From: Cytophagales bacterium | GTDB lineage: Bacteria > Bacteroidota > Bacteroidia > Cytophagales > VRUD01 | DNA length: 54,624 bases | Direction: 5' to 3' | NCBI GenBank assembly: GCA_019456305.1 | Contig: VRUD01000021.1 | Coordinates: 1 to 54,624 of the forward strand | Part shown: positions 1 to 54,624 of the stretch, in pieces | Position numbering within the stretch: the first letter of the stretch is position 1 | Layout: every line of letters starts with the position of its first letter | Position numbers and translations under genes: made by a program | The notes under the pieces: model-generated | The model's input: the letters and a program-made list of their open reading frames with translations, nothing else | What the model was told of the DNA's origin: nothing | Database searches by the model: none

Positions 1-21
1 ACGCAAATATTGACCTGACGA

Positions 22-2349
22 TCACCACCAACTTTTCAGACCAGGAAGTTTTCCTGCCTTTTCGTTTTTATGAAGGCCTTGCCCGGACGTTCCATTATTA
101 CAAGAGTTACTTCCTCCATCTCCACCCGTTCCGCCAGCGCCACCGGGATTACCTGCCGGAGAAAATCCACCGGCTCCTCCAGCCCTGCAGCAACTGCCAT
201 CCGGACTGCCACCCTGTCCATTAATACCAAGCGAGCCATTAGCGCCATCTACGCCACCAACTCCATCAGCGCCCGTACCTGCATCACCGGCAATTACGTT
301 ACATCTTACAATATCATAATCCGAACAATTGATCATGTGTATCCCATATACCGACATCCCTGTCCCTGCCGGAGCATCCTGTACCTGTATGGTAAGGTCC
401 TGCATCCGGAAGTTTGAAACCGTATTCAGTTCAAAAGCTGTGATGCGCAACGGTGGGGTTTCAGGATTTGTATTATCCCTGTAAATGATAGTAGGAGCAG
501 CATTGCTTTTAATATCCCAGTTTGTAGGATCATACCCACCTTCAATGGTAGTCGTGTTGGTGATGGAAATTGACTGGGAGATGTTGTAGGTACCCTGCCG
601 CATTTTAATGGTGCTGTTGTTACATTGTGCCAGGTACAGACCTGTCAACAGGTCAGCAGGATTAGTACGTGTGCCATTACCAAAAGGACCCGAACCAGGA
701 ATCACCCACACGATATTACATATCGCAGCAGCAGGGGGTGGGTTCATCGTTACAAGGGCATAAGCTGTATCTTTACATCCAAAAGTATTTGTAACCTCTA
801 CCGAATAAGTAGTGGTAGAACCAGGAGAAACAATGATAGAAGTGGTAGTTTCGGTTGTGCTCCATAAGTATCCGGTTCCTCCTGAGGCAGTCAGGGTAAC
901 CGATGAGCCGTTACATAATACCGGTTCATCCGGAGTTATTGATGCCGTGGGAGTTGGATTTACGTTAATGGTATAAAATTCATGTCTTATACATGTTCCG
1001 GTTGCTGATTCTAAAGTGTATGTCGTGGTGGTGGCCGGGCACACATTGATAACGGTGGTTGTTTCACCTGTATTCCAGAGAACAGTATCAACCGAGTCGC
1101 CAACGGCAGTTAAAGTAACACATTCACCGGCACATATAGAACTCTGTGAAGCTGTAATAGTTGGGGGTGATGGACCGGGATTTACATAAATGGCATAGGA
1201 AAATGTTTGCTGCCCAATGATCGGGCAGGCGTCGTCAGCTACGGTTACGGTTAATAATATAGGCGATGCTCCTGTAACATTTCCATCATCAGGGCTTAAG
1301 CAGAAAGTTGCGACAGGATTTGGGGTGCCTTGTCCTGCAACGGTAAAAACTGCCCCGGCAATGCCCAGGTATGAAGCAGTTAAAGTCAAATTATTGGCAT
1401 CAGGGTCATTGGCGTAAATATTAAAACAGGAAGTTTGGCAGGCCGTGACAGTAATATTGTAAACGGAGGTACTATCCACACCCGTAAGAACCGGAAGCGT
1501 ATTGGAACAAGTCAAAATAGTAATCTGCATGTCTCTGACAACACTTCCAATAAGCACTCCATTGCGGTATTCTTCAATTAATAGCGCAAATACCCCATCA
1601 AATGGTGTAGAAGGTGCATTGGGAGTAAAAGTAATATCTCCCGTTACCGGATCTACTGTAAAAGGTATGCTTACAGGAAGTGGAGCAGTGGCCGTATAGG
1701 GACCTAAAAAAGAAACAGGTGTTGATACACTCTGCATAGGAGACACTAATGAATAAACTAATGAATCCCCGTCCGGTTCATAAGCACCGTTATTGAAAGT
1801 ATATGACTGCCCGTTGCATGCAAACGGAACAGGCAGGTTGCTGAATACAGGGGCAGTATTGCACGGTGCGTCAATGCTATTCAGCATGGCTGCAAAATAA
1901 GAACTTTGGGATGAGGGACCGTTTAAATTATCAATGGCGGCATTCCTGCAGCAGGTGCTCCACGCAAAGATCCAGTCACTGCAGACAAATGGCAATATAG
2001 TAATTCCCTGGTAGACGTATTCCTCAATGCCTTTATCTGGTCCCCCGCTGCATGAAGAAGTACCCCCACAAGTCGGATCAATTACAGTGGGAGTTCCCGG
2101 TATTTTATTTAATGTAAATGCCGTGCCATTGCCACAAGACGAAGTGGGTGTAATGCTCATGGAGCCGGGGGCGTTAATACCATCACAGTCTCTGTAAAAT
2201 TTTACGGTTACTAAGTAAGTACGGGTTACCGGGTCTAGACACTCGTAGCTGATATCAGCGCCTACGGAATGGGATGCAAAGGTCTTTGAAGCCTCTAACA
2301 TTAATAATGTCAGCATGACTATTTTGGATACGATAAGTAGCGTTTTCAT
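22..2349 (-). CDS. Secreted surface protein with Ig-like and beta-helix regions
   Basis: A 775-residue exported protein. Residues 1-25 form a signal peptide. The mature start (SHSVGADISYEC, then FYRDCDG) is a common opening of large Bacteroidota surface proteins. Two Ig/PKD-like repeats, each with CxGxxVTLTA and TTTYTLE/TYSVE strands, lie at about residues 393-545. A right-handed beta-helix-like stretch follows (about 556-686), then a Gly/Asn-rich tail with many GG, GN and GD steps (about 686-755). It probably acts in adhesion or in the outer surface layer. Proteins of this type usually end in a type IX secretion sorting domain, but none is seen before the TGA at 22-24. The C terminus may be lost to a mutation or a sequencing error, or may continue in another frame beyond the window edge. 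The exact role is unknown. Confidence 0.8.
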   Translation of the reverse strand: MKTLLIVSKIVMLTLLMLEASKTFASHSVGADISYECLDPVTRTYLVTVKFYRDCDGINAPGSMSITPTSSCGNGTAFTLNKIPGTPTVIDPTCGGTSSCSGGPDKGIEEYVYQGITILPFVCSDWIFAWSTCCRNAAIDNLNGPSSQSSYFAAMLNSIDAPCNTAPVFSNLPVPFACNGQSYTFNNGAYEPDGDSLVYSLVSPMQSVSTPVSFLGPYTATAPLPVSIPFTVDPVTGDITFTPNAPSTPFDGVFALLIEEYRNGVLIGSVVRDMQITILTCSNTLPVLTGVDSTSVYNITVTACQTSCFNIYANDPDANNLTLTASYLGIAGAVFTVAGQGTPNPVATFCLSPDDGNVTGASPILLTVTVADDACPIIGQQTFSYAIYVNPGPSPPTITASQSSICAGECVTLTAVGDSVDTVLWNTGETTTVINVCPATTTTYTLESATGTCIRHEFYTINVNPTPTASITPDEPVLCNGSSVTLTASGGTGYLWSTTETTTSIIVSPGSTTTYSVEVTNTFGCKDTAYALVTMNPPPAAAICNIVWVIPGSGPFGNGTRTNPADLLTGLYLAQCNNSTIKMRQGTYNISQSISITNTTTIEGGYDPTNWDIKSNAAPTIIYRDNTNPETPPLRITAFELNTVSNFRMQDLTIQVQDAPAGTGMSVYGIHMINCSDYDIVRCNVIAGDAGTGADGVGGVDGANGSLGINGQGGSPDGSCCRAGGAGGFSPAGNPGGAGGTGGDGGSNSCNNGTSGQGLHKNEKAGKLPGLKSWW

Positions 2350-2397
2350 TTTTATTTATTTTAGAATTATATGAAAAACCATGCTATAAAATGTAAG

Positions 2398-2496
2398 TTG
2401 TAATTCAGTTGTAATTCAGTTGTTATACGATTGTATAACCATTGTATAACCATTGTATGACCATCAAATTACTATTGAATTACTATTGAATTACTA
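2398..2496. repeat. Phased array of nine 11-bp units
   Basis: Nine consecutive 11-mers lie end to end upstream of the surface protein gene: TTGTAATTCAG twice, TTGTTATACGA, TTGTATAACCA twice, TTGTATGACCA, TCAAATTACTA, TTGAATTACTA twice. Most units begin with TTG, and the register never slips. The rest of the gap (2350-2696) holds no gene that I can see. Confidence 0.85.
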
Positions 2497-2518
2497 CGAG
2501 TGACAATATTGTTTAATT

Positions 2519-2550
2519 CAACAAAGCATAATAACCCTTATTTATGCAAC
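2519..2550. repeat. 32-bp dispersed repeat, copy 1
   Basis: This stretch is identical to 30415-30446, which is the right half of a long hairpin behind the large amidohydrolase gene. The core is CATAATAACCC followed by TTATTTATGCAAC. It is probably one half of a small non-coding mobile repeat. Confidence 0.7.
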
Positions 2551-2696
2551 GAAATACTAGCTCAAACTATGGTAAACAGGTATGCTACTTCGCCTCAAAG
2601 ATATATCTTTTTTGTTAATATTGATAGTTTTTCAAAAGTTTTTTATATTATTATTTATTTTAAATGAACACAAAATAACTGTTAGCAGACATTATT

Positions 2697-3227
2697 TTAT
2701 TGTAAATTCACCTGATTATAAATCACCAATAGGGCAAAGATGATACCCGGGATCCAGAAGATTAAAGTTAATAACAGATCTACCCAGAAATTTATTGTAA
2801 GACTATTTTCGTATAAATATACCGATAAGGGTGGTAATAAAAAAGCTAATATTACACATAAAATGAATTTATCATCGTATTCAGGCCCGCTTTCTCTCCT
2901 TGCAACTTTTATGAGAGTTTTAGCCTGTTTCTTAAACTTTTTCTTTTCTTGTTTAGATAATTCAGGATCCGGTCTATAAGTAATATTTGCATTCGCTTTC
3001 ACATTTGGAATTGTGGTCTTAATAAATGCAGGAGTTGTAATATCTCGCTTTGAGTTTGTGGTTTCAGAGATTGGTTGAGACAAACTGACTTCCAGAATGG
3101 GTTTTTCTATTTTTTGTTTTACAGGATAATGGGCTCTAACACTAAGTTGTGATTGTTTATGAGTATTACAAGCAAAAAGACACATTAGCGCTAAAAATAA
3201 TAGTGGGATACTAATTAGTGTTTTCAT
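2697..3227 (-). CDS. Lipoprotein with C-terminal YqaE/Pmp3 membrane domain
   Basis: The chosen start (ATG at 3227) gives MKTLISIPLLFLALMCLFAC, a clean lipoprotein signal with the Cys at residue 20. A longer frame from 3254 would add nine residues ahead of the signal and is less likely. The middle is polar and Lys-rich. The last ~55 residues form two membrane segments with the pattern of the YqaE/Pmp3 family (ILCVILAFLLPPLSVYL, then WIPGIIFALLVIY). Pmp3-like peptides are linked to membrane potential and stress in other organisms; the role of the lipoprotein-fused form is not known to me. The gap to metK contains a 9-bp inverted repeat, CCATCAGAT (3290-3298) with ATCTGATGG (3335-3343). Confidence 0.8.
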   Translation of the reverse strand: MKTLISIPLLFLALMCLFACNTHKQSQLSVRAHYPVKQKIEKPILEVSLSQPISETTNSKRDITTPAFIKTTIPNVKANANITYRPDPELSKQEKKKFKKQAKTLIKVARRESGPEYDDKFILCVILAFLLPPLSVYLYENSLTINFWVDLLLTLIFWIPGIIFALLVIYNQVNLQ

Positions 3228-3381
3228 ATTCAAAAATAAATTCATTGCAAGCATGATAGTTTTTATCTGTTACCAATGTCATTTCCCTGCCATCAGATCC
3301 ATCGGATGGCTCCAACCCTCATATCAGCAGAGCTATCTGATGGTATCCACCCCGCCTTGTCATTGTCTATTATCATGGTCA

Positions 3382-4641
3382 TCATCTCATCCCAAACTCT
3401 TTGCGTATCCTATCCACGTAGTCCAGCTTCTCCCAGGTAAATGTTTCCACCTTTTTAATTATTTCTTTACCATTGACGTTGAAAGTCAAAGTTTTCTTCT
3501 GCGGCTCTCTTCCCATATGGCCATAAGCTGCGGTTTCTGAGTATATGGGTTCTTTCAATTTCAGCCTTTTAATGATGGATGCCGGTTTGAGGTCAAAAAT
3601 ATTTTCTACTTTTTTAGCTATTTCACTGTCTGCGATATTAACTTTTGAAGTGCCAAAAGTATTGAGATACAGCCTCATTGGTTTTGCTACTCCAATAGCA
3701 TAAGATACCTGCACTTCTATTTCGTCAGCAATTCCTGCAGCGACTAAATTTTTTGCAACATGCCTTACAGCATAAGCAGCAGAACGGTCAACTTTTGATG
3801 GGTCTTTTCCTGAAAAGGCGCCTCCACCGTGAGCGCCTTTGCCACCATAAGTGTCAACAATGATCTTACGTCCTGTTAATCCCGTGTCGCCATGCGGTCC
3901 GCCAATTACAAACTTACCGGTTGGATTGACGTGGTAAACAATATCATCAGCAAAAAATTTCTTAAATTTATCAGGTACTTTCGCTTTTACTCTTGGAATT
4001 AATATCTGTATAACATCAGATTTGATCTTTTTAAGCATTGCTTCTTCCTCGTCAAAGTCATCATGCTGGGTGGATACTACGATGGTCTCAATTTTTACCG
4101 GTTTATTATTATCATCATACTGAATCGTAACCTGGGATTTGGAATCTGGCCTTAGGTAGGTCATTTGCCTGCCTTCTTTTCTTATCGCAGCCAGTTCCTT
4201 TAGCAGGAGGTGGGAAAGCTCAATAGGCAGAGGCATATAATTATCTGTTTCGTTGGTAGCATATCCGAACATCATGCCCTGGTCACCAGCGCCTTGCTCT
4301 TTGTGCAAACCTTTTCCTTCAACCACGCCCTGGTTAATATCTTCGGATTGTTCGTGTATTGCAGAGATCACCCCGCATGAGTCAGCATCAAACTGGTAAT
4401 CTGATTTGTTGTACCCAATCTTATTGATCACCTCTCTGGCTATTTTTTGTACATCCAGGTAGGCCGTGCTTTTTACCTCACCGCTAAGTACGGTCAGGCC
4501 GGTAGTCACCAATGTTTCGCAAGCCACTTTTGAATTTGGGTCCTGGGCAATAAAATTGTCTACTAAAGCATCAGATATCTGGTCAGCGATCTTGTCCGGA
4601 TGGCCTTCTGAAACTGATTCGGAAGTGTATGAATAAGCCAT
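3382..4641 (-). CDS. metK: S-adenosylmethionine synthetase
   Basis: MetK makes S-adenosylmethionine from methionine and ATP in the cytoplasm, supplying the methylases encoded elsewhere in this window. The 419-residue protein has the family signatures in order: [13 protein letters not shown] at residues 13-25, the ATP loop [15 protein letters not shown] at about 116-130, [12 protein letters not shown] at about 246, and the glycine loop [17 protein letters not shown] at about 268-284. Length is within the range of the family. It stands alone between repeat-filled gaps. Near-identical short repeats of TTTACGA directly precede the start (4650-4690). Confidence 0.98.
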
Positions 4642-5065
4642 ATTAATTTACGATTTACGATTTACGATTTACGAATTATAATTTACGATTGTCGCAATTT
4701 ATTCTTAAATTTTGTATTATTAAGTAAGGATCATGTTTTTAAAACTCCGAAAGATAAATTCTTTTTTTTAATAAGAAAAATTTGATACCATATAAAATTA
4801 ATATGTTTGAGTCCCTTCTAAAAAGTAAAAAATTGAAAAGAAATCGTTTCTCGTCCCGCAATATGCGGGACAAAGTTCGCAAAGGATTGAATATCAATTA
4901 GTTAAGTATATAACTTTGCGCTCTTTGCGCCTTTGCGAGAACCAAAAACACTTTTTAGAGTGGACTCATGTTTGCAATATCTAAATTAAAGAATTAATTT
5001 TGTGAAAATAAGCTATTAAAAAGTTTGATTGATATATTCCCCCTCCCCCAAAATAAATACTTTAA
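4642..5065. repeat. Intergenic region with short repeats, no gene seen
   Basis: The gap between metK and the antiporter gene holds tandem TTTACGA units (4650-4690), a short palindrome CCCGCAATATGCGGG (about 4855-4869) and an inverted pair built on GCAAAGG and CTTTGCG (about 4875-4940). The latter type is scattered through many Bacteroidota intergenic regions. No open reading frame with coding character is visible. Confidence 0.55.
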
Positions 5066-6931
5066 ATGCACTTATCCACTGACTACCTATCGCTTTTCAT
5101 AGTCTGCGCCATTGCCTGGCTTGTGCCTATGTTAAGCTCACAATTGAAACTTGACAAAATACCTACGGTGGTTGTAGAAATAATTGCCGGCTTTATAATA
5201 GGCTCAAACGTGCTAAACATCCTGCCAGATGAACCTTATCTACCCTTTCTCAGCTTAACAGGATTTATCTTTTTGATGTTTTTAAGTGGACTTGAAATTG
5301 ATGTAAACCAGATATTTTCAACATTCCCAAGAAGAAAAATTACCTATACCCGGTTTTTAAAAAATCCGCTATTAGTTGGGACTACAATATATATTGTAAC
5401 CCTGGTTTTATCTGTTGCAGCTGCAAAATTGCTTTCAAATTTTGTGGAAATTACGAACATCTGGTATTTCGCCCTGATCATGTCCACTTCATCGGTAGGT
5501 ATCATAGTGCCTGTGTTAAAAAATCGCGGAGAAATAGGGCAGCATTTCGGACAAATGATCATTTTGGCTGCTGCTGTAGCTGATATCCTGAGCATTTTAT
5601 TTTTCACCTTTACTGCTTCCTATTTGAAAAACGGATTTCATTTTAAGCTATTTTTAATTTTTATCCTGATCGTAGTATTCTTTCTTTCCTGGAGGATTGG
5701 AAAATATTTGGTAAGGATTCTCCCCATCAAACGACTCCTGTATCAACTTGCCCATGCAGCTTCACAAATACGGGTAAGAGGGTCAATACTTTTGATATTG
5801 CTCTTTGTCATTGTCTCTCAAAAGATTGATGCAGAAGTGATATTGGGTGCATTTCTGGCAGGAATAATTTTGTCAATATTTACTTCAAAAGACAGATCAA
5901 CACTTATGATCAAGTTAGATGGGATTGGCTATGGTTTTTTTATTCCTATCTTCTTTATCATGGTGGGAGCAAACCTTGACATAAGTTCTCTTAAATCATT
6001 TGACAATTCATTTTTATTCTTAGGATTATTCCTGTTGTCACTCTATTTGGTTAAAGTATTACCCGCTTTTATTTGGACCAGGTTATTTGGATTTAAGAGA
6101 ACGCTTTCGGGTGGATTGCTCCTATCTTCAAGGTTGAGCCTGATCATAGCTGCTGCTCAAATTGGCTTGCATCTTAACGTAATAACCCCGGCAATCAATG
6201 CTTCTATCATTATTATGGCGGTACTTACCTGCTTCTTTTCACCTATCCTCTATTCACAAATGAACCGTGGTAGAAAATTTAAAAATTACCAGGCAATTAT
6301 AATTGGAGGCAGTAGTGTAGGCGTTTTGCTGGCAAGAAGAATGAATATGCACGGATTCTCTACTCCTATCATTGATTCCAATAAAGAAAAAGTTAAAGAA
6401 TTATTATCCGAGGGATTTTATGCCATTCTTGGAAACGGAGCCGACAGGCATATTTATGAAAACCTGGACCTGAAACCTGAAAATTATGTGGTAGTGATGA
6501 CCGATTCGGATAAAAAAAATCAAAGTATTTGCCAGTTACTCCGTAATGATCTGCAGCATGAAAATGTTATTACAAAAGTTAAGAGCGATAAATTAGCCGG
6601 CCGCTTAAAAAATCTCAACATTGAGACTTTAGACACTACCCGCATCATGGCGTCTACTATTGAGAACCTGATACTCCGCCCCACCACCTACCATGCCCTG
6701 GTTGATAGCTTTGAAACACTCACGGTAGAAGAAATTATAATCACCAATAAAGAGATTGATGGCACACAGGTTAAAGACCTTGCTTTCCACACTGATGGGC
6801 AATTGATGCTTGTTAGAAAAAATGATGAAGTGCACATTCCTCATGGAGAAACGTACCTGCATTTAGGTGATATCGTAACTGTTTTTGGTAATGATGAGGC
6901 GCTGGAAGATTTTAGGGGGAAGTTTGGGTAA
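5066..6931 (+). CDS. CPA2 cation/proton antiporter with RCK domain
   Basis: An inner-membrane transporter of the monovalent cation:proton antiporter-2 family (KefB/KefC/YbaL type), exchanging K+ or Na+ for protons. Residues 1-405 hold about 12 hydrophobic helices. Residues from about 408 form a TrkA-N/RCK domain with a nucleotide-binding loop (IIIGGSSVGVLLARRM) and downstream acidic residues. The last ~75 residues match a TrkA-C ligand domain (LMLVRKNDEVHIPHGETYL, then GDIVTVFG). The 621-residue length is normal. It is monocistronic: the preceding gene is divergent and 680 bp of repeats follow. Substrate ion and ligand cannot be read from the sequence. Confidence 0.92.
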   Translation: MHLSTDYLSLFIVCAIAWLVPMLSSQLKLDKIPTVVVEIIAGFIIGSNVLNILPDEPYLPFLSLTGFIFLMFLSGLEIDVNQIFSTFPRRKITYTRFLKNPLLVGTTIYIVTLVLSVAAAKLLSNFVEITNIWYFALIMSTSSVGIIVPVLKNRGEIGQHFGQMIILAAAVADILSILFFTFTASYLKNGFHFKLFLIFILIVVFFLSWRIGKYLVRILPIKRLLYQLAHAASQIRVRGSILLILLFVIVSQKIDAEVILGAFLAGIILSIFTSKDRSTLMIKLDGIGYGFFIPIFFIMVGANLDISSLKSFDNSFLFLGLFLLSLYLVKVLPAFIWTRLFGFKRTLSGGLLLSSRLSLIIAAAQIGLHLNVITPAINASIIIMAVLTCFFSPILYSQMNRGRKFKNYQAIIIGGSSVGVLLARRMNMHGFSTPIIDSNKEKVKELLSEGFYAILGNGADRHIYENLDLKPENYVVVMTDSDKKNQSICQLLRNDLQHENVITKVKSDKLAGRLKNLNIETLDTTRIMASTIENLILRPTTYHALVDSFETLTVEEIIITNKEIDGTQVKDLAFHTDGQLMLVRKNDEVHIPHGETYLHLGDIVTVFGNDEALEDFRGKFG

Positions 6932-7612
6932 AACGCATGGCCCCGCCAACTGGCGGGGCATAGAGCCCCGCCACAGGCGGGGTAAACATGGTGCATAGCG
7001 AAGATCCAGACGCAGCCGGGGGAGCAACCACAGATTAAAAAAAAGTAAAAAGTAAAAAGTAAAAAGTAAAAAGTAAAAAGTAGTATGATTATATGATTAG
7101 GAGGCTTTGAAAAACCTGGCTGGAATTCATCGTCAGACCACTAAGCCTGGGTTTGGGGTTGGAAAGTGGTCAGACGAATAGGACCACTAAGCTTGGGTTA
7201 AACTTCGGAAATCCCCACCCCCGCAGGCCAGTTGAGATTTCCGAAGGTTAAGCGGAACTACAAGAATGTTTTTTAAAAGAATTATTATTTTTATGATTGT
7301 AGATATTTTTTCTTTTAAATTAAACTTAATACAACTTACTGTAATTGAACTACACGAAGCTTTTAAGTAAAAAGTAAAAAGTAAAAAATATGAAAAATCT
7401 AAATTCAATTACTTAAAATGAAAAAAACTGCCTCCATATTTTTACTTTTTACTTTTATTCGTGTAGTTCTTTACCCCTAAATCCCCTAAAGGGGACTTGC
7501 CTACCCTCAAGCCATTCCCAAGTACTCGGGATAGGAGAGCGTGGGAATTCCCCCTTTAGGGGGTTAGGGGGTAGCGAAGAAAATAAGAAAAACATAAAAT
7601 TCACTTTAGCTC
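6932..7612. repeat. Repeat-rich intergenic region
   Basis: The 680 bp between the antiporter and TPR genes contain palindromes built on CCCCGCCAACTGGCGGGG (6943-6960) and CCCCGCCACAGGCGGGG (6965-6981), a tandem run of AAAAAGT units (about 7038-7082, again 7366-7388), the 61-bp repeat listed separately, and an inverted pair of CCCCTAAAGGGG type (about 7480-7575). The short frames here are made of repeats; I see no gene. Confidence 0.7.
7202..7262 (+). repeat. 61-bp direct repeat, left copy
   Basis: Identical base for base to 9509-9569, so the two copies bracket the TPR gene. Each copy has inner 11-bp arms CTTCGGAAATC and GATTTCCGAAG around a GC-rich loop and could form a hairpin. Confidence 0.85.
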
Positions 7613-9436
7613 ATGAAAAAAACCCTTTTATCAATTACACTGTGTCTTTTATACACAGCAAATGGTTTAGCTGACAATAAAATTGACAGCTTAAAACATG
7701 CCTTCAAAACCGCCAAAGCAGACACCACCAAAATAGTTACCCTCAACCGCCTCTCCGAAGCCCTCTGGCGCACCGGTGAATACGACCAGGCGCTTGACTA
7801 TGCCAGCCAGGCCCTCAATAAAATTGTCATCGCGTTGCGAGCCAGGGGCAGCCAAGGGGATGGAGCGAAGCAACCCTACAAAACACAACCAGGTGGAGCG
7901 AAGCGATCTCCTCAAATGTTAGGTTGGCTCAAAAAAGCAAAAGCCAGCGCTTACCACAATATTGGTGCAATTTACTATCTGCAGGGCAATTACCCCAAAG
8001 CCCTTGACCATTTCACCCAGAGCTTAAAGCTCAAAAGGCAGCTCAACGATAAAGCCGGCATTGCCAGCGCTTACAACAATATCGCTGGCATTTACGCGAA
8101 GCAAGGCAATTACCCCAAAGCCCTTGACCATCACACCCGAAGCTTAAAGCTCAAAAGGCAGCTCAACGATAAAGCCGGCATTGCCAGCGCTTACAACAAT
8201 ATCGCTAACATTTACTATAAGCAGGGCAATTACCCCAAAGCCCTTGACCTTTACACCCGGAGCTTAAAGCTCTCGAGGCAGCTCAACGATAAAGCCGGCA
8301 TTGCCCGCGCTTACAACAATATCGCTAACATTTACTATGAGCAGGGCAATTACCCCAAAGCCCTTGACCTTCACACCCGGAGCTTAAAGCTCTCAAGGCA
8401 GCTCAACGATAAAGACGGCATTGCCCTCGCTTACAACAATATCGCTGTCATTTACGATGAGCAGGGCAATTACCCCAAAGCCCTTGACCATTACACCCAG
8501 AGCTTAAAGCTCTCAAGGCAGCTCAACGATAAAGCCGGCATTGCCCGCGCTTACAGCAATATCGGTACACTTTACACTACGCTTCCCGATAGCGTGCCGG
8601 GCATCGGCCGTGATTCAACAGAGCGGCTCTATGAAAGAGCGATGGAATTGCAGCAAAAAAGCCTGAATATAATGAAAGAGATCGGAGCTGCTGGGCTGAT
8701 GACTCATGCGCTGAATGCCATCGGGGCGCTTTATATGAAGGTTGTAAAGTTGGAAGGTTTGGAGGTTAGAAGGTTGGAAGGTTGGAAGATGGCAGTAAAG
8801 TACTATGAGCAATCGGCACAGATAGCAGACTCAATAGGAGCAAAGCCGCAACTGATAGAGGCGTTTGAAAAGTTGGCAGTATGCAGTTGGCAGTTGGCAA
8901 GTCAGATGACAGCCGGCAATTGGCAATCTGCAAACAAGAGAGCGGATTTGTTGGAAAAGGCTTACGAATATCATGTAAAGTATGCGAAGGTAAAAGAGGA
9001 GGTGTTTAACGAAGATAAGAGAAAAGAGATGGGCCGCCAGGAGATGGCGCATGAGTATGAGCTTGAAAAGATAGACCAGCAGCAAAAAGATAAAGAAGCA
9101 GCAGCAGCCAAAGCCACCAAAGACAATATGCAATACATCGCCATGGTCATCGGGGTCTTTGCCATGTTTACCGCAGTTTTCTTTCTTGCCAATATACTCA
9201 TGCCAGACTGGCTGGTAAATCTTGTAAGCTGGATACCTTTTGTAATGTTGTTTGAGCTTACACTTGTGTATTCAGACCCGTATATAGAAGTCCTCACAGG
9301 TGGTCAGCCCTTTTATAAGTTTTTGTTCAATACGAGTATAGCGGTTATACTGTTTTTTGTGCAGCATTACTTCCAGAATAAGCTGAAGCAGCGGATGTAC
9401 AGGATCAGGAAAATGAAAGTAAAAAGTAAAAAGTAA
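7613..9436 (+). CDS. Exported TPR-repeat protein with C-terminal membrane segments
   Basis: A 607-residue protein with a signal peptide (1-20), a TPR solenoid and a coiled-coil stretch (about 455-505), ending in two or three membrane helices (about 508-590) and a basic tail. This resembles the sensor half of Bacteroidota TPR proteins that normally carry a histidine kinase, LuxR or LytTR output domain, but no output domain is present. TPR units (YNNIAxIYxxQGNYPKALD) of exactly 40 residues are encoded by nearly identical DNA. Three stretches look like intergenic repeats read in frame: residues about 71-102 (ALRARGSQGDGAK), 378-395 (KLEGLEVRRLEGWK) and 421-445 (VCSWQLASQ). It probably senses or scaffolds at the inner membrane; the partner is unknown. 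Confidence 0.85.
   Translation: MKKTLLSITLCLLYTANGLADNKIDSLKHAFKTAKADTTKIVTLNRLSEALWRTGEYDQALDYASQALNKIVIALRARGSQGDGAKQPYKTQPGGAKRSPQMLGWLKKAKASAYHNIGAIYYLQGNYPKALDHFTQSLKLKRQLNDKAGIASAYNNIAGIYAKQGNYPKALDHHTRSLKLKRQLNDKAGIASAYNNIANIYYKQGNYPKALDLYTRSLKLSRQLNDKAGIARAYNNIANIYYEQGNYPKALDLHTRSLKLSRQLNDKDGIALAYNNIAVIYDEQGNYPKALDHYTQSLKLSRQLNDKAGIARAYSNIGTLYTTLPDSVPGIGRDSTERLYERAMELQQKSLNIMKEIGAAGLMTHALNAIGALYMKVVKLEGLEVRRLEGWKMAVKYYEQSAQIADSIGAKPQLIEAFEKLAVCSWQLASQMTAGNWQSANKRADLLEKAYEYHVKYAKVKEEVFNEDKRKEMGRQEMAHEYELEKIDQQQKDKEAAAAKATKDNMQYIAMVIGVFAMFTAVFFLANILMPDWLVNLVSWIPFVMLFELTLVYSDPYIEVLTGGQPFYKFLFNTSIAVILFFVQHYFQNKLKQRMYRIRKMKVKSKK
7981..8580 (+). repeat. Five 120-bp tandem repeats inside the TPR gene
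   Basis: The phrase GGCAATTACCCCAAAGCCC recurs at intervals of exactly 120 bp (7985, 8105, 8225, 8345, 8465). Whole units differ at only a few positions. One unit encodes one 40-residue TPR motif, so unit gain or loss would keep the frame. Confidence 0.9.
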
Positions 9437-9508
9437 AAAGAAATCCGTATTATTTGGTAAAATTAATCATTCTGTGAATTTCCGAAGTTTGCTTGTTCCC
9501 AAGAAGTT

Positions 9509-9569
9509 ACTTCGGAAATCCCCACCCCCGCAGGCCAGTTGAGATTTCCGAAGGTTAAGCGGAACTACA
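9509..9569 (+). repeat. 61-bp direct repeat, right copy
   Basis: Exact copy of 7202-7262, placed 73 bp after the TPR stop codon. The surrounding gap (9437-9662) also carries CTTTTTACTTTTTACTTTTT runs that mirror those upstream of the TPR gene. No gene is seen in this gap. Confidence 0.85.
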
Positions 9570-9662
9570 CGAATAAATTTAATTCTCAAATTCCAAGTGA
9601 GAAAAACACATAATACAAAGGGAAAGCGCCTTCATTTTTACTTTTTACTTTTTACTTTTTAC

Positions 9663-11390
9663 TTATTTCTTGGGACTTGGGGCTTTTTCTTGCCTCATCT
9701 GCGGAAAGAAGATCACATCCTGGATTGAGCTGGAATTGGTCATGATCATGGTCAGCCGGTCTATGCCTATGCCAAGGCCTGCGGTTGGGGGCATGCCGTA
9801 TTCCAACGCTTTTAAAAAGTCTTCATCAAGCACCATTGCCTCTTCATCTCCTTTTCCGGCAAGCGCTGCCTGATGTTCGAATCGTTTGCGCTGATCTACC
9901 GGGTCGTTTAATTCAGAGAAAGCGTTGCACAGTTCTTTTCCATTGCATATTACTTCAAAACGCTCTACCAGCCCCTCTTTGCTCCTGTGCTTCTTTGCAA
10001 GGGGTGACATTTCAATAGGATAATCCATGATAAAGGTAGGCTGGATAATGTTTGGCTCGCATTTTCCACTAAAAATCTCATCTATAAGCTTACCCTTACC
10101 CATCGTATTATCAACATCAATGCCGAGTTTGTCTGCAGTTTTTTTAAGCCCGGCTTCATCCATAGCTGAAATATCTGTGCCCGTATAATGCTCAATGGCT
10201 TCAAACATGGTAAACCGCTTCCAGGGGCGCTCGAAATTTAAAGTGGCAGTAAGCCCGCGCTGTTCCTCGCTGCTGCCACCGCTGCTACTACTGCCACTGC
10301 CACCGCTACTCGGATTACCCCCCCGCTGTTCCCCGCTGCTGCCACCGCTGCTACTACTGCCACTGCCACCGCTGCTCGGATTACCAATCCGAGCTACACC
10401 ATGAAGGTCTATCGCCACCTTTTCTACCATTTCTTCTACAAGATCCATCATCCACAAATAATCTTTATACGCTACATACAGTTCCATTTGCGTGAACTCC
10501 GGGTTATGGGATCTGTCCATTCCTTCGTTGCGGAAATCTTTGCCAAACTCATAGACACCGTCAAAGCCGCCTATAATGAGTCGTTTAAGATATAATTCGT
10601 TGGCAATGCGCAGGTATAAGGTCATATCTAATGTATTGTGGTGGGTTGTAAAAGGCCTTGCAGCAGCTCCACCATAAAGGGGCTGCAAAATGGGTGTTTC
10701 AACTTCAAGATAAGCTTTATCATTCAAAAATTCTCTTATTGAATTGATAAGCCTGGTTCTTTTCACAAATACATCCCGCACATCAGGATTGACAATAAGG
10801 TCCACATACCGCTGCCTGTACTTACTTTCAGGGTCGGTGAAAGCGTCATGAACTTTTGCTTCACCTTCCTGGTCAGTTGATTCTTTAATAATGGGCAAAG
10901 GCCTGAGCGACTTGCTCAGCACTGTTAATTCTTTCACATGAATTGTGACCTCCCCAACCTGTGTTGTAAATACAAAACCCCTGATGCCGACCAGGTCTCC
11001 TATGTCAAGTAATTTTTTAAATACGGTATTGTACAAGCTTTTATCTTCTCCCGGACACAACTCATCCCTTTTTAAGTAGATCTGTATCCTGCCAGTTGCA
11101 TCCTGGATCTCAGCAAAAGAAGCCGACCCCATGACTCTTCTGCCCATAAGCCGTGCAGCGATGGAGACGTTGCGCATAGCGCCTGGCCCCGCCAGTTGGC
11201 GGGGCATAGCGTTTGGCTCAGGACCCCGCCAACTGGCGGGGCTACGCTCTATGCGCTTTACACTTTGCGCTAATATCTCTTCTATGGTTACATTTACCTG
11301 GTATGTCTCAGGCGGGTATGGGTTTATGCCCAGTTTTATCAATTCCTCAAGTTCTGCGCGTCTTCTTTGTTGTTGTTCAGTTAATTGCAT
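9663..11390 (-). CDS. lysS: Lysyl-tRNA synthetase (class II) with two in-frame inserts
   Basis: LysS charges tRNA-Lys with lysine. The anticodon-binding OB fold comes first, then the class II catalytic core with motif 1 ([25 protein letters not shown]), motif 2 ([22 protein letters not shown]) and motif 3 ([14 protein letters not shown]). At 575 residues it is about 75 longer than usual. The excess lies in two inserts. Residues about 47-73 ([11 protein letters not shown] to RQLAGPG) are encoded by two CCCCGCC...GGCGGGG palindromes, the same as in nearby intergenic DNA. Residues about 332-382 are a duplicated Gly/Ser-rich block ([16 protein letters not shown], twice). Both keep the frame and avoid the signature motifs, so the enzyme is probably functional. 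Confidence 0.96.
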
Positions 11391-11578
11391 GGTGACAAAG
11401 TAAAGAATATTTTTCTTTAATTTATTAATATTTTATTTATTAAAATTGTACTTTTGTGCAAAACTAAAGGAGACCTTTGAAAAATCTACCAAAACTTGTC
11501 ACAAAGACACGAAGACACTAAGTTTCACAAAAAATTATTAGTGTACCTTTGAGACTTTGTGGCATAAAATTTTAGAAA

Positions 11579-12541
11579 ATGAATAAAAACATAATCTTCA
11601 GGAACGTGCTCATTGCACTATTAGCGTCATCAGGGATGACCGCCTGTGTCACTTCCAAAAAATATGATGATCTGTTGGCAAGAAAAATCAAATTAGATGA
11701 AGGCCTGCAAGGTTGTCAATCTGAACTTGAATCTCTGAATGTTAGTAATCAAAAATACAAGGACGAGATCAAAGAATTAAAAGGAGATAACAAGACGTTG
11801 AAATTAGATAATATGATCCTTCAAAAAACGCAAATTCTCTATAACGAGCTGAATGATACTTATGAAAAATTACTCAGGAATCATAGCGCATTAGTGTCAC
11901 ACAATACTTCTGAAACCGCCCAACTTTCTAAAGATCTGACTGGCCGGGAACAGGAGCTCCTGGATAGTAAAAGACAGGTCACAGAGCTGGAACATGATTT
12001 AAAACTTCGGGAAGAAAGAGTAAACGAGCTTGAAAAGATGATTGCAGATAAGGAAAAAGCTGTTAAAAAATTAAAAGATAAAGTAACTGGTGCACTTTAT
12101 GGTTTTAAGGATAGAGATCTGTCAATAGAGGTTAAGAATGGTAAAGTTTATGTTACGATGGCACAGAATTTAATGTTCAAATCAGGCAGCTACCAGGTAG
12201 ATCGTAAAGGGGAGGATGCGCTTCGAAAATTAGCCAGGGTACTCAGAGATCAATATGACATAAACATTATGGTAGAAGGTCATACCGATGATGTAGCAAT
12301 CTCAGCAGGGACTTCCTGTATGGTAGACAACTGGGATTTAAGTGCGCTCAGGGCAACTGCAATTGTAAGAATACTCGCCAGCGAGGGTATCAACGCCAAA
12401 AGGTTGATCTCAGCTGGTAGAGGAGAATATATGCCTGTAGCCACAGGCACCTCTTCGGAAGCAAGAAGAAAAAACAGGAGAACTGAGATCATACTCACGC
12501 CCAAGCTGGATGAATTGTTCCGGTTATTGGAAATGAATTAA
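11579..12541 (+). CDS. OmpA-family outer-membrane lipoprotein
   Basis: A 320-residue lipoprotein whose lipobox MTAC puts the lipidated Cys at residue 23. Residues about 24-170 form a long Lys/Glu-rich coiled coil. Residues about 195-315 form an OmpA C-terminal domain (MFKSGSYQVDRKGEDALRKLA, VEGHTDDV, LSALRATAIVRIL, ISAGRGEYMPV, NRRTEIILTP), which binds peptidoglycan. It is likely an anchor between outer membrane and cell wall. The upstream gap includes TACTTTTG (11449-11456) and TACCTTTG (11544-11551), both matching the Bacteroidota -7 box TAnnTTTG, plus a dispersed repeat with CACAAAGACACGAAGACAC. Confidence 0.92.
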   Translation: MNKNIIFRNVLIALLASSGMTACVTSKKYDDLLARKIKLDEGLQGCQSELESLNVSNQKYKDEIKELKGDNKTLKLDNMILQKTQILYNELNDTYEKLLRNHSALVSHNTSETAQLSKDLTGREQELLDSKRQVTELEHDLKLREERVNELEKMIADKEKAVKKLKDKVTGALYGFKDRDLSIEVKNGKVYVTMAQNLMFKSGSYQVDRKGEDALRKLARVLRDQYDINIMVEGHTDDVAISAGTSCMVDNWDLSALRATAIVRILASEGINAKRLISAGRGEYMPVATGTSSEARRKNRRTEIILTPKLDELFRLLEMN

Positions 12542-12827
12542 AGCGCAGAGAGTATAGCCCCGAGTAGTCGGGGTTCAATGCTCTGCCCTCTGCCCCATAT
12601 CTATTGGTCAACTTCTTATGCTATAAGCAAATCATTTTTAATTTCCGAACAATATTTTAACCACATATAAAAACTTCTGAACTTTATAGACATAGAAAGT
12701 GTTTATATCTTGATTTTTAGTTATTTTTGAGTACTATTATTTGCATAATTATTTAAAATTTACTATATATAAAAATTCTACCAAACACCCAGAACCGAAT
12801 ACCAAGAACCCAGTAACTGGAAATAAA

Positions 12828-13634
12828 ATGAAAACGACAAAATATATATTGTCTTTCATCTCTATTGTTGTATTGTATTTACCTATAGCCAATGCTCAAT
12901 CAAAATTCATCCCTGATAAATATCATTATGACAAGGAATATACTTATGGTTTGAATGTTAACACCAATGGTGGGATTCTTGGGGGATTTACGTTCAAATA
13001 TGCTAAATTTATTAAACCGGCAAGATATCATTCACTCTCTGTTGAAATTGTGAGTGTTAAGCATCCTAAGGAATTGAAAGATCTGGCACAGGCTACAGGT
13101 AACACATATATTCCAAAAAAACAAAACTATTTTTTTGTCATCCGGCCACAGTATGGAAGAGAATTTATCTTATTTAAAAAAAATAAACGAGATGATATTC
13201 AGATAGATTTTATTTGCTCATTTGGACCAGCCATTGGAATATTGAAGCCATATTATGTATTATATGACCTGAATGAATGTGATACCTTATTTTGTGAAAA
13301 CAATGTTCAAAGTGTAGCTTATGTACCTGATTCTAATTATTTAAAACAATATATACATGGCAGTGGCGGATTTTTTAATGGTTTTGATCAGTCTAAGTTT
13401 AAATTAGGCGCTAATTTAAAAATATCCTTTAGCGTAGAATTTAGCAGCTACAAAAATAAAGTCAGCGGTATTGAAGCAGGATTTTTGTTGGAAGCGTATC
13501 CCTTTGATGAAGCCATAATAATTATGGGACTTCCCAACGAGAATGAAACATTGGATATCAATAAAAATTTCTTTTCATCTGCCTTTATTACAATTTATTA
13601 TGGGAAAAGATTTCAGGCGCCATTGCCGGACTAA
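12828..13634 (+). CDS. Outer-membrane beta-barrel-like protein, unknown function
   Basis: The frame is open from 12741, but the start at 12828 is preferred. It gives MKTTKYILSFISIVVLYLPIANAQ, a signal peptide ending in AQ, with GGAAATAAA just ahead. The extra upstream codons are only intergenic repeat sequence (CCCAGAACCGAATACCAAGAACCCAG type). The mature ~245 residues have alternating aromatic/polar strands (LGGFTFKYAKFI, FFVIRPQYGREF, FSVEFSSYKNKVSGIEAGFLLEAY) and end in AFITIYYGKRF, which fits a small outer-membrane barrel. I do not recognise a named family. It lies upstream of lipA, separated by a repeat-filled 115-bp gap. Confidence 0.75.
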   Translation: MKTTKYILSFISIVVLYLPIANAQSKFIPDKYHYDKEYTYGLNVNTNGGILGGFTFKYAKFIKPARYHSLSVEIVSVKHPKELKDLAQATGNTYIPKKQNYFFVIRPQYGREFILFKKNKRDDIQIDFICSFGPAIGILKPYYVLYDLNECDTLFCENNVQSVAYVPDSNYLKQYIHGSGGFFNGFDQSKFKLGANLKISFSVEFSSYKNKVSGIEAGFLLEAYPFDEAIIIMGLPNENETLDINKNFFSSAFITIYYGKRFQAPLPD

Positions 13635-13749
13635 ACCCTACGAATTACGAATATTGACCCCTAAATCCCCCTAAAGGGGACTTGCCTGCCCCGGGCCACT
13701 ACGAATGATCAATGACAAATGATCCCGAGTACCCGGGATCAAATAACAA

Positions 13750-14637
13750 ATGACTAATAATTCTATAGCGATCTCTCCTGAAAAAGAAAACATCACACGG
13801 TGTAAACCCAATTGGTTAAGGGTCAAGCTCCCCATAGGAGAGGATTACAGAAAAGTAAGAAGCATCGTAGATCAATATAAGCTTCATACAATTTGTGAAA
13901 GCGGCAACTGTCCTAATATGGGTGAATGTTGGGGTGCAGGAACAGCTACATTTATGATCCTGGGAAATATATGCACGCGTAGTTGTTCTTTTTGTGCTGT
14001 CGCAACCGGCAAACCGACAGAATATGATGAAAATGAACCTAAAAGAATAGCAGAAGCGATCAAGCTAATGGGTGTAAAGCACTGCGTTATCACCTCAGTT
14101 AACAGAGATGAGCTCAAAGATAAGGGTGCTGAAATTTGGTATGAAACGGTCGTTGAGATCAAAAAAGCGTCTCCCCTAACCACTATAGAGACTCTTATCC
14201 CCGATGTACAAGCAAACTGGGATGCGCTGAACACCATGATATGTGCAGGGCAGGAAGTAGTGTCTCACAACATGGAGACAGTAAAAAGACTTTACCGAAG
14301 TGTTAGACCTCAAGCCGACTATGAAAGAAGCCTTGAACAGATTAAAAGAATCAAAGAATATGGAAAACGAACCAAATCAGGCATGATGCTGGGACTTGGC
14401 GAAACTGATGATGAGATCCTGGAAGCTATGGATGACTTAGTCGCCAATAGCTGTGATATACTGACGCTGGGTCAATATCTGCAACCAACTAAAATGCACC
14501 ACCCCGTGATAGAATTTATACCTCCTGATAAATTTGACCGTTTAAGAGAAACAGGACTTCAAAAAGGCTTGAAATATGTTGAATCAGGCCCCTTAGTTAG
14601 ATCTTCCTATCATGCTGAAAGGCATGTTTATGTATAA
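13750..14637 (+). CDS. lipA: Lipoyl synthase
   Basis: Radical-SAM enzyme that inserts two sulfurs into protein-bound octanoyl groups to make lipoyl cofactor, as needed by the pyruvate dehydrogenase E2 at 22955. It has both cluster motifs: the auxiliary set C49-x4-C54-x5-C60 ([12 protein letters not shown]) and the radical-SAM set C75-x3-C79-x2-C82 (CTRSCSFC). The 295-residue length is typical. The start is preceded by a palindromic CCCGAGTACCCGGG-type repeat. It appears monocistronic. Confidence 0.97.
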
Positions 14638-14841
14638 TGAGTACAGCGCATAGAGCAGAGCCCCGCCAGCTGGCGGGGTTCAACGCTTTGGCCTTTATTC
14701 CTATGCACTGCACCATGCGCTATGCTCATTTACTATTACTTTCTTCCCTTGTTTATATTAATCTATATCAAAAAAATAACATAATCGTTTTTAATCTGTG
14801 CCTGCCCCGATTTCTCGGTGGTAATCTGTGAAATCTGAGGT
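14638..14841. repeat. Repeat-filled gap between lipA and the DUF3667 gene
   Basis: Contains the palindrome CCCCGCCAGCTGGCGGGG (14660-14677) within GCGCATAG-type flanks, and a GGTAATCTGTGAAATCTGAGG stretch near the end. An open frame from 14637 to 14831 is made of this repeat DNA and is not called as a gene. The flanking genes converge here, so the palindrome may work as a terminator. Confidence 0.6.
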
Positions 14842-15858
14842 TTAAAACAATAAAAACGTCACCAACATAGTTGCAACAAAAAATATGAGCATCGTAAAGC
14901 CATATCCTAAAAACAATAAAAACATTTTCAGCGCTGTTTTAAACCAGCGCTGCTCATATACCTTTTTAAATGCAAATAATGCGTAAACAAATAAGATAAG
15001 CAATACGTAGAGTAGAAAAGATTTGGAAAATATAATATAAGCAAGCAAGCTCAAAAAAAGCATCAGGAATGTAAAAGAATGTAAGTGTAACGAAAAAATA
15101 AGATGCTCAATATAAAATTTACTCCTTCTGATATAAATTATTTTCAACAATAAGGCAAACAGGGGCAGCAGGAAAAACATCATTATAGAAATATTTTCAA
15201 CCAGATCATTCATAAAACCTTCGCCTTTTTGCCTGATCAATTTCACTGCTTTATTTGCAAGAAGTAATGTATAGAAATTGCGTTCTATGCCAAGAGTATC
15301 CAAAAAAAACCCGGGATCAAAATTCTCATCATTGACCATATTTTCAAGATCACTGAGCTTAAAGTCAATATTGGCAGTATCACCCAAACTCAAAGTCAGT
15401 GTATCAGAAACCTGTTTTGTAGTATCACGCTGATCTTCGTCTCCAATACCAACAGCCCAACCCGTTATTTTTCTTGATTTATCATCATCATAAACAGTTT
15501 GTTGGCTGTAAATTGGCATACCTTCATTAAATGCAGCTTTTTTACTTTCAAATGTCAGCAAAAAAAAGTATAGTATGCTGATGGTCAGGTAGAGGCGTAC
15601 TGGTGCGATGTATTCTACGCGCTTACCTTCTATGTAGGCTTTAGTCAGAAAACCCGGTTTGAACAGGAAAGGTACTACACTTTCTGAAAACCTTGAGTCA
15701 ATTTCGAAATTATCTTTGATAAAATCTTTGAACAACAACCCGAATGAAACCTGTTTATCGGTATTTTCCTGTCCGCACTGTGGACAATAATTTTGTTTTG
15801 CCCGAAGCGAACGCCCACAATTCAAACATTTGGCTGATTTTCTTCTCTCTTTTGACAT
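14842..15858 (-). CDS. DUF3667 membrane protein with zinc ribbon
   Basis: A 338-residue inner-membrane protein of the DUF3667 family, common in Bacteroidota and of unknown function. The N terminus carries a zinc ribbon (C11, C14, C25, C28: CLNCG...CPQCG). It is followed by the family core FKDFIKDNFEIDSRF and the KPGFLTKAYIEGKRVEYIAPVRLYL stretch that leads into the first membrane helix. A polar loop (about 105-215) and four further hydrophobic helices follow. It is convergent with lipA and divergent from the TonB receptor gene. Confidence 0.9.
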   Translation of the reverse strand: MSKERRKSAKCLNCGRSLRAKQNYCPQCGQENTDKQVSFGLLFKDFIKDNFEIDSRFSESVVPFLFKPGFLTKAYIEGKRVEYIAPVRLYLTISILYFFLLTFESKKAAFNEGMPIYSQQTVYDDDKSRKITGWAVGIGDEDQRDTTKQVSDTLTLSLGDTANIDFKLSDLENMVNDENFDPGFFLDTLGIERNFYTLLLANKAVKLIRQKGEGFMNDLVENISIMMFFLLPLFALLLKIIYIRRSKFYIEHLIFSLHLHSFTFLMLFLSLLAYIIFSKSFLLYVLLILFVYALFAFKKVYEQRWFKTALKMFLLFLGYGFTMLIFFVATMLVTFLLF

Positions 15859-15970
15859 ATCATTGATTCATTATCCTGGTTATCTAAACTTTGTAGTTGT
15901 AAATTAACATTTTTTTTGATACAATTCTAAATTTACTGAAATATACTACTATCTTTATAAGGTTTACCCT

Positions 15971-18448
15971 ATGAAATCTCTTTCATTTAACAGGTTGACT
16001 CTGCTGTTTACATTTCTTTTTTATATGATTTATTCTTGTAATTATTCATCAGCTCAACAGTTAACCCAAACAATAAGAGGCAGAGTAGTCGACCAGCAAT
16101 CTAAGTATCCCCTGCCAGGTGCAAATGTGATCATACTTAATTCAGAACCTATAAACGGTTCAGCTACTGGTATGGATGGCTATTTCCGCCTTGAAAATGT
16201 GCCTTTAGGCAGGCATACCATCCGGGTATCTTACCTGGGGTATAATGAAAGGGTCGTTCCAAATGTATTGGTAACATCGGGTAGAGAGGTTTTTCTCAAT
16301 GTTGAGCTTGCCGAGCAGGTAATCGTTGGTGAGGAGGTAGTTATAACTGCCAAAAAAGATAAAACAAAGACCAATAACGAAATGACAACCGTGAGCGCCC
16401 GCGGGTTTACCATAGAAGAAACTCAGCGCTATGCAGGAAGCTGGAATGACCCTTCACGCATGGCTGCAAATTATGCAGGGGTGATGGCTAATGATGATTC
16501 AAGAAACGATATTATTATTAGAGGTAACTCGCCACTCGGATTGCTATGGAAGCTGGAGGGCATTGACATACCCAACCCTAATCACTTCGGCTTATTTGGT
16601 ACCACAGGCGGGCCGGTGCCTATCCTGAACAATAACAACCTGGATGATTCTGATTTTATGACCGGTGCCTTCCCCGCTGAGTACGGCAATGCCCTTGCCG
16701 GTGTCTTTGACCTGCAAATGCGAAGCGGCAATTACGAAAAAAGAGAATATATGGGGCAGGTAGGTTTTAACGGATTTGAGTTCGGTGCCGAAGGACCCTT
16801 TGTAAGACAGATTGTAGATCACGGATTACCCGGGAGAAATCCCGCCTATGCTGATACAATCGGGAATAATACCGGGGGTAATCCATCCAGAAAAATTAAA
16901 GCATCCTATATGGCAAATTACCGTTATTCTACTCTTGCGGCTTTTGAACCCCTGGGCATCAGCTATGGTACGCTTGCTATTCCACAATACCAGGATATTT
17001 CGTTTAAGATAGATGTACCAGGTACCAAATATGGCAGATTTTCCGTTTTTGGTATAGGCGGTTTGAGCTATATTGAACTTTTAGGCGAAGATCTGGAGCC
17101 AAACGATCCCTATGGCGATCTGAATGAAAACCTCTATTTTGGCTCTGATATGGGGGTGATCGGACTAACCCACATGGTATTTTTAAATAATTCTGCCTAT
17201 TCAAAAGTAAGTATTGCTGTTTCGGGTACAAATAATTCCATTGAAAATGATTCCATCCCCAGAGACTCTTTAGATATCGGTGATCCGTTTCCATGGTACA
17301 GGAATCATTTCAGCCAGGTAAAATATTCTTTGCATTACCAATTGAATAAAAAATTTAATGCCCGGAATAACCTCAATGGTGGAATTAATTTGAATTTTTA
17401 CCAGGTAAAGCTTATTGACAGTGTTTTAGTGAATGGACAGCAATTCTTCAGACAGCATGATTTTGAAGGTGAAAGTCTATTCTCACAGGCTTATATACAA
17501 TGGCAGCACCGGTTTACAGACAATCTGACCTTAAATACAGGTTTGCATTTTCAAAACCTGGAGCATAGTAACTCAACTTTTAAATTTAGATACGCTGTTG
17601 AACCCAGGTTGGGTATTAAGTATCAATTCAAACCCAACCAATCTGTCAGCCTGGGATTGGGCATGCACAGCCAGATGCAGCCTCTGCAGATCTATTTTGA
17701 TGAAGATTCGCTTGGTGAAAAAACCAATATAGGCCTTGACTTCACAAAAAGCGACCACCTGGTAGTTGCCTACGATAACACGTTGAGTGAAAATATAAGG
17801 TTAAAAATTGAAGCCTATTACCAGCGCATCAGAAACGTTCCGGTAGAAAGCAAAAGATCTTCTTTTTCTATGCTCAATACAGGGGCTGATTTTGGAATAT
17901 CTTCACGTGACAGCCTTATTAATAAAGGTACGGGCAGGAATTACGGAGTAGAATTGACCCTGGAAAAATTTTATTCCAATAATTACTATTTCCTGATTAC
18001 AGCATCACTTTTTGACTCTAAATACAGAGCCAGCGATGACTTACTAAGAAATACGGCTTTTAATGGTAACTTTGCCTTGAATGCCCTTGCAGGTAAAGAG
18101 TTTAAAATAAGAAAAAACAATGTACTGGTTTTTGATTCTAAGATAGCCTGGGCAGGAGGGAAACGCCTTACCCCTATTGATACAACTGCTTCAAAAGTTG
18201 AAAAAACTACGGTTTTTATTGAAAATAAGGCTTTTTCCGAAAAGCAAAAAAACTACTTTCGCACAGATGCCAGGCTAAGCTACAGGTACAACGGCAAAAA
18301 AGTAATGCAGGAAATGGCCCTGGATATTTCCAATATTTTCGGTACCAAAAATATTTTCTCAAAATATTATGACAACAACTCGGGGGAGATCAAAGAGAAT
18401 TACCAGATCAGGTTTTTTTGGGTGGTGCAGTATAAGATACAGTTTTGA
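15971..18448 (+). CDS. TonB-dependent outer-membrane receptor
   Basis: An 825-residue outer-membrane receptor. After a signal peptide (about 1-28, ending SSAQ) comes a carboxypeptidase-regulatory-like beta-sandwich (about 35-115: IRGRVVDQQSKYPLPGANVIIL, GYFRLENVPLGRHTIRVSYLGY), a plug domain (about 140-260, with RNDIIIRGNSPLGLLWKLEGI and MTGAFPAEYGNALAGVFDL) and a beta barrel ending in an aromatic strand (IRFFWVVQYKIQF). No SusD partner is adjacent, so it is not a standard polysaccharide locus, and the substrate cannot be inferred. It ends with TGA, a useful check that TGA is an ordinary stop in this genome. Confidence 0.94.
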   Translation: MKSLSFNRLTLLFTFLFYMIYSCNYSSAQQLTQTIRGRVVDQQSKYPLPGANVIILNSEPINGSATGMDGYFRLENVPLGRHTIRVSYLGYNERVVPNVLVTSGREVFLNVELAEQVIVGEEVVITAKKDKTKTNNEMTTVSARGFTIEETQRYAGSWNDPSRMAANYAGVMANDDSRNDIIIRGNSPLGLLWKLEGIDIPNPNHFGLFGTTGGPVPILNNNNLDDSDFMTGAFPAEYGNALAGVFDLQMRSGNYEKREYMGQVGFNGFEFGAEGPFVRQIVDHGLPGRNPAYADTIGNNTGGNPSRKIKASYMANYRYSTLAAFEPLGISYGTLAIPQYQDISFKIDVPGTKYGRFSVFGIGGLSYIELLGEDLEPNDPYGDLNENLYFGSDMGVIGLTHMVFLNNSAYSKVSIAVSGTNNSIENDSIPRDSLDIGDPFPWYRNHFSQVKYSLHYQLNKKFNARNNLNGGINLNFYQVKLIDSVLVNGQQFFRQHDFEGESLFSQAYIQWQHRFTDNLTLNTGLHFQNLEHSNSTFKFRYAVEPRLGIKYQFKPNQSVSLGLGMHSQMQPLQIYFDEDSLGEKTNIGLDFTKSDHLVVAYDNTLSENIRLKIEAYYQRIRNVPVESKRSSFSMLNTGADFGISSRDSLINKGTGRNYGVELTLEKFYSNNYYFLITASLFDSKYRASDDLLRNTAFNGNFALNALAGKEFKIRKNNVLVFDSKIAWAGGKRLTPIDTTASKVEKTTVFIENKAFSEKQKNYFRTDARLSYRYNGKKVMQEMALDISNIFGTKNIFSKYYDNNSGEIKENYQIRFFWVVQYKIQF

Positions 18449-18496
18449 ATGTAGTACGGCTTTTAAGTTGCCAGGTTTGTGTAATTTTTTTTATTA

Positions 18497-18725
18497 AATA
18501 TAACGGCTTAGGGTTAAAAAACGTGCGGGGTTTAGAACTTCGTACCTGTCCCCAAGCACAAAGGTAGCAAATTGCGATGAACTTTCAAATAGCAGTTACC
18601 CCCGCATGTTTTTTTAGCCAATGTAGCAGCATTATGCCCAATTTTTTTACACCGTTAAGCCCTTTAATCAAGGAATTGTTCTCTTGGTTGGGGTGGGGGC
18701 TGGCGCACTTTTGGCAAATTTTGGC
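18497..18725. repeat. Long palindromic repeat, degenerate copy
   Basis: Outer arms: TAACGGCTTAGGGTTAAAAAACGTGCGGGG on the left against CCCCGCATGTTTTTTTAGCCAATGTAGC on the right. The loop (ACTTCGTACCTGTCCCC...ACAAAGGTA) resembles the loop of the copy at 50358-50685. Downstream, GGGGGCTGGCGCACTTTTGGCAAATTTTGG matches another block of that copy. The element lies between convergent genes. Confidence 0.55.
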
Positions 18726-18745
18726 TTGTATGGAATAAGCGTTCT

Positions 18746-19711
18746 TTAACGTACAAAAATCACCTTCTTTTGTAATACCTGAGATGGTGTTTCAAGGCGT
18801 ATTAAATATATTCCATTATTTACACAATTGCCCGAATAATCTAAACAGTCCCATTTTGTTTTATGTTGACCTTGGTTTTGCACTTCATTTTCTATGAGCA
18901 CTTTTGTAAGTTGCCCATTACTATTATATACTTTAATGCTTACTGATTCGCTTTCCTTCAGAGAATAATTTAAAGTAGTGGAAGAATTAAAAGGGTTTGG
19001 ATAATTTTCCAATGATAAATCGCTTTCCTCAAAATTTCCTGATGGTTCTGCTATTTTTGTAATACTTTGATATGGCCCAAGCCAAGCGTAATTTACAATA
19101 GCATCATTATTATCATTGTTTTGGTCAAATAATATTGTATAGTAGTTGCTTGGATTTGCTGATATCCAACTACTAATATCAAAAGAAGCTAATGTACCGG
19201 CATTGTCTGCAACAACTTGACCAACATAATTTCCAAGATTTGCGCTATCCCCATTATACCACATAACATGATTATATGGATTATCAAGAGTCATAATCAT
19301 TTGTAAGGAAGTTGCGATATAAATATCTATCGTAACAGTACCCGCAACTTGGGAATAACTAAGTGCTGCATTAAGATAAGCAGGTGAAGCAAGGGCATCA
19401 GTCCAAGTTAATTCAACCATTGATTCGGCATATCTTTTATCACGAGAAGTATTCGGCATCCACCAATCACTACCCCACGCAATATATTTTATACCTGTAG
19501 AAGAAGAACCAAGAAAATTCGGTACTTGGGCTTTTATGTTAAAACATAAAAACACTAATGATAATAAGATAATAAATCTAAGAGACGAAATTTTTTGCGG
19601 TATTTCTTTTTCCAACAAGCAGCAAGAGATAACCATTCCGAAAGTTGTTGTCGATAACTTTTTCCCCGATACCAATCCTTGATTGTATCGGGACTTCATT
19701 TTTTTTAACAT
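18746..19711 (-). CDS. Secreted protein with T9SS C-terminal sorting domain
   Basis: Exported protein with a hydrophobic signal (LRFIILLSLVFLCFNIKAQ). The mature part (about 65-225) looks like a beta-rich extracellular domain with many Asn, Ser and Trp residues; I do not recognise its family. Residues about 235-321 form a type A type IX secretion signal: YPNPFNSSTTLNYSL, VSIKVYNSNGQL, GIYLIRLETPSQVLQKKVIFV. An unusually long segment (about 36 residues, rich in repeat-derived sequence such as the CCGATAC...GTATCGG pair) lies between MLKKMKS and the hydrophobic core. Either it is an insertion into the signal region or translation starts at the internal ATG at 19636. Confidence 0.85.
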   Translation of the reverse strand: MLKKMKSRYNQGLVSGKKLSTTTFGMVISCCLLEKEIPQKISSLRFIILLSLVFLCFNIKAQVPNFLGSSSTGIKYIAWGSDWWMPNTSRDKRYAESMVELTWTDALASPAYLNAALSYSQVAGTVTIDIYIATSLQMIMTLDNPYNHVMWYNGDSANLGNYVGQVVADNAGTLASFDISSWISANPSNYYTILFDQNNDNNDAIVNYAWLGPYQSITKIAEPSGNFEESDLSLENYPNPFNSSTTLNYSLKESESVSIKVYNSNGQLTKVLIENEVQNQGQHKTKWDCLDYSGNCVNNGIYLIRLETPSQVLQKKVIFVR

Positions 19712-19810
19712 AATTATTTGTTTTTTGTTGCCTTGAGGTTCAAAAGGCGGGTTTATTTAATTTTGAAAATTGGCAACAAAAAAGGGCATGAACCTCATAC
19801 TTTCATTCAA

Positions 19811-19928
19811 CTAATCGAGGTATCGCTAAACACCCTTGCATGGTTGAAGTCAGACGGAAATTACACACCCCGAAGGGCGCATTTCCTGACTTATCTCCAT
19901 GCAATTGAAATTAGCGATTTTCGATTAG
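19811..19928. repeat. 118-bp long imperfect hairpin
   Basis: Stacked complementary arms in order: CTAATCGA/TCGATTAG, ATCGCTAA/TTAGCGAT, TTGCATGG/CCATGCAA, AGTCAG/CTGACT, GGAAAT/ATTTCC, with a CCCGAAGGG tip. The arms are separated by small matched internal loops. This could be a structured RNA, an attenuator or a palindromic mobile repeat. It lies upstream of the T9SS cargo gene and outside any convincing gene. Confidence 0.8.
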
Positions 19929-20108
19929 AGAAACATCAGTAACGCAACTTTTTTGTTATGTTTTACTTTGTCTTTATGTCATATTTTACAGTTTATTTAA
20001 TAGACAAATACAAATTTTATATCAGGTGATTTGAATTTCGCAATATACAAAATTATTTTATTTCCAAACACTTTCAGTATTTTTTATATCCAGTTTGCCA
20101 TAGGAATA

Positions 20109-20360
20109 TTATTCCCTTTCGAACGGTATTACTTCTGATGCAGCAGTAATTTTTACTTTAATTCCTTTCCAAAATCGGTTAGGTATTATTTCAAGTAATT
20201 TTGCAGGAATGTTTTTAGTATCCAGAACAGCAATTTCAATTATTTTCTCGTTCTTTTCTTTAACAATACCGATTCCTCTTACTTCGGATAACGTAATTAT
20301 CAGGGATTCCAGTTGTTTTTTTGCCTGTTGTATGGTAGACTTCATAGTTTTAGATGCCAT
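20109..20360 (-). CDS. Small protein coupled to the trypsin-like protease
   Basis: An 83-residue protein whose start overlaps the end of the protease gene by 19 bp, so the two are probably translationally coupled. Its core, VRGIGIVKEKNEKIIEIAVL then IPAKLLEIIPNRFWKGIKVKI, resembles the small beta-alpha domain that precedes the catalytic domain in many bacterial trypsin-like peptidases, and a similar stretch (LTGVGIVENALEV) exists in its partner. No signal peptide or membrane segment is visible. It may be a regulator, inhibitor or pro-domain of the protease; that is inference. Confidence 0.75.
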   Translation of the reverse strand: MASKTMKSTIQQAKKQLESLIITLSEVRGIGIVKEKNEKIIEIAVLDTKNIPAKLLEIIPNRFWKGIKVKITAASEVIPFERE

Positions 20361-21301
20361 TTTTTAATTACTTTACTAATTGAACTACTATGATTTGCAA
20401 GCGTGAATTGGTTGTTGCCTGCGAATAATATTCCTACAAATGAACGATCTTCTATGCTGAAAATTGCTGAGCCGGAATCTCCCGGTTGACTAAATGGGTT
20501 TCGGTTCTCAGAAACAATTTGAATTTGGTCCGTAAACACAGCATCAAAAAAGTCGTAACTTACCTTTTGAGTATAATCTAATGACCTAATTCTTCCATGT
20601 GTTGTTGCAGTTGTAGCTCCCACCTTAAAAACTCTCTCGTCTATTAATGCTTTTCTATATCTTAGGTCTGATGATAGATAGAAAACGAGCTCTCCATAAT
20701 TGTCTAATTCCCCAATTGCCAAGTCCACTGAATTTATTTGATTTTTTTTTAAAGGAATATAACCTGTAAGGGTACCAATATCAATTATCTTTCTTTCATC
20801 TATTTTATAAATCAGGTCTCCTTCCTTTCCCTGATTGGTATTCGCAAGGACATGATTATTGCTGAAGATAAAAGCTCTTTTATCTTTCTTCGATGATAGA
20901 ATAAAACTACCTAATGTGCCATATCCACCATAATTTACTAAATCTTGATGACCTACTTTATCTCCAATTCTCAAGCTGGTATATGCTTGAAGTTTTTGAG
21001 TCGAGAATACATTTAATTGCCTTGCATTGACGTTTAATTTCTTACTAAGATGTACTTTGAAATATTTACATACAGCATTTGGAATTATTCTATTGTCTAA
21101 TGTTACTTCAAGGGCATTTTCTACAATTCCAACACCAGTCAGTGAAGTTGAAAGTTCAAATTCGTCAATGTTGCAAGATCCATAAATATTCTGATAGGAT
21201 TTCTGAAGTGATTCACCCAGAAACCCATTAAAAGAATCAGTAGTGTTACCAAGCAACGATTCTTCAATAATTTCCTTTGCTCTAAATATGGTCGTTGACA
21301 T
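20342..21301 (-). CDS. Cytoplasmic trypsin-like (S1-fold) serine protease
   Basis: A 319-residue protein with a chymotrypsin-fold triad that can be read directly: His150 in SNNHVLA, Asp193 in SVDLAIGEL and Ser276 in QPGDSGSAIF. Residues 1-110 form a separate N-terminal part with a GVGIV-type strand. It lacks a signal peptide, which is unusual for trypsin-like enzymes and suggests a cytoplasmic target. Its only neighbour in the operon is the small coupled protein downstream. Such signal-less proteases occur in stress and anti-phage contexts in bacteria, but the target here cannot be named. Confidence 0.85.
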   Translation of the reverse strand: MSTTIFRAKEIIEESLLGNTTDSFNGFLGESLQKSYQNIYGSCNIDEFELSTSLTGVGIVENALEVTLDNRIIPNAVCKYFKVHLSKKLNVNARQLNVFSTQKLQAYTSLRIGDKVGHQDLVNYGGYGTLGSFILSSKKDKRAFIFSNNHVLANTNQGKEGDLIYKIDERKIIDIGTLTGYIPLKKNQINSVDLAIGELDNYGELVFYLSSDLRYRKALIDERVFKVGATTATTHGRIRSLDYTQKVSYDFFDAVFTDQIQIVSENRNPFSQPGDSGSAIFSIEDRSFVGILFAGNNQFTLANHSSSISKVIKKWHLKL

Positions 21302-21787
21302 AATGCAAAGTTACAACAATTTATGATGTTTTCTCGTTCCTTTTTTGATCATTTACAAAGATATGATTTAAACCAAATCACACCTTTACACATTGTAATT
21401 ATATGGGTAAAGGTATGATCATACTTTTATTTATACAAATTTTATATCCATTTTTTCTGGTTTATTATTTTTGTTTTACTACTTTTATGACCTAATTAAT
21501 TGTATCGGAATTTTAATGTTTAAATGAAATTTATATTCAATCTGTTATATGTGCTATTAATGAACAGCTACTGGGCTCTGGTTACTGGGTTCTGGGTTAT
21601 TTGCTTTCGGTAGGCAGGTTGGTAATTCTTTCTAACATTAATTACTACCATTACCCAGTACCGAGTACCCAGTAACTTTATATTATTTTTACTTTGCTCA
21701 ATTTTTAGTAATTTCATCCCGAGTACTCGGGATCAACTTGCGAAGTTATGTTCTGTTTTCTTCCGAAGCACTAAAAGTTGTATACCA
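21302..21787. other. Intergenic region, repeats only
   Basis: Very AT-rich. It contains an inverted pair of ACTGGG/TACCCAGTA-type repeats (about 21570-21675) and the palindrome CCCGAGTACTCGGG (21719-21732). No gene is visible. Confidence 0.55.
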
Positions 21788-21802
21788 ATGTATTCCCCTA
21801 AA

Positions 21803-22843
21803 ATGAAAATTTTGTTGATCGCCTGCCTGATTGGATCGTTGAGTAGCTGTATGACAAAAAGCAGCGAAAATAATCCAATAGGTGAACGGCTTTATTTTAA
21901 ATTTGAGAAGCCTGTTACAATAGAAAAAATAAAATATGCGCATGGCGGTACCTGGTCAGGCAACTCATTCCAGGCTAATGCAAGACTAAAAGCCTTTAGC
22001 TTTGGCCTAAAAGGAGCAATTATTTTAAATAAATACCAGCTTGAAAATGAACCGTTCCCTATTACTATAGACTTAGCGAAGCCCTTAACGGGCAATGAAT
22101 TTAAGCTTATTATTAACGATACTTATGCTGGTCAATTAAGCAATATCCTTTTTGTTGATGAATTGTCTTTTTTTGATGGAAAGAAGTGGTTCAATTTATA
22201 CGCTTCAATTGTTCAGGAAAGTAAGCTGATAAGTTTTTACCCGACTATAGCTGCAGATACTGCTTTAATAGATCTGGCATTACTTCGGGGCGCCTTCAGA
22301 TCCTCAGATCACGATAATGTGCATGATTTTGTTTTTGATATAAAATATGCAACAAAAGACAATTTTATGCACGAGCAGCTCTATGATTGTGACAAATGCC
22401 TGCTTAGAAAGCAGGTGGCGATGGCATTTTTAAAAGCCCGGGATCTTTTTAGTAACGATGGATACAGGATTAAAGTTTTTGACTGTTACCGGCCTCTTTC
22501 TGTCCAGAAAAAAATGTGGGAAAAAATAAAAGATATACGGTATGTTGCCAATCCATCAACCAGGTTCGGTTCTGCTCATAATCGTGGGATGGCAATAGAC
22601 ATTACCCTGATAGATAGGCAAGGAAGAGAATTAAATATGGGCACCAAATTTGATTTTTTCGGACTTGAAGCACAGCATAACTTTAAAAATTTCCCCCAGG
22701 AAGTTTTGAAAAACAGGAGATACCTTAAAGCTACCATGAAAAAAGCCGGATTTCAGCCAATCAGTTCAGAATGGTGGCATTATTCTTATAAGAATAGAGA
22801 ATTTGATGTGTCAGATGTGAAAATTCCATGTGAGATGTATTAA
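21803..22843 (+). CDS. Lipoprotein with VanX-like D-Ala-D-Ala dipeptidase domain
   Basis: The start at 21803 gives MKILLIACLIGSLSSC, a lipoprotein signal; a start at 21788 would add five residues. Residues about 30-155 form a beta-sandwich-like domain (ARLKAFSFGLKGAI, NEFKLIINDTYAG) that may bind glycan. Residues about 165-345 form a D-alanyl-D-alanine dipeptidase domain of the M15D/VanX family: VFDCYRPLSVQKKMW, the zinc motif SAHNRGMAIDITL (His and Asp ligands) and EWWHYSY (catalytic Glu and third ligand). It probably trims peptidoglycan dipeptides in the periplasm; nothing around it suggests vancomycin resistance. Confidence 0.9.
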   Translation: MKILLIACLIGSLSSCMTKSSENNPIGERLYFKFEKPVTIEKIKYAHGGTWSGNSFQANARLKAFSFGLKGAIILNKYQLENEPFPITIDLAKPLTGNEFKLIINDTYAGQLSNILFVDELSFFDGKKWFNLYASIVQESKLISFYPTIAADTALIDLALLRGAFRSSDHDNVHDFVFDIKYATKDNFMHEQLYDCDKCLLRKQVAMAFLKARDLFSNDGYRIKVFDCYRPLSVQKKMWEKIKDIRYVANPSTRFGSAHNRGMAIDITLIDRQGRELNMGTKFDFFGLEAQHNFKNFPQEVLKNRRYLKATMKKAGFQPISSEWWHYSYKNREFDVSDVKIPCEMY

Positions 22844-22912
22844 TAATAATCTTTCAATGTAGAAAATTGGAAGCTGCGGATTAATTTATTTTTAGAATTA
22901 ATCAAAAATACG

Positions 22913-22920
22913 TAACTTTG
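22913..22920 (+). promoter_or_regulatory. Putative -7 box for the E2 gene
   Basis: TAACTTTG matches the Bacteroidota sigma-ABfr -7 consensus TAnnTTTG, 34 bp before the ATG of the E2 gene. The -33 element is weak. Confidence 0.4.
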
Positions 22921-22954
22921 AAAATTGATTTAACACTGGAATAACATTATAATC

Positions 22955-24337
22955 ATGGCCGAATTAATCACAATGCCCAAAATGAGTGACACTATGACCG
23001 AAGGTGTGATAGTGGCATGGCACAAAAAAACAGGTGATAAAGTTTCATCCGGGGATCTATTGGCTGAAATAGATACCGATAAAGCCACCATGGACCTCGA
23101 ATCTTACCAGGATGGCACCCTATTGTATATAGGTGTAAAGAAAGGAGAAACGGTGGCAGTGGATGGCATACTGGCTATCATCGGAGAAAAAGGAGAAGAT
23201 TATAAGCAACTTTTAGCTGCCGGGCAATCTAAAGTTGAAAAGCAGGAACAGGAAATTGAAACTGTTAAAACCAACCAGCTTGAGGGAGATTCAGCGCAGG
23301 CAGGCCTGCCTGCCGTCCCGCCAAAGGCGGGATCAGCGAAGGCAGGAAGTCCTGTAAATGAAATTCAAGCTCCTCCCAAAGCAGGGATTGGTCTTTCTCA
23401 AAATGTATCGCAGATTGGGCAAACTAACGACAGGGCGCTCAAAGCTTCACCATTGGCAAAGAAGCTGGCTAAGGAAAAAGGATATGACCTATCACTGATC
23501 AGGGGGACAGGAGATGATGGCCGTATTACTAAAAGAGATATTGAAGAATTTATTCCTGGTGCCGGCCTGTCCCGTATCCCGGGTACTCTGGATCGGGGTT
23601 CAAAAGCGCCCTCCTTTACAATTCCTGAAGTTGTTGGGCAGGAAAGCTATGAAGAAGTTGTCATCACACAAATGAGAAAAGCCATTGCCAGACGGTTATC
23701 TGAAAGTAAATACACCTCTCCGCATTATTATCTTACCATGGAAATTGTAATGGATAAGGCAATGGAAGCAAGAAAAAGTATTAACGAAGTTTCACCTCTG
23801 AAGATTTCTTTCAACGACATCATTATTAAGTCAGTTGCCGCAGCGATACGGCAAAATCCTAAAGTCAACGCGTCATGGGTTGAAGAGGCAAATGGAGAAA
23901 CAAAGGCAAGATACAACAAACATATCCATATAGGAGTGGCGGTTGCTGTGGATGACGGGTTAATGGTGCCTGTTATTCGTTTCGCTGATAATAAATCCCT
24001 CTCTCATATTGCTGCTGAAGTGAAACAATTAGCTGATAAAGCAAAAAACAAAGCTTTACAGCCCCCGGATTATGAAGGTAATACATTTACCATTTCAAAC
24101 CTGGGGATGTTTGGTATAGAAGAATTTACTGCCATCATCAATCCTCCCGATGCCTGTATTTTAGCAGTTGGAGGCATTAAGCAAGTTCCTTTAGTGAAAG
24201 ATGGAGAAATAAAGCCAGGCAATACGATGAAAGTAACACTTTCCTGTGACCACAGAGTCGTGGACGGGGCAACGGGATCGCAGTTTCTTCAAACGTTTAA
24301 AAGCTTATTGGAAGATCCTGTTAAAATTTTGGTTTAA
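22955..24337 (+). CDS. pdhC: Dihydrolipoamide acetyltransferase (PDH E2)
   Basis: The E2 core of pyruvate dehydrogenase transfers acetyl groups from lipoyl-lysine to CoA. One lipoyl domain lies at residues 1-77 with Lys43 in DTDKATMD. An E1/E3-binding domain lies at about 163-200 (ASPLAKKLAKEKGYDLSLIRGTG). The catalytic domain (about 228-460) has the active-site His433 and Asp437 in HRVVDG. The linkers contain repeat-derived stretches: residues about 112-148 (PAVPPKAGSAKAGS, from CCCGCC...GGCGGG type DNA) and about 203-219 (SRIPGTLDRGS, from CCCGGGTAC-type palindromes). Branched-chain or 2-oxoglutarate specificity is possible, but the first is favoured by the single lipoyl domain and overall form. 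Confidence 0.93.
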   Translation: MAELITMPKMSDTMTEGVIVAWHKKTGDKVSSGDLLAEIDTDKATMDLESYQDGTLLYIGVKKGETVAVDGILAIIGEKGEDYKQLLAAGQSKVEKQEQEIETVKTNQLEGDSAQAGLPAVPPKAGSAKAGSPVNEIQAPPKAGIGLSQNVSQIGQTNDRALKASPLAKKLAKEKGYDLSLIRGTGDDGRITKRDIEEFIPGAGLSRIPGTLDRGSKAPSFTIPEVVGQESYEEVVITQMRKAIARRLSESKYTSPHYYLTMEIVMDKAMEARKSINEVSPLKISFNDIIIKSVAAAIRQNPKVNASWVEEANGETKARYNKHIHIGVAVAVDDGLMVPVIRFADNKSLSHIAAEVKQLADKAKNKALQPPDYEGNTFTISNLGMFGIEEFTAIINPPDACILAVGGIKQVPLVKDGEIKPGNTMKVTLSCDHRVVDGATGSQFLQTFKSLLEDPVKILV

Positions 24338-24371
24338 AAAATAAACGTATAATATTAACTTAATTAAATCA

Positions 24372-25760
24372 GTGAAATTCGTGTCAAAAGATCCTGCTAA
24401 TATCACACTCCCTTCAGAAAAAACAGAAAATATAATCCATAAAAGTTCAGTTGAAAACCAATTACTCCTTTTTAAATCTATTGTGATCAATATGAATGAG
24501 GGTGTTTTGATCAGTGAGGCAAATACTTCAGACCGGTCTGAACCCAAAATCATTTATATCAATAATGCATATACAAAAATAACCGGATATTCCTTAGAAG
24601 AGCTGGCAGGTCAGTCACTTCAAATTTTAAGAGGACCAAAAACTGACCCGGAAACAGTTAAAAAAATTGATAATGCTTTTTTTAAAGGGCTGCCTCTGCA
24701 GGCAGAAATTGTTAATTATCGTAAAGACGGTGCAGAATACTGGATAGAGCTTAACAGTGTTCCTGTAAAAGATGCAAAAGGGTTTCCCATCTACTGGATA
24801 TCCATTCAGAGAGACATTACAGAGAGGAAGAAAGCAGAAGAAAAAATCAAAAGACTTTACAAAAGAATTCGTGAAAGTATAAATTATGCCAAACGAATTC
24901 AGCAATCCATCCTGCCCGGTATGCAATTAATAAGAAAATCTTTTCCGGACTCTTTTATACTTTTCAAACCCAAAGATGTGGTAAGTGGAGATTTTACCTG
25001 GTTTTATAAAAAGAACGATGATTACTTTATAGCCGCAGTTGATTGTACAGGTCACGGAGTACCCGGTGCATTTATGTCTATTATAGGTAATGACTTACTG
25101 AATGAAATTGTTATTGATAAAAATATTGATGATCCGGCAAAAATCCTGGGTTTTTTAAAAGAAGGTGTAAATCGTACTCTTCATCAATCAGAATTAGATA
25201 CACAATCGGATGATGGATTGGAAATAGCTTTCTGTAGGATCAATCTTAATAAAAAACAAATAGTATTTAGCGGCTCCCATCGTCCATTATATTTTATACA
25301 TAACGGGCAATTAACTCAATATAAAGGTGATCTTGTTACCATAGGGGGAAAATCAAGGTTACTCCAAAACAAAAAAGCATCCTTAAATTTGACATCCGAA
25401 TACAATTCGGATTTCTCGAAATTCGAAATTCAAAATCCGAAACTCGAAATCCGAAATTCGAAATCCGAAATTCGAAACTCGAAACTCGAAATCCGAAAAC
25501 TGAAGGGCCTCAAATTCTCAAATCATATAATTAAATTTAGAAAAAATGATGCCATTTTTCTTTTTTCAGATGGCTTGCAAGACCAATTCAGCGAAAACGG
25601 AGAGTCAAAGTATGGTTCAAAACGTCTTAGAGAAAATATAGTAAACAACCTCCATCTTACTATGGATGAATTATACAATCTGTTCAATAAAGATTTTGAA
25701 CAATGGAAAGGAAGTAGTAATCAAATTGATGATGTGTTGTTGATAGGGATAAGATTCTAA
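24372..25760 (+). CDS. PAS-domain SpoIIE/PP2C-type phosphatase
   Basis: A 462-residue cytoplasmic sensor phosphatase. A PAS/PAC domain lies at about residues 25-155 (IIYINNAYTKITGYSLEELAGQ, ISIQRDITERKKAEE), then a short linker helix (KRIRESINYAKRIQQSILP) and a SpoIIE domain (about 195-462: FKPKDVVSGDFTWF, AAVDCTGHGVPGAFMSIIG, SDDGLEIAFCRI, DAIFLFSDGLQDQF). It probably dephosphorylates an anti-sigma-factor antagonist or similar regulator. Residues about 338-378 (FEIQNPKLEIRNSKSEIR) are an in-frame block of tandem GAAATCCGAAATTC-type repeats inside the phosphatase domain. The start is GTG; the first in-frame ATG would cut into the PAS domain. Confidence 0.9.
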   Translation: MKFVSKDPANITLPSEKTENIIHKSSVENQLLLFKSIVINMNEGVLISEANTSDRSEPKIIYINNAYTKITGYSLEELAGQSLQILRGPKTDPETVKKIDNAFFKGLPLQAEIVNYRKDGAEYWIELNSVPVKDAKGFPIYWISIQRDITERKKAEEKIKRLYKRIRESINYAKRIQQSILPGMQLIRKSFPDSFILFKPKDVVSGDFTWFYKKNDDYFIAAVDCTGHGVPGAFMSIIGNDLLNEIVIDKNIDDPAKILGFLKEGVNRTLHQSELDTQSDDGLEIAFCRINLNKKQIVFSGSHRPLYFIHNGQLTQYKGDLVTIGGKSRLLQNKKASLNLTSEYNSDFSKFEIQNPKLEIRNSKSEIRNSKLEIRKLKGLKFSNHIIKFRKNDAIFLFSDGLQDQFSENGESKYGSKRLRENIVNNLHLTMDELYNLFNKDFEQWKGSSNQIDDVLLIGIRF

Positions 25761-25807
25761 GTTATTTTAAAATATTCTAAAAAATATCGTTAATTAAATT
25801 TTCAACT

Positions 25808-26347
25808 ATGAGTAAAATAAGATCTACTACAGTTCTGGCTGTCATAAAAGATAATGTGGTTGCTATCGGTGGTGACGGGCAGGCAACAATGGGTGAAACC
25901 ATCGCTAAAAGCAATGTCAATAAGATCCGCAAATTATTTGACGGAAAGATAATAACCGGGTTTGCAGGTTCAACAGCAGACGCATTTACGCTCCTCGATA
26001 AATTTGAGGAAAAACTGAAAGCCTATGGCGGAAACATGAAACGTTCTGCTATTGAATTGGCTAAAGATTGGCGTACAGACAGATACTTAAGAAGGCTGGA
26101 AGCAATGCTGATCACTGCAAACAACAAAGAATTGCTTGTAATTTCAGGAACAGGTGATGTACTTGAACCCGATAATCAGATAGCCGCTATAGGTTCCGGA
26201 AGTATGTACGCCCAGGCTGCAGCCAATGCTCTTAAAAAATTTGCCCCTAAGCTTACTGCAGAGGAAATTGTGAAAGAAAGTCTGAGTATTGCTGCTGATA
26301 TTTGTATCTATACTAATCATAACCTGGTAATTGAAAAATTGAATTGA
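25808..26347 (+). CDS. hslV: ATP-dependent protease subunit HslV
   Basis: HslV is the proteasome-like peptidase ring that works with the HslU ATPase. The 179-residue sequence matches the family along its length: a six-residue propeptide MSKIRS with the catalytic Thr7 (TTVLAV), GDGQATMG, GFAGSTADAFTLLDKFE, ELAKDWRTDRYLRRLEA, AIGSGSMYAQAAANAL and ADICIYTNH. hslU normally follows directly but is not in this window; arsC follows at 7 bp. Confidence 0.96.
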   Translation: MSKIRSTTVLAVIKDNVVAIGGDGQATMGETIAKSNVNKIRKLFDGKIITGFAGSTADAFTLLDKFEEKLKAYGGNMKRSAIELAKDWRTDRYLRRLEAMLITANNKELLVISGTGDVLEPDNQIAAIGSGSMYAQAAANALKKFAPKLTAEEIVKESLSIAADICIYTNHNLVIEKLN

Positions 26348-26354
26348 GATCTAA

Positions 26355-26693
26355 ATGATAATCTACCACAACCCCAGATGCAGAAAAAGTCGTGAGACAC
26401 TTCAACTGATAAAAGACAAAGGTGTTACTGTAGAGATTGTTGAATATCTTAATACCTCGCCTTCTGAACTTCAGTTAAAAGATATTCTGAGTAAACTTGG
26501 TATGAAAGCCATTGAAATTGTAAGAAAAGGTGAGCCGGTCTTCAAAGAAAATTTTAAAGGAAAGGATTTTAGTGAGGATCAATGGATCAGGATACTGGCT
26601 GAAAATCCTATACTTATTGAACGGCCGATAGTGGTTAAAGAAAATGAAGCTGTAATCGGGCGCCCTCCGGAGAATGTTTTGAAGTTATTGTAG
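26355..26693 (+). CDS. arsC: ArsC-family arsenate reductase
   Basis: A 112-residue thioredoxin-fold protein of the ArsC family. It has the catalytic Cys9 in NPRCRKSRET, the KKGEPV-like segment (RKGEPVFKENF) and the conserved ERPIVV stretch with its Arg. It starts 7 bp after hslV and is probably co-transcribed. No ars operon genes are nearby, so it may serve in general redox or as a YffB-like protein instead of in arsenic resistance. Confidence 0.88.
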   Translation: MIIYHNPRCRKSRETLQLIKDKGVTVEIVEYLNTSPSELQLKDILSKLGMKAIEIVRKGEPVFKENFKGKDFSEDQWIRILAENPILIERPIVVKENEAVIGRPPENVLKLL

Positions 26694-26726
26694 ACGCAAA
26701 GAGCATAAGCGAAAACCGCTACGCGC

Positions 26727-27158
26727 CTATTTCGCTGACAACGTATCAATAAATTCGTTTCCACCGGGAAAGCCATCCTTATCCTTATCAATAAACTCCA
26801 TATCTGCTCCTGAGCTGTTTATAGCAGTAAACCAGCGGAATTTTATATCAGACTTCCCGTTTTTTTTCTCAACAACATCAAACCCTTTTACTGTTTTGTT
26901 GTTTACATACACACCATTACTTTCACCCAAAAGCTCAATAAAGATTGCATAAGGATTTTGATTATTTACCACAAGTGTATTTGATATTTCAGAATTGAGC
27001 TCAACATGCCGAAAACCCTTTATTAATTGTGATTCACCATAATCAGATAAAATGTTAGATGTCATATTTCTCTTGTTCTGGGCTTGCGAATTTGATATTG
27101 CTACAATTGCAATAATTACAACAATGATCAACCGTGTGATTTTGTTTTTGGCGTCCAT
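26727..27158 (-). CDS. Small exported protein, unknown function
   Basis: A 143-residue protein with a signal peptide (RLIIVVIIAIVAISNSQAQ). The stretch IELLGESNGVYVNNKTVKGFDV followed by FRWFTAINSS resembles a strand-turn module found at the ends of Bacteroidota cell-wall or adhesin-like proteins (xGVYVxNKTxxGFxV...F.Y..VA). It may be a free-standing version of that module, facing the periplasm or surface. It is divergent from the amidohydrolase gene. Confidence 0.75.
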   Translation of the reverse strand: MDAKNKITRLIIVVIIAIVAISNSQAQNKRNMTSNILSDYGESQLIKGFRHVELNSEISNTLVVNNQNPYAIFIELLGESNGVYVNNKTVKGFDVVEKKNGKSDIKFRWFTAINSSGADMEFIDKDKDGFPGGNEFIDTLSAK

Positions 27159-27239
27159 TAAGCAAATATTTTATTATCTAAATTTATACCCATCCTTTCT
27201 TAATGCAGTAGGCATTTACAAATATAACGCTAATTATAT

Positions 27240-27247
27240 TATATTTG
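27240..27247 (+). promoter_or_regulatory. Putative -7 box for the amidohydrolase gene
   Basis: TATATTTG matches TAnnTTTG, 47 bp before the ATG; TTTA at 27215-27218 could be a weak -33 element. Confidence 0.4.
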
Positions 27248-27294
27248 CAAAAATAATACATCATAATAATAACTACAAGGCAAATATTTAATTA

Positions 27295-30200
27295 ATGAAA
27301 AAGATCCTTCTCTCAATTATTGTTACTTATTTAGTTCATTTCAACCTGATCTCCCAGGAAACCTTCCCCCTAAATGGCGTAAAAGACAAAAGACCTGAGA
27401 TCTATGCTTTTACCAATGCTACTATTTTTGTCGATTATCAGACAGTATTAAAAAATGCTACACTAATTATCAAAGATGGTATTGTAGAATCGGTTGGTGC
27501 GAAAATAACGATCCCTAAAGGATACATTGTTACAGATCTAAAAGGAAAATATATTTATCCCTCTTTCCTTGATATTTATACTGGTTATGGAATTCCTCAG
27601 CTTAAAAAGAGAAAAAGGTCCAGAAATTCAAAACCTCAGTTTTTATCAAATAAGAAAGGCGCCTATCATTGGAATCAAGCTATAAAACCTGAAATAAACG
27701 CCAAAGATCTGTTCGCAGCAGATACCGGTAAAGCCAAACAATTCAGGAATTTAGGTTTTGGAGCAGCGCTTACCCTCCAAAAAGACGGGGTTGTCAGGGG
27801 TTCTTCTGTGCTTGTTACTCTTGCTGATGCCAATGAAAATGATGTCATGATCCTGGATATGGCAGCAGCACATTATTCATTTGACAAAGGCTCATCTACC
27901 CAGAATTATCCCGGCTCATTGATGGGAACCATAGCGCTTTTGAGACAAACCTGGCTTGACGCCCGGTGGTATAAGCAGCGGAGCAAAAGCAATGCAGAAT
28001 ATAATATTTCTTTAGAAGCATTTAATAACCTTCAAAGCTTGCCACAAATCTTTGATATAGGGGCAAAGCTTGCCCCGCCCCTACAAGTGTTGAGAGCCAA
28101 CAAAATCGGTGATGAGTTTGGCGTCCAATATATCATGGTAGGATCAGGGCTTGAATATCAACGTATTAATGATATAAAAGCTACAAGAGCTTCGTTTATC
28201 ATTCCATTGAACTTCCCTTTAGCATATAAAGTAGAAGACCCACTCGATGCAACAAAGATAACGCTGTCGGAAATGAAACATTGGGAATTAGCGCCTGCTA
28301 ACCCTTCAAAATTAGCAGAACATCAAATACAATTTGCAATTACCACAGCCGGTTTAAAGAATAAGAAAGATTTCTGGAAGAATCTTCGTAAAGCTATAGA
28401 ATATGGCTTAGATGAGAAGGTAGCGCTCAAGGCATTAACCTATACGCCTGCAAAATTATTGAGGGTTGATGACCAATTAGGGAGCCTTAAAAAAGGCAAG
28501 ATAGCCAATTTCCTGATCACTGCGTCCAATATTTTTGATAAAGAGAATATCATTTATCAGAATTGGGTCCAGGGCAAAAAATATGAGATCAACGACATTG
28601 AACTGACTGATATAAGAGGGACTTATGATCTTACGATCAATGAAAAACCTCCGCTCAAATTAAAAATTACCGGGAAATTGCAAAAACCCGAATTGAACAT
28701 TCACATAAATGATACAACAAAGATAAAAATTAACTTTTCAAGGAGTAAAGATCAAATCACACTTTATTTTGATGTAGGCCGGAATGGTATTCCGGCAGAC
28801 ATCAAGCAGATTAAAAATGGTGACAGTAAGGGTAATATAAGGCTTAGCGGATGGATTGAAGGTGATATTTTGTCCGGCAAGGGCCAGCTACCTGATGGCT
28901 CTTGGATAAAATGGGACGCCAGGCAGACAGAGTCATTTAAGGAGGAACACACCCCTGCCCCCTCTCAAGAGGGGAATAAGAAAGATACTATTGCGGGACA
29001 GGGAGCAAATGACAGGGAGCCCGGAGCAGTGATCTATCCATTTACTGCTTATGGTTGGGAAAAGAAACCAAAACAGGAAACGGTTCTGTTCAAAAACGCT
29101 ACGGTCTGGACAAACGAAAGAGATGGCATTCTGGAAAATACAGATGTATTAATACAAAACGGTAAGATCTCAAAAATTGGCAGGAGCTTAACTCCCCAAA
29201 ATGCCAGGGTAATTGATGCGACAGGAAAACATTTAACTTCCGGCATCATAGATGAGCATTCACACATTGCAATATACAAAGGCGTGAATGAAGGAACACA
29301 AGCTGTTTCGGCAGAGGTTCGCATAGGAGATGTTATCAATTCAGAAGATGTAAATATTTACCGCCAACTGGCAGGGGGTGTTACTGCCGTGCAGCTTTTG
29401 CACGGTTCGGCAAATCCCATCGGTGGTCAATCTGCCCTGATAAAATTACGCTGGGGTGCGTTACCTTCAGCTATGAAAATTAAGGATGCTGATGGATTTA
29501 TCAAATTTGCGCTCGGTGAAAATGTAAAGCAGTCTAACTGGGGCAATAACAGAAAATCCCGTTTCCCTCAAACCAGGATGGGCGTAGAGCAGGTTTATTT
29601 TGATGCCTTTACAAGAGCAAAAGAGTATAAGCAGGCAACCAAAAAATATAATTCATTGTCTGGGAAAGAAAAGGCAAGAACTATGCCCCCCAGGAAAGAC
29701 CTGGAATTAGAGGCTTTGTCAGAGATATTAGATAGTAAACGCTTTATTACCTGCCATTCTTACCGGCAATCTGAGATCAACATGCTCATGAAAGTAGCTG
29801 ATTCTATGGGTTTTAGGGTGAACACTTTTACACATATTTTGGAAGGATATAAGGTTGCAGACAAAATGAAGGCGCATGGCGCAGGAGCTTCAACATTTTC
29901 AGACTGGTGGGCATACAAATATGAAGTTATAGAAGCTGTTCCATACAATGGCGCCTTAATGCACCAGGTTGGCATTGTTACAGCTTATAACTCCGATGAT
30001 GCCGAAATGGGCAGGCGGCTCAACCAGGAAGCAGCAAAAGCGGTCAAATATGGCGGGCTTTCAGAAGAGGAAGCCTGGAAGTTCGTAACATTAAATCCTG
30101 CTAAATTATTACATTTGGATAATAATATGGGAAGCATTAAAGCAGGGAAAGATGCCGACCTGGTGATCTGGTCTGACAACCCGCTTTCCATATACGCAAA

Positions 30201-30381
30201 AGCAGAAAAAACCTTTGTGGATGGCATTTGCTACTTTGACATGGAGCAAGACAAGCGATTGCGGGATGAAATAAAAAAGGAAAGAATGCGGCTGATCCAG
30301 AAAATGCTGGAGAAGAAGAAAGGGGAGAATATGCAGGAGGCGAAGAAGAAGAGAGAGGATATCTATCGGTGTGGAGATTAG
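27295..30381 (+). CDS. Exported double amidohydrolase-family protein
   Basis: A 1028-residue protein with a signal peptide and two amidohydrolase modules. Module 1 (about 25-440) lacks the metal-binding HxH where it is expected (SFLDIYTGYG) and is probably structural. Module 2 (about 580-1010) has the metal motif DEHSHIAIY, the later CHSYR histidine, FTHILEG, and the terminal LNPAKLLHLDNNMGSIKAGKDADLVIW. An imidazolonepropionase- or prolidase-like hydrolytic role at the envelope is likely; the substrate is unknown. Repeat-like DNA lies in frame at residues about 254-267 (GAKLAPPLQVL, from GGGGCAAGCTTGCCCC-type DNA) and about 549-580 (HTPAPSQEG). The related gene at 46049 may encode a functional partner. 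Confidence 0.9.
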   Translation: MKKILLSIIVTYLVHFNLISQETFPLNGVKDKRPEIYAFTNATIFVDYQTVLKNATLIIKDGIVESVGAKITIPKGYIVTDLKGKYIYPSFLDIYTGYGIPQLKKRKRSRNSKPQFLSNKKGAYHWNQAIKPEINAKDLFAADTGKAKQFRNLGFGAALTLQKDGVVRGSSVLVTLADANENDVMILDMAAAHYSFDKGSSTQNYPGSLMGTIALLRQTWLDARWYKQRSKSNAEYNISLEAFNNLQSLPQIFDIGAKLAPPLQVLRANKIGDEFGVQYIMVGSGLEYQRINDIKATRASFIIPLNFPLAYKVEDPLDATKITLSEMKHWELAPANPSKLAEHQIQFAITTAGLKNKKDFWKNLRKAIEYGLDEKVALKALTYTPAKLLRVDDQLGSLKKGKIANFLITASNIFDKENIIYQNWVQGKKYEINDIELTDIRGTYDLTINEKPPLKLKITGKLQKPELNIHINDTTKIKINFSRSKDQITLYFDVGRNGIPADIKQIKNGDSKGNIRLSGWIEGDILSGKGQLPDGSWIKWDARQTESFKEEHTPAPSQEGNKKDTIAGQGANDREPGAVIYPFTAYGWEKKPKQETVLFKNATVWTNERDGILENTDVLIQNGKISKIGRSLTPQNARVIDATGKHLTSGIIDEHSHIAIYKGVNEGTQAVSAEVRIGDVINSEDVNIYRQLAGGVTAVQLLHGSANPIGGQSALIKLRWGALPSAMKIKDADGFIKFALGENVKQSNWGNNRKSRFPQTRMGVEQVYFDAFTRAKEYKQATKKYNSLSGKEKARTMPPRKDLELEALSEILDSKRFITCHSYRQSEINMLMKVADSMGFRVNTFTHILEGYKVADKMKAHGAGASTFSDWWAYKYEVIEAVPYNGALMHQVGIVTAYNSDDAEMGRRLNQEAAKAVKYGGLSEEEAWKFVTLNPAKLLHLDNNMGSIKAGKDADLVIWSDNPLSIYAKAEKTFVDGICYFDMEQDKRLRDEIKKERMRLIQKMLEKKKGENMQEAKKKREDIYRCGD

Positions 30382-30452
30382 TACTTAGTTGCAAAAGTAA
30401 TAGTTATTATGACACAACAAAGCATAATAACCCTTATTTATGCAACTAAGTA
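30382..30452. terminator. Strong hairpin behind the amidohydrolase gene
   Basis: Starts right after the stop codon. Outer arms TACTTAGTTGCA (30382-30393) and TGCAACTAAGTA (30441-30452) pair perfectly over 12 bp; inner arms GTTATTATG (30403-30411) and CATAATAAC (30423-30431) pair over 9 bp. The right half is a 32-bp repeat also found at 2519-2550, so this is also a dispersed element. Confidence 0.65.
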
Positions 30453-30539
30453 TTAGTCCTTACCAGTTGTGCCACTACTCCAACACTGCAAAACCTGCAG
30501 AATGGGGCACGACTTACATTTATGCTTTTAAAATCCAAA

Positions 30540-30690
30540 AGAAAAAATTAAAAAAGCCCGATTGCAGAGATTTTTATTTGATTTTCTGCCCGCCCACAGC
30601 CAGCACATTAAAATTTTGCTTTGAGAGTGTTTAATTTTATAAGGTAAAGTAAAATTTGAATGAGTTTGCTTTTGCCAACCCGCTTAATTA
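30540..30690 (+). repeat. Partial long palindromic repeat at the island's left edge
   Basis: Bases 30540-30587 match, in inverted orientation, 38323-38370 and 40327-40374 (both ends identical, a 10-bp centre differing). Bases about 30606-30684 form arms AAATTTTGCTTT and AAAGTAAAATTT, and match the palindrome at 54268-54370 near the other defence operon. Confidence 0.7.
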
Positions 30691-30720
30691 AATTCGATTG
30701 TTAATAAAAAATTTAAAAAT

Positions 30721-30769
30721 ATGTTTTGTATTTCAAAAAACATATCTATTTTTGGGACAAAATTTGTCC
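30721..30769 (+). promoter_or_regulatory. Promoter with operator-like palindromes for the restriction operon
   Basis: TTTG (30725-30728), 18 bp, then TATTTTTG (30747-30754) is a good Bacteroidota promoter. A perfect 7-bp-arm palindrome GGACAAAATTTGTCC (30755-30769) sits at the expected start of transcription. A second inverted pair, ATGTTTT (30721-30727) and AAAACAT (30737-30743), overlaps the -33 region. Both are natural binding sites for the XRE protein encoded 15 bp downstream. Confidence 0.6.
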
Positions 30770-30784
30770 TGAATTATTATTTCA

Positions 30785-31096
30785 ATGCAAAAAAAGGAAA
30801 CATTCGGAGAGTATATTAGAAAACTTAGAGAAGAAAGCGGGCTACCTATCAGAAAGATAGCTGCAGAACTTGACATTGACCCATCAACTTTAAGCAAGAT
30901 TGAAAGGAACGCAAGGTCGGCAAACAAAGACCTTATTAAGAATATTGCCAAAATATTTAAAGTTAGTGAGAAAGAATTGCTACTTTATTATTACAGTGAT
31001 AAGATTGTTTATGAACTACGTGATGAAGATATTGGAATTGAGGCATTGAAAGTTGCAGAGCAAAGAATCAAATACATCATAAAGACCAGAAAATAA
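30785..31096 (+). CDS. XRE-family regulator of the restriction operon
   Basis: A 103-residue DNA-binding protein with a classic helix-turn-helix at about residues 8-62 (EYIRKLREESGLPIRKIAAELDIDPSTLSKIERNARSANKDLIKNIAKIF, read in shorter blocks: LPIRKIAAELDIDPS is the recognition region). It is the first gene of the restriction-modification operon, 12 bp ahead of the methylase. It is likely a C-protein-type controller that binds the palindromes in its own promoter and delays nuclease expression. Confidence 0.9.
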   Translation: MQKKETFGEYIRKLREESGLPIRKIAAELDIDPSTLSKIERNARSANKDLIKNIAKIFKVSEKELLLYYYSDKIVYELRDEDIGIEALKVAEQRIKYIIKTRK

Positions 31097-31108
31097 ACAA
31101 TTCTAAAA

Positions 31109-32515
31109 ATGGAAATACTACATAAAATAGTACCAAACGCTGAAATCGATATTCCTATGTCAACTCGATACTTTGACAAGTTGGAATTTTATGAAAAGGA
31201 AAAAGGCAAGTGGTATCTGAAAAGTTTTGACAGTGAGGAGAAAGAAAAGCTGGTTCTTAATGAAGAAACCGGAAAGAAAGCCCCGGAAGAAATTGTGAGG
31301 CAGTTATTTCTATATGAACTAATCCAAAAATACGGCTATCCCAAAGAAAGAATTAAGATTGAGCAAAAGGTGGTAATGGGTCGGGACGAGAAGAAAAGAG
31401 CCGACATTGTAGTATATCAAAATGATAATGCTACACCTTGGATAATTTCAGAAGTTAAAGCACCGCATCAAAAAAATAATATCCAGCAACTTAAAGGATA
31501 CTTAAATGCCGAAGGCTCGCCTATTGGAGCAGGATATAACGGAAAGAACCTTAGTATTTATGCACGTCCTTATCCTAAAGAGTTTGATGTTTTGAGGGAT
31601 TTACCTTTTGAGCATGAATATCAAACTGCAAAAGATGATGATAACCTCATCCGGAAAATCAAGGAATTAATATCAGACAGAAAATGGACTTTAGATGAAC
31701 TAAACAAGATTAACAAGGAAAAGCACTTTGACCTGAAAGCCATCATTGAAGAATTAGAAGAACTGGTATTGGCAAATTCAGGAGCCGACAGTTTTGACGA
31801 AATATTCAAACTGATTTACACCAAACTTTATGACGAGTTTGAAGCAGAAAATAGGGAAAATCAAACTCTATCTTTTCGGGATTACTCCAATCCTAAAATT
31901 ACCCACGACCGAATTTCACAACTCTTTGAAGAATCCAAAGACCAATGGAAAGACATTTTTGAAGTATCAGACCGCATCAAACTAACGCCTGAACATCTTG
32001 AAATCTGCATTGGCAAACTAACAGAAGTAAAGCTCTATGGAGCCAATCTCAGAATTATTGATGAAGCATTTGAGTATTTAGTACCTGAAGTATCCAAAAG
32101 CAAGAAAGGTCAATATTTCACTCCGAGAATTGTAATTGACACCTGTGTTAAAATGCTCAATCCTACAAGAAAAGAATACATTTTAGACCCTGCTTGTGGA
32201 AGTGCCGGATTTTTAGTACACGCAATGGAATATATCTGGGACAAATATAAAATGGAGTCCTATAAAGTAAAAGCCAATTACGCAAACAAATACTTGTGGG
32301 GTGTTGACTTTGAAGAAAAAGCCACCAAAATAAGCAAAGCGTTGATGTTGATTGCGGGTGACGGCAAAACACACATTTACAAGCAAAACACTTTGGAATA
32401 TTCCAAATGGAGCGAAAGTTTTAAAGTTGATTTGAAAAGAGAAGCCCTATTAGATAATGAAAACCCAAAAAACCTGACTTTTGATATTATTATGAGTAAT
32501 CCTCCTTTTGCCTGA
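31109..32515 (+). CDS. hsdM: Restriction-modification methylase, N-terminal part (split by TGA)
   Basis: Residues about 40-175 form a nuclease-like domain of the HSDR_N_2 type with the PD-(D/E)xK pattern Asp99 (RADIVVY), Glu115 and Lys117 (SEVKAP). After a helical region comes the N6-adenine methylase core: LDPACGSAGFLVHAM (motif I) and MSNPPFA (motif IV). The frame stops right after NPPFA with TGA at 32513-32515, where relatives usually have Gly or Trp. The same frame goes on without a break to 33340. A nuclease domain fused to the methylase plus a separate specificity gene, and no hsdR, suggest a BcgI-like (type IIB/IIG) design instead of classic type I. As sequenced the gene is interrupted: a pseudogene, a real mutation or a base error. 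Confidence 0.88.
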   Translation: MEILHKIVPNAEIDIPMSTRYFDKLEFYEKEKGKWYLKSFDSEEKEKLVLNEETGKKAPEEIVRQLFLYELIQKYGYPKERIKIEQKVVMGRDEKKRADIVVYQNDNATPWIISEVKAPHQKNNIQQLKGYLNAEGSPIGAGYNGKNLSIYARPYPKEFDVLRDLPFEHEYQTAKDDDNLIRKIKELISDRKWTLDELNKINKEKHFDLKAIIEELEELVLANSGADSFDEIFKLIYTKLYDEFEAENRENQTLSFRDYSNPKITHDRISQLFEESKDQWKDIFEVSDRIKLTPEHLEICIGKLTEVKLYGANLRIIDEAFEYLVPEVSKSKKGQYFTPRIVIDTCVKMLNPTRKEYILDPACGSAGFLVHAMEYIWDKYKMESYKVKANYANKYLWGVDFEEKATKISKALMLIAGDGKTHIYKQNTLEYSKWSESFKVDLKREALLDNENPKNLTFDIIMSNPPFA

Positions 32516-33340
32516 GATATTAAGGAAAAGGCAATAATCAATCAATACTTTGACCTGTTAGGATTACGGTACACTTTCAATATGGAAACAGGGAACATTA
32601 AATCAGTTCTGAAAAGTTTTGCTGAAGAATTTGACCTGGAATTCAAAAATGATGCAGAAAACATTATAAAAGATAAGATAAAAGAAATCAATCAGGATGG
32701 GGACATTGATTTGGAAAATAACGAAGATGTAAACAATGCCATTCAGGAAATTGCCTCATTGATGATACAAGTGGTTGACAGAGGAGACGTAAAAGAAAAC
32801 TTACTAATACCAAGATTAAAAGTAGTAATCCGCTACAAAAAGAATGAAAGCAAATGGAATAAAGTTGATAGGCACATTCTTTTTATTCAGCGAATTATAG
32901 AAATGCTCAAAGAAGGCGGAAGAGCTGTAATTGTATTACCACAGGGCATTTTCAACAATTCCAATGAAAAATATGTTCGCAAATTCATAACAGAAAAAGC
33001 CAGAATTTTGGGAGTTGTTGGCTTGCATGGTAATAGTTTCAAACCCCATACTGGAACCAAAACCAGCTTGCTGTTTCTTAGAAAATTCACACAGGAAGAA
33101 ATACGAAAAGCACAAAATCATACTGACTATCCCATCTTTTTTGCTGTTTCAAAAATAAGTTTTAAAGATAATTCAGGTATTTATCTCTACGCAAAGGATG
33201 AAGAAGGAAACAAGCTGCTGGATGACGATGGAAACCCAATTTATCAAACCGATTTGTACCATATAGCAGATGCGTTCAAAGATTGGGGTTTAAAGCAATT
33301 GGACAGAGGAGACCAAATGTATGAGTATTTGAAAAATTAA
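32516..33340 (+). CDS. hsdM: Restriction-modification methylase, C-terminal part
   Basis: Direct in-frame continuation of the methylase after the TGA. If translated on its own, the first ATG is at 32582, giving 252 residues; the 22 codons between the stop and that ATG also read as methylase. It holds the rest of the N6-adenine methylase fold: RHILFIQRIIEMLKEGGRAVIVLPQGIFNN, then GVVGLHGNSFKPHTGTKTSLLFL. It could only restore activity if it assembles with the N-terminal fragment or if the stop is an artefact. It is followed at 2 bp by the specificity gene. Confidence 0.85.
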   Translation, partial: DIKEKAIINQYFDLLGLRYTFNMETGNIKSVLKSFAEEFDLEFKNDAENIIKDKIKEINQDGDIDLENNEDVNNAIQEIASLMIQVVDRGDVKENLLIPRLKVVIRYKKNESKWNKVDRHILFIQRIIEMLKEGGRAVIVLPQGIFNNSNEKYVRKFITEKARILGVVGLHGNSFKPHTGTKTSLLFLRKFTQEEIRKAQNHTDYPIFFAVSKISFKDNSGIYLYAKDEEGNKLLDDDGNPIYQTDLYHIADAFKDWGLKQLDRGDQMYEYLKN

Positions 33341-33342
33341 GC

Positions 33343-34818
33343 ATGAAAATTCAGAAATACAAAGACATAGAATACTCTGAAGTACGATTTAACGAGCTAT
33401 ACGGTGATATGCGGGTTGATGCCCAATATTATGACCCATTTTTCATCAGAAATGAGCGCATAATAAAAAAGAAACCCACTAAGTACGTAAGCAGCTTTAT
33501 GCACCAACCCCAATATGGCATTTCAATTGCAATGAATGAGGTCGGTATCGGATACAAAATGTTGAAAATGGATGATATTGTCGGCATCTTCGCCAGCGAT
33601 GAAAATGCCAAATATGCCGACATCACAGAAGAAACCTTTGAAAATTTTGAACTCAAGAAGTTTGACGTATTATTCAATAGAGTTAATTCTGATGAGTTTG
33701 TTGGTAGAACAGGTATTTACTTATTGGATGGAGAACACACATTTGCCTCTTATTTGGTGCGTATCACATCCGACAAGACCTACGCCAATTGCTACCTGAC
33801 TATTTTCTTAAACTGCAAATACGGATATAACTGTCTCCAAAGGGTAAAGCGCAGGGCAGTCAATCAGGCAAACATTAACGCACAGGAATTAAAAGCTCTG
33901 GAAATTCCTTTCCCATCTGATAAGCTACAAAAGCAAATAGAAAAACTGGTTGTTGAAGCATACAACCAAAAGCTACATTCTCAAACCATCTACCAGGAAG
34001 CTGAAACTACACTGCTAAAAGAATTGTGTTTGGATGATTGGCAACCGAAAACAGTAAAATTTAAAATAAAAAACGTTGAATACGAAACTGAGGATGCAAT
34101 TACTGAAATTGACTTATACCAAGCATTACAAGCTGATAGAATTGATCCAGAGTACTGGGAACAAAAGTATTTGGAATTAGAATGTTATTTAAAAAGTCAA
34201 CGACATTGCTATTTTGGAAATATCTTGAGCATAAGAAGAGGCGATTATATTGATACTTCATACTATAATGAATTTGAAGGTAATCCCTATCTAAGAATTA
34301 AAGAGCTTTCACTCGATGTTATTATTAACAAAAAAGAAATAATCTATTTGGAAGATTTTACTGGTTTAGAGGAACAGCATTTAAAGAATGAAGATTTCAT
34401 ATTTGCAGCAATTGGGGCTACATTGGGCAAAATAAATCTAATTAGGCAAGATTTGGATAGTTCTTATTACTCTAATAACACCGCAAGATTTAGATATATA
34501 ATGAATGCTTATAAAAAGAAAGTTTTACCAAATTTTCTCATCATCTACTTTCAATCCTTTTTATGGCAGATGCAAATAACAAGAAGACAGAAACAAACAG
34601 CGCAAGCAAAGATTAACGACCGCGATATTAGAACCACTATAATTCCATTAGTCAAGGGTTCAATTCAATCTAAAATTGATAATTTGGTTAAAGAAAGTTT
34701 GGAAGCGATTAAAAAAAGCAAACAACTATTAGAAACCGCCAAAAGAGCTGTTGAAATATTTATTGAAGAAGATGAGCAACAAGCAAATAAATTCATTGAT
34801 AAATCATTAAAAACATAA
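33343..34818 (+). CDS. hsdS: Restriction-modification specificity subunit
   Basis: A 491-residue HsdS-type protein that would recognise the DNA target for the methylase/nuclease. Two target-recognition domains are visible: the first at about 25-200, closed by the ALEIPFPSDKLQKQIEKLVVEAYNQK helix region (shown here by ALEIPFPSDKLQKQIE), the second at about 290-445, closed by a matching TIIPLVKGSIQSKIDNLVKE helix. The conserved long helices between the domains set their spacing. It sits 2 bp after the methylase and is likely translated together with it. Confidence 0.93.
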   Translation: MKIQKYKDIEYSEVRFNELYGDMRVDAQYYDPFFIRNERIIKKKPTKYVSSFMHQPQYGISIAMNEVGIGYKMLKMDDIVGIFASDENAKYADITEETFENFELKKFDVLFNRVNSDEFVGRTGIYLLDGEHTFASYLVRITSDKTYANCYLTIFLNCKYGYNCLQRVKRRAVNQANINAQELKALEIPFPSDKLQKQIEKLVVEAYNQKLHSQTIYQEAETTLLKELCLDDWQPKTVKFKIKNVEYETEDAITEIDLYQALQADRIDPEYWEQKYLELECYLKSQRHCYFGNILSIRRGDYIDTSYYNEFEGNPYLRIKELSLDVIINKKEIIYLEDFTGLEEQHLKNEDFIFAAIGATLGKINLIRQDLDSSYYSNNTARFRYIMNAYKKKVLPNFLIIYFQSFLWQMQITRRQKQTAQAKINDRDIRTTIIPLVKGSIQSKIDNLVKESLEAIKKSKQLLETAKRAVEIFIEEDEQQANKFIDKSLKT

Positions 34819-34822
34819 AACT

Positions 34823-35077
34823 ATGTGGCACGTTTATAGAGCAATTAACCGAACAAAAAAAGAGATTTATCACGGAGTTTCAGAAGACCCTAAAGCTCGA
34901 AAAGAAGGAGCACATTGCAAGGGTTATACCAAGGCAATAAATCATTGGGATTGCGATAAAGATAAAATCAGATGGTATAAACTTACAAGTCATTTAACCC
35001 AAAATAAAGCATCTAATGTTGCACATAACCATGAAGTAGCTTATAAGTATCATAAGAAGGGGGTACAAAAACATTAA
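34823..35077 (+). CDS. Small GIY-YIG-like protein of the restriction operon
   Basis: An 84-residue basic protein 4 bp after the specificity gene. Its start (WHVYRAINRTKKEIYHGVSEDPKARKEG, seen as VYRAINR, YHGVSEDPKAR, AHCKGY) has the spacing of a GIY-YIG nuclease core: VYR for GIY, YHG for YIG, then an Arg and a His. Key residues are altered and the protein is short, so catalysis is uncertain. It may be a nuclease accessory or a relic. Confidence 0.7.
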   Translation: MWHVYRAINRTKKEIYHGVSEDPKARKEGAHCKGYTKAINHWDCDKDKIRWYKLTSHLTQNKASNVAHNHEVAYKYHKKGVQKH

Positions 35078-35117
35078 AACAGGTGGTATCTGATTTTTTT
35101 TGCATAAATTACTTGTT

Positions 35118-35207
35118 GGAATAACATACACCGAGAATAAGATTGACAATTTGGTGTATGGACTTTAGGGGTTGAGCAAAGAGGAAATTGAAATTGTAGT
35201 ATGGAGC
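35118..35207 (+). pseudogene. Fossil C-terminal end of a restriction enzyme/methylase
   Basis: One frame reads ITYTENKIDNLVYGL, stop (TAG 35166-35168), GLSKEEIEIV. This matches the typical closing motif IDxLVYxLYGLxEEEIxIVE of Eco57I-like restriction-methylation enzymes with Tyr changed to a stop. No other part of that gene remains. The arms CATACACC and GGTGTATG inside it also pair as an inverted repeat. The ATG of the next gene overlaps its end. Confidence 0.55.
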
Positions 35208-36226
35208 TAATGGATATAAAAGGAATCATATCAAAAAAAGTGTCATTTCAACCAAATGCTTGGAGTTCCATTGAAAAAGAAATCAGTATTGAGGAAGTCA
35301 TTAAGGATACTAAAAGGGGGAGATATGCTGAAGAAGTAAATAAACTTAGATGGTATCTGCATAACGATGAAAAAGATAAATACGACATTCACAAAAAGAG
35401 ACTTCCGGGTGTTACGTTTTGTGCTAATTTCAATGGTAACAGAAAAAAGGAATTAATCAGGACTTATCATAACCTTGTTGTACTTGATATTGACAAATTA
35501 GAGAATAAAGAATTAAGGAGAGTAAAAAACTTGCTTGAAAATGATAAGTATGCTTTTACATTTTGGGTATCTCCTTCGGAATACGGCATAAAAGGGTTGA
35601 TATATTTAGAATACAAGTTTGAAATTAAAAAATACGGAATAGACCTTGCCCACAGACACGCCTTTGAGCAAATAACGGAGTATTTTAAAGATAAATATTC
35701 AATTGACCTTGACACAAGCGGCAGTGATACCACACGACTGTGTTTTTTATCTTATGACTCTGATTTATTGTTTAAGACCTCAATTATTCCCTTTCCTATT
35801 GTTGAACCCAATGAAGATACTTCACCATTATTCAATCAACCAAGTGAACCTAAAAAAAAGGTAACAAAAATACGGTATAGTAGCTCAAAAGATGTACTGA
35901 ATAACCCCAAGGGAAAAAACAATCAAAGGGACAGAAGAACCCTTGTCAATATTATCAAGTTTCTGAAAAAGGAGAACATATCAATAACCAGCACTTATGA
36001 GAACTGGTATCGTGTAGCATACGCAATTGCAAATTCATTCACTCATGATATAGGCGAAAAATACTTTTTGAGTTTATGTGAATTAGATGGAGTAAATCAT
36101 GATGAAAACCAAAGTAAAAACATGCTGTTATACTGTTATCAAAATAGTAATGGCAATATAAAATTTAAAACAATAGTGTTTTTGGCAACAATTAAGGGAT
36201 ATAAAATTAAGGGGAATAGTACCTAA
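35201..36226 (+). CDS. BT4734-like / PriCT_2 primase-type protein
   Basis: A 341-residue protein with an N-terminal BT4734/VirE_N-like domain (about 15-205: LPGVTFCANFNGNRKKE, NLVVLDIDKLENKELR, YAFTFWVSPSEYGIKGLIYLE, DLDTSGSDTTRLCFLSYD), related to archaeo-eukaryotic-type primases of Bacteroidota mobile elements. A PriCT_2-like helical domain follows (about 240-335: TYENWYRVAYAIANSF, GEKYFLSLCELDG, KFKTIVFLATIKGYK). Such proteins usually lie in mobile or integrated elements. Here it stands 160 bp ahead of a reverse transcriptase, the same orientation, no integrase. The acidic DID and the DTSGSDTTR segment are candidates for active-site residues. Start at 35201 or 35210. Confidence 0.85.
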   Translation: MELMDIKGIISKKVSFQPNAWSSIEKEISIEEVIKDTKRGRYAEEVNKLRWYLHNDEKDKYDIHKKRLPGVTFCANFNGNRKKELIRTYHNLVVLDIDKLENKELRRVKNLLENDKYAFTFWVSPSEYGIKGLIYLEYKFEIKKYGIDLAHRHAFEQITEYFKDKYSIDLDTSGSDTTRLCFLSYDSDLLFKTSIIPFPIVEPNEDTSPLFNQPSEPKKKVTKIRYSSSKDVLNNPKGKNNQRDRRTLVNIIKFLKKENISITSTYENWYRVAYAIANSFTHDIGEKYFLSLCELDGVNHDENQSKNMLLYCYQNSNGNIKFKTIVFLATIKGYKIKGNST

Positions 36227-36385
36227 ACGGCATCATGCAAGTATTTTGCGTGTTTGGTCGTTAAATTTCGACTGCCACAAAGTTCACTTTGGCCAAGTGG
36301 GTAGTATGGAAAAAGGCTATGACTTTGTCAGTATTATGGTTAAACCAATACAGGTACTCCCTTCCCCTTTTTTACTTTCAAAGGT
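36227..36385 (+). ncRNA. Hairpin-rich candidate RNA upstream of the reverse transcriptase
   Basis: Three hairpins follow one another: CATGCAA/TTGCGTG with a 5-nt loop (36234-36252); CAAAG-TTCA-CTTTG (36278-36291) within CCAC/GTGG outer arms; and TGGTT-A-AACCA with bulged outer GTAT/ATAC arms (36331-36351). No reading frame fits the gap. The position between primase and reverse transcriptase is where template RNAs of several defence reverse transcriptases lie. This is a prediction from structure only. Confidence 0.35.
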
Positions 36386-38140
36386 ATGTTTGATAAATAC
36401 TTTACAGATGGCAAGATAATTTATTACCTGTGCAAAATAAGGGCGAAGTATGCTAAACAAAGAAATAAGCAACACCTCCTACACTTGTTGTCAGAAGACT
36501 CGAAATTAAATCATCATCTCAATAAAAATAATGAAGAAATATTCCTTCGGAAAATATTGCCATCCCGAAGAAAATGGAACAAGCTCGGCAAAGAATATAG
36601 ATATAAGAATAAATCGCAAAAAATTAACTCGATTGAATACAATGAAAAGTGCATATTCAAAACTATAAAGCACTACCAAAAAACGAACCCGGGAGAGCCA
36701 TTTTTAATTGAACTGAATAAATTTATCTCTGAAATAAGAGATTCGGTAAATGACCCTGATTATCAAATAAAAACACCAAGAATATATCCCAGGTTAAAAG
36801 AAAAGAAAGGAGCTAATAAAAACGCTTGTCGCCCGATTTCACTTTTTGATTTAAAAGACAAAATCATTATTAGCCAGACAAACAAATATTTGACGGAAAT
36901 ATTTGATGCCGAGTTTTACAAATACTCTCATGCTTTCAGAGCACCAATTAAAAACCCAGGTAAGAAAAAGGAACTAATTACGCATCATAATTCCATTGAC
37001 GCAATACTGAAATATAAATCACAATACAAAGGGAAACGGTTATGGGTAGCAGAATGCGATATGAAAAAATTTTATGACTCGGTAAATCATTCCGTAATTA
37101 AAAAACAATTTAATAAGTTGGTATCTCGGGTAAACCGGAAAAACAGTCAGCCTATTGATACAAGGGCGATAAAAGTTTTTAAAAAATATTTGGAAACGTA
37201 CAATTTTGTCAAAGATGTCATTCCTAAAAATAAGGATGATGAATATTGGAAAAGTCACAAACTATCAAAGGAACATAGCTTTGGTTGGGTGGAAAGTGAT
37301 TTCCTAAAGCTTGGATACTATAAAAGAATTAAAAATACCAAAATAGGAATCCCACAGGGTGGGGCACTTTCAGGATTAATTGCAAACCTCGTATTAGATT
37401 ATGCAGATAATAAAGTAACAAAGGAAGCAGACAATCGGCTCTTATATATTCGTTTTTGCGATGATATGATTGTTATGAATCCAAGCAAGAAAGCATGTAA
37501 AGAAGCTGTTTATCGTTACGAAAGTGTCTTGAAGGAACTGAAGTTAGTACCACACCAGTTTAAAAATGGTTTAAAAAATAAGCCAGGTTCATTTTGGCAT
37601 AAAAGCACCAAGTCCAAAGAGCCTTATAAATGGACAGCAGCATACAGAAATGATGAGAACTTTCCTTGGATAGGTTTTGTAGGGTACGAAGTCCATTATA
37701 GCGGCCACGTCAGGATTAGAAAAAGTTCCATGAGAAAAGAATTACAAAAACAAAAGGAAGTTGTATATAAGATTAATAGCGCCATTAGAGATGATAACAA
37801 AAGAGTTCGGAATGGAACGGTGTTAGAATCGGCCATAAATAGATTAACAGGAATGTCAATAGGCAGAGTACAGATGTGGAACCATAAAAAGATAGAACAT
37901 GAAATGTGCTGGGTAAACGGTTTCCAAAAGCTAAATAATAATCCATTTTTAAAAAGACAATTGAAACAACTTGATAAAAACAGAAATCATCAAATGGCGT
38001 TATTGAAGAAATCTGTTGCTGAACATATAGATGAGGATTTTGAAGAAGAAGTACCGAGACCTCAAAGAAAACTCGTTTATTATGGCAAGCCTTATAGTTA
38101 TTACTATCACGTAGTTGAAAAGAAAAACACCTTGTCTTAG
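36386..38140 (+). CDS. Reverse transcriptase (non-LTR bacterial type)
   Basis: A 584-residue RNA-directed DNA polymerase. Readable motifs: RPISLFDLKDKIII (RT1), YSHAFRAP (RT2), the first catalytic Asp225 in AECDMKKFYDS (RT3), IGIPQGGALSGLIANLVLDY (RT4) and Asp359-Asp360 in RFCDDMIV (RT5), then WIGFVGYEVHYSGHVRI (RT6/7). The N-terminal ~115 residues are basic and helical, and the C-terminal ~130 residues carry a long Lys/Arg-rich helix region like a thumb or RNA-binding part. It lacks the HNH endonuclease and maturase tail of group II introns, is not next to a variable repeat as in diversity-generating elements, and has no retron msr/msd that I can recognise. Preceded by the primase gene. A defence-associated or orphan RT is likely. 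Confidence 0.92.
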   Translation: MFDKYFTDGKIIYYLCKIRAKYAKQRNKQHLLHLLSEDSKLNHHLNKNNEEIFLRKILPSRRKWNKLGKEYRYKNKSQKINSIEYNEKCIFKTIKHYQKTNPGEPFLIELNKFISEIRDSVNDPDYQIKTPRIYPRLKEKKGANKNACRPISLFDLKDKIIISQTNKYLTEIFDAEFYKYSHAFRAPIKNPGKKKELITHHNSIDAILKYKSQYKGKRLWVAECDMKKFYDSVNHSVIKKQFNKLVSRVNRKNSQPIDTRAIKVFKKYLETYNFVKDVIPKNKDDEYWKSHKLSKEHSFGWVESDFLKLGYYKRIKNTKIGIPQGGALSGLIANLVLDYADNKVTKEADNRLLYIRFCDDMIVMNPSKKACKEAVYRYESVLKELKLVPHQFKNGLKNKPGSFWHKSTKSKEPYKWTAAYRNDENFPWIGFVGYEVHYSGHVRIRKSSMRKELQKQKEVVYKINSAIRDDNKRVRNGTVLESAINRLTGMSIGRVQMWNHKKIEHEMCWVNGFQKLNNNPFLKRQLKQLDKNRNHQMALLKKSVAEHIDEDFEEEVPRPQRKLVYYGKPYSYYYHVVEKKNTLS

Positions 38141-38240
38141 TTGGGCATCAGAAACTTAAAGGAAGGTATTGTAATGAAATATCGGAATAGCAAAGCAACA
38201 ACTCCTTGTATAAGCTTAAACAGGAAAAGCCAACCGCAGT

Positions 38241-38786
38241 TTTGCACATTGCCATCCTCGTACCTGCGGTGGCAAAGAGCAAAACCCCTCCGCATGACTT
38301 TTCGGTAGATAGAAACAGTAGTAGAAAATCAAATAAAAATCTCCCCTCCCTTGCTTTTTTAATTTTTTCTTAAACAAACATTCTGTTCGACAGACAAATA
38401 AGCATTTCCGTTTAACAGAAACATTTGTCTCCGATAGAGACAGGCGGGCTACAGTAGGTAACTGTCTATATGCCATTGCGGTTAACGAGAATATTCGTAC
38501 TTTAGTGCTTTCAATAAGCGGTTGGTTTCGGGGTCGGGGATGTTGTTCTTAATCCGCAACGTATCATAGCCGCAAACCGTTAGTTTCAATCGAGAAAAGC
38601 AAACACTTTATTAAGCTTGAAAGCATCAGATTTATTCATTAAAGCGTTAGAAAACGAAGGTGTGGAATACATCTTCGGAATTCCGGGAGAAGAGAATCTT
38701 GATTTTTTGGATTCGTTGAAAGATTCCAAAATTAAATTTATACTCACCCGGCACGAACAAGGGGCCGGGTTTATGGCTGCAACTTA
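38241..38786. repeat. 546-bp direct repeat, left copy
   Basis: Aligns without gaps to 40245-40790 (offset exactly 2004). I count five differences in the first ~60 bases and none in the rest. It comprises a long palindromic element (attC-like arms about 38470-38590) and the 5' end of the acetolactate-synthase-like gene. Frames inside it (for instance 38216-38476, minus) are repeat-derived and not called as genes. Confidence 0.92.
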
Positions 38787-38787
38787 A
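38617..38787 (+). pseudogene. Truncated 5' copy of the acetolactate-synthase-like gene
   Basis: From a TTG start the frame reads KASDLFIKALENEGVEYIF and on to RHEQGAGFMAAT, exactly as in the intact gene at 40621. After 56 codons the junction turns TAT into TAA. The AlbA_2 gene starts 6 bp later. It is the left end of a duplication. Confidence 0.9.
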
Positions 38788-38793
38788 ACAATA

Positions 38794-40203
38794 ATGACCC
38801 CCGAAAAACTCAAAGAAATAATACAACAGGGCGAAGGCATTGAAGTAGAGTTTAAAACCTCGCGGTCTCAACTTAGCGAAAATGCCTTTGAATCCGTTTG
38901 CGCCTTTCTGAACAGGCAGGGCGGTCATTTGATTTTGGGAGTGAAGAATGACGGAACGGCTCAGGGAGTGGATGATGGGCGGGTGCAGGATGTTATCAAC
39001 AGCATCGTTACCAATGCCAACAACCCGCAAAAGCTGAACCCTACCTTTTACCTGTCTCCGCAAGTGATGGATTTTGAGGGTAAGAAGGTAATTTATCTGT
39101 ATGTACCCGCAAACTCACAGGTACACAGCACCGCAGGAAGAATATTTGACCGCAACGAAGATGGCGACTTTGACATTACCAATAAGCCGGAACAAGTAAC
39201 GCAACTTTACCTGCGAAAGCAAAACTCCTATTCCGAAAACAAGGTATTCCCCTACGTTGAGCTATCCGATTTTAAGCAGGAGCTATTTACCCGTGTACGT
39301 GCATTGGCGAGAAGCGAAAATACGGAACACGCTTGGCTTGAAATGAGCGATGAGGAAATACTCCGCTCTGCGAATTTATACCAAAAAGACCCGATAACCA
39401 GCAAGGAGGGCTATACATTGGCTGCGGTGCTGTTATTGGGCAACGACCAAACCATTATAGCTGCCCTGCCCCACCATAAAACCGATGCCATTCTCAGGGT
39501 GGAAAACCTTGACCGATATGACGACAGGGACGACATACGCACCAACCTTATTGAGAGCTATGACCGTTTAATGGCTTTCATCAAAAAGCATCTGCAGGAT
39601 AAATTTTATCAGGAAGGGGTACAGCGCATCAGCATACGGGATAGGATTTTCCGTGAAGTGGTTAGTAATCTCTTAATCCACAGGGAATTTACCAACGCTT
39701 TTCCCGCCAAACTCATTATCGAGAAAGACAGGGTACTAACTGAAAACTGGAATCGTCCTCACGGTGCAGGGGCGATTGACCCTGCCAACTTTTCGCCATT
39801 TCCCAAAAATCCGAATATTGCCAAGTTCTTCAAGGAAATAGGCAGGGTGGATGAATTGGGGTCGGGAATACGCAATACCTTCAAATACTGTGGCATCTAC
39901 ACTGCCGGAACAAAACCGGAATTTATCGAAGGTGATGTATTTAAAACGATTATTCCTTTAAAGGCGGAAAAAGCTACTACCCAAAAGACTACCCAAAAGA
40001 CTACCCAAATAACTACCCAAAACACACCGGAAAGGATTATTGAGTTGCTTACAGAGAATCCTGCTTTAAGTAGAAAAGAATTAGCTGATATTCTGGGAGA
40101 TATTACAGAGGATGGCGTAAAATACCATCTTGAAAAGCTAAAAGAAGAAGGTAAAATAGAACGGATTGGCAGGACAAGGGGATATTGGAAAGTAATGCAG
40201 TAA
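38794..40203 (+). CDS. AlbA_2 (Schlafen-like) ATP-binding protein
   Basis: A 469-residue protein with an N-terminal AlbA_2 domain (about 10-130: EGIEVEFKTSRSQLSE, SVCAFLNRQGGHLILGVKND), a helical middle, a HATPase_c_4-like part (about 285-370: REVVSNLLIHREFTNAFPAKLII, GRVDELGSGIRN) and a C-terminal winged helix (about 415-469: NPALSRKELADILGDITEDGVKYHLEKLKEEG). The family is annotated as RecG-like or transcriptional regulators; several members are linked with stress and defence. A Thr-Gln-Lys run (ATTQKTTQKTTQITTQ, about 390-405) joins the last two parts. It is enclosed by two 546-bp direct repeats, so it looks like inserted cargo. Confidence 0.9.
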   Translation: MTPEKLKEIIQQGEGIEVEFKTSRSQLSENAFESVCAFLNRQGGHLILGVKNDGTAQGVDDGRVQDVINSIVTNANNPQKLNPTFYLSPQVMDFEGKKVIYLYVPANSQVHSTAGRIFDRNEDGDFDITNKPEQVTQLYLRKQNSYSENKVFPYVELSDFKQELFTRVRALARSENTEHAWLEMSDEEILRSANLYQKDPITSKEGYTLAAVLLLGNDQTIIAALPHHKTDAILRVENLDRYDDRDDIRTNLIESYDRLMAFIKKHLQDKFYQEGVQRISIRDRIFREVVSNLLIHREFTNAFPAKLIIEKDRVLTENWNRPHGAGAIDPANFSPFPKNPNIAKFFKEIGRVDELGSGIRNTFKYCGIYTAGTKPEFIEGDVFKTIIPLKAEKATTQKTTQKTTQITTQNTPERIIELLTENPALSRKELADILGDITEDGVKYHLEKLKEEGKIERIGRTRGYWKVMQ

Positions 40204-40244
40204 GCTAAAAAACACATCAGGCATTATCGTAATATCCCCGTTGC

Positions 40245-40790
40245 TTTGCACATTGCCCCCCTCGTTCCTGCGGTGGCAAAGAGCAAAACCCCTCCACACG
40301 ACTTTTCGGTAGATAGAAACAGTAGTAGAAAATCAAATAAAAATCTCCCCTCCCTTGCTTTTTTAATTTTTTCTTAAACAAACATTCTGTTCGACAGACA
40401 AATAAGCATTTCCGTTTAACAGAAACATTTGTCTCCGATAGAGACAGGCGGGCTACAGTAGGTAACTGTCTATATGCCATTGCGGTTAACGAGAATATTC
40501 GTACTTTAGTGCTTTCAATAAGCGGTTGGTTTCGGGGTCGGGGATGTTGTTCTTAATCCGCAACGTATCATAGCCGCAAACCGTTAGTTTCAATCGAGAA
40601 AAGCAAACACTTTATTAAGCTTGAAAGCATCAGATTTATTCATTAAAGCGTTAGAAAACGAAGGTGTGGAATACATCTTCGGAATTCCGGGAGAAGAGAA
40701 TCTTGATTTTTTGGATTCGTTGAAAGATTCCAAAATTAAATTTATACTCACCCGGCACGAACAAGGGGCCGGGTTTATGGCTGCAACTTA
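40245..40790. repeat. 546-bp direct repeat, right copy
   Basis: Right-hand copy of 38241-38786. It includes the likely upstream region and first 56 codons of the intact acetolactate-synthase-like gene, which continues beyond the repeat. Confidence 0.92.
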
Positions 40791-42261
40791 TGGAAGGTTA
40801 ACCGGAAAGCCAGGTGTTTGTCTATCTACGCTCGGCCCGGGGGCAACTAACTTTACCACCCCTGCAGCATACGCTCAATTAGGTGCAATGCCCATGATGA
40901 TGATCACCGGCCAAAAACCCATTAAAAAATCCAAACAGGGTCGTTTTCAGATTATAGATATTATTGATTTGTTTCGTCCCATTACCAAATACACCCGCCA
41001 AATAGTAAATGGAAACAACATTCCGGCAATGGTTAGAGAAGCTTTCCGTCTCGCAATGGAAGAACGACCCGGTGCTGTGCATTTAGAATTGCCTGAAGAT
41101 ATTGCTACCGAAGATTGTGATGAAAGAATTTTTAATACGGTAGGTTTCAGGAGGCCCGATGCCAATGAACTGGCAATTCAGGAAGCAGCAAAAATGATTG
41201 AAAATGCCAAAATGCCTTTGTTGCTAATTGGCGCAGGGGCCAATAGAAAAAGAACAAGCAAGGCATTAACTGACTTTATTGAACAAACCAGCATCCCATT
41301 TTTCAATACCCAAATGGGAAAAGGTGTTGTAGATGAGCGCCATCCCCGGTATTTAGGGACTGCTGCGTTATCTGATAATGATTTTATACACTGCGCTATC
41401 AATAGAGCCGATTTGATTATAAACATTGGACATGATGTAATCGAAAAGCCACCGTTTTTTATGGAAGAAGGCGGAGCCAAAGTCATTCATCTTAACTTTT
41501 TTCCGGCACAAGTAGATGAAATTTATTTCCCCCAGCTAAATGTGATAGGAGATATTGCTACTTCAGTAGAACAAATTGCATCACACATCACCGATAAAAG
41601 CAATTGGGATTTATCTTATTATCAAAGAATAAAAGAAGAGGTTGAAAGTCATTTAACCAAATATTCAGAAGACAGCCGTTTTCCTATCTTACCACAACGG
41701 TTAGTGCACATAATCAGGGAAGAATTACCTGATGACGGCATTGTAACTTTAGATAATGGAGTTTACAAAATTTGGTTTGCCCGGAACTATAAATCCTACC
41801 AACCCAATACATTGCTGTTAGACAATGCCCTGGCAACTATGGGAGCAGGCATGGCTTCAGCTATGTGTGCGAAACTAATTTATCCCAATAAAAAAGTGAT
41901 CTCTGTATGTGGCGATGGTGGATTTATGATGAATTCGCAGGAATTGGAAACAGCAGTTCGTTTGGGATTGAATTTAGTGGTGATTATTTTAAACGATAGC
42001 GCTTACGGAATGATAAAATGGAAACAGGAAGAAATGGGGTTTGATAATTTCGGATTGGATTATAAAAATCCTGATTTCGTTATATACGCTGAAAGCTATG
42101 GCGCAATTGGTCATAAGCCAACAAGTGATGAAGACTTTAGGAAAGTATTAACCACTTGTTTAGATATGGATGGAGTTCACGTTATTGATTTATCCGTAGA
42201 TTATTCACTAAATCATTCCATTTTAAATGTATTGTTAAAAGAAAAAACGTGTATCCTTTAA
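40621..42261 (+). CDS. Acetolactate-synthase-like thiamine diphosphate enzyme
   Basis: A 546-residue TPP enzyme of the large-subunit acetolactate synthase type. Catalytic Glu47 lies in RHEQGAGFMA. Pyrimidine-domain motifs LGPGATNF and QGRFQIIDI follow, with the C-terminal GDG...N cofactor loop (CGDGGFMMNSQEL to LNDSAYG, about 437-470). It condenses pyruvate or a related 2-oxo acid; the catabolic (AlsS-like) or a relative's activity is possible because no ilvN regulatory subunit or other ilv gene is near. The start is TTG. The aldehyde dehydrogenase gene follows at 18 bp, so both probably act on one pathway. Confidence 0.88.
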   Translation: MKASDLFIKALENEGVEYIFGIPGEENLDFLDSLKDSKIKFILTRHEQGAGFMAATYGRLTGKPGVCLSTLGPGATNFTTPAAYAQLGAMPMMMITGQKPIKKSKQGRFQIIDIIDLFRPITKYTRQIVNGNNIPAMVREAFRLAMEERPGAVHLELPEDIATEDCDERIFNTVGFRRPDANELAIQEAAKMIENAKMPLLLIGAGANRKRTSKALTDFIEQTSIPFFNTQMGKGVVDERHPRYLGTAALSDNDFIHCAINRADLIINIGHDVIEKPPFFMEEGGAKVIHLNFFPAQVDEIYFPQLNVIGDIATSVEQIASHITDKSNWDLSYYQRIKEEVESHLTKYSEDSRFPILPQRLVHIIREELPDDGIVTLDNGVYKIWFARNYKSYQPNTLLLDNALATMGAGMASAMCAKLIYPNKKVISVCGDGGFMMNSQELETAVRLGLNLVVIILNDSAYGMIKWKQEEMGFDNFGLDYKNPDFVIYAESYGAIGHKPTSDEDFRKVLTTCLDMDGVHVIDLSVDYSLNHSILNVLLKEKTCIL

Positions 42262-42279
42262 ATATTGAAATAAACAACT

Positions 42280-45269
<2,990 letters not shown>

Positions 45270-45344
45270 GAGAAAAAAGGTGCAAATAGCAGGAAAAGGA
45301 AACACTACGTGTTATATAGTTTATGATTATTCAAATAAATTTGA

Positions 45345-45352
45345 TATATTTG
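45345..45352 (+). promoter_or_regulatory. Putative promoter of the small membrane protein genes
   Basis: TATATTTG matches TAnnTTTG. TTTATG (45320-45325) lies 19 bp upstream as a possible -33 element. The next ATG is at 45428. Confidence 0.4.
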
Positions 45353-45427
45353 CAAAGCAAATAGAACAGATATATACAAAGTTAAATAAATTATTTCACA
45401 TATAAATCCAATTAAAATAAAACTACC

Positions 45428-45703
45428 ATGGAACCTACAATAACTTACGTTACATTGATAGCAGGATTAGTTACCATTACCTGGTTTATTAGGGATGTGA
45501 GAAAACAAAACAGTAAATCGCTTAAATCAATAGACCAAACTCAGACGAGGCAAAGTGAAATATTGCTGAAAATAGAGGAAGGGCAAAGAAAGGGATTTGA
45601 AGTATTAGATCAAGGACAAATAACATTAGCAAAAATTCTTGAAAGAGTAGAAAAAAGCAGTGAAGCAACAGCTAGGATCCTTGAAAGAATAGAAAAAAAG
45701 TAA
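45428..45703 (+). CDS. Small membrane-anchored coiled-coil protein
   Basis: A 91-residue protein with one N-terminal membrane helix (ITYVTLIAGLVTITWFI) and a charged coiled-coil tail (LLKIEEGQRKGFEVLDQGQ, KILERVEKSSEATARILERIEKK, shown by ILERVEKSS and ILERIEKK). It resembles no family known to me. Another tiny membrane protein follows 40 bp downstream in the same direction. Confidence 0.75.
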   Translation: MEPTITYVTLIAGLVTITWFIRDVRKQNSKSLKSIDQTQTRQSEILLKIEEGQRKGFEVLDQGQITLAKILERVEKSSEATARILERIEKK

Positions 45704-45742
45704 ATTTTGAAACATTAATAAAAGATAAGGAAGAAGATTAAA

Positions 45743-45880
45743 ATGGAGTACACATGGATTGAATTAATTGTTGGTTTTCTTGGTATAGCATTTTTGGTAG
45801 GTATTACCAGGTATTTCATCTGGGACTATCGTAAACATATCAAAAAATTGTTTCCTGATTTAGATGAGGAAGATAATTAA
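45743..45880 (+). CDS. Tiny single-pass membrane protein (45 residues)
   Basis: ATG at 45743 opens a 45-residue frame: a hydrophobic helix (WIELIVGFLGIAFLVGI), an amphipathic basic stretch (RYFIWDYRKHIKKLF) and an acidic tail (PDLDEEDN). A purine-rich AGGAAGAAGATTAAA precedes the start. It is short enough to be missed by routine annotation. It may pair with the upstream coiled-coil protein. Confidence 0.6.
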   Translation: MEYTWIELIVGFLGIAFLVGITRYFIWDYRKHIKKLFPDLDEEDN

Positions 45881-45889
45881 AATAATTCT

Positions 45890-45897
45890 TATATTTG
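45890..45897 (+). promoter_or_regulatory. Putative -7 box ahead of the second amidohydrolase gene
   Basis: TATATTTG fits TAnnTTTG; no clear -33 element. The gap to 46049 also holds a perfect 20-bp palindrome with the core GACACGGTGCACCGTGTC (45938-45955) and an 18-bp tandem repeat (46003-46038). Confidence 0.35.
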
Positions 45898-46002
45898 CAC
45901 TATGACTACATCTCAAACATACCATATGAAATGTACAGACACGGTGCACCGTGTCTCAACCACGCCCTCCTGAAACCCGCATGGGAGCAGAGAGAAGGAT
46001 TC

Positions 46003-46038
46003 ACCATTTCAACCTTAAAGACCATTTCAACCTTAAAG
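46003..46038 (+). repeat. 18-bp tandem repeat, two units
   Basis: ACCATTTCAACCTTAAAG occurs twice without a gap and begins a third time (ACCATTTAAA) just before the amidohydrolase ATG at 46049. It lies in the expected leader. Confidence 0.75.
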
Positions 46039-46048
46039 ACCATTTAAA

Positions 46049-47359
46049 ATGTTTAAAAACAGTATTTTTCTAATTATACAAACATTATTTGTCCTGCAAT
46101 TATACGCCCAGGTACCTACCCCCGCAAAAGAACAAACAAAGCCAATGATCCTTACAGGAGGCACCGCCCATCTTGGCAATGGCAAGGTCATAGAAAACGC
46201 GGCAGTAGGATTTGAAAGAGGGAAAATTACAATTGTGGCAGACGCTGCCAAACTTCAAATTGACAAAAGCAAGTTTGAAGTTATTGACGTCACCGGCAAA
46301 CATCTGTATCCCGGCTTTATAGCGCCCAACACAACACTGGGGTTAAGAGATATTGACCAGGTGAGGGCAACGCTTGATTTTGATGAGGTAGGCGATATTA
46401 TTCCAAACGTACGTACAATAATTGCCTATAATACGGACTCGGAAATTATCCCAACGGTGCGGAGCAATGGCGTTTTATTAGCGCAGCCTACTCCAAAAGG
46501 TGGGCTTATTTCAGGCACTTCATCCATCGTTGAACTGGACGGCTGGAACTGGGAAGATGCAGCCTACCGGATAGATGACGGCATTCATTTGCAGTGGCCG
46601 AAAATGTTTACCAGTTCGGGCTGGTGGGCAGAACCAGGGCCTATAAAGAAAAACAAGAAGCGGGGCATGCAACTGGCTAAGCTTGAAAAATTTTTCCAGG
46701 ATGCTGTGTCATATTACAAATCCAGACATGACATGTCTTCTGGAGTAAATTTGAAATTAGAATCAATGAAGGGTTTGTTTGATGGTAAAAAGACGCTGTT
46801 CATGCACACCAATTACAGCAAGGAAATTATTGAAAGCATCAAATTCGCTAAAAAATACGGTGTAAAGAAGATCGTCATTGTTGGCGGAAAAGATGCCTGG
46901 ATGGTGGCTGATTTTTTAAAACAAATGGATATAGCGGTCATATTGTTTAGGATCCATTCCCTGCCTCCCAATAAAGATGATGATATAGACCTGTCTTATA
47001 AGATGCCTTATATACTTCATCAAAAGGGTGTTCTGTTCTGTCTTAATTATATGGGCGGTATGGAGGCAATGGGTCAGCGCAACCTGCCTTTTATTGCCGG
47101 TACTGCTGCGGCTTATGGGCTCACCAAGGAAGAAGCATTGATGCTGATCACCTCCAATACGGCTAAAATATTGGGCATTGACAAGCGTGTTGGCACAATT
47201 GAAGAAGGAAAAGACGCCACCCTCATCGTTTCAACCGGGGATGTATTAGATATCCGCACCAACAACATTGAGTATGCTTTCATCAGGGGCAAAAAAATTG
47301 ATCTTGATAATAAGCAGAAGCGGCTTTACAGGAAGTTTAAGGAGAAATATATAAAATAA
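46049..47359 (+). CDS. Exported amidohydrolase-like protein
   Basis: A 436-residue protein with a signal peptide (FLIIQTLFVLQLYAQ). N-terminal composite-domain strands (LTGGTAHLGNGKVIENAAVGFE, VIDVTGKHLYPGFIAP) and the C-terminal TSNTAKILGIDKRVGTIEEGKDATLIV identify the amidohydrolase superfamily. The metal-binding HxH after the first barrel strand is missing (GFIAPNTTLGL). The later LFMHTNYS and ILFRIHSLP histidines remain. It resembles the non-catalytic half of the large protein at 27295; the two may act together. Confidence 0.85.
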   Translation: MFKNSIFLIIQTLFVLQLYAQVPTPAKEQTKPMILTGGTAHLGNGKVIENAAVGFERGKITIVADAAKLQIDKSKFEVIDVTGKHLYPGFIAPNTTLGLRDIDQVRATLDFDEVGDIIPNVRTIIAYNTDSEIIPTVRSNGVLLAQPTPKGGLISGTSSIVELDGWNWEDAAYRIDDGIHLQWPKMFTSSGWWAEPGPIKKNKKRGMQLAKLEKFFQDAVSYYKSRHDMSSGVNLKLESMKGLFDGKKTLFMHTNYSKEIIESIKFAKKYGVKKIVIVGGKDAWMVADFLKQMDIAVILFRIHSLPPNKDDDIDLSYKMPYILHQKGVLFCLNYMGGMEAMGQRNLPFIAGTAAAYGLTKEEALMLITSNTAKILGIDKRVGTIEEGKDATLIVSTGDVLDIRTNNIEYAFIRGKKIDLDNKQKRLYRKFKEKYIK

Positions 47360-47365
47360 TTTTAG

Positions 47366-47439
47366 TGGAGAATACCGGATTCGAACCGGTGACCCCCACG
47401 CTGCCAGCGTGATGCTCTAGCCAACTGAGCTAATTCCCC
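47366..47439 (-). tRNA. tRNA-Ala (anticodon GGC)
   Basis: Minus-strand cloverleaf of 74 nt with acceptor GGGGAAT/ATTCTCC including the G3:U70 alanine identity pair, D arm GCTC...GAGC, anticodon loop CTGGCAG and T arm ACCGG-TTCGAAT-CCGGT. CCA is not encoded. Confidence 0.97.
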
Positions 47440-47490
47440 GGGAATAAATCTTGCAAATATAGCAACTAATTTTTACTAAAACATCTGTTC

Positions 47491-47949
47491 ATGAGAAAGC
47501 GCTTATTTCCAATAGCGATCATCACATGTATGATAATACAAGCAGACGCACAGAATGAGTTGAAATTAGAGAAGAAGTATAATATTAGAGGCAATACAGG
47601 GATCAAGGGATATGACCCCGTGGCTTATTTTGTTAGTGATAAAGCGCAAAAGGGCTCGAAGAAGATTCAATATACCCATGATGGAATTATATACCGGTTT
47701 ACTTCAGAGAGCAATAAACAATTGTTTATAGGCGATCCTGAAAAATACCTACCTGCTTATGGAGGATTTTGTGCCTATGGGGTAGGGCATGATGGTAAGA
47801 GATTTAATGTGAATCCAAAGGCATTCAAAATTATTGATGGGAAGAATTATTTGTTTTGGAGACGGTTTATTTATGATGCCATTAAAAGATGGGATAAAGA
47901 TGAGGAGCAATTAAAAATAAATGCTGACCGGAATTGGAAGAAACTGTAG
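47491..47949 (+). CDS. Exported YHS-domain protein
   Basis: A 152-residue protein with a signal peptide (ending QADAQ) and a YHS-type domain: GIKGYDPVAYFVSDKAQKGSKK, YRFTSESNKQLFIGDPEKYLPAYGGFCAYGV. In this family the segment has been linked to metal (copper) binding, and it often stands alone in Bacteroidota. It sits between a tRNA gene and a long inverted repeat. Confidence 0.88.
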   Translation: MRKRLFPIAIITCMIIQADAQNELKLEKKYNIRGNTGIKGYDPVAYFVSDKAQKGSKKIQYTHDGIIYRFTSESNKQLFIGDPEKYLPAYGGFCAYGVGHDGKRFNVNPKAFKIIDGKNYLFWRRFIYDAIKRWDKDEEQLKINADRNWKKL

Positions 47950-47950
47950 G

Positions 47951-48061
47951 AGCCCCCCTAAATCCCCCCAAAGGGGGGACTATTCCATCGCTTTTGCCAG
48001 CCCCTTTCCCTTTGGGAAGTGTGGTGGGAAAGTCCCCCCTTTGGGGGGATTTAGGGGGGCT
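47951..48061. terminator. Perfect 31-bp inverted repeat between convergent genes
   Basis: Bases 47951-47981 and 48031-48061 are exact reverse complements, containing AAATCCCCCCAAAGGGGGG and its complement. They lie between convergent genes and would form a very stable hairpin in either transcript. The same GGGG-type repeat family occurs at about 7480-7575 and 13660-13690. Confidence 0.8.
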
Positions 48062-48084
48062 GTTAGGGGGGCTCCAATACTCAA

Positions 48085-48603
48085 TCAAAACGGTCTTATC
48101 GCTTTCACAAAAATTTCAAGCCAATATTTTGTAAACAAGCCGGCTTCTATTACACCACGACTGGTTGAGGCATGAATAAATTTTGCGTTATTATTATCCC
48201 TGACTTCAGTAACTAATCCAACGTGTGTGATCCTTTTGCTGTTTTTGCGAGCAGAAAAGAATACAATATCACCAGGTTTGATGTTTGTAATATTTACTTT
48301 TTTACCTGTCTCTTTCAGTTGAACTGAAGTGCGGGGCAGCTCTATATCTGCAGCCTTATATGAGACCCATACCAATCCTGAGCAATCCATTCCGGCTCTT
48401 GTAGTTCCGCCATATTTATAACCGGTGCCAATGTAAGAACGGGCGGTTTCTATTACTTTATTGATTTTTTCTGACGATTTATAAGATGATATTTTTATCT
48501 TTTTTTCACCTGGTGCACTTTTGCCGGAAATCGTAGATGGACTTTTACAGGCAAAAGTTAAAAACAATAGTAACAGGAAAATGAAAAATTGAAATAAATT
48601 CAT
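48085..48603 (-). CDS. NlpC/P60 cell-wall endopeptidase, lipoprotein
   Basis: A 172-residue lipoprotein (signal FFIFLLLLFLTFAC, lipid Cys at residue 19). The NlpC/P60 domain has the catalytic Cys in MDCSGLVW, the His in ITHVGLV and a third polar residue in FIHAS. Enzymes of this family cut gamma-D-Glu-diaminopimelate bonds in peptidoglycan. Divergent from the FAD oxidase gene; only 28 bp separate the starts. Confidence 0.93.
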   Translation of the reverse strand: MNLFQFFIFLLLLFLTFACKSPSTISGKSAPGEKKIKISSYKSSEKINKVIETARSYIGTGYKYGGTTRAGMDCSGLVWVSYKAADIELPRTSVQLKETGKKVNITNIKPGDIVFFSARKNSKRITHVGLVTEVRDNNNAKFIHASTSRGVIEAGLFTKYWLEIFVKAIRPF

Positions 48604-48631
48604 AATTTTATACGAACTTAATCAATTAAAT

Positions 48632-50032
48632 ATGGAATTCAATAAACCTGCCCCTAAAATTATAGACAAGTTTAAAGAAATTGTTGGCAAGCAGTATGTT
48701 TTTACAGATGAGGAGCAACTTTTTGACTATTCCCATGATGAAACCGGAGACCTGTCCTTTCTGCCTGACGTGGTGATAAAACCACGTACATCACAAGAGA
48801 TCAGTGAAATATTAAAAATTTGTAACGAACATAAAATTGCCGTGACACCCCGGGGAGCGGGTACAGGCTTGAGCGGAGGAGCATTGCCGGTACACGGTGG
48901 TATTTCTCTCTCTATTGAACGATTTAATAAGATCATTCATATAGATGAACAAAATTTCCAGGCAATGGTGGAGCCAGGCGTTATTACACAGGTATTTCAG
49001 GAAGCCGTTATTGAGAAGGGATTATTTTACCCACCCGACCCGGCCAGCAGGGGCTCATGTTTCCTGGGGGGAAATGTAGCTGAAAATTCCGGAGGCCCGA
49101 AAGCTGTGAAATATGGTGTAGTTAAAGATTATGTGTTGAACCTGGAAGTCGTATTGCCCAATGGAGCAATTATCTGGACAGGCGCCAATGTGCTTAAGAA
49201 TGCTACCGGCTATAACCTTACCCAACTGATGGTGGGAAGTGAAGGTACATTGGGAATTATTACCAAAATAGTATTTAAGCTCATTCCCCATCCTAAACAA
49301 GATCTATTGATGTTGGTGCCTTTCCGTTCGGCTGAAAAAGCATGCCAGGCCGTTGCTGCGATTATGCAGTCAGGTATAACACCTTCAGGGCTCGAATTTA
49401 TGGAACGTGACGCTATTATGTGGTCATTGAGATATGTAAAAATTGAAAACATTCCCACAAAAGATCACATACAAGCCTGGTTATTAATAGAAGTAGATGG
49501 TAATGAGCTCGAAATGTTATTTAAGGATTGTGAAAAAATTACAGAAGTAGTTGAGCAATTTGATGCCGGTGAAGTTTTATTTGCTGATACATCAGGCCAG
49601 AAAGAGGAATTGTGGAAAGTGAGACGCTGTATTGCAGAAGCTGTGAAGTCACGTTCTGATTACATTGATGAAGATACGGTTGTTCCCCGTGCCAAGCTCC
49701 CTATGCTGTTAAAAGGCGTCAAGGAAATTGGTAAAAAGTATCAATTTAATACCGTATGCTATGGACATGCCGGTGACGGTAACTTACACGTTAATATATT
49801 GAGGGAAAACATAAGTCAGCAGGATTGGAAGCAAAAAGTGCCTGAAGGCATACGTGAGATTTTCCAACTATGCAAATCTTTAGGCGGTACGATCTCAGGA
49901 GAACACGGTATAGGTTATATACAAAAGCCATATATCAATATCGCTTTAGATGATGTGCAGCTTGGTTTGATGCGCGGGATCAAAGAGCTGTTTGATCCAA
50001 AAGGGGTATTGAATCCGGGGAAGATATTTTGA
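48632..50032 (+). CDS. glcD: GlcD-type FAD-dependent 2-hydroxyacid oxidase
   Basis: A 466-residue flavoprotein of the glycolate oxidase GlcD / D-lactate dehydrogenase group. The FAD-binding PCMH domain (about 35-220) has VIKPRTSQEISEILKICNEH, TPRGAGTGLSGGALPVHGG and GSEGTLGIITKI. The C-terminal FAD-oxidase domain has CYGHAGDGNLHVNI and GGTISGEHGIGYIQKPY. It oxidises a 2-hydroxy acid, feeding electrons to the respiratory chain. No glcE/glcF genes lie adjacent. It ends with TGA. Confidence 0.93.
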   Translation: MEFNKPAPKIIDKFKEIVGKQYVFTDEEQLFDYSHDETGDLSFLPDVVIKPRTSQEISEILKICNEHKIAVTPRGAGTGLSGGALPVHGGISLSIERFNKIIHIDEQNFQAMVEPGVITQVFQEAVIEKGLFYPPDPASRGSCFLGGNVAENSGGPKAVKYGVVKDYVLNLEVVLPNGAIIWTGANVLKNATGYNLTQLMVGSEGTLGIITKIVFKLIPHPKQDLLMLVPFRSAEKACQAVAAIMQSGITPSGLEFMERDAIMWSLRYVKIENIPTKDHIQAWLLIEVDGNELEMLFKDCEKITEVVEQFDAGEVLFADTSGQKEELWKVRRCIAEAVKSRSDYIDEDTVVPRAKLPMLLKGVKEIGKKYQFNTVCYGHAGDGNLHVNILRENISQQDWKQKVPEGIREIFQLCKSLGGTISGEHGIGYIQKPYINIALDDVQLGLMRGIKELFDPKGVLNPGKIF

Positions 50033-50123
50033 TTGGGGTAACGGTTTGCCGCTAAATACAGTGCGGATTTTAATCCTTCGTTCCTGTTTGTCAGCACATA
50101 ATCGCAAATATACCAATTTTTCT

Positions 50124-50360
50124 TTATTTAAGATTTTCAAGATCGTTTAAATCTTTCAATCTGCCACTTGTTTTTTTATCAGTAAAACTAAAAGTTTTTT
50201 GTAGTCTTTGTCTATTACCATTGCTATCTGTTAGATATAAATTCCTGAGATATTCAAGGGCAGCAATTCTTTCTTCAGGTGTTTTTGTCTTCCAAAAGGC
50301 AAAATCTGAATTTTTATCTTTTAAAGAAAAGAAAACGATTTGTTTCTTTTTAGATTTCAT
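50124..50360 (-). CDS. Small antitoxin-like orphan protein
   Basis: A 78-residue protein with the stretch FAFWKTKTPEERIAALEYLRNLY and a closing RLQKTFSF. This recalls small proteins that often lie ahead of nucleotidyltransferase-type toxin-antitoxin partners (FWxxKTPEERLxALExLR), but no partner gene follows. Its ATG is inside the left arm of the palindromic element at 50358-50685. Start TTG/ATG choice is not in doubt: ATG at 50360. Confidence 0.6.
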   Translation of the reverse strand: MKSKKKQIVFFSLKDKNSDFAFWKTKTPEERIAALEYLRNLYLTDSNGNRQRLQKTFSFTDKKTSGRLKDLNDLENLK

Positions 50361-50685
50361 TAACGTCCATGGCTATGTGCAGTTGCGGTTTAATTGCTTC
50401 GTACTTTTCCCCACTACAAAGATAAATAAAAAGTACAAACACTTGATGTTATTACGTCCACCGCAATTGCATATAGCCGATGTTAGCAACTGTAGCCTCC
50501 TTTCTACTATCTTTCAAAAACATTTTTCTTTCTCTTTTTTTATTCTGTTTTCTTGCCTAACGAAAAGTAGGGCAGGCAGGTTTTTCTTTTTCGGGAGGGG
50601 CAGCTATGCTCTTTTGCAATTTTGGGCTGTGGGTGGGCTTGAGCGAATTGCAAATGTGCATAGCTGCGAAGCGTATAATTGGTGA
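50358..50685 (+). repeat. Long palindromic repeat element, left of the MORC-like operon
   Basis: Left arm TAAC-GT-CCAT-GGCTATGTGCAGTTGCGGT pairs with ACCGCAATTGCATATAGCC-GAT-GTTA (about 50360-50490) around a loop that carries TTCGTAC and a reverse-strand TATCTTTG. GTTAGCAAC (50482-50490), then TAGCC-n-CC, and GGGCAGGCAGGTTTTTCTT (50570-50588) follow. Last is a hairpin GCAGCTATGC/GCATAGCTGC (about 50600-50670). GTTAGCAAC and the 19-bp block recur, inverted, at 54500-54508 and 54383-54401. Confidence 0.75.
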
Positions 50686-50689
50686 TTAA

Positions 50690-51940
50690 TTATTTTACCT
50701 TTATGTAGATATTGGAAAATAGGTAGTCGTATTTTACTTTACTGATAGTGATATTATTACGATTAACAACACCATTTATTGAATAGAACTTATCCAAAGA
50801 GTACTTATTCAACTTGATAGAAGAAACTCTTTCCGTGATCTCAGATTCGTTTAATGTAATGATATTTGGCTGAACCTTTGCCTGATGTATTAGAGAATTT
50901 AGTGCATCATCCGTAAGGTCAGTTATTGGCCTTATCCCATTCTCCACAACATACAAATCAAATCTGGCACCTGATCTATTTATTAGAAGATATATAAACG
51001 AATTAAGATTGGTTGCGTTGATATGTTTGATAATTTGCGAAGCGACTTTTAGTTTTCTTAGTTTTTGGTTTGTTGATTTGAAATTTTTAATCGCGTCCGT
51101 ATTGTAGCTCAACTCTTCTATTCTTCGAGACCAATAGTTCTCCGCACCTTTAACAACTTCCTTTAAAAAGCGAGTTTTATACTCCTTACTGATATCGATT
51201 CCATATGCCTTCCTACCCATGTTACTTGCCAAAGCTATAGCTGAACCCGAGCCTGCAAAGGGATCCAACACGATATCACCTTTATTGGATGCAATAGATA
51301 TGATTTTTTCAGCCAAGGCAAATGGAATGGGACAAAAATGGTCTTGTTTTCCATTACCCCACCCCCTGATTGGAGTTGTGTAATGCCACACATTGCTTGG
51401 AGCTTTACCACTAGGATTGTATCTCTCCGGGAATGAAAGCCACCATTTTTTCAGATCATTTATTTCACGAACACGGTCAATATTAAAAGTATATTTTTGA
51501 CCCTTCTTAAAGAATAGAATATATTCAAATTGATTTTTGAACCTTCCTTTAGAATTCCAAGGCAAGTTCTTTTCTTTATCCCAAATTATCACTTCTTTTA
51601 AGTTCCATGTTTCCCCGTAAAGTTCTTGAAGTTTTCTATGTAGGTCAAAAGGGAGTGGTCTTATTTCGCCCTTTTTTTTGATAGTGTCTATAATTAGCCA
51701 GAACGTTGCGTTTTCATTCGCAAGTTCGTAGCACTGTTGAAAAACTCCTGCCACATCTTGAAGATATTCTTCATAGTTACTAGTGCCAAAACCGATTTGA
51801 TCTTTCATCCCTTCGTAATCAAGCATGTCAAAGTATGGAGGAGAAGATATAATAAGATCAAGTGAAGGAATGCGGTAACGCTTTACTAAACTTGTCAAGT
51901 TTCGAGAGTTTCCAATGTAATATTTTGCCAATCCATTCAT
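50690..51940 (-). CDS. DNA methyltransferase (SPPY type)
   Basis: A 416-residue DNA methylase with the catalytic motif SPPY at residues 33-36 and the SAM-binding motif LDPFAGSGSAIALASNMG at about 222-239. Motif IV precedes motif I, as in beta-class N4-cytosine/N6-adenine methylases; SPPY is more usual for N4-cytosine. The C-terminal ~150 residues are extra and may recognise the target. Last gene of the three-gene operon, overlapping the middle gene by ATGA. Confidence 0.92.
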   Translation of the reverse strand: MNGLAKYYIGNSRNLTSLVKRYRIPSLDLIISSPPYFDMLDYEGMKDQIGFGTSNYEEYLQDVAGVFQQCYELANENATFWLIIDTIKKKGEIRPLPFDLHRKLQELYGETWNLKEVIIWDKEKNLPWNSKGRFKNQFEYILFFKKGQKYTFNIDRVREINDLKKWWLSFPERYNPSGKAPSNVWHYTTPIRGWGNGKQDHFCPIPFALAEKIISIASNKGDIVLDPFAGSGSAIALASNMGRKAYGIDISKEYKTRFLKEVVKGAENYWSRRIEELSYNTDAIKNFKSTNQKLRKLKVASQIIKHINATNLNSFIYLLINRSGARFDLYVVENGIRPITDLTDDALNSLIHQAKVQPNIITLNESEITERVSSIKLNKYSLDKFYSINGVVNRNNITISKVKYDYLFSNIYIKVK

Positions 51941-52938
51941 ATTACTCCTTCGTAATATTGAGGGTAGTATTTATAAAATTGTACGTAAGACTTAATATCG
52001 GCTAACGATAGTTCTATCTTTAGGTTAAGCTCTTTAGAAACAAAGATTTTTTCCTTATCACTATTTGAATCATAATTCTTGTCACTTAATTTTGATTCTA
52101 CATTACTAATTTCATTTTGTAGCATTTGAATCTTTGAATCCAAATAATGTTTCTCTTTATAAGTAATAAGTGGAATGTCAATATCTATAATCTCATCATT
52201 TATCCTTATGAACTGATTCTGCAAGATAGGAGTATTTTTAGGTTTGCAAAAAATACCTCCCAAAGTATACATTTTTGCACGATCAGAATATGTGAAACTA
52301 AATAGCTTATTAAAAGCTAGTTTCTCATATAACATTCTTTCCTTGAAAATGTTAATACATATGTGTTCAAGAAGTTTGGGGTAAAGAAGTGGCTCAAAAA
52401 ATATTTCTTTTTTGTATTCGGGTTCAATATACTCACTGAACTGATCATTAAAAGCAATTTTTTCATCTTCGTCAAGTTCACCTTGAGCATCAATAGTAAA
52501 AACTAACAGGTCATTTCCCTTACAATGTTGGCTAAGAATCCCGAAATCTTCTAATACAATATCATTAAGTTCCAGATCATAGTCCATCCAAATTATACTA
52601 TTGCTATTCCATGATCGACTGGATAAATATTTAGTAGAACGTTGATTATGAAATTGAATAAAGTCATAAGGTTTATTAAACTCAAATCTTTTTGGTGTGA
52701 TTTTGTCATCAATAGAAATAAGTTTTTCTAAGTCCAAAAATTTGTGGAATAAAATGAAATCATAGTAGTAAATTGATCCCATTCCAATGTATTCATGGTC
52801 TTGAAGATTGTTAAAACCACTATATCCTTTAAGTTCCTGAAGTATTTCAATGATGATTTTTCTCTCTATCTGTTTCCTTGGCCGAAATAGATAATTGACT
52901 TTTTCAAAACTGGGTATTGTTTCTTTTGCAATCGCCAT
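51937..52938 (-). CDS. Rossmann-like protein of the MORC-type defence operon
   Basis: A 333-residue protein without a named family that I can give. It has features of a class I methyltransferase-like Rossmann fold: glycine motif YIGMGSIYYYDFILF, acidic strand end LISIDDKITPKRFEF, and IIWMDYDLEL, then LLVFTIDAQG. The C-terminal ~70 residues are a predicted coiled coil (LQNEISNVESKLSDK). No nuclease motif is obvious. Its start overlaps the ATPase stop by one base (TAATG) and its end overlaps the methylase start (ATGA), so all three are made together. Confidence 0.85.
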   Translation of the reverse strand: MAIAKETIPSFEKVNYLFRPRKQIERKIIIEILQELKGYSGFNNLQDHEYIGMGSIYYYDFILFHKFLDLEKLISIDDKITPKRFEFNKPYDFIQFHNQRSTKYLSSRSWNSNSIIWMDYDLELNDIVLEDFGILSQHCKGNDLLVFTIDAQGELDEDEKIAFNDQFSEYIEPEYKKEIFFEPLLYPKLLEHICINIFKERMLYEKLAFNKLFSFTYSDRAKMYTLGGIFCKPKNTPILQNQFIRINDEIIDIDIPLITYKEKHYLDSKIQMLQNEISNVESKLSDKNYDSNSDKEKIFVSKELNLKIELSLADIKSYVQFYKYYPQYYEGVI

Positions 52939-54233
52939 TATTTAATCTCTTTGAGTTTTACGTAATAATCGAATGACTCAATGCCTACCTGTCCATTGGT
53001 TGTTGCTTTCATGTGTCGTTTTACTTTTTCAACTAGTTCTTTGGGCTTTTGATAATTAATTATTGTTGTTGTTTTAGCCTTTTTAATTGGAGCAACAAAT
53101 TCTATATTTTCGTTCCCAAGTTCTTCTAATGAGACTTTTCCTGTTTCTTCACTGTCATCTTTGATACTTTTTTCGAGACTATCACTACGTGATTTCTCAT
53201 CTTTATATTTTGTCGAAAGATGGTCAATGACAGGTCTAGCTGTTTTAACCATTTCCTTGAGAACATGATTATAAATTTTGCTTTCTTCGTTTAATCCATT
53301 TTTGGAAGTATTTAAAGGGAGCATAGAGGGGTCATCAGCTTCTAAAAATACAAATCCTCTAAAATCATTATATATGGGGTGGTAATCTGGCAGCATCCCC
53401 TTACCAGCTTCCCAACCAGTAGCTGGCGTAGTGTCATCAACTAAAATTAGGCGATCATTAGTAAATATATTCCAGCCTCTTCTTCCTGAATGTTTTGCTT
53501 CAGTTCTTCCATGTTTTGGCTCTATACCACATATTATGTCAATACTCACATCTCCATATTGTTCCTTATATCGAGCTGGCTTGTATCTATCATCAGAGAT
53601 GAACTCAATATTAAATGGTTCAATTTTTCCCCCATTTAAATAAATGGTTACATATTGTTCAATGATTCTTGTATACACTATATGAATTAATCTTTTTAAT
53701 CGATCAAGGAATACATTGCTATCAAACTTCAATTTAATTTCTTCATTTAAATCTGTTATACTTATTCTAGTATAATTTTTCTTATTGTTTGGTTTTGATT
53801 TAACTGAATTTATTTCAAAATCCCAAACCTTATCCTTTTTCCATTCGTCTACATCAATATAGATCGTATTGGTGTATTTGCCATCATCAGTGATTATTTC
53901 AATTTTCTTACCTATTTTAAAGATTGAACGCTTCATTCCAATACCGTATAATCCAATCGATTTTTTTTCTCGCTTCAGTTCATCAACTCCGAATATGAAT
54001 ACGCGTTCTTTGAGTAATTCTTTTTCAATTCCTCCACAGGTATCATAAATCTCAAACTTGTTCTTATTAATAGTTAGCTTAATTTCTTTGCGGTTTGATA
54101 TTTCATGACGTTTATAGCTGTCAATGGAATTATCCAACAAATCCATAATACAATCTTTTACATCAATATCTTGAGTCAAAATATCTATAAAAAAAGTTTT
54201 TGTCGTATATGATTTAGCTACTTCTTTGGCCAT
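52938..54233 (-). CDS. MORC/MutL-like GHKL ATPase
   Basis: A 431-residue ATPase with the Bergerat fold: N-box CIMDLLDNSIDS (about 29-40), the DxGxG-equivalent IYDTCGGI (about 57-64), the lid glycine motif GLYGIGMKRS (about 92-101) and a later strand with RISITDL. A transducer-like second domain (about 180-330) includes HSGRRGWNIFTNDRLIL, as in MORC and MutL relatives that carry an S5-like fold. MutL/MORC-type ATPases linked to DNA methylases are known as predicted restriction-modification components. First gene of the operon. Confidence 0.88.
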   Translation of the reverse strand: MAKEVAKSYTTKTFFIDILTQDIDVKDCIMDLLDNSIDSYKRHEISNRKEIKLTINKNKFEIYDTCGGIEKELLKERVFIFGVDELKREKKSIGLYGIGMKRSIFKIGKKIEIITDDGKYTNTIYIDVDEWKKDKVWDFEINSVKSKPNNKKNYTRISITDLNEEIKLKFDSNVFLDRLKRLIHIVYTRIIEQYVTIYLNGGKIEPFNIEFISDDRYKPARYKEQYGDVSIDIICGIEPKHGRTEAKHSGRRGWNIFTNDRLILVDDTTPATGWEAGKGMLPDYHPIYNDFRGFVFLEADDPSMLPLNTSKNGLNEESKIYNHVLKEMVKTARPVIDHLSTKYKDEKSRSDSLEKSIKDDSEETGKVSLEELGNENIEFVAPIKKAKTTTIINYQKPKELVEKVKRHMKATTNGQVGIESFDYYVKLKEIK

Positions 54234-54244
54234 AGGTATGTAGT

Positions 54245-54508
54245 TTTATTTGAGATTTCAAAGATAATGCATTAATTCAATTTTTATCGGTAGGCAAACT
54301 GCAAGCTCTTTCAAATTTTGCTTTACCATTAAAAAGGGTGAACACTTCAAAGCAAAATTTGAATGTGCTTGCCTGCGTTGGCAAGAAAAACCTGCCTGCC
54401 CGGATTCTTTTGTACTAATGTCTTTTTATAGTCGTCTGTCATTTTTTATTTTTTTTGTCCCCCGCTTATAAAGAGCACTACAGTGTCAAGGGGGCTATTG
54501 TTGCTAAC
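54245..54508 (-). repeat. Palindromic repeat elements, right of the MORC-like operon
   Basis: A palindrome (arms TTCAAATTTTGCTTT and AAAGCAAAATTTGAA, about 54268-54352) matches 30606-30684 by the loop in reverse orientation. Next come AAGAAAAACCTGCCTGCCC (54383-54401) and GTTGCTAAC (54500-54508), the inverted counterparts of blocks at 50570-50588 and 50482-50490. No gene is seen between 54234 and the window end. Confidence 0.7.
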
Positions 54509-54624
54509 CAGAAGAATTAAATATAAAAGATGATGTTTATAAGTTAGTTTATGGGCATCTCTAAAAACTACATATTTTTTAAAACACACCCCTTGCCCCT
54601 CTTGATAGAGGGGAATGTATGGTG

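What the first reader, a model, noticed from the sequence alone, without database searches (positions are those of the whole stretch)
35201..38140. Primase plus hairpin RNA plus reverse transcriptase: candidate undescribed system
A BT4734/PriCT_2-type primase gene, a 159-bp gap with three consecutive hairpins and a stand-alone reverse transcriptase (Asp225, Asp359-360; GIPQGGALSG) lie in one direction inside a defence island. No integrase, group II intron parts, msr/msd or template/variable repeat pair is seen. Known defence reverse transcriptases such as DRT2 and DRT9 use an adjacent structured RNA as template, and some other RT systems include primase-type domains. A separate primase with an RNA and this RT would be a new combination or an uncharacterised branch.
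Basis: partly seen in the sequence, partly recalled or inferred. Interest (0 to 1): 0.8.

Follow-up and report, generated by a model that had tools for sequence, protein, structure and literature searches.

The report
Reverse transcriptase, folded RNA and primase
This is an uncharacterised member of a bacterial antiviral family in which a reverse transcriptase probably copies a short stretch of a neighbouring folded RNA into DNA with a primase-polymerase as partner; the protein pair was already catalogued, but the conserved RNA appears to be newly found here.

Summary
The reverse transcriptase (36386-38140) is a full-length UG39 enzyme (PADLOC RT_UG39, 652 bits) and the primase matches PADLOC's RTasVirE-PriCT2 (406 bits), so the protein pair is catalogued. 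What seems new is the RNA. A long-range stem shows it runs 36209-36369, overlapping the primase's last codons and closing round the gap. In a subclade of 19 relatives, 18 of 32 pairs keep pairing through changes on both sides (0/500 shuffles). The window's RNA folds better than all 200 shuffles. Primase and RT are neighbours in 69 of 81 related loci and co-evolve (Mantel r 0.925). The RT model's best Foldseek match is DRT9, an RT that copies an adjacent RNA; by VIA Z, DGR and group II RTs tie with it. The RT has a conserved C-terminal SYY-like tail where DRT9 and DRT10 prime DNA. The primase keeps its catalytic residues and an AEP fold. A primase-less branch has perfect 5-nt tandem repeats in the same RNA loop (ATTCG; TACCC), like a DRT10/telomerase template; in the window the template is unresolved. 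Most likely an RNA-templated defence RT with a PrimPol partner; function untested.

The parts
35201..36226 (+). AEP-type primase-polymerase (VirE_N/BT4734-like + weak PriCT_2), PADLOC RTasVirE-PriCT2
   Evidence: AlphaFold model matches AEP PrimPols (AsfvPrimPol Z 9.6; S-2L PrimPol Z 8.7, rmsd 3.9); D96, D98, K131, H151, D171, D176, R179, D186 conserved at 0.96-1.00
35486..35494 (+). codons of the primase DxD motif (Asp96 to Asp98)
   Evidence: 0.99 conserved in 67 relatives
36209..36369 (+). structured noncoding RNA (extent inferred from the closing stem); its 5' arm overlaps the primase C-terminal codons and stop
36209..36224 (+). 5' arm of closing stem P1 (36209-36216 and 36218-36224)
   Evidence: 15 of 15 pairs with 36362-36369 and 36352-36358; closing stem recurs in relatives
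36226..36262 (+). stem-loop P2 (36226-36231 with 36257-36262; tip 36234-36240 with 36246-36252)
   Evidence: L034 has a different sequence that still pairs 6 of 6
36266..36311 (+). stem-loop P3 (36266-36269 with about 36308-36311; 36271-36276 with 36300-36305)
   Evidence: one C-G to T-A compensatory change in L034
36313..36335 (+). loop between P3 and P4, candidate template region (inferred)
   Evidence: same place as the repeat-rich loop of relatives
36326..36334 (+). TGTCAGTAT, conserved loop motif of primase-containing UG39 loci
   Evidence: exact in 24 of 69 primase loci, 0 of 11 primase-less loci, none in control stretches
36336..36348 (+). hairpin P4
   Evidence: the equivalent helix covaries in A4
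36352..36369 (+). 3' arm of closing stem P1 (36352-36358 and 36362-36369)
36386..38140 (+). UG39 reverse transcriptase, 584 aa
   Evidence: RT_UG39 652 bits over the full length; AlphaFold pLDDT 90.9, best Foldseek match DRT9
37058..37060 (+). codon of RT catalytic Asp225
   Evidence: 100% conserved in 77 relatives
37460..37465 (+). codons of RT catalytic Asp359-Asp360
   Evidence: 100% conserved in 77 relatives
38096..38101 (+). codons of Ser571-Tyr572 in the conserved C-terminal tail, candidate protein-priming residues (inferred)
   Evidence: S 0.91 and Y 0.88 conserved; DRT9 primes from C-terminal tyrosines (PMC12483538), DRT10 from a C-terminal serine (PMC12632851)

Best explanation
A UG39 defence-associated reverse transcriptase system of three parts. 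The RT binds the folded RNA encoded just upstream of it. It uses a short unpaired loop between stem-loops P3 and P4 as template, probably repeatedly, starting from a hydroxyl residue in its own C-terminal tail. The product is short-templated, probably repetitive DNA. The AEP primase-polymerase next door most likely acts on that DNA by starting or making the second strand. Infection would trigger or release the product and stop phage growth. Shown here: gene pairing, RNA structure and its covariation, RT class, intact active sites. Inferred: templating, repeat synthesis, priming residue, role of the primase, defence.
For: UG39 and RTasVirE-PriCT2 matches. Primase beside the RT in 69 of 81 loci, same strand or divergent, with matched divergence, Mantel r 0.925, 0 of 999 permutations. 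RNA: closing stem beats all six of its own shuffles in 61 of 80 loci; 18 of 32 pairs changed on both sides, 0 of 500 shuffles, and collapse when the register is slid; window fold z -3.37. RT model best in Foldseek to DRT9, DRT2 also high; DRT9 has the longest alignment among the leading solved RTs, 435 residues. Conserved SYY-like tail, as in DRT9 and DRT10. Template-like repeats in the loop of relatives: ATTCGATTCGATTC in the primase-less branch, TACCCTACCCTACC in a cyanobacterial relative, GTATCAGTATCAGTATCA in L060, TGACTTTGACTTTG in L034. Patchy occurrence in about 1-2% of sampled genomes, as expected of a defence gene.
Against: Across 42 divergent representatives the excess of loop repeats is modest (10 loci with repeats of 6 nt or more, 5.0 expected, p 0.02) and the summed repeat length is not above shuffles (p 0.41). 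The window itself has only a 4-nt repeat (TATG). Several close relatives break the TGTCA repeat. The C-terminal Ser and Tyr are each replaced in a few members. The RNA model built on a sister subclade scores the window only 12 bits (E 0.074), though as the best place in 10 kb. By VIA Z the RT is as close to DGR and group II RTs as to DRT9. No expression, binding or phage data exist.
Confidence: 0.65

Rival explanations
1. The RNA is a cis-acting leader that controls translation or transcription of the RT gene, and the RT works without an RNA template, as class 1 DRTs do.
For: The closing stem ends a short distance before the RT start in nearly all relatives, where a regulatory leader would sit.
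Against: A multibranched closed RNA with a conserved unpaired motif and, in some branches, internal repeats resembles DRT2, DRT9 and DRT10 RNAs; the best PADLOC defence RTs after UG39 are the ncRNA-using Drt9, Drt2 and UG17.
Confidence: 0.13
2. The primase starts the first strand: it lays a primer on the RNA or on a DNA end, and the RT extends it.
For: Tight co-evolution and conserved AEP active site; RT-primase fusions exist (DRT7/UG10, PMC13213688; CART-CAPP, PMC8211822).
Against: The primase-less branch keeps the same RT, an RNA and the C-terminal tail, so the RT there manages without it.
Confidence: 0.2
3. The pair is the replication or mobility module of an integrated element and not a defence system.
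For: VirE_N proteins are common in mobile elements (PMC8211822); the nearby island carries large direct repeats.
Against: No second copy in the genome; one plasmid record and no phage record hold a relative; neighbours in several loci are restriction or ATPase genes.
Confidence: 0.07

Closest known systems
UG39 / RTasVirE-PriCT2 (PADLOC-DB 2.0)
   Same: RT and primase both match over their full length (652 and 406 bits).
   Different: PADLOC lists proteins only; no RNA, template or mechanism was found described in the held literature.
UG28b of the myRT classification (PMC8934634)
   Same: RTs with VirE_N neighbours in 46% of cases; probably the same group, not tested.
   Different: Only co-occurrence was reported.
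DRT9 (UG28)
   Same: Best Foldseek match and longest structural alignment; RT plus adjacent ncRNA; hydroxyl residues in a C-terminal tail.
   Different: DRT9 has a poly-U template; here the loop is TGTCAGTAT-like, and there is a primase.
DRT10 (UG17)
   Same: ncRNA with the template downstream of a stem-loop; its A-B-A' repeats resemble those in the primase-less and some other UG39 RNAs.
   Different: DRT10 has a SLATT partner, with the RNA upstream of it; RT_UG17 scores 66 bits here against 652 for UG39.
DRT3
   Same: A second polymerase accompanies the ncRNA-templated RT and makes the other strand, a model for the primase's role (PMC13213688).
   Different: In DRT3 both enzymes are RTs; here the second is an AEP primase-polymerase.
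DRT7 (UG10) RT-primase fusion
   Same: RT and primase-polymerase in one system.
   Different: DRT7 is one fused protein, described as protein-templated (PMC13213688); here the genes are separate, sometimes divergent, with an RNA.

Membership tests
UG39 RT group | full-length match to RT_UG39, far above any other RT group | tested here: met
   652 bits, residues 2-580 of 584; next best 80 bits
UG39 RT group | partner primase RTasVirE-PriCT2 | tested here: met
   406 bits, residues 12-337
ncRNA-templated (class 2) DRT | conserved structured RNA next to the RT | tested here: met
ncRNA-templated (class 2) DRT | RNA serves as template | tested here: inconclusive
   repeats in the loop of some relatives, modest excess overall, unresolved in the window
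ncRNA-templated (class 2) DRT | RT binds the RNA and gives phage defence | not testable with these tools
   needs RIP-seq and plaque assays
DRT10 (UG17) | RT belongs to UG17 | tested here: not met
   66 bits against 652 for UG39
DRT10 (UG17) | A-B-A' repeat in the template loop | tested here: inconclusive
DRT9 (UG28) | universally conserved poly-U template | tested here: not met
   loop 36313-36335 has no poly-U tract
DRT7 (UG10) | RT and primase fused in one protein | tested here: not met
   two ORFs 159 nt apart
Group II intron | intron RNA and maturase RT | tested here: not met
   TIGR04416 97 bits against cut-off 300; no intron RNA in Rfam scan
Diversity-generating retroelement | template/variable repeat pair | tested here: not met
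   no second copy of the RNA in the genome assembly
CRISPR-associated PrimPol (CAPP_B) | match to the PrimPol_Db model above its cut-off | tested here: not met
   67.9 bits against 200
AEP primase-polymerase | AEP fold and DxD motif | tested here: met
   Z 8.7-9.6 to PrimPols; DxD 0.99 conserved; enzyme activity not testable

The most novel reading that the evidence does not exclude
UG39 systems are telomerase-like: the RT copies a short A-B-A' template in the RNA over and over, and a dedicated AEP primase-polymerase turns the repeat strand into double-stranded repeat DNA. That would be a bacterial immune counterpart of telomerase working with a primase-polymerase. A sister branch without primase would make (AATCG)n or (GGGTA)n DNA alone.
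Probability: 0.3. Interest if true: 0.88.

Novelty: new variant of a known kind. Interest (0 to 1): 0.68.

Why it matters
UG39 is one of the uncharacterised defence RT groups. This work adds an RNA component with boundaries, structure and a candidate template, and shows that the primase is a constant partner in most branches and absent from one. That makes a direct comparison possible: the same RT with and without a primase-polymerase. If the repeat template is confirmed, it would extend the recent link between bacterial immunity and telomerase to a system with its own second-strand enzyme.

Tried and rejected
Group II intron, DGR and retron readings: rejected by RT group, no intron RNA and no second copy of the RNA. 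Viral origin: only weak RT-core hits in viral contigs, no phage record, one plasmid record. A family-wide claim that every UG39 RNA carries an A-B-A' template: not supported, p 0.02 for long repeats only and 0.41 for the sum. A single RNA model for all branches: R1 finds its own subclade and a few others but not the divergent or primase-less ones. RNAalifold on the window's own subclade supports mainly the closing stem, because the inner stems are too diverged to align. A pseudoknot between the loop of the second stem-loop and the A-rich stretch after it was seen by eye in some relatives and not tested. Promoter and terminator scans found nothing above shuffles. More primase-less relatives were sought in about 780 genomes: only one further, truncated copy.

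Full report
Observation. The three parts are present as described: primase 35201-36226, gap 36227-36385, RT 36386-38140. The RT is UG39 (PADLOC RT_UG39, 652 bits over residues 2-580; the next RT model has 80 bits) and the primase is PADLOC's RTasVirE-PriCT2 (406 bits). So the protein pair is not new. The myRT paper also reported that 46% of its UG28b RTs have VirE_N neighbours (PMC8934634). I found no description of a UG39 mechanism or RNA in the held papers; the UG/Abi survey itself (looked up) and most preprints are not held, so this is not proof of novelty.

Relatives. A profile of five UG39 RTs brought 80 loci from the genome collection, nearly all Bacteroidota with scattered Spirochaetota, Pseudomonadota, Ignavibacteriota, Balneolota, Planctomycetota, Kiritimatiellota and Cyanobacteriota members. 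Nine of them, taken across the tree, were scanned and all match RT_UG39 best, at about 500-630 bits. The primase lies directly beside the RT in 69 of 81 loci counted with the window: upstream on the same strand in 52 (median gap 135.5 nt) and divergent in 17 (median 199 nt). Twelve lack it or cannot be judged at a contig end; seven of these (L081, L082, L086, L087, L093, L094, L095) form one branch. Where both exist they have diverged in step (65 loci, Mantel r 0.925, 0 of 999 permutations). UG39 is rare: strong matches in about 1-2% of sampled genomes.

The RNA. Looking for long-range pairing upstream of the RT showed a closing stem in most loci, for example 24 pairs in L037, 18 in L040, 17 in L065 and L052; 61 of 80 loci score above all six of their own dinucleotide shuffles. 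In the window it is 36209-36216 with 36362-36369 and 36218-36224 with 36352-36358, 15 of 15 pairs. A 1 x 3 internal loop between the two halves is penalised by the simple scorer, so the window alone did not beat its shuffles in that test. The 5' arm lies in the primase's last codons, so the RNA is about 36209-36369 and not just the gap. The window RNA folds to -51.6 kcal/mol, z -3.37, none of 200 shuffles as stable. The nearest relative L034 keeps the closing stem, P2 and P3 with different letters (P1 GGGGAA/TTCCCC to [17 protein letters not shown]2 AACGGC/GTCGTT to AATGTT/AACATT; P3 ACTGCC/GGTAGT to ATTGCC/GGTAAT). In the best-sampled subclade (19 RNAs) four helices have 85.5% of cells paired and 18 of 32 pairs with changes on both sides; no shuffle of 500 reached any of the five measures, and sliding the register drops the covariation score from 0.325 to 0.138 or less. 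Related sequences can inflate the shuffle test, but the slid registers keep relatedness. A covariance model of that subclade finds the window's RNA as its best place in 10 kb, but weakly (12 bits, E 0.074).

The loop. Between P3 and P4 lies a stretch outside the conserved helices (window 36313-36335). Primase-containing loci share TGTCAGTAT there (24 of 69 exact, none in control stretches of the RT gene); the primase-less loci do not, and 7 of 11 have ATTCGATTCGATT within one mismatch. In DRT10 the template has an A-B-A' repeat that lets the DNA slip back and be extended again, as in telomerase (PMC12632851). Similar repeats occur in UG39 loops: ATTCGATTCGATTC or a close variant in the primase-less branch, TACCCTACCCTACC in cyanobacterial L101 (another sequence, same 5-nt period and 14-nt length), GTATCAGTATCAGTATCA in L060, GTATCACATCAGTATCA in L111, TGACTTTGACTTTG in L034. 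Repeat coverage peaks two- to threefold over shuffles there in the lightly thinned set. After thinning to 42 representatives the excess is modest (10 loci with repeats of 6 nt or more, 5.0 expected, p 0.02; summed length p 0.41). So the repeat reading is strong for some branches and unproven for the family; in the window the only candidate is a 4-nt TATG repeat.

The proteins. Asp225, Asp359 and Asp360 are invariant in 77 RTs, and the last conserved feature is a C-terminal tail with an SYY-like motif (Ser571 0.91, Tyr572 0.88; a few members have A or F). DRT9 primes from C-terminal tyrosines (PMC12483538) and DRT10 from a C-terminal serine (PMC12632851). The RT model (pLDDT 90.9) matches DRT9 best by Foldseek. 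VIA ranks a DGR RT (Z 22.3, 316 residues), a group II RT (21.8, 357) and DRT9 (21.5, 435) as ties, with DRT9 covering most. The primase model (pLDDT 85.8) has an AEP fold (Z 9.6 AsfvPrimPol, 8.7 S-2L PrimPol, 5.7 CAPP) and keeps its DxD and other polar residues, so it is probably active.

Mechanism. The best reading is an RNA-templated defence RT with a primase-polymerase partner. Since the primase-less branch keeps the RNA and the tail, the RT probably starts DNA synthesis by itself; the primase then most likely makes the second strand, as the second RT does in DRT3 (PMC13213688). Shown: partnership, RNA, class, intact sites. Inferred: templating, repeats, priming residue, primase role, defence.

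Verdict. A new variant of a known kind: an uncharacterised DRT group whose RNA component is, as far as the held literature tells, identified here for the first time.

Noticed in passing
window 31109-33340: The type I methylase gene is split by an in-frame stop at 32513-32515, right after its NPPF motif; both halves match N6_Mtase, so it looks like a broken gene or a sequencing error.
   Followed up: partly
window 38234-38533 and 40238-40537: A 300-nt direct repeat at 97% identity flanks the Schlafen/AlbA_2 gene (38794-40203); a fragment of the start of the 40621 TPP-enzyme gene is also present near 38616-38700, as if the AlbA_2 gene arrived with a duplication of this border.
   Followed up: partly
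window 30376-30458: A 36-nt inverted repeat with an 11-nt spacer (MITE-like) lies at the left edge of the island.
   Followed up: no
L101 5042-5584: A gene that looks like a REP-associated transposase precedes the cyanobacterial UG39 RT whose RNA has the TACCC repeat (recognised by eye only).
   Followed up: no
L087 6038-7798, L094 6019-7773: Both primase-less UG39 loci have an ATPase-like gene (Walker motif, by eye) directly upstream and an unknown 343-aa gene directly downstream of the RT.
   Followed up: no
L042, L043, L044, L046, L047, upstream of the RT: In this subclade the primase reading frame runs further towards the RT, so that about the 5' half of the RNA is also protein-coding.
   Followed up: partly
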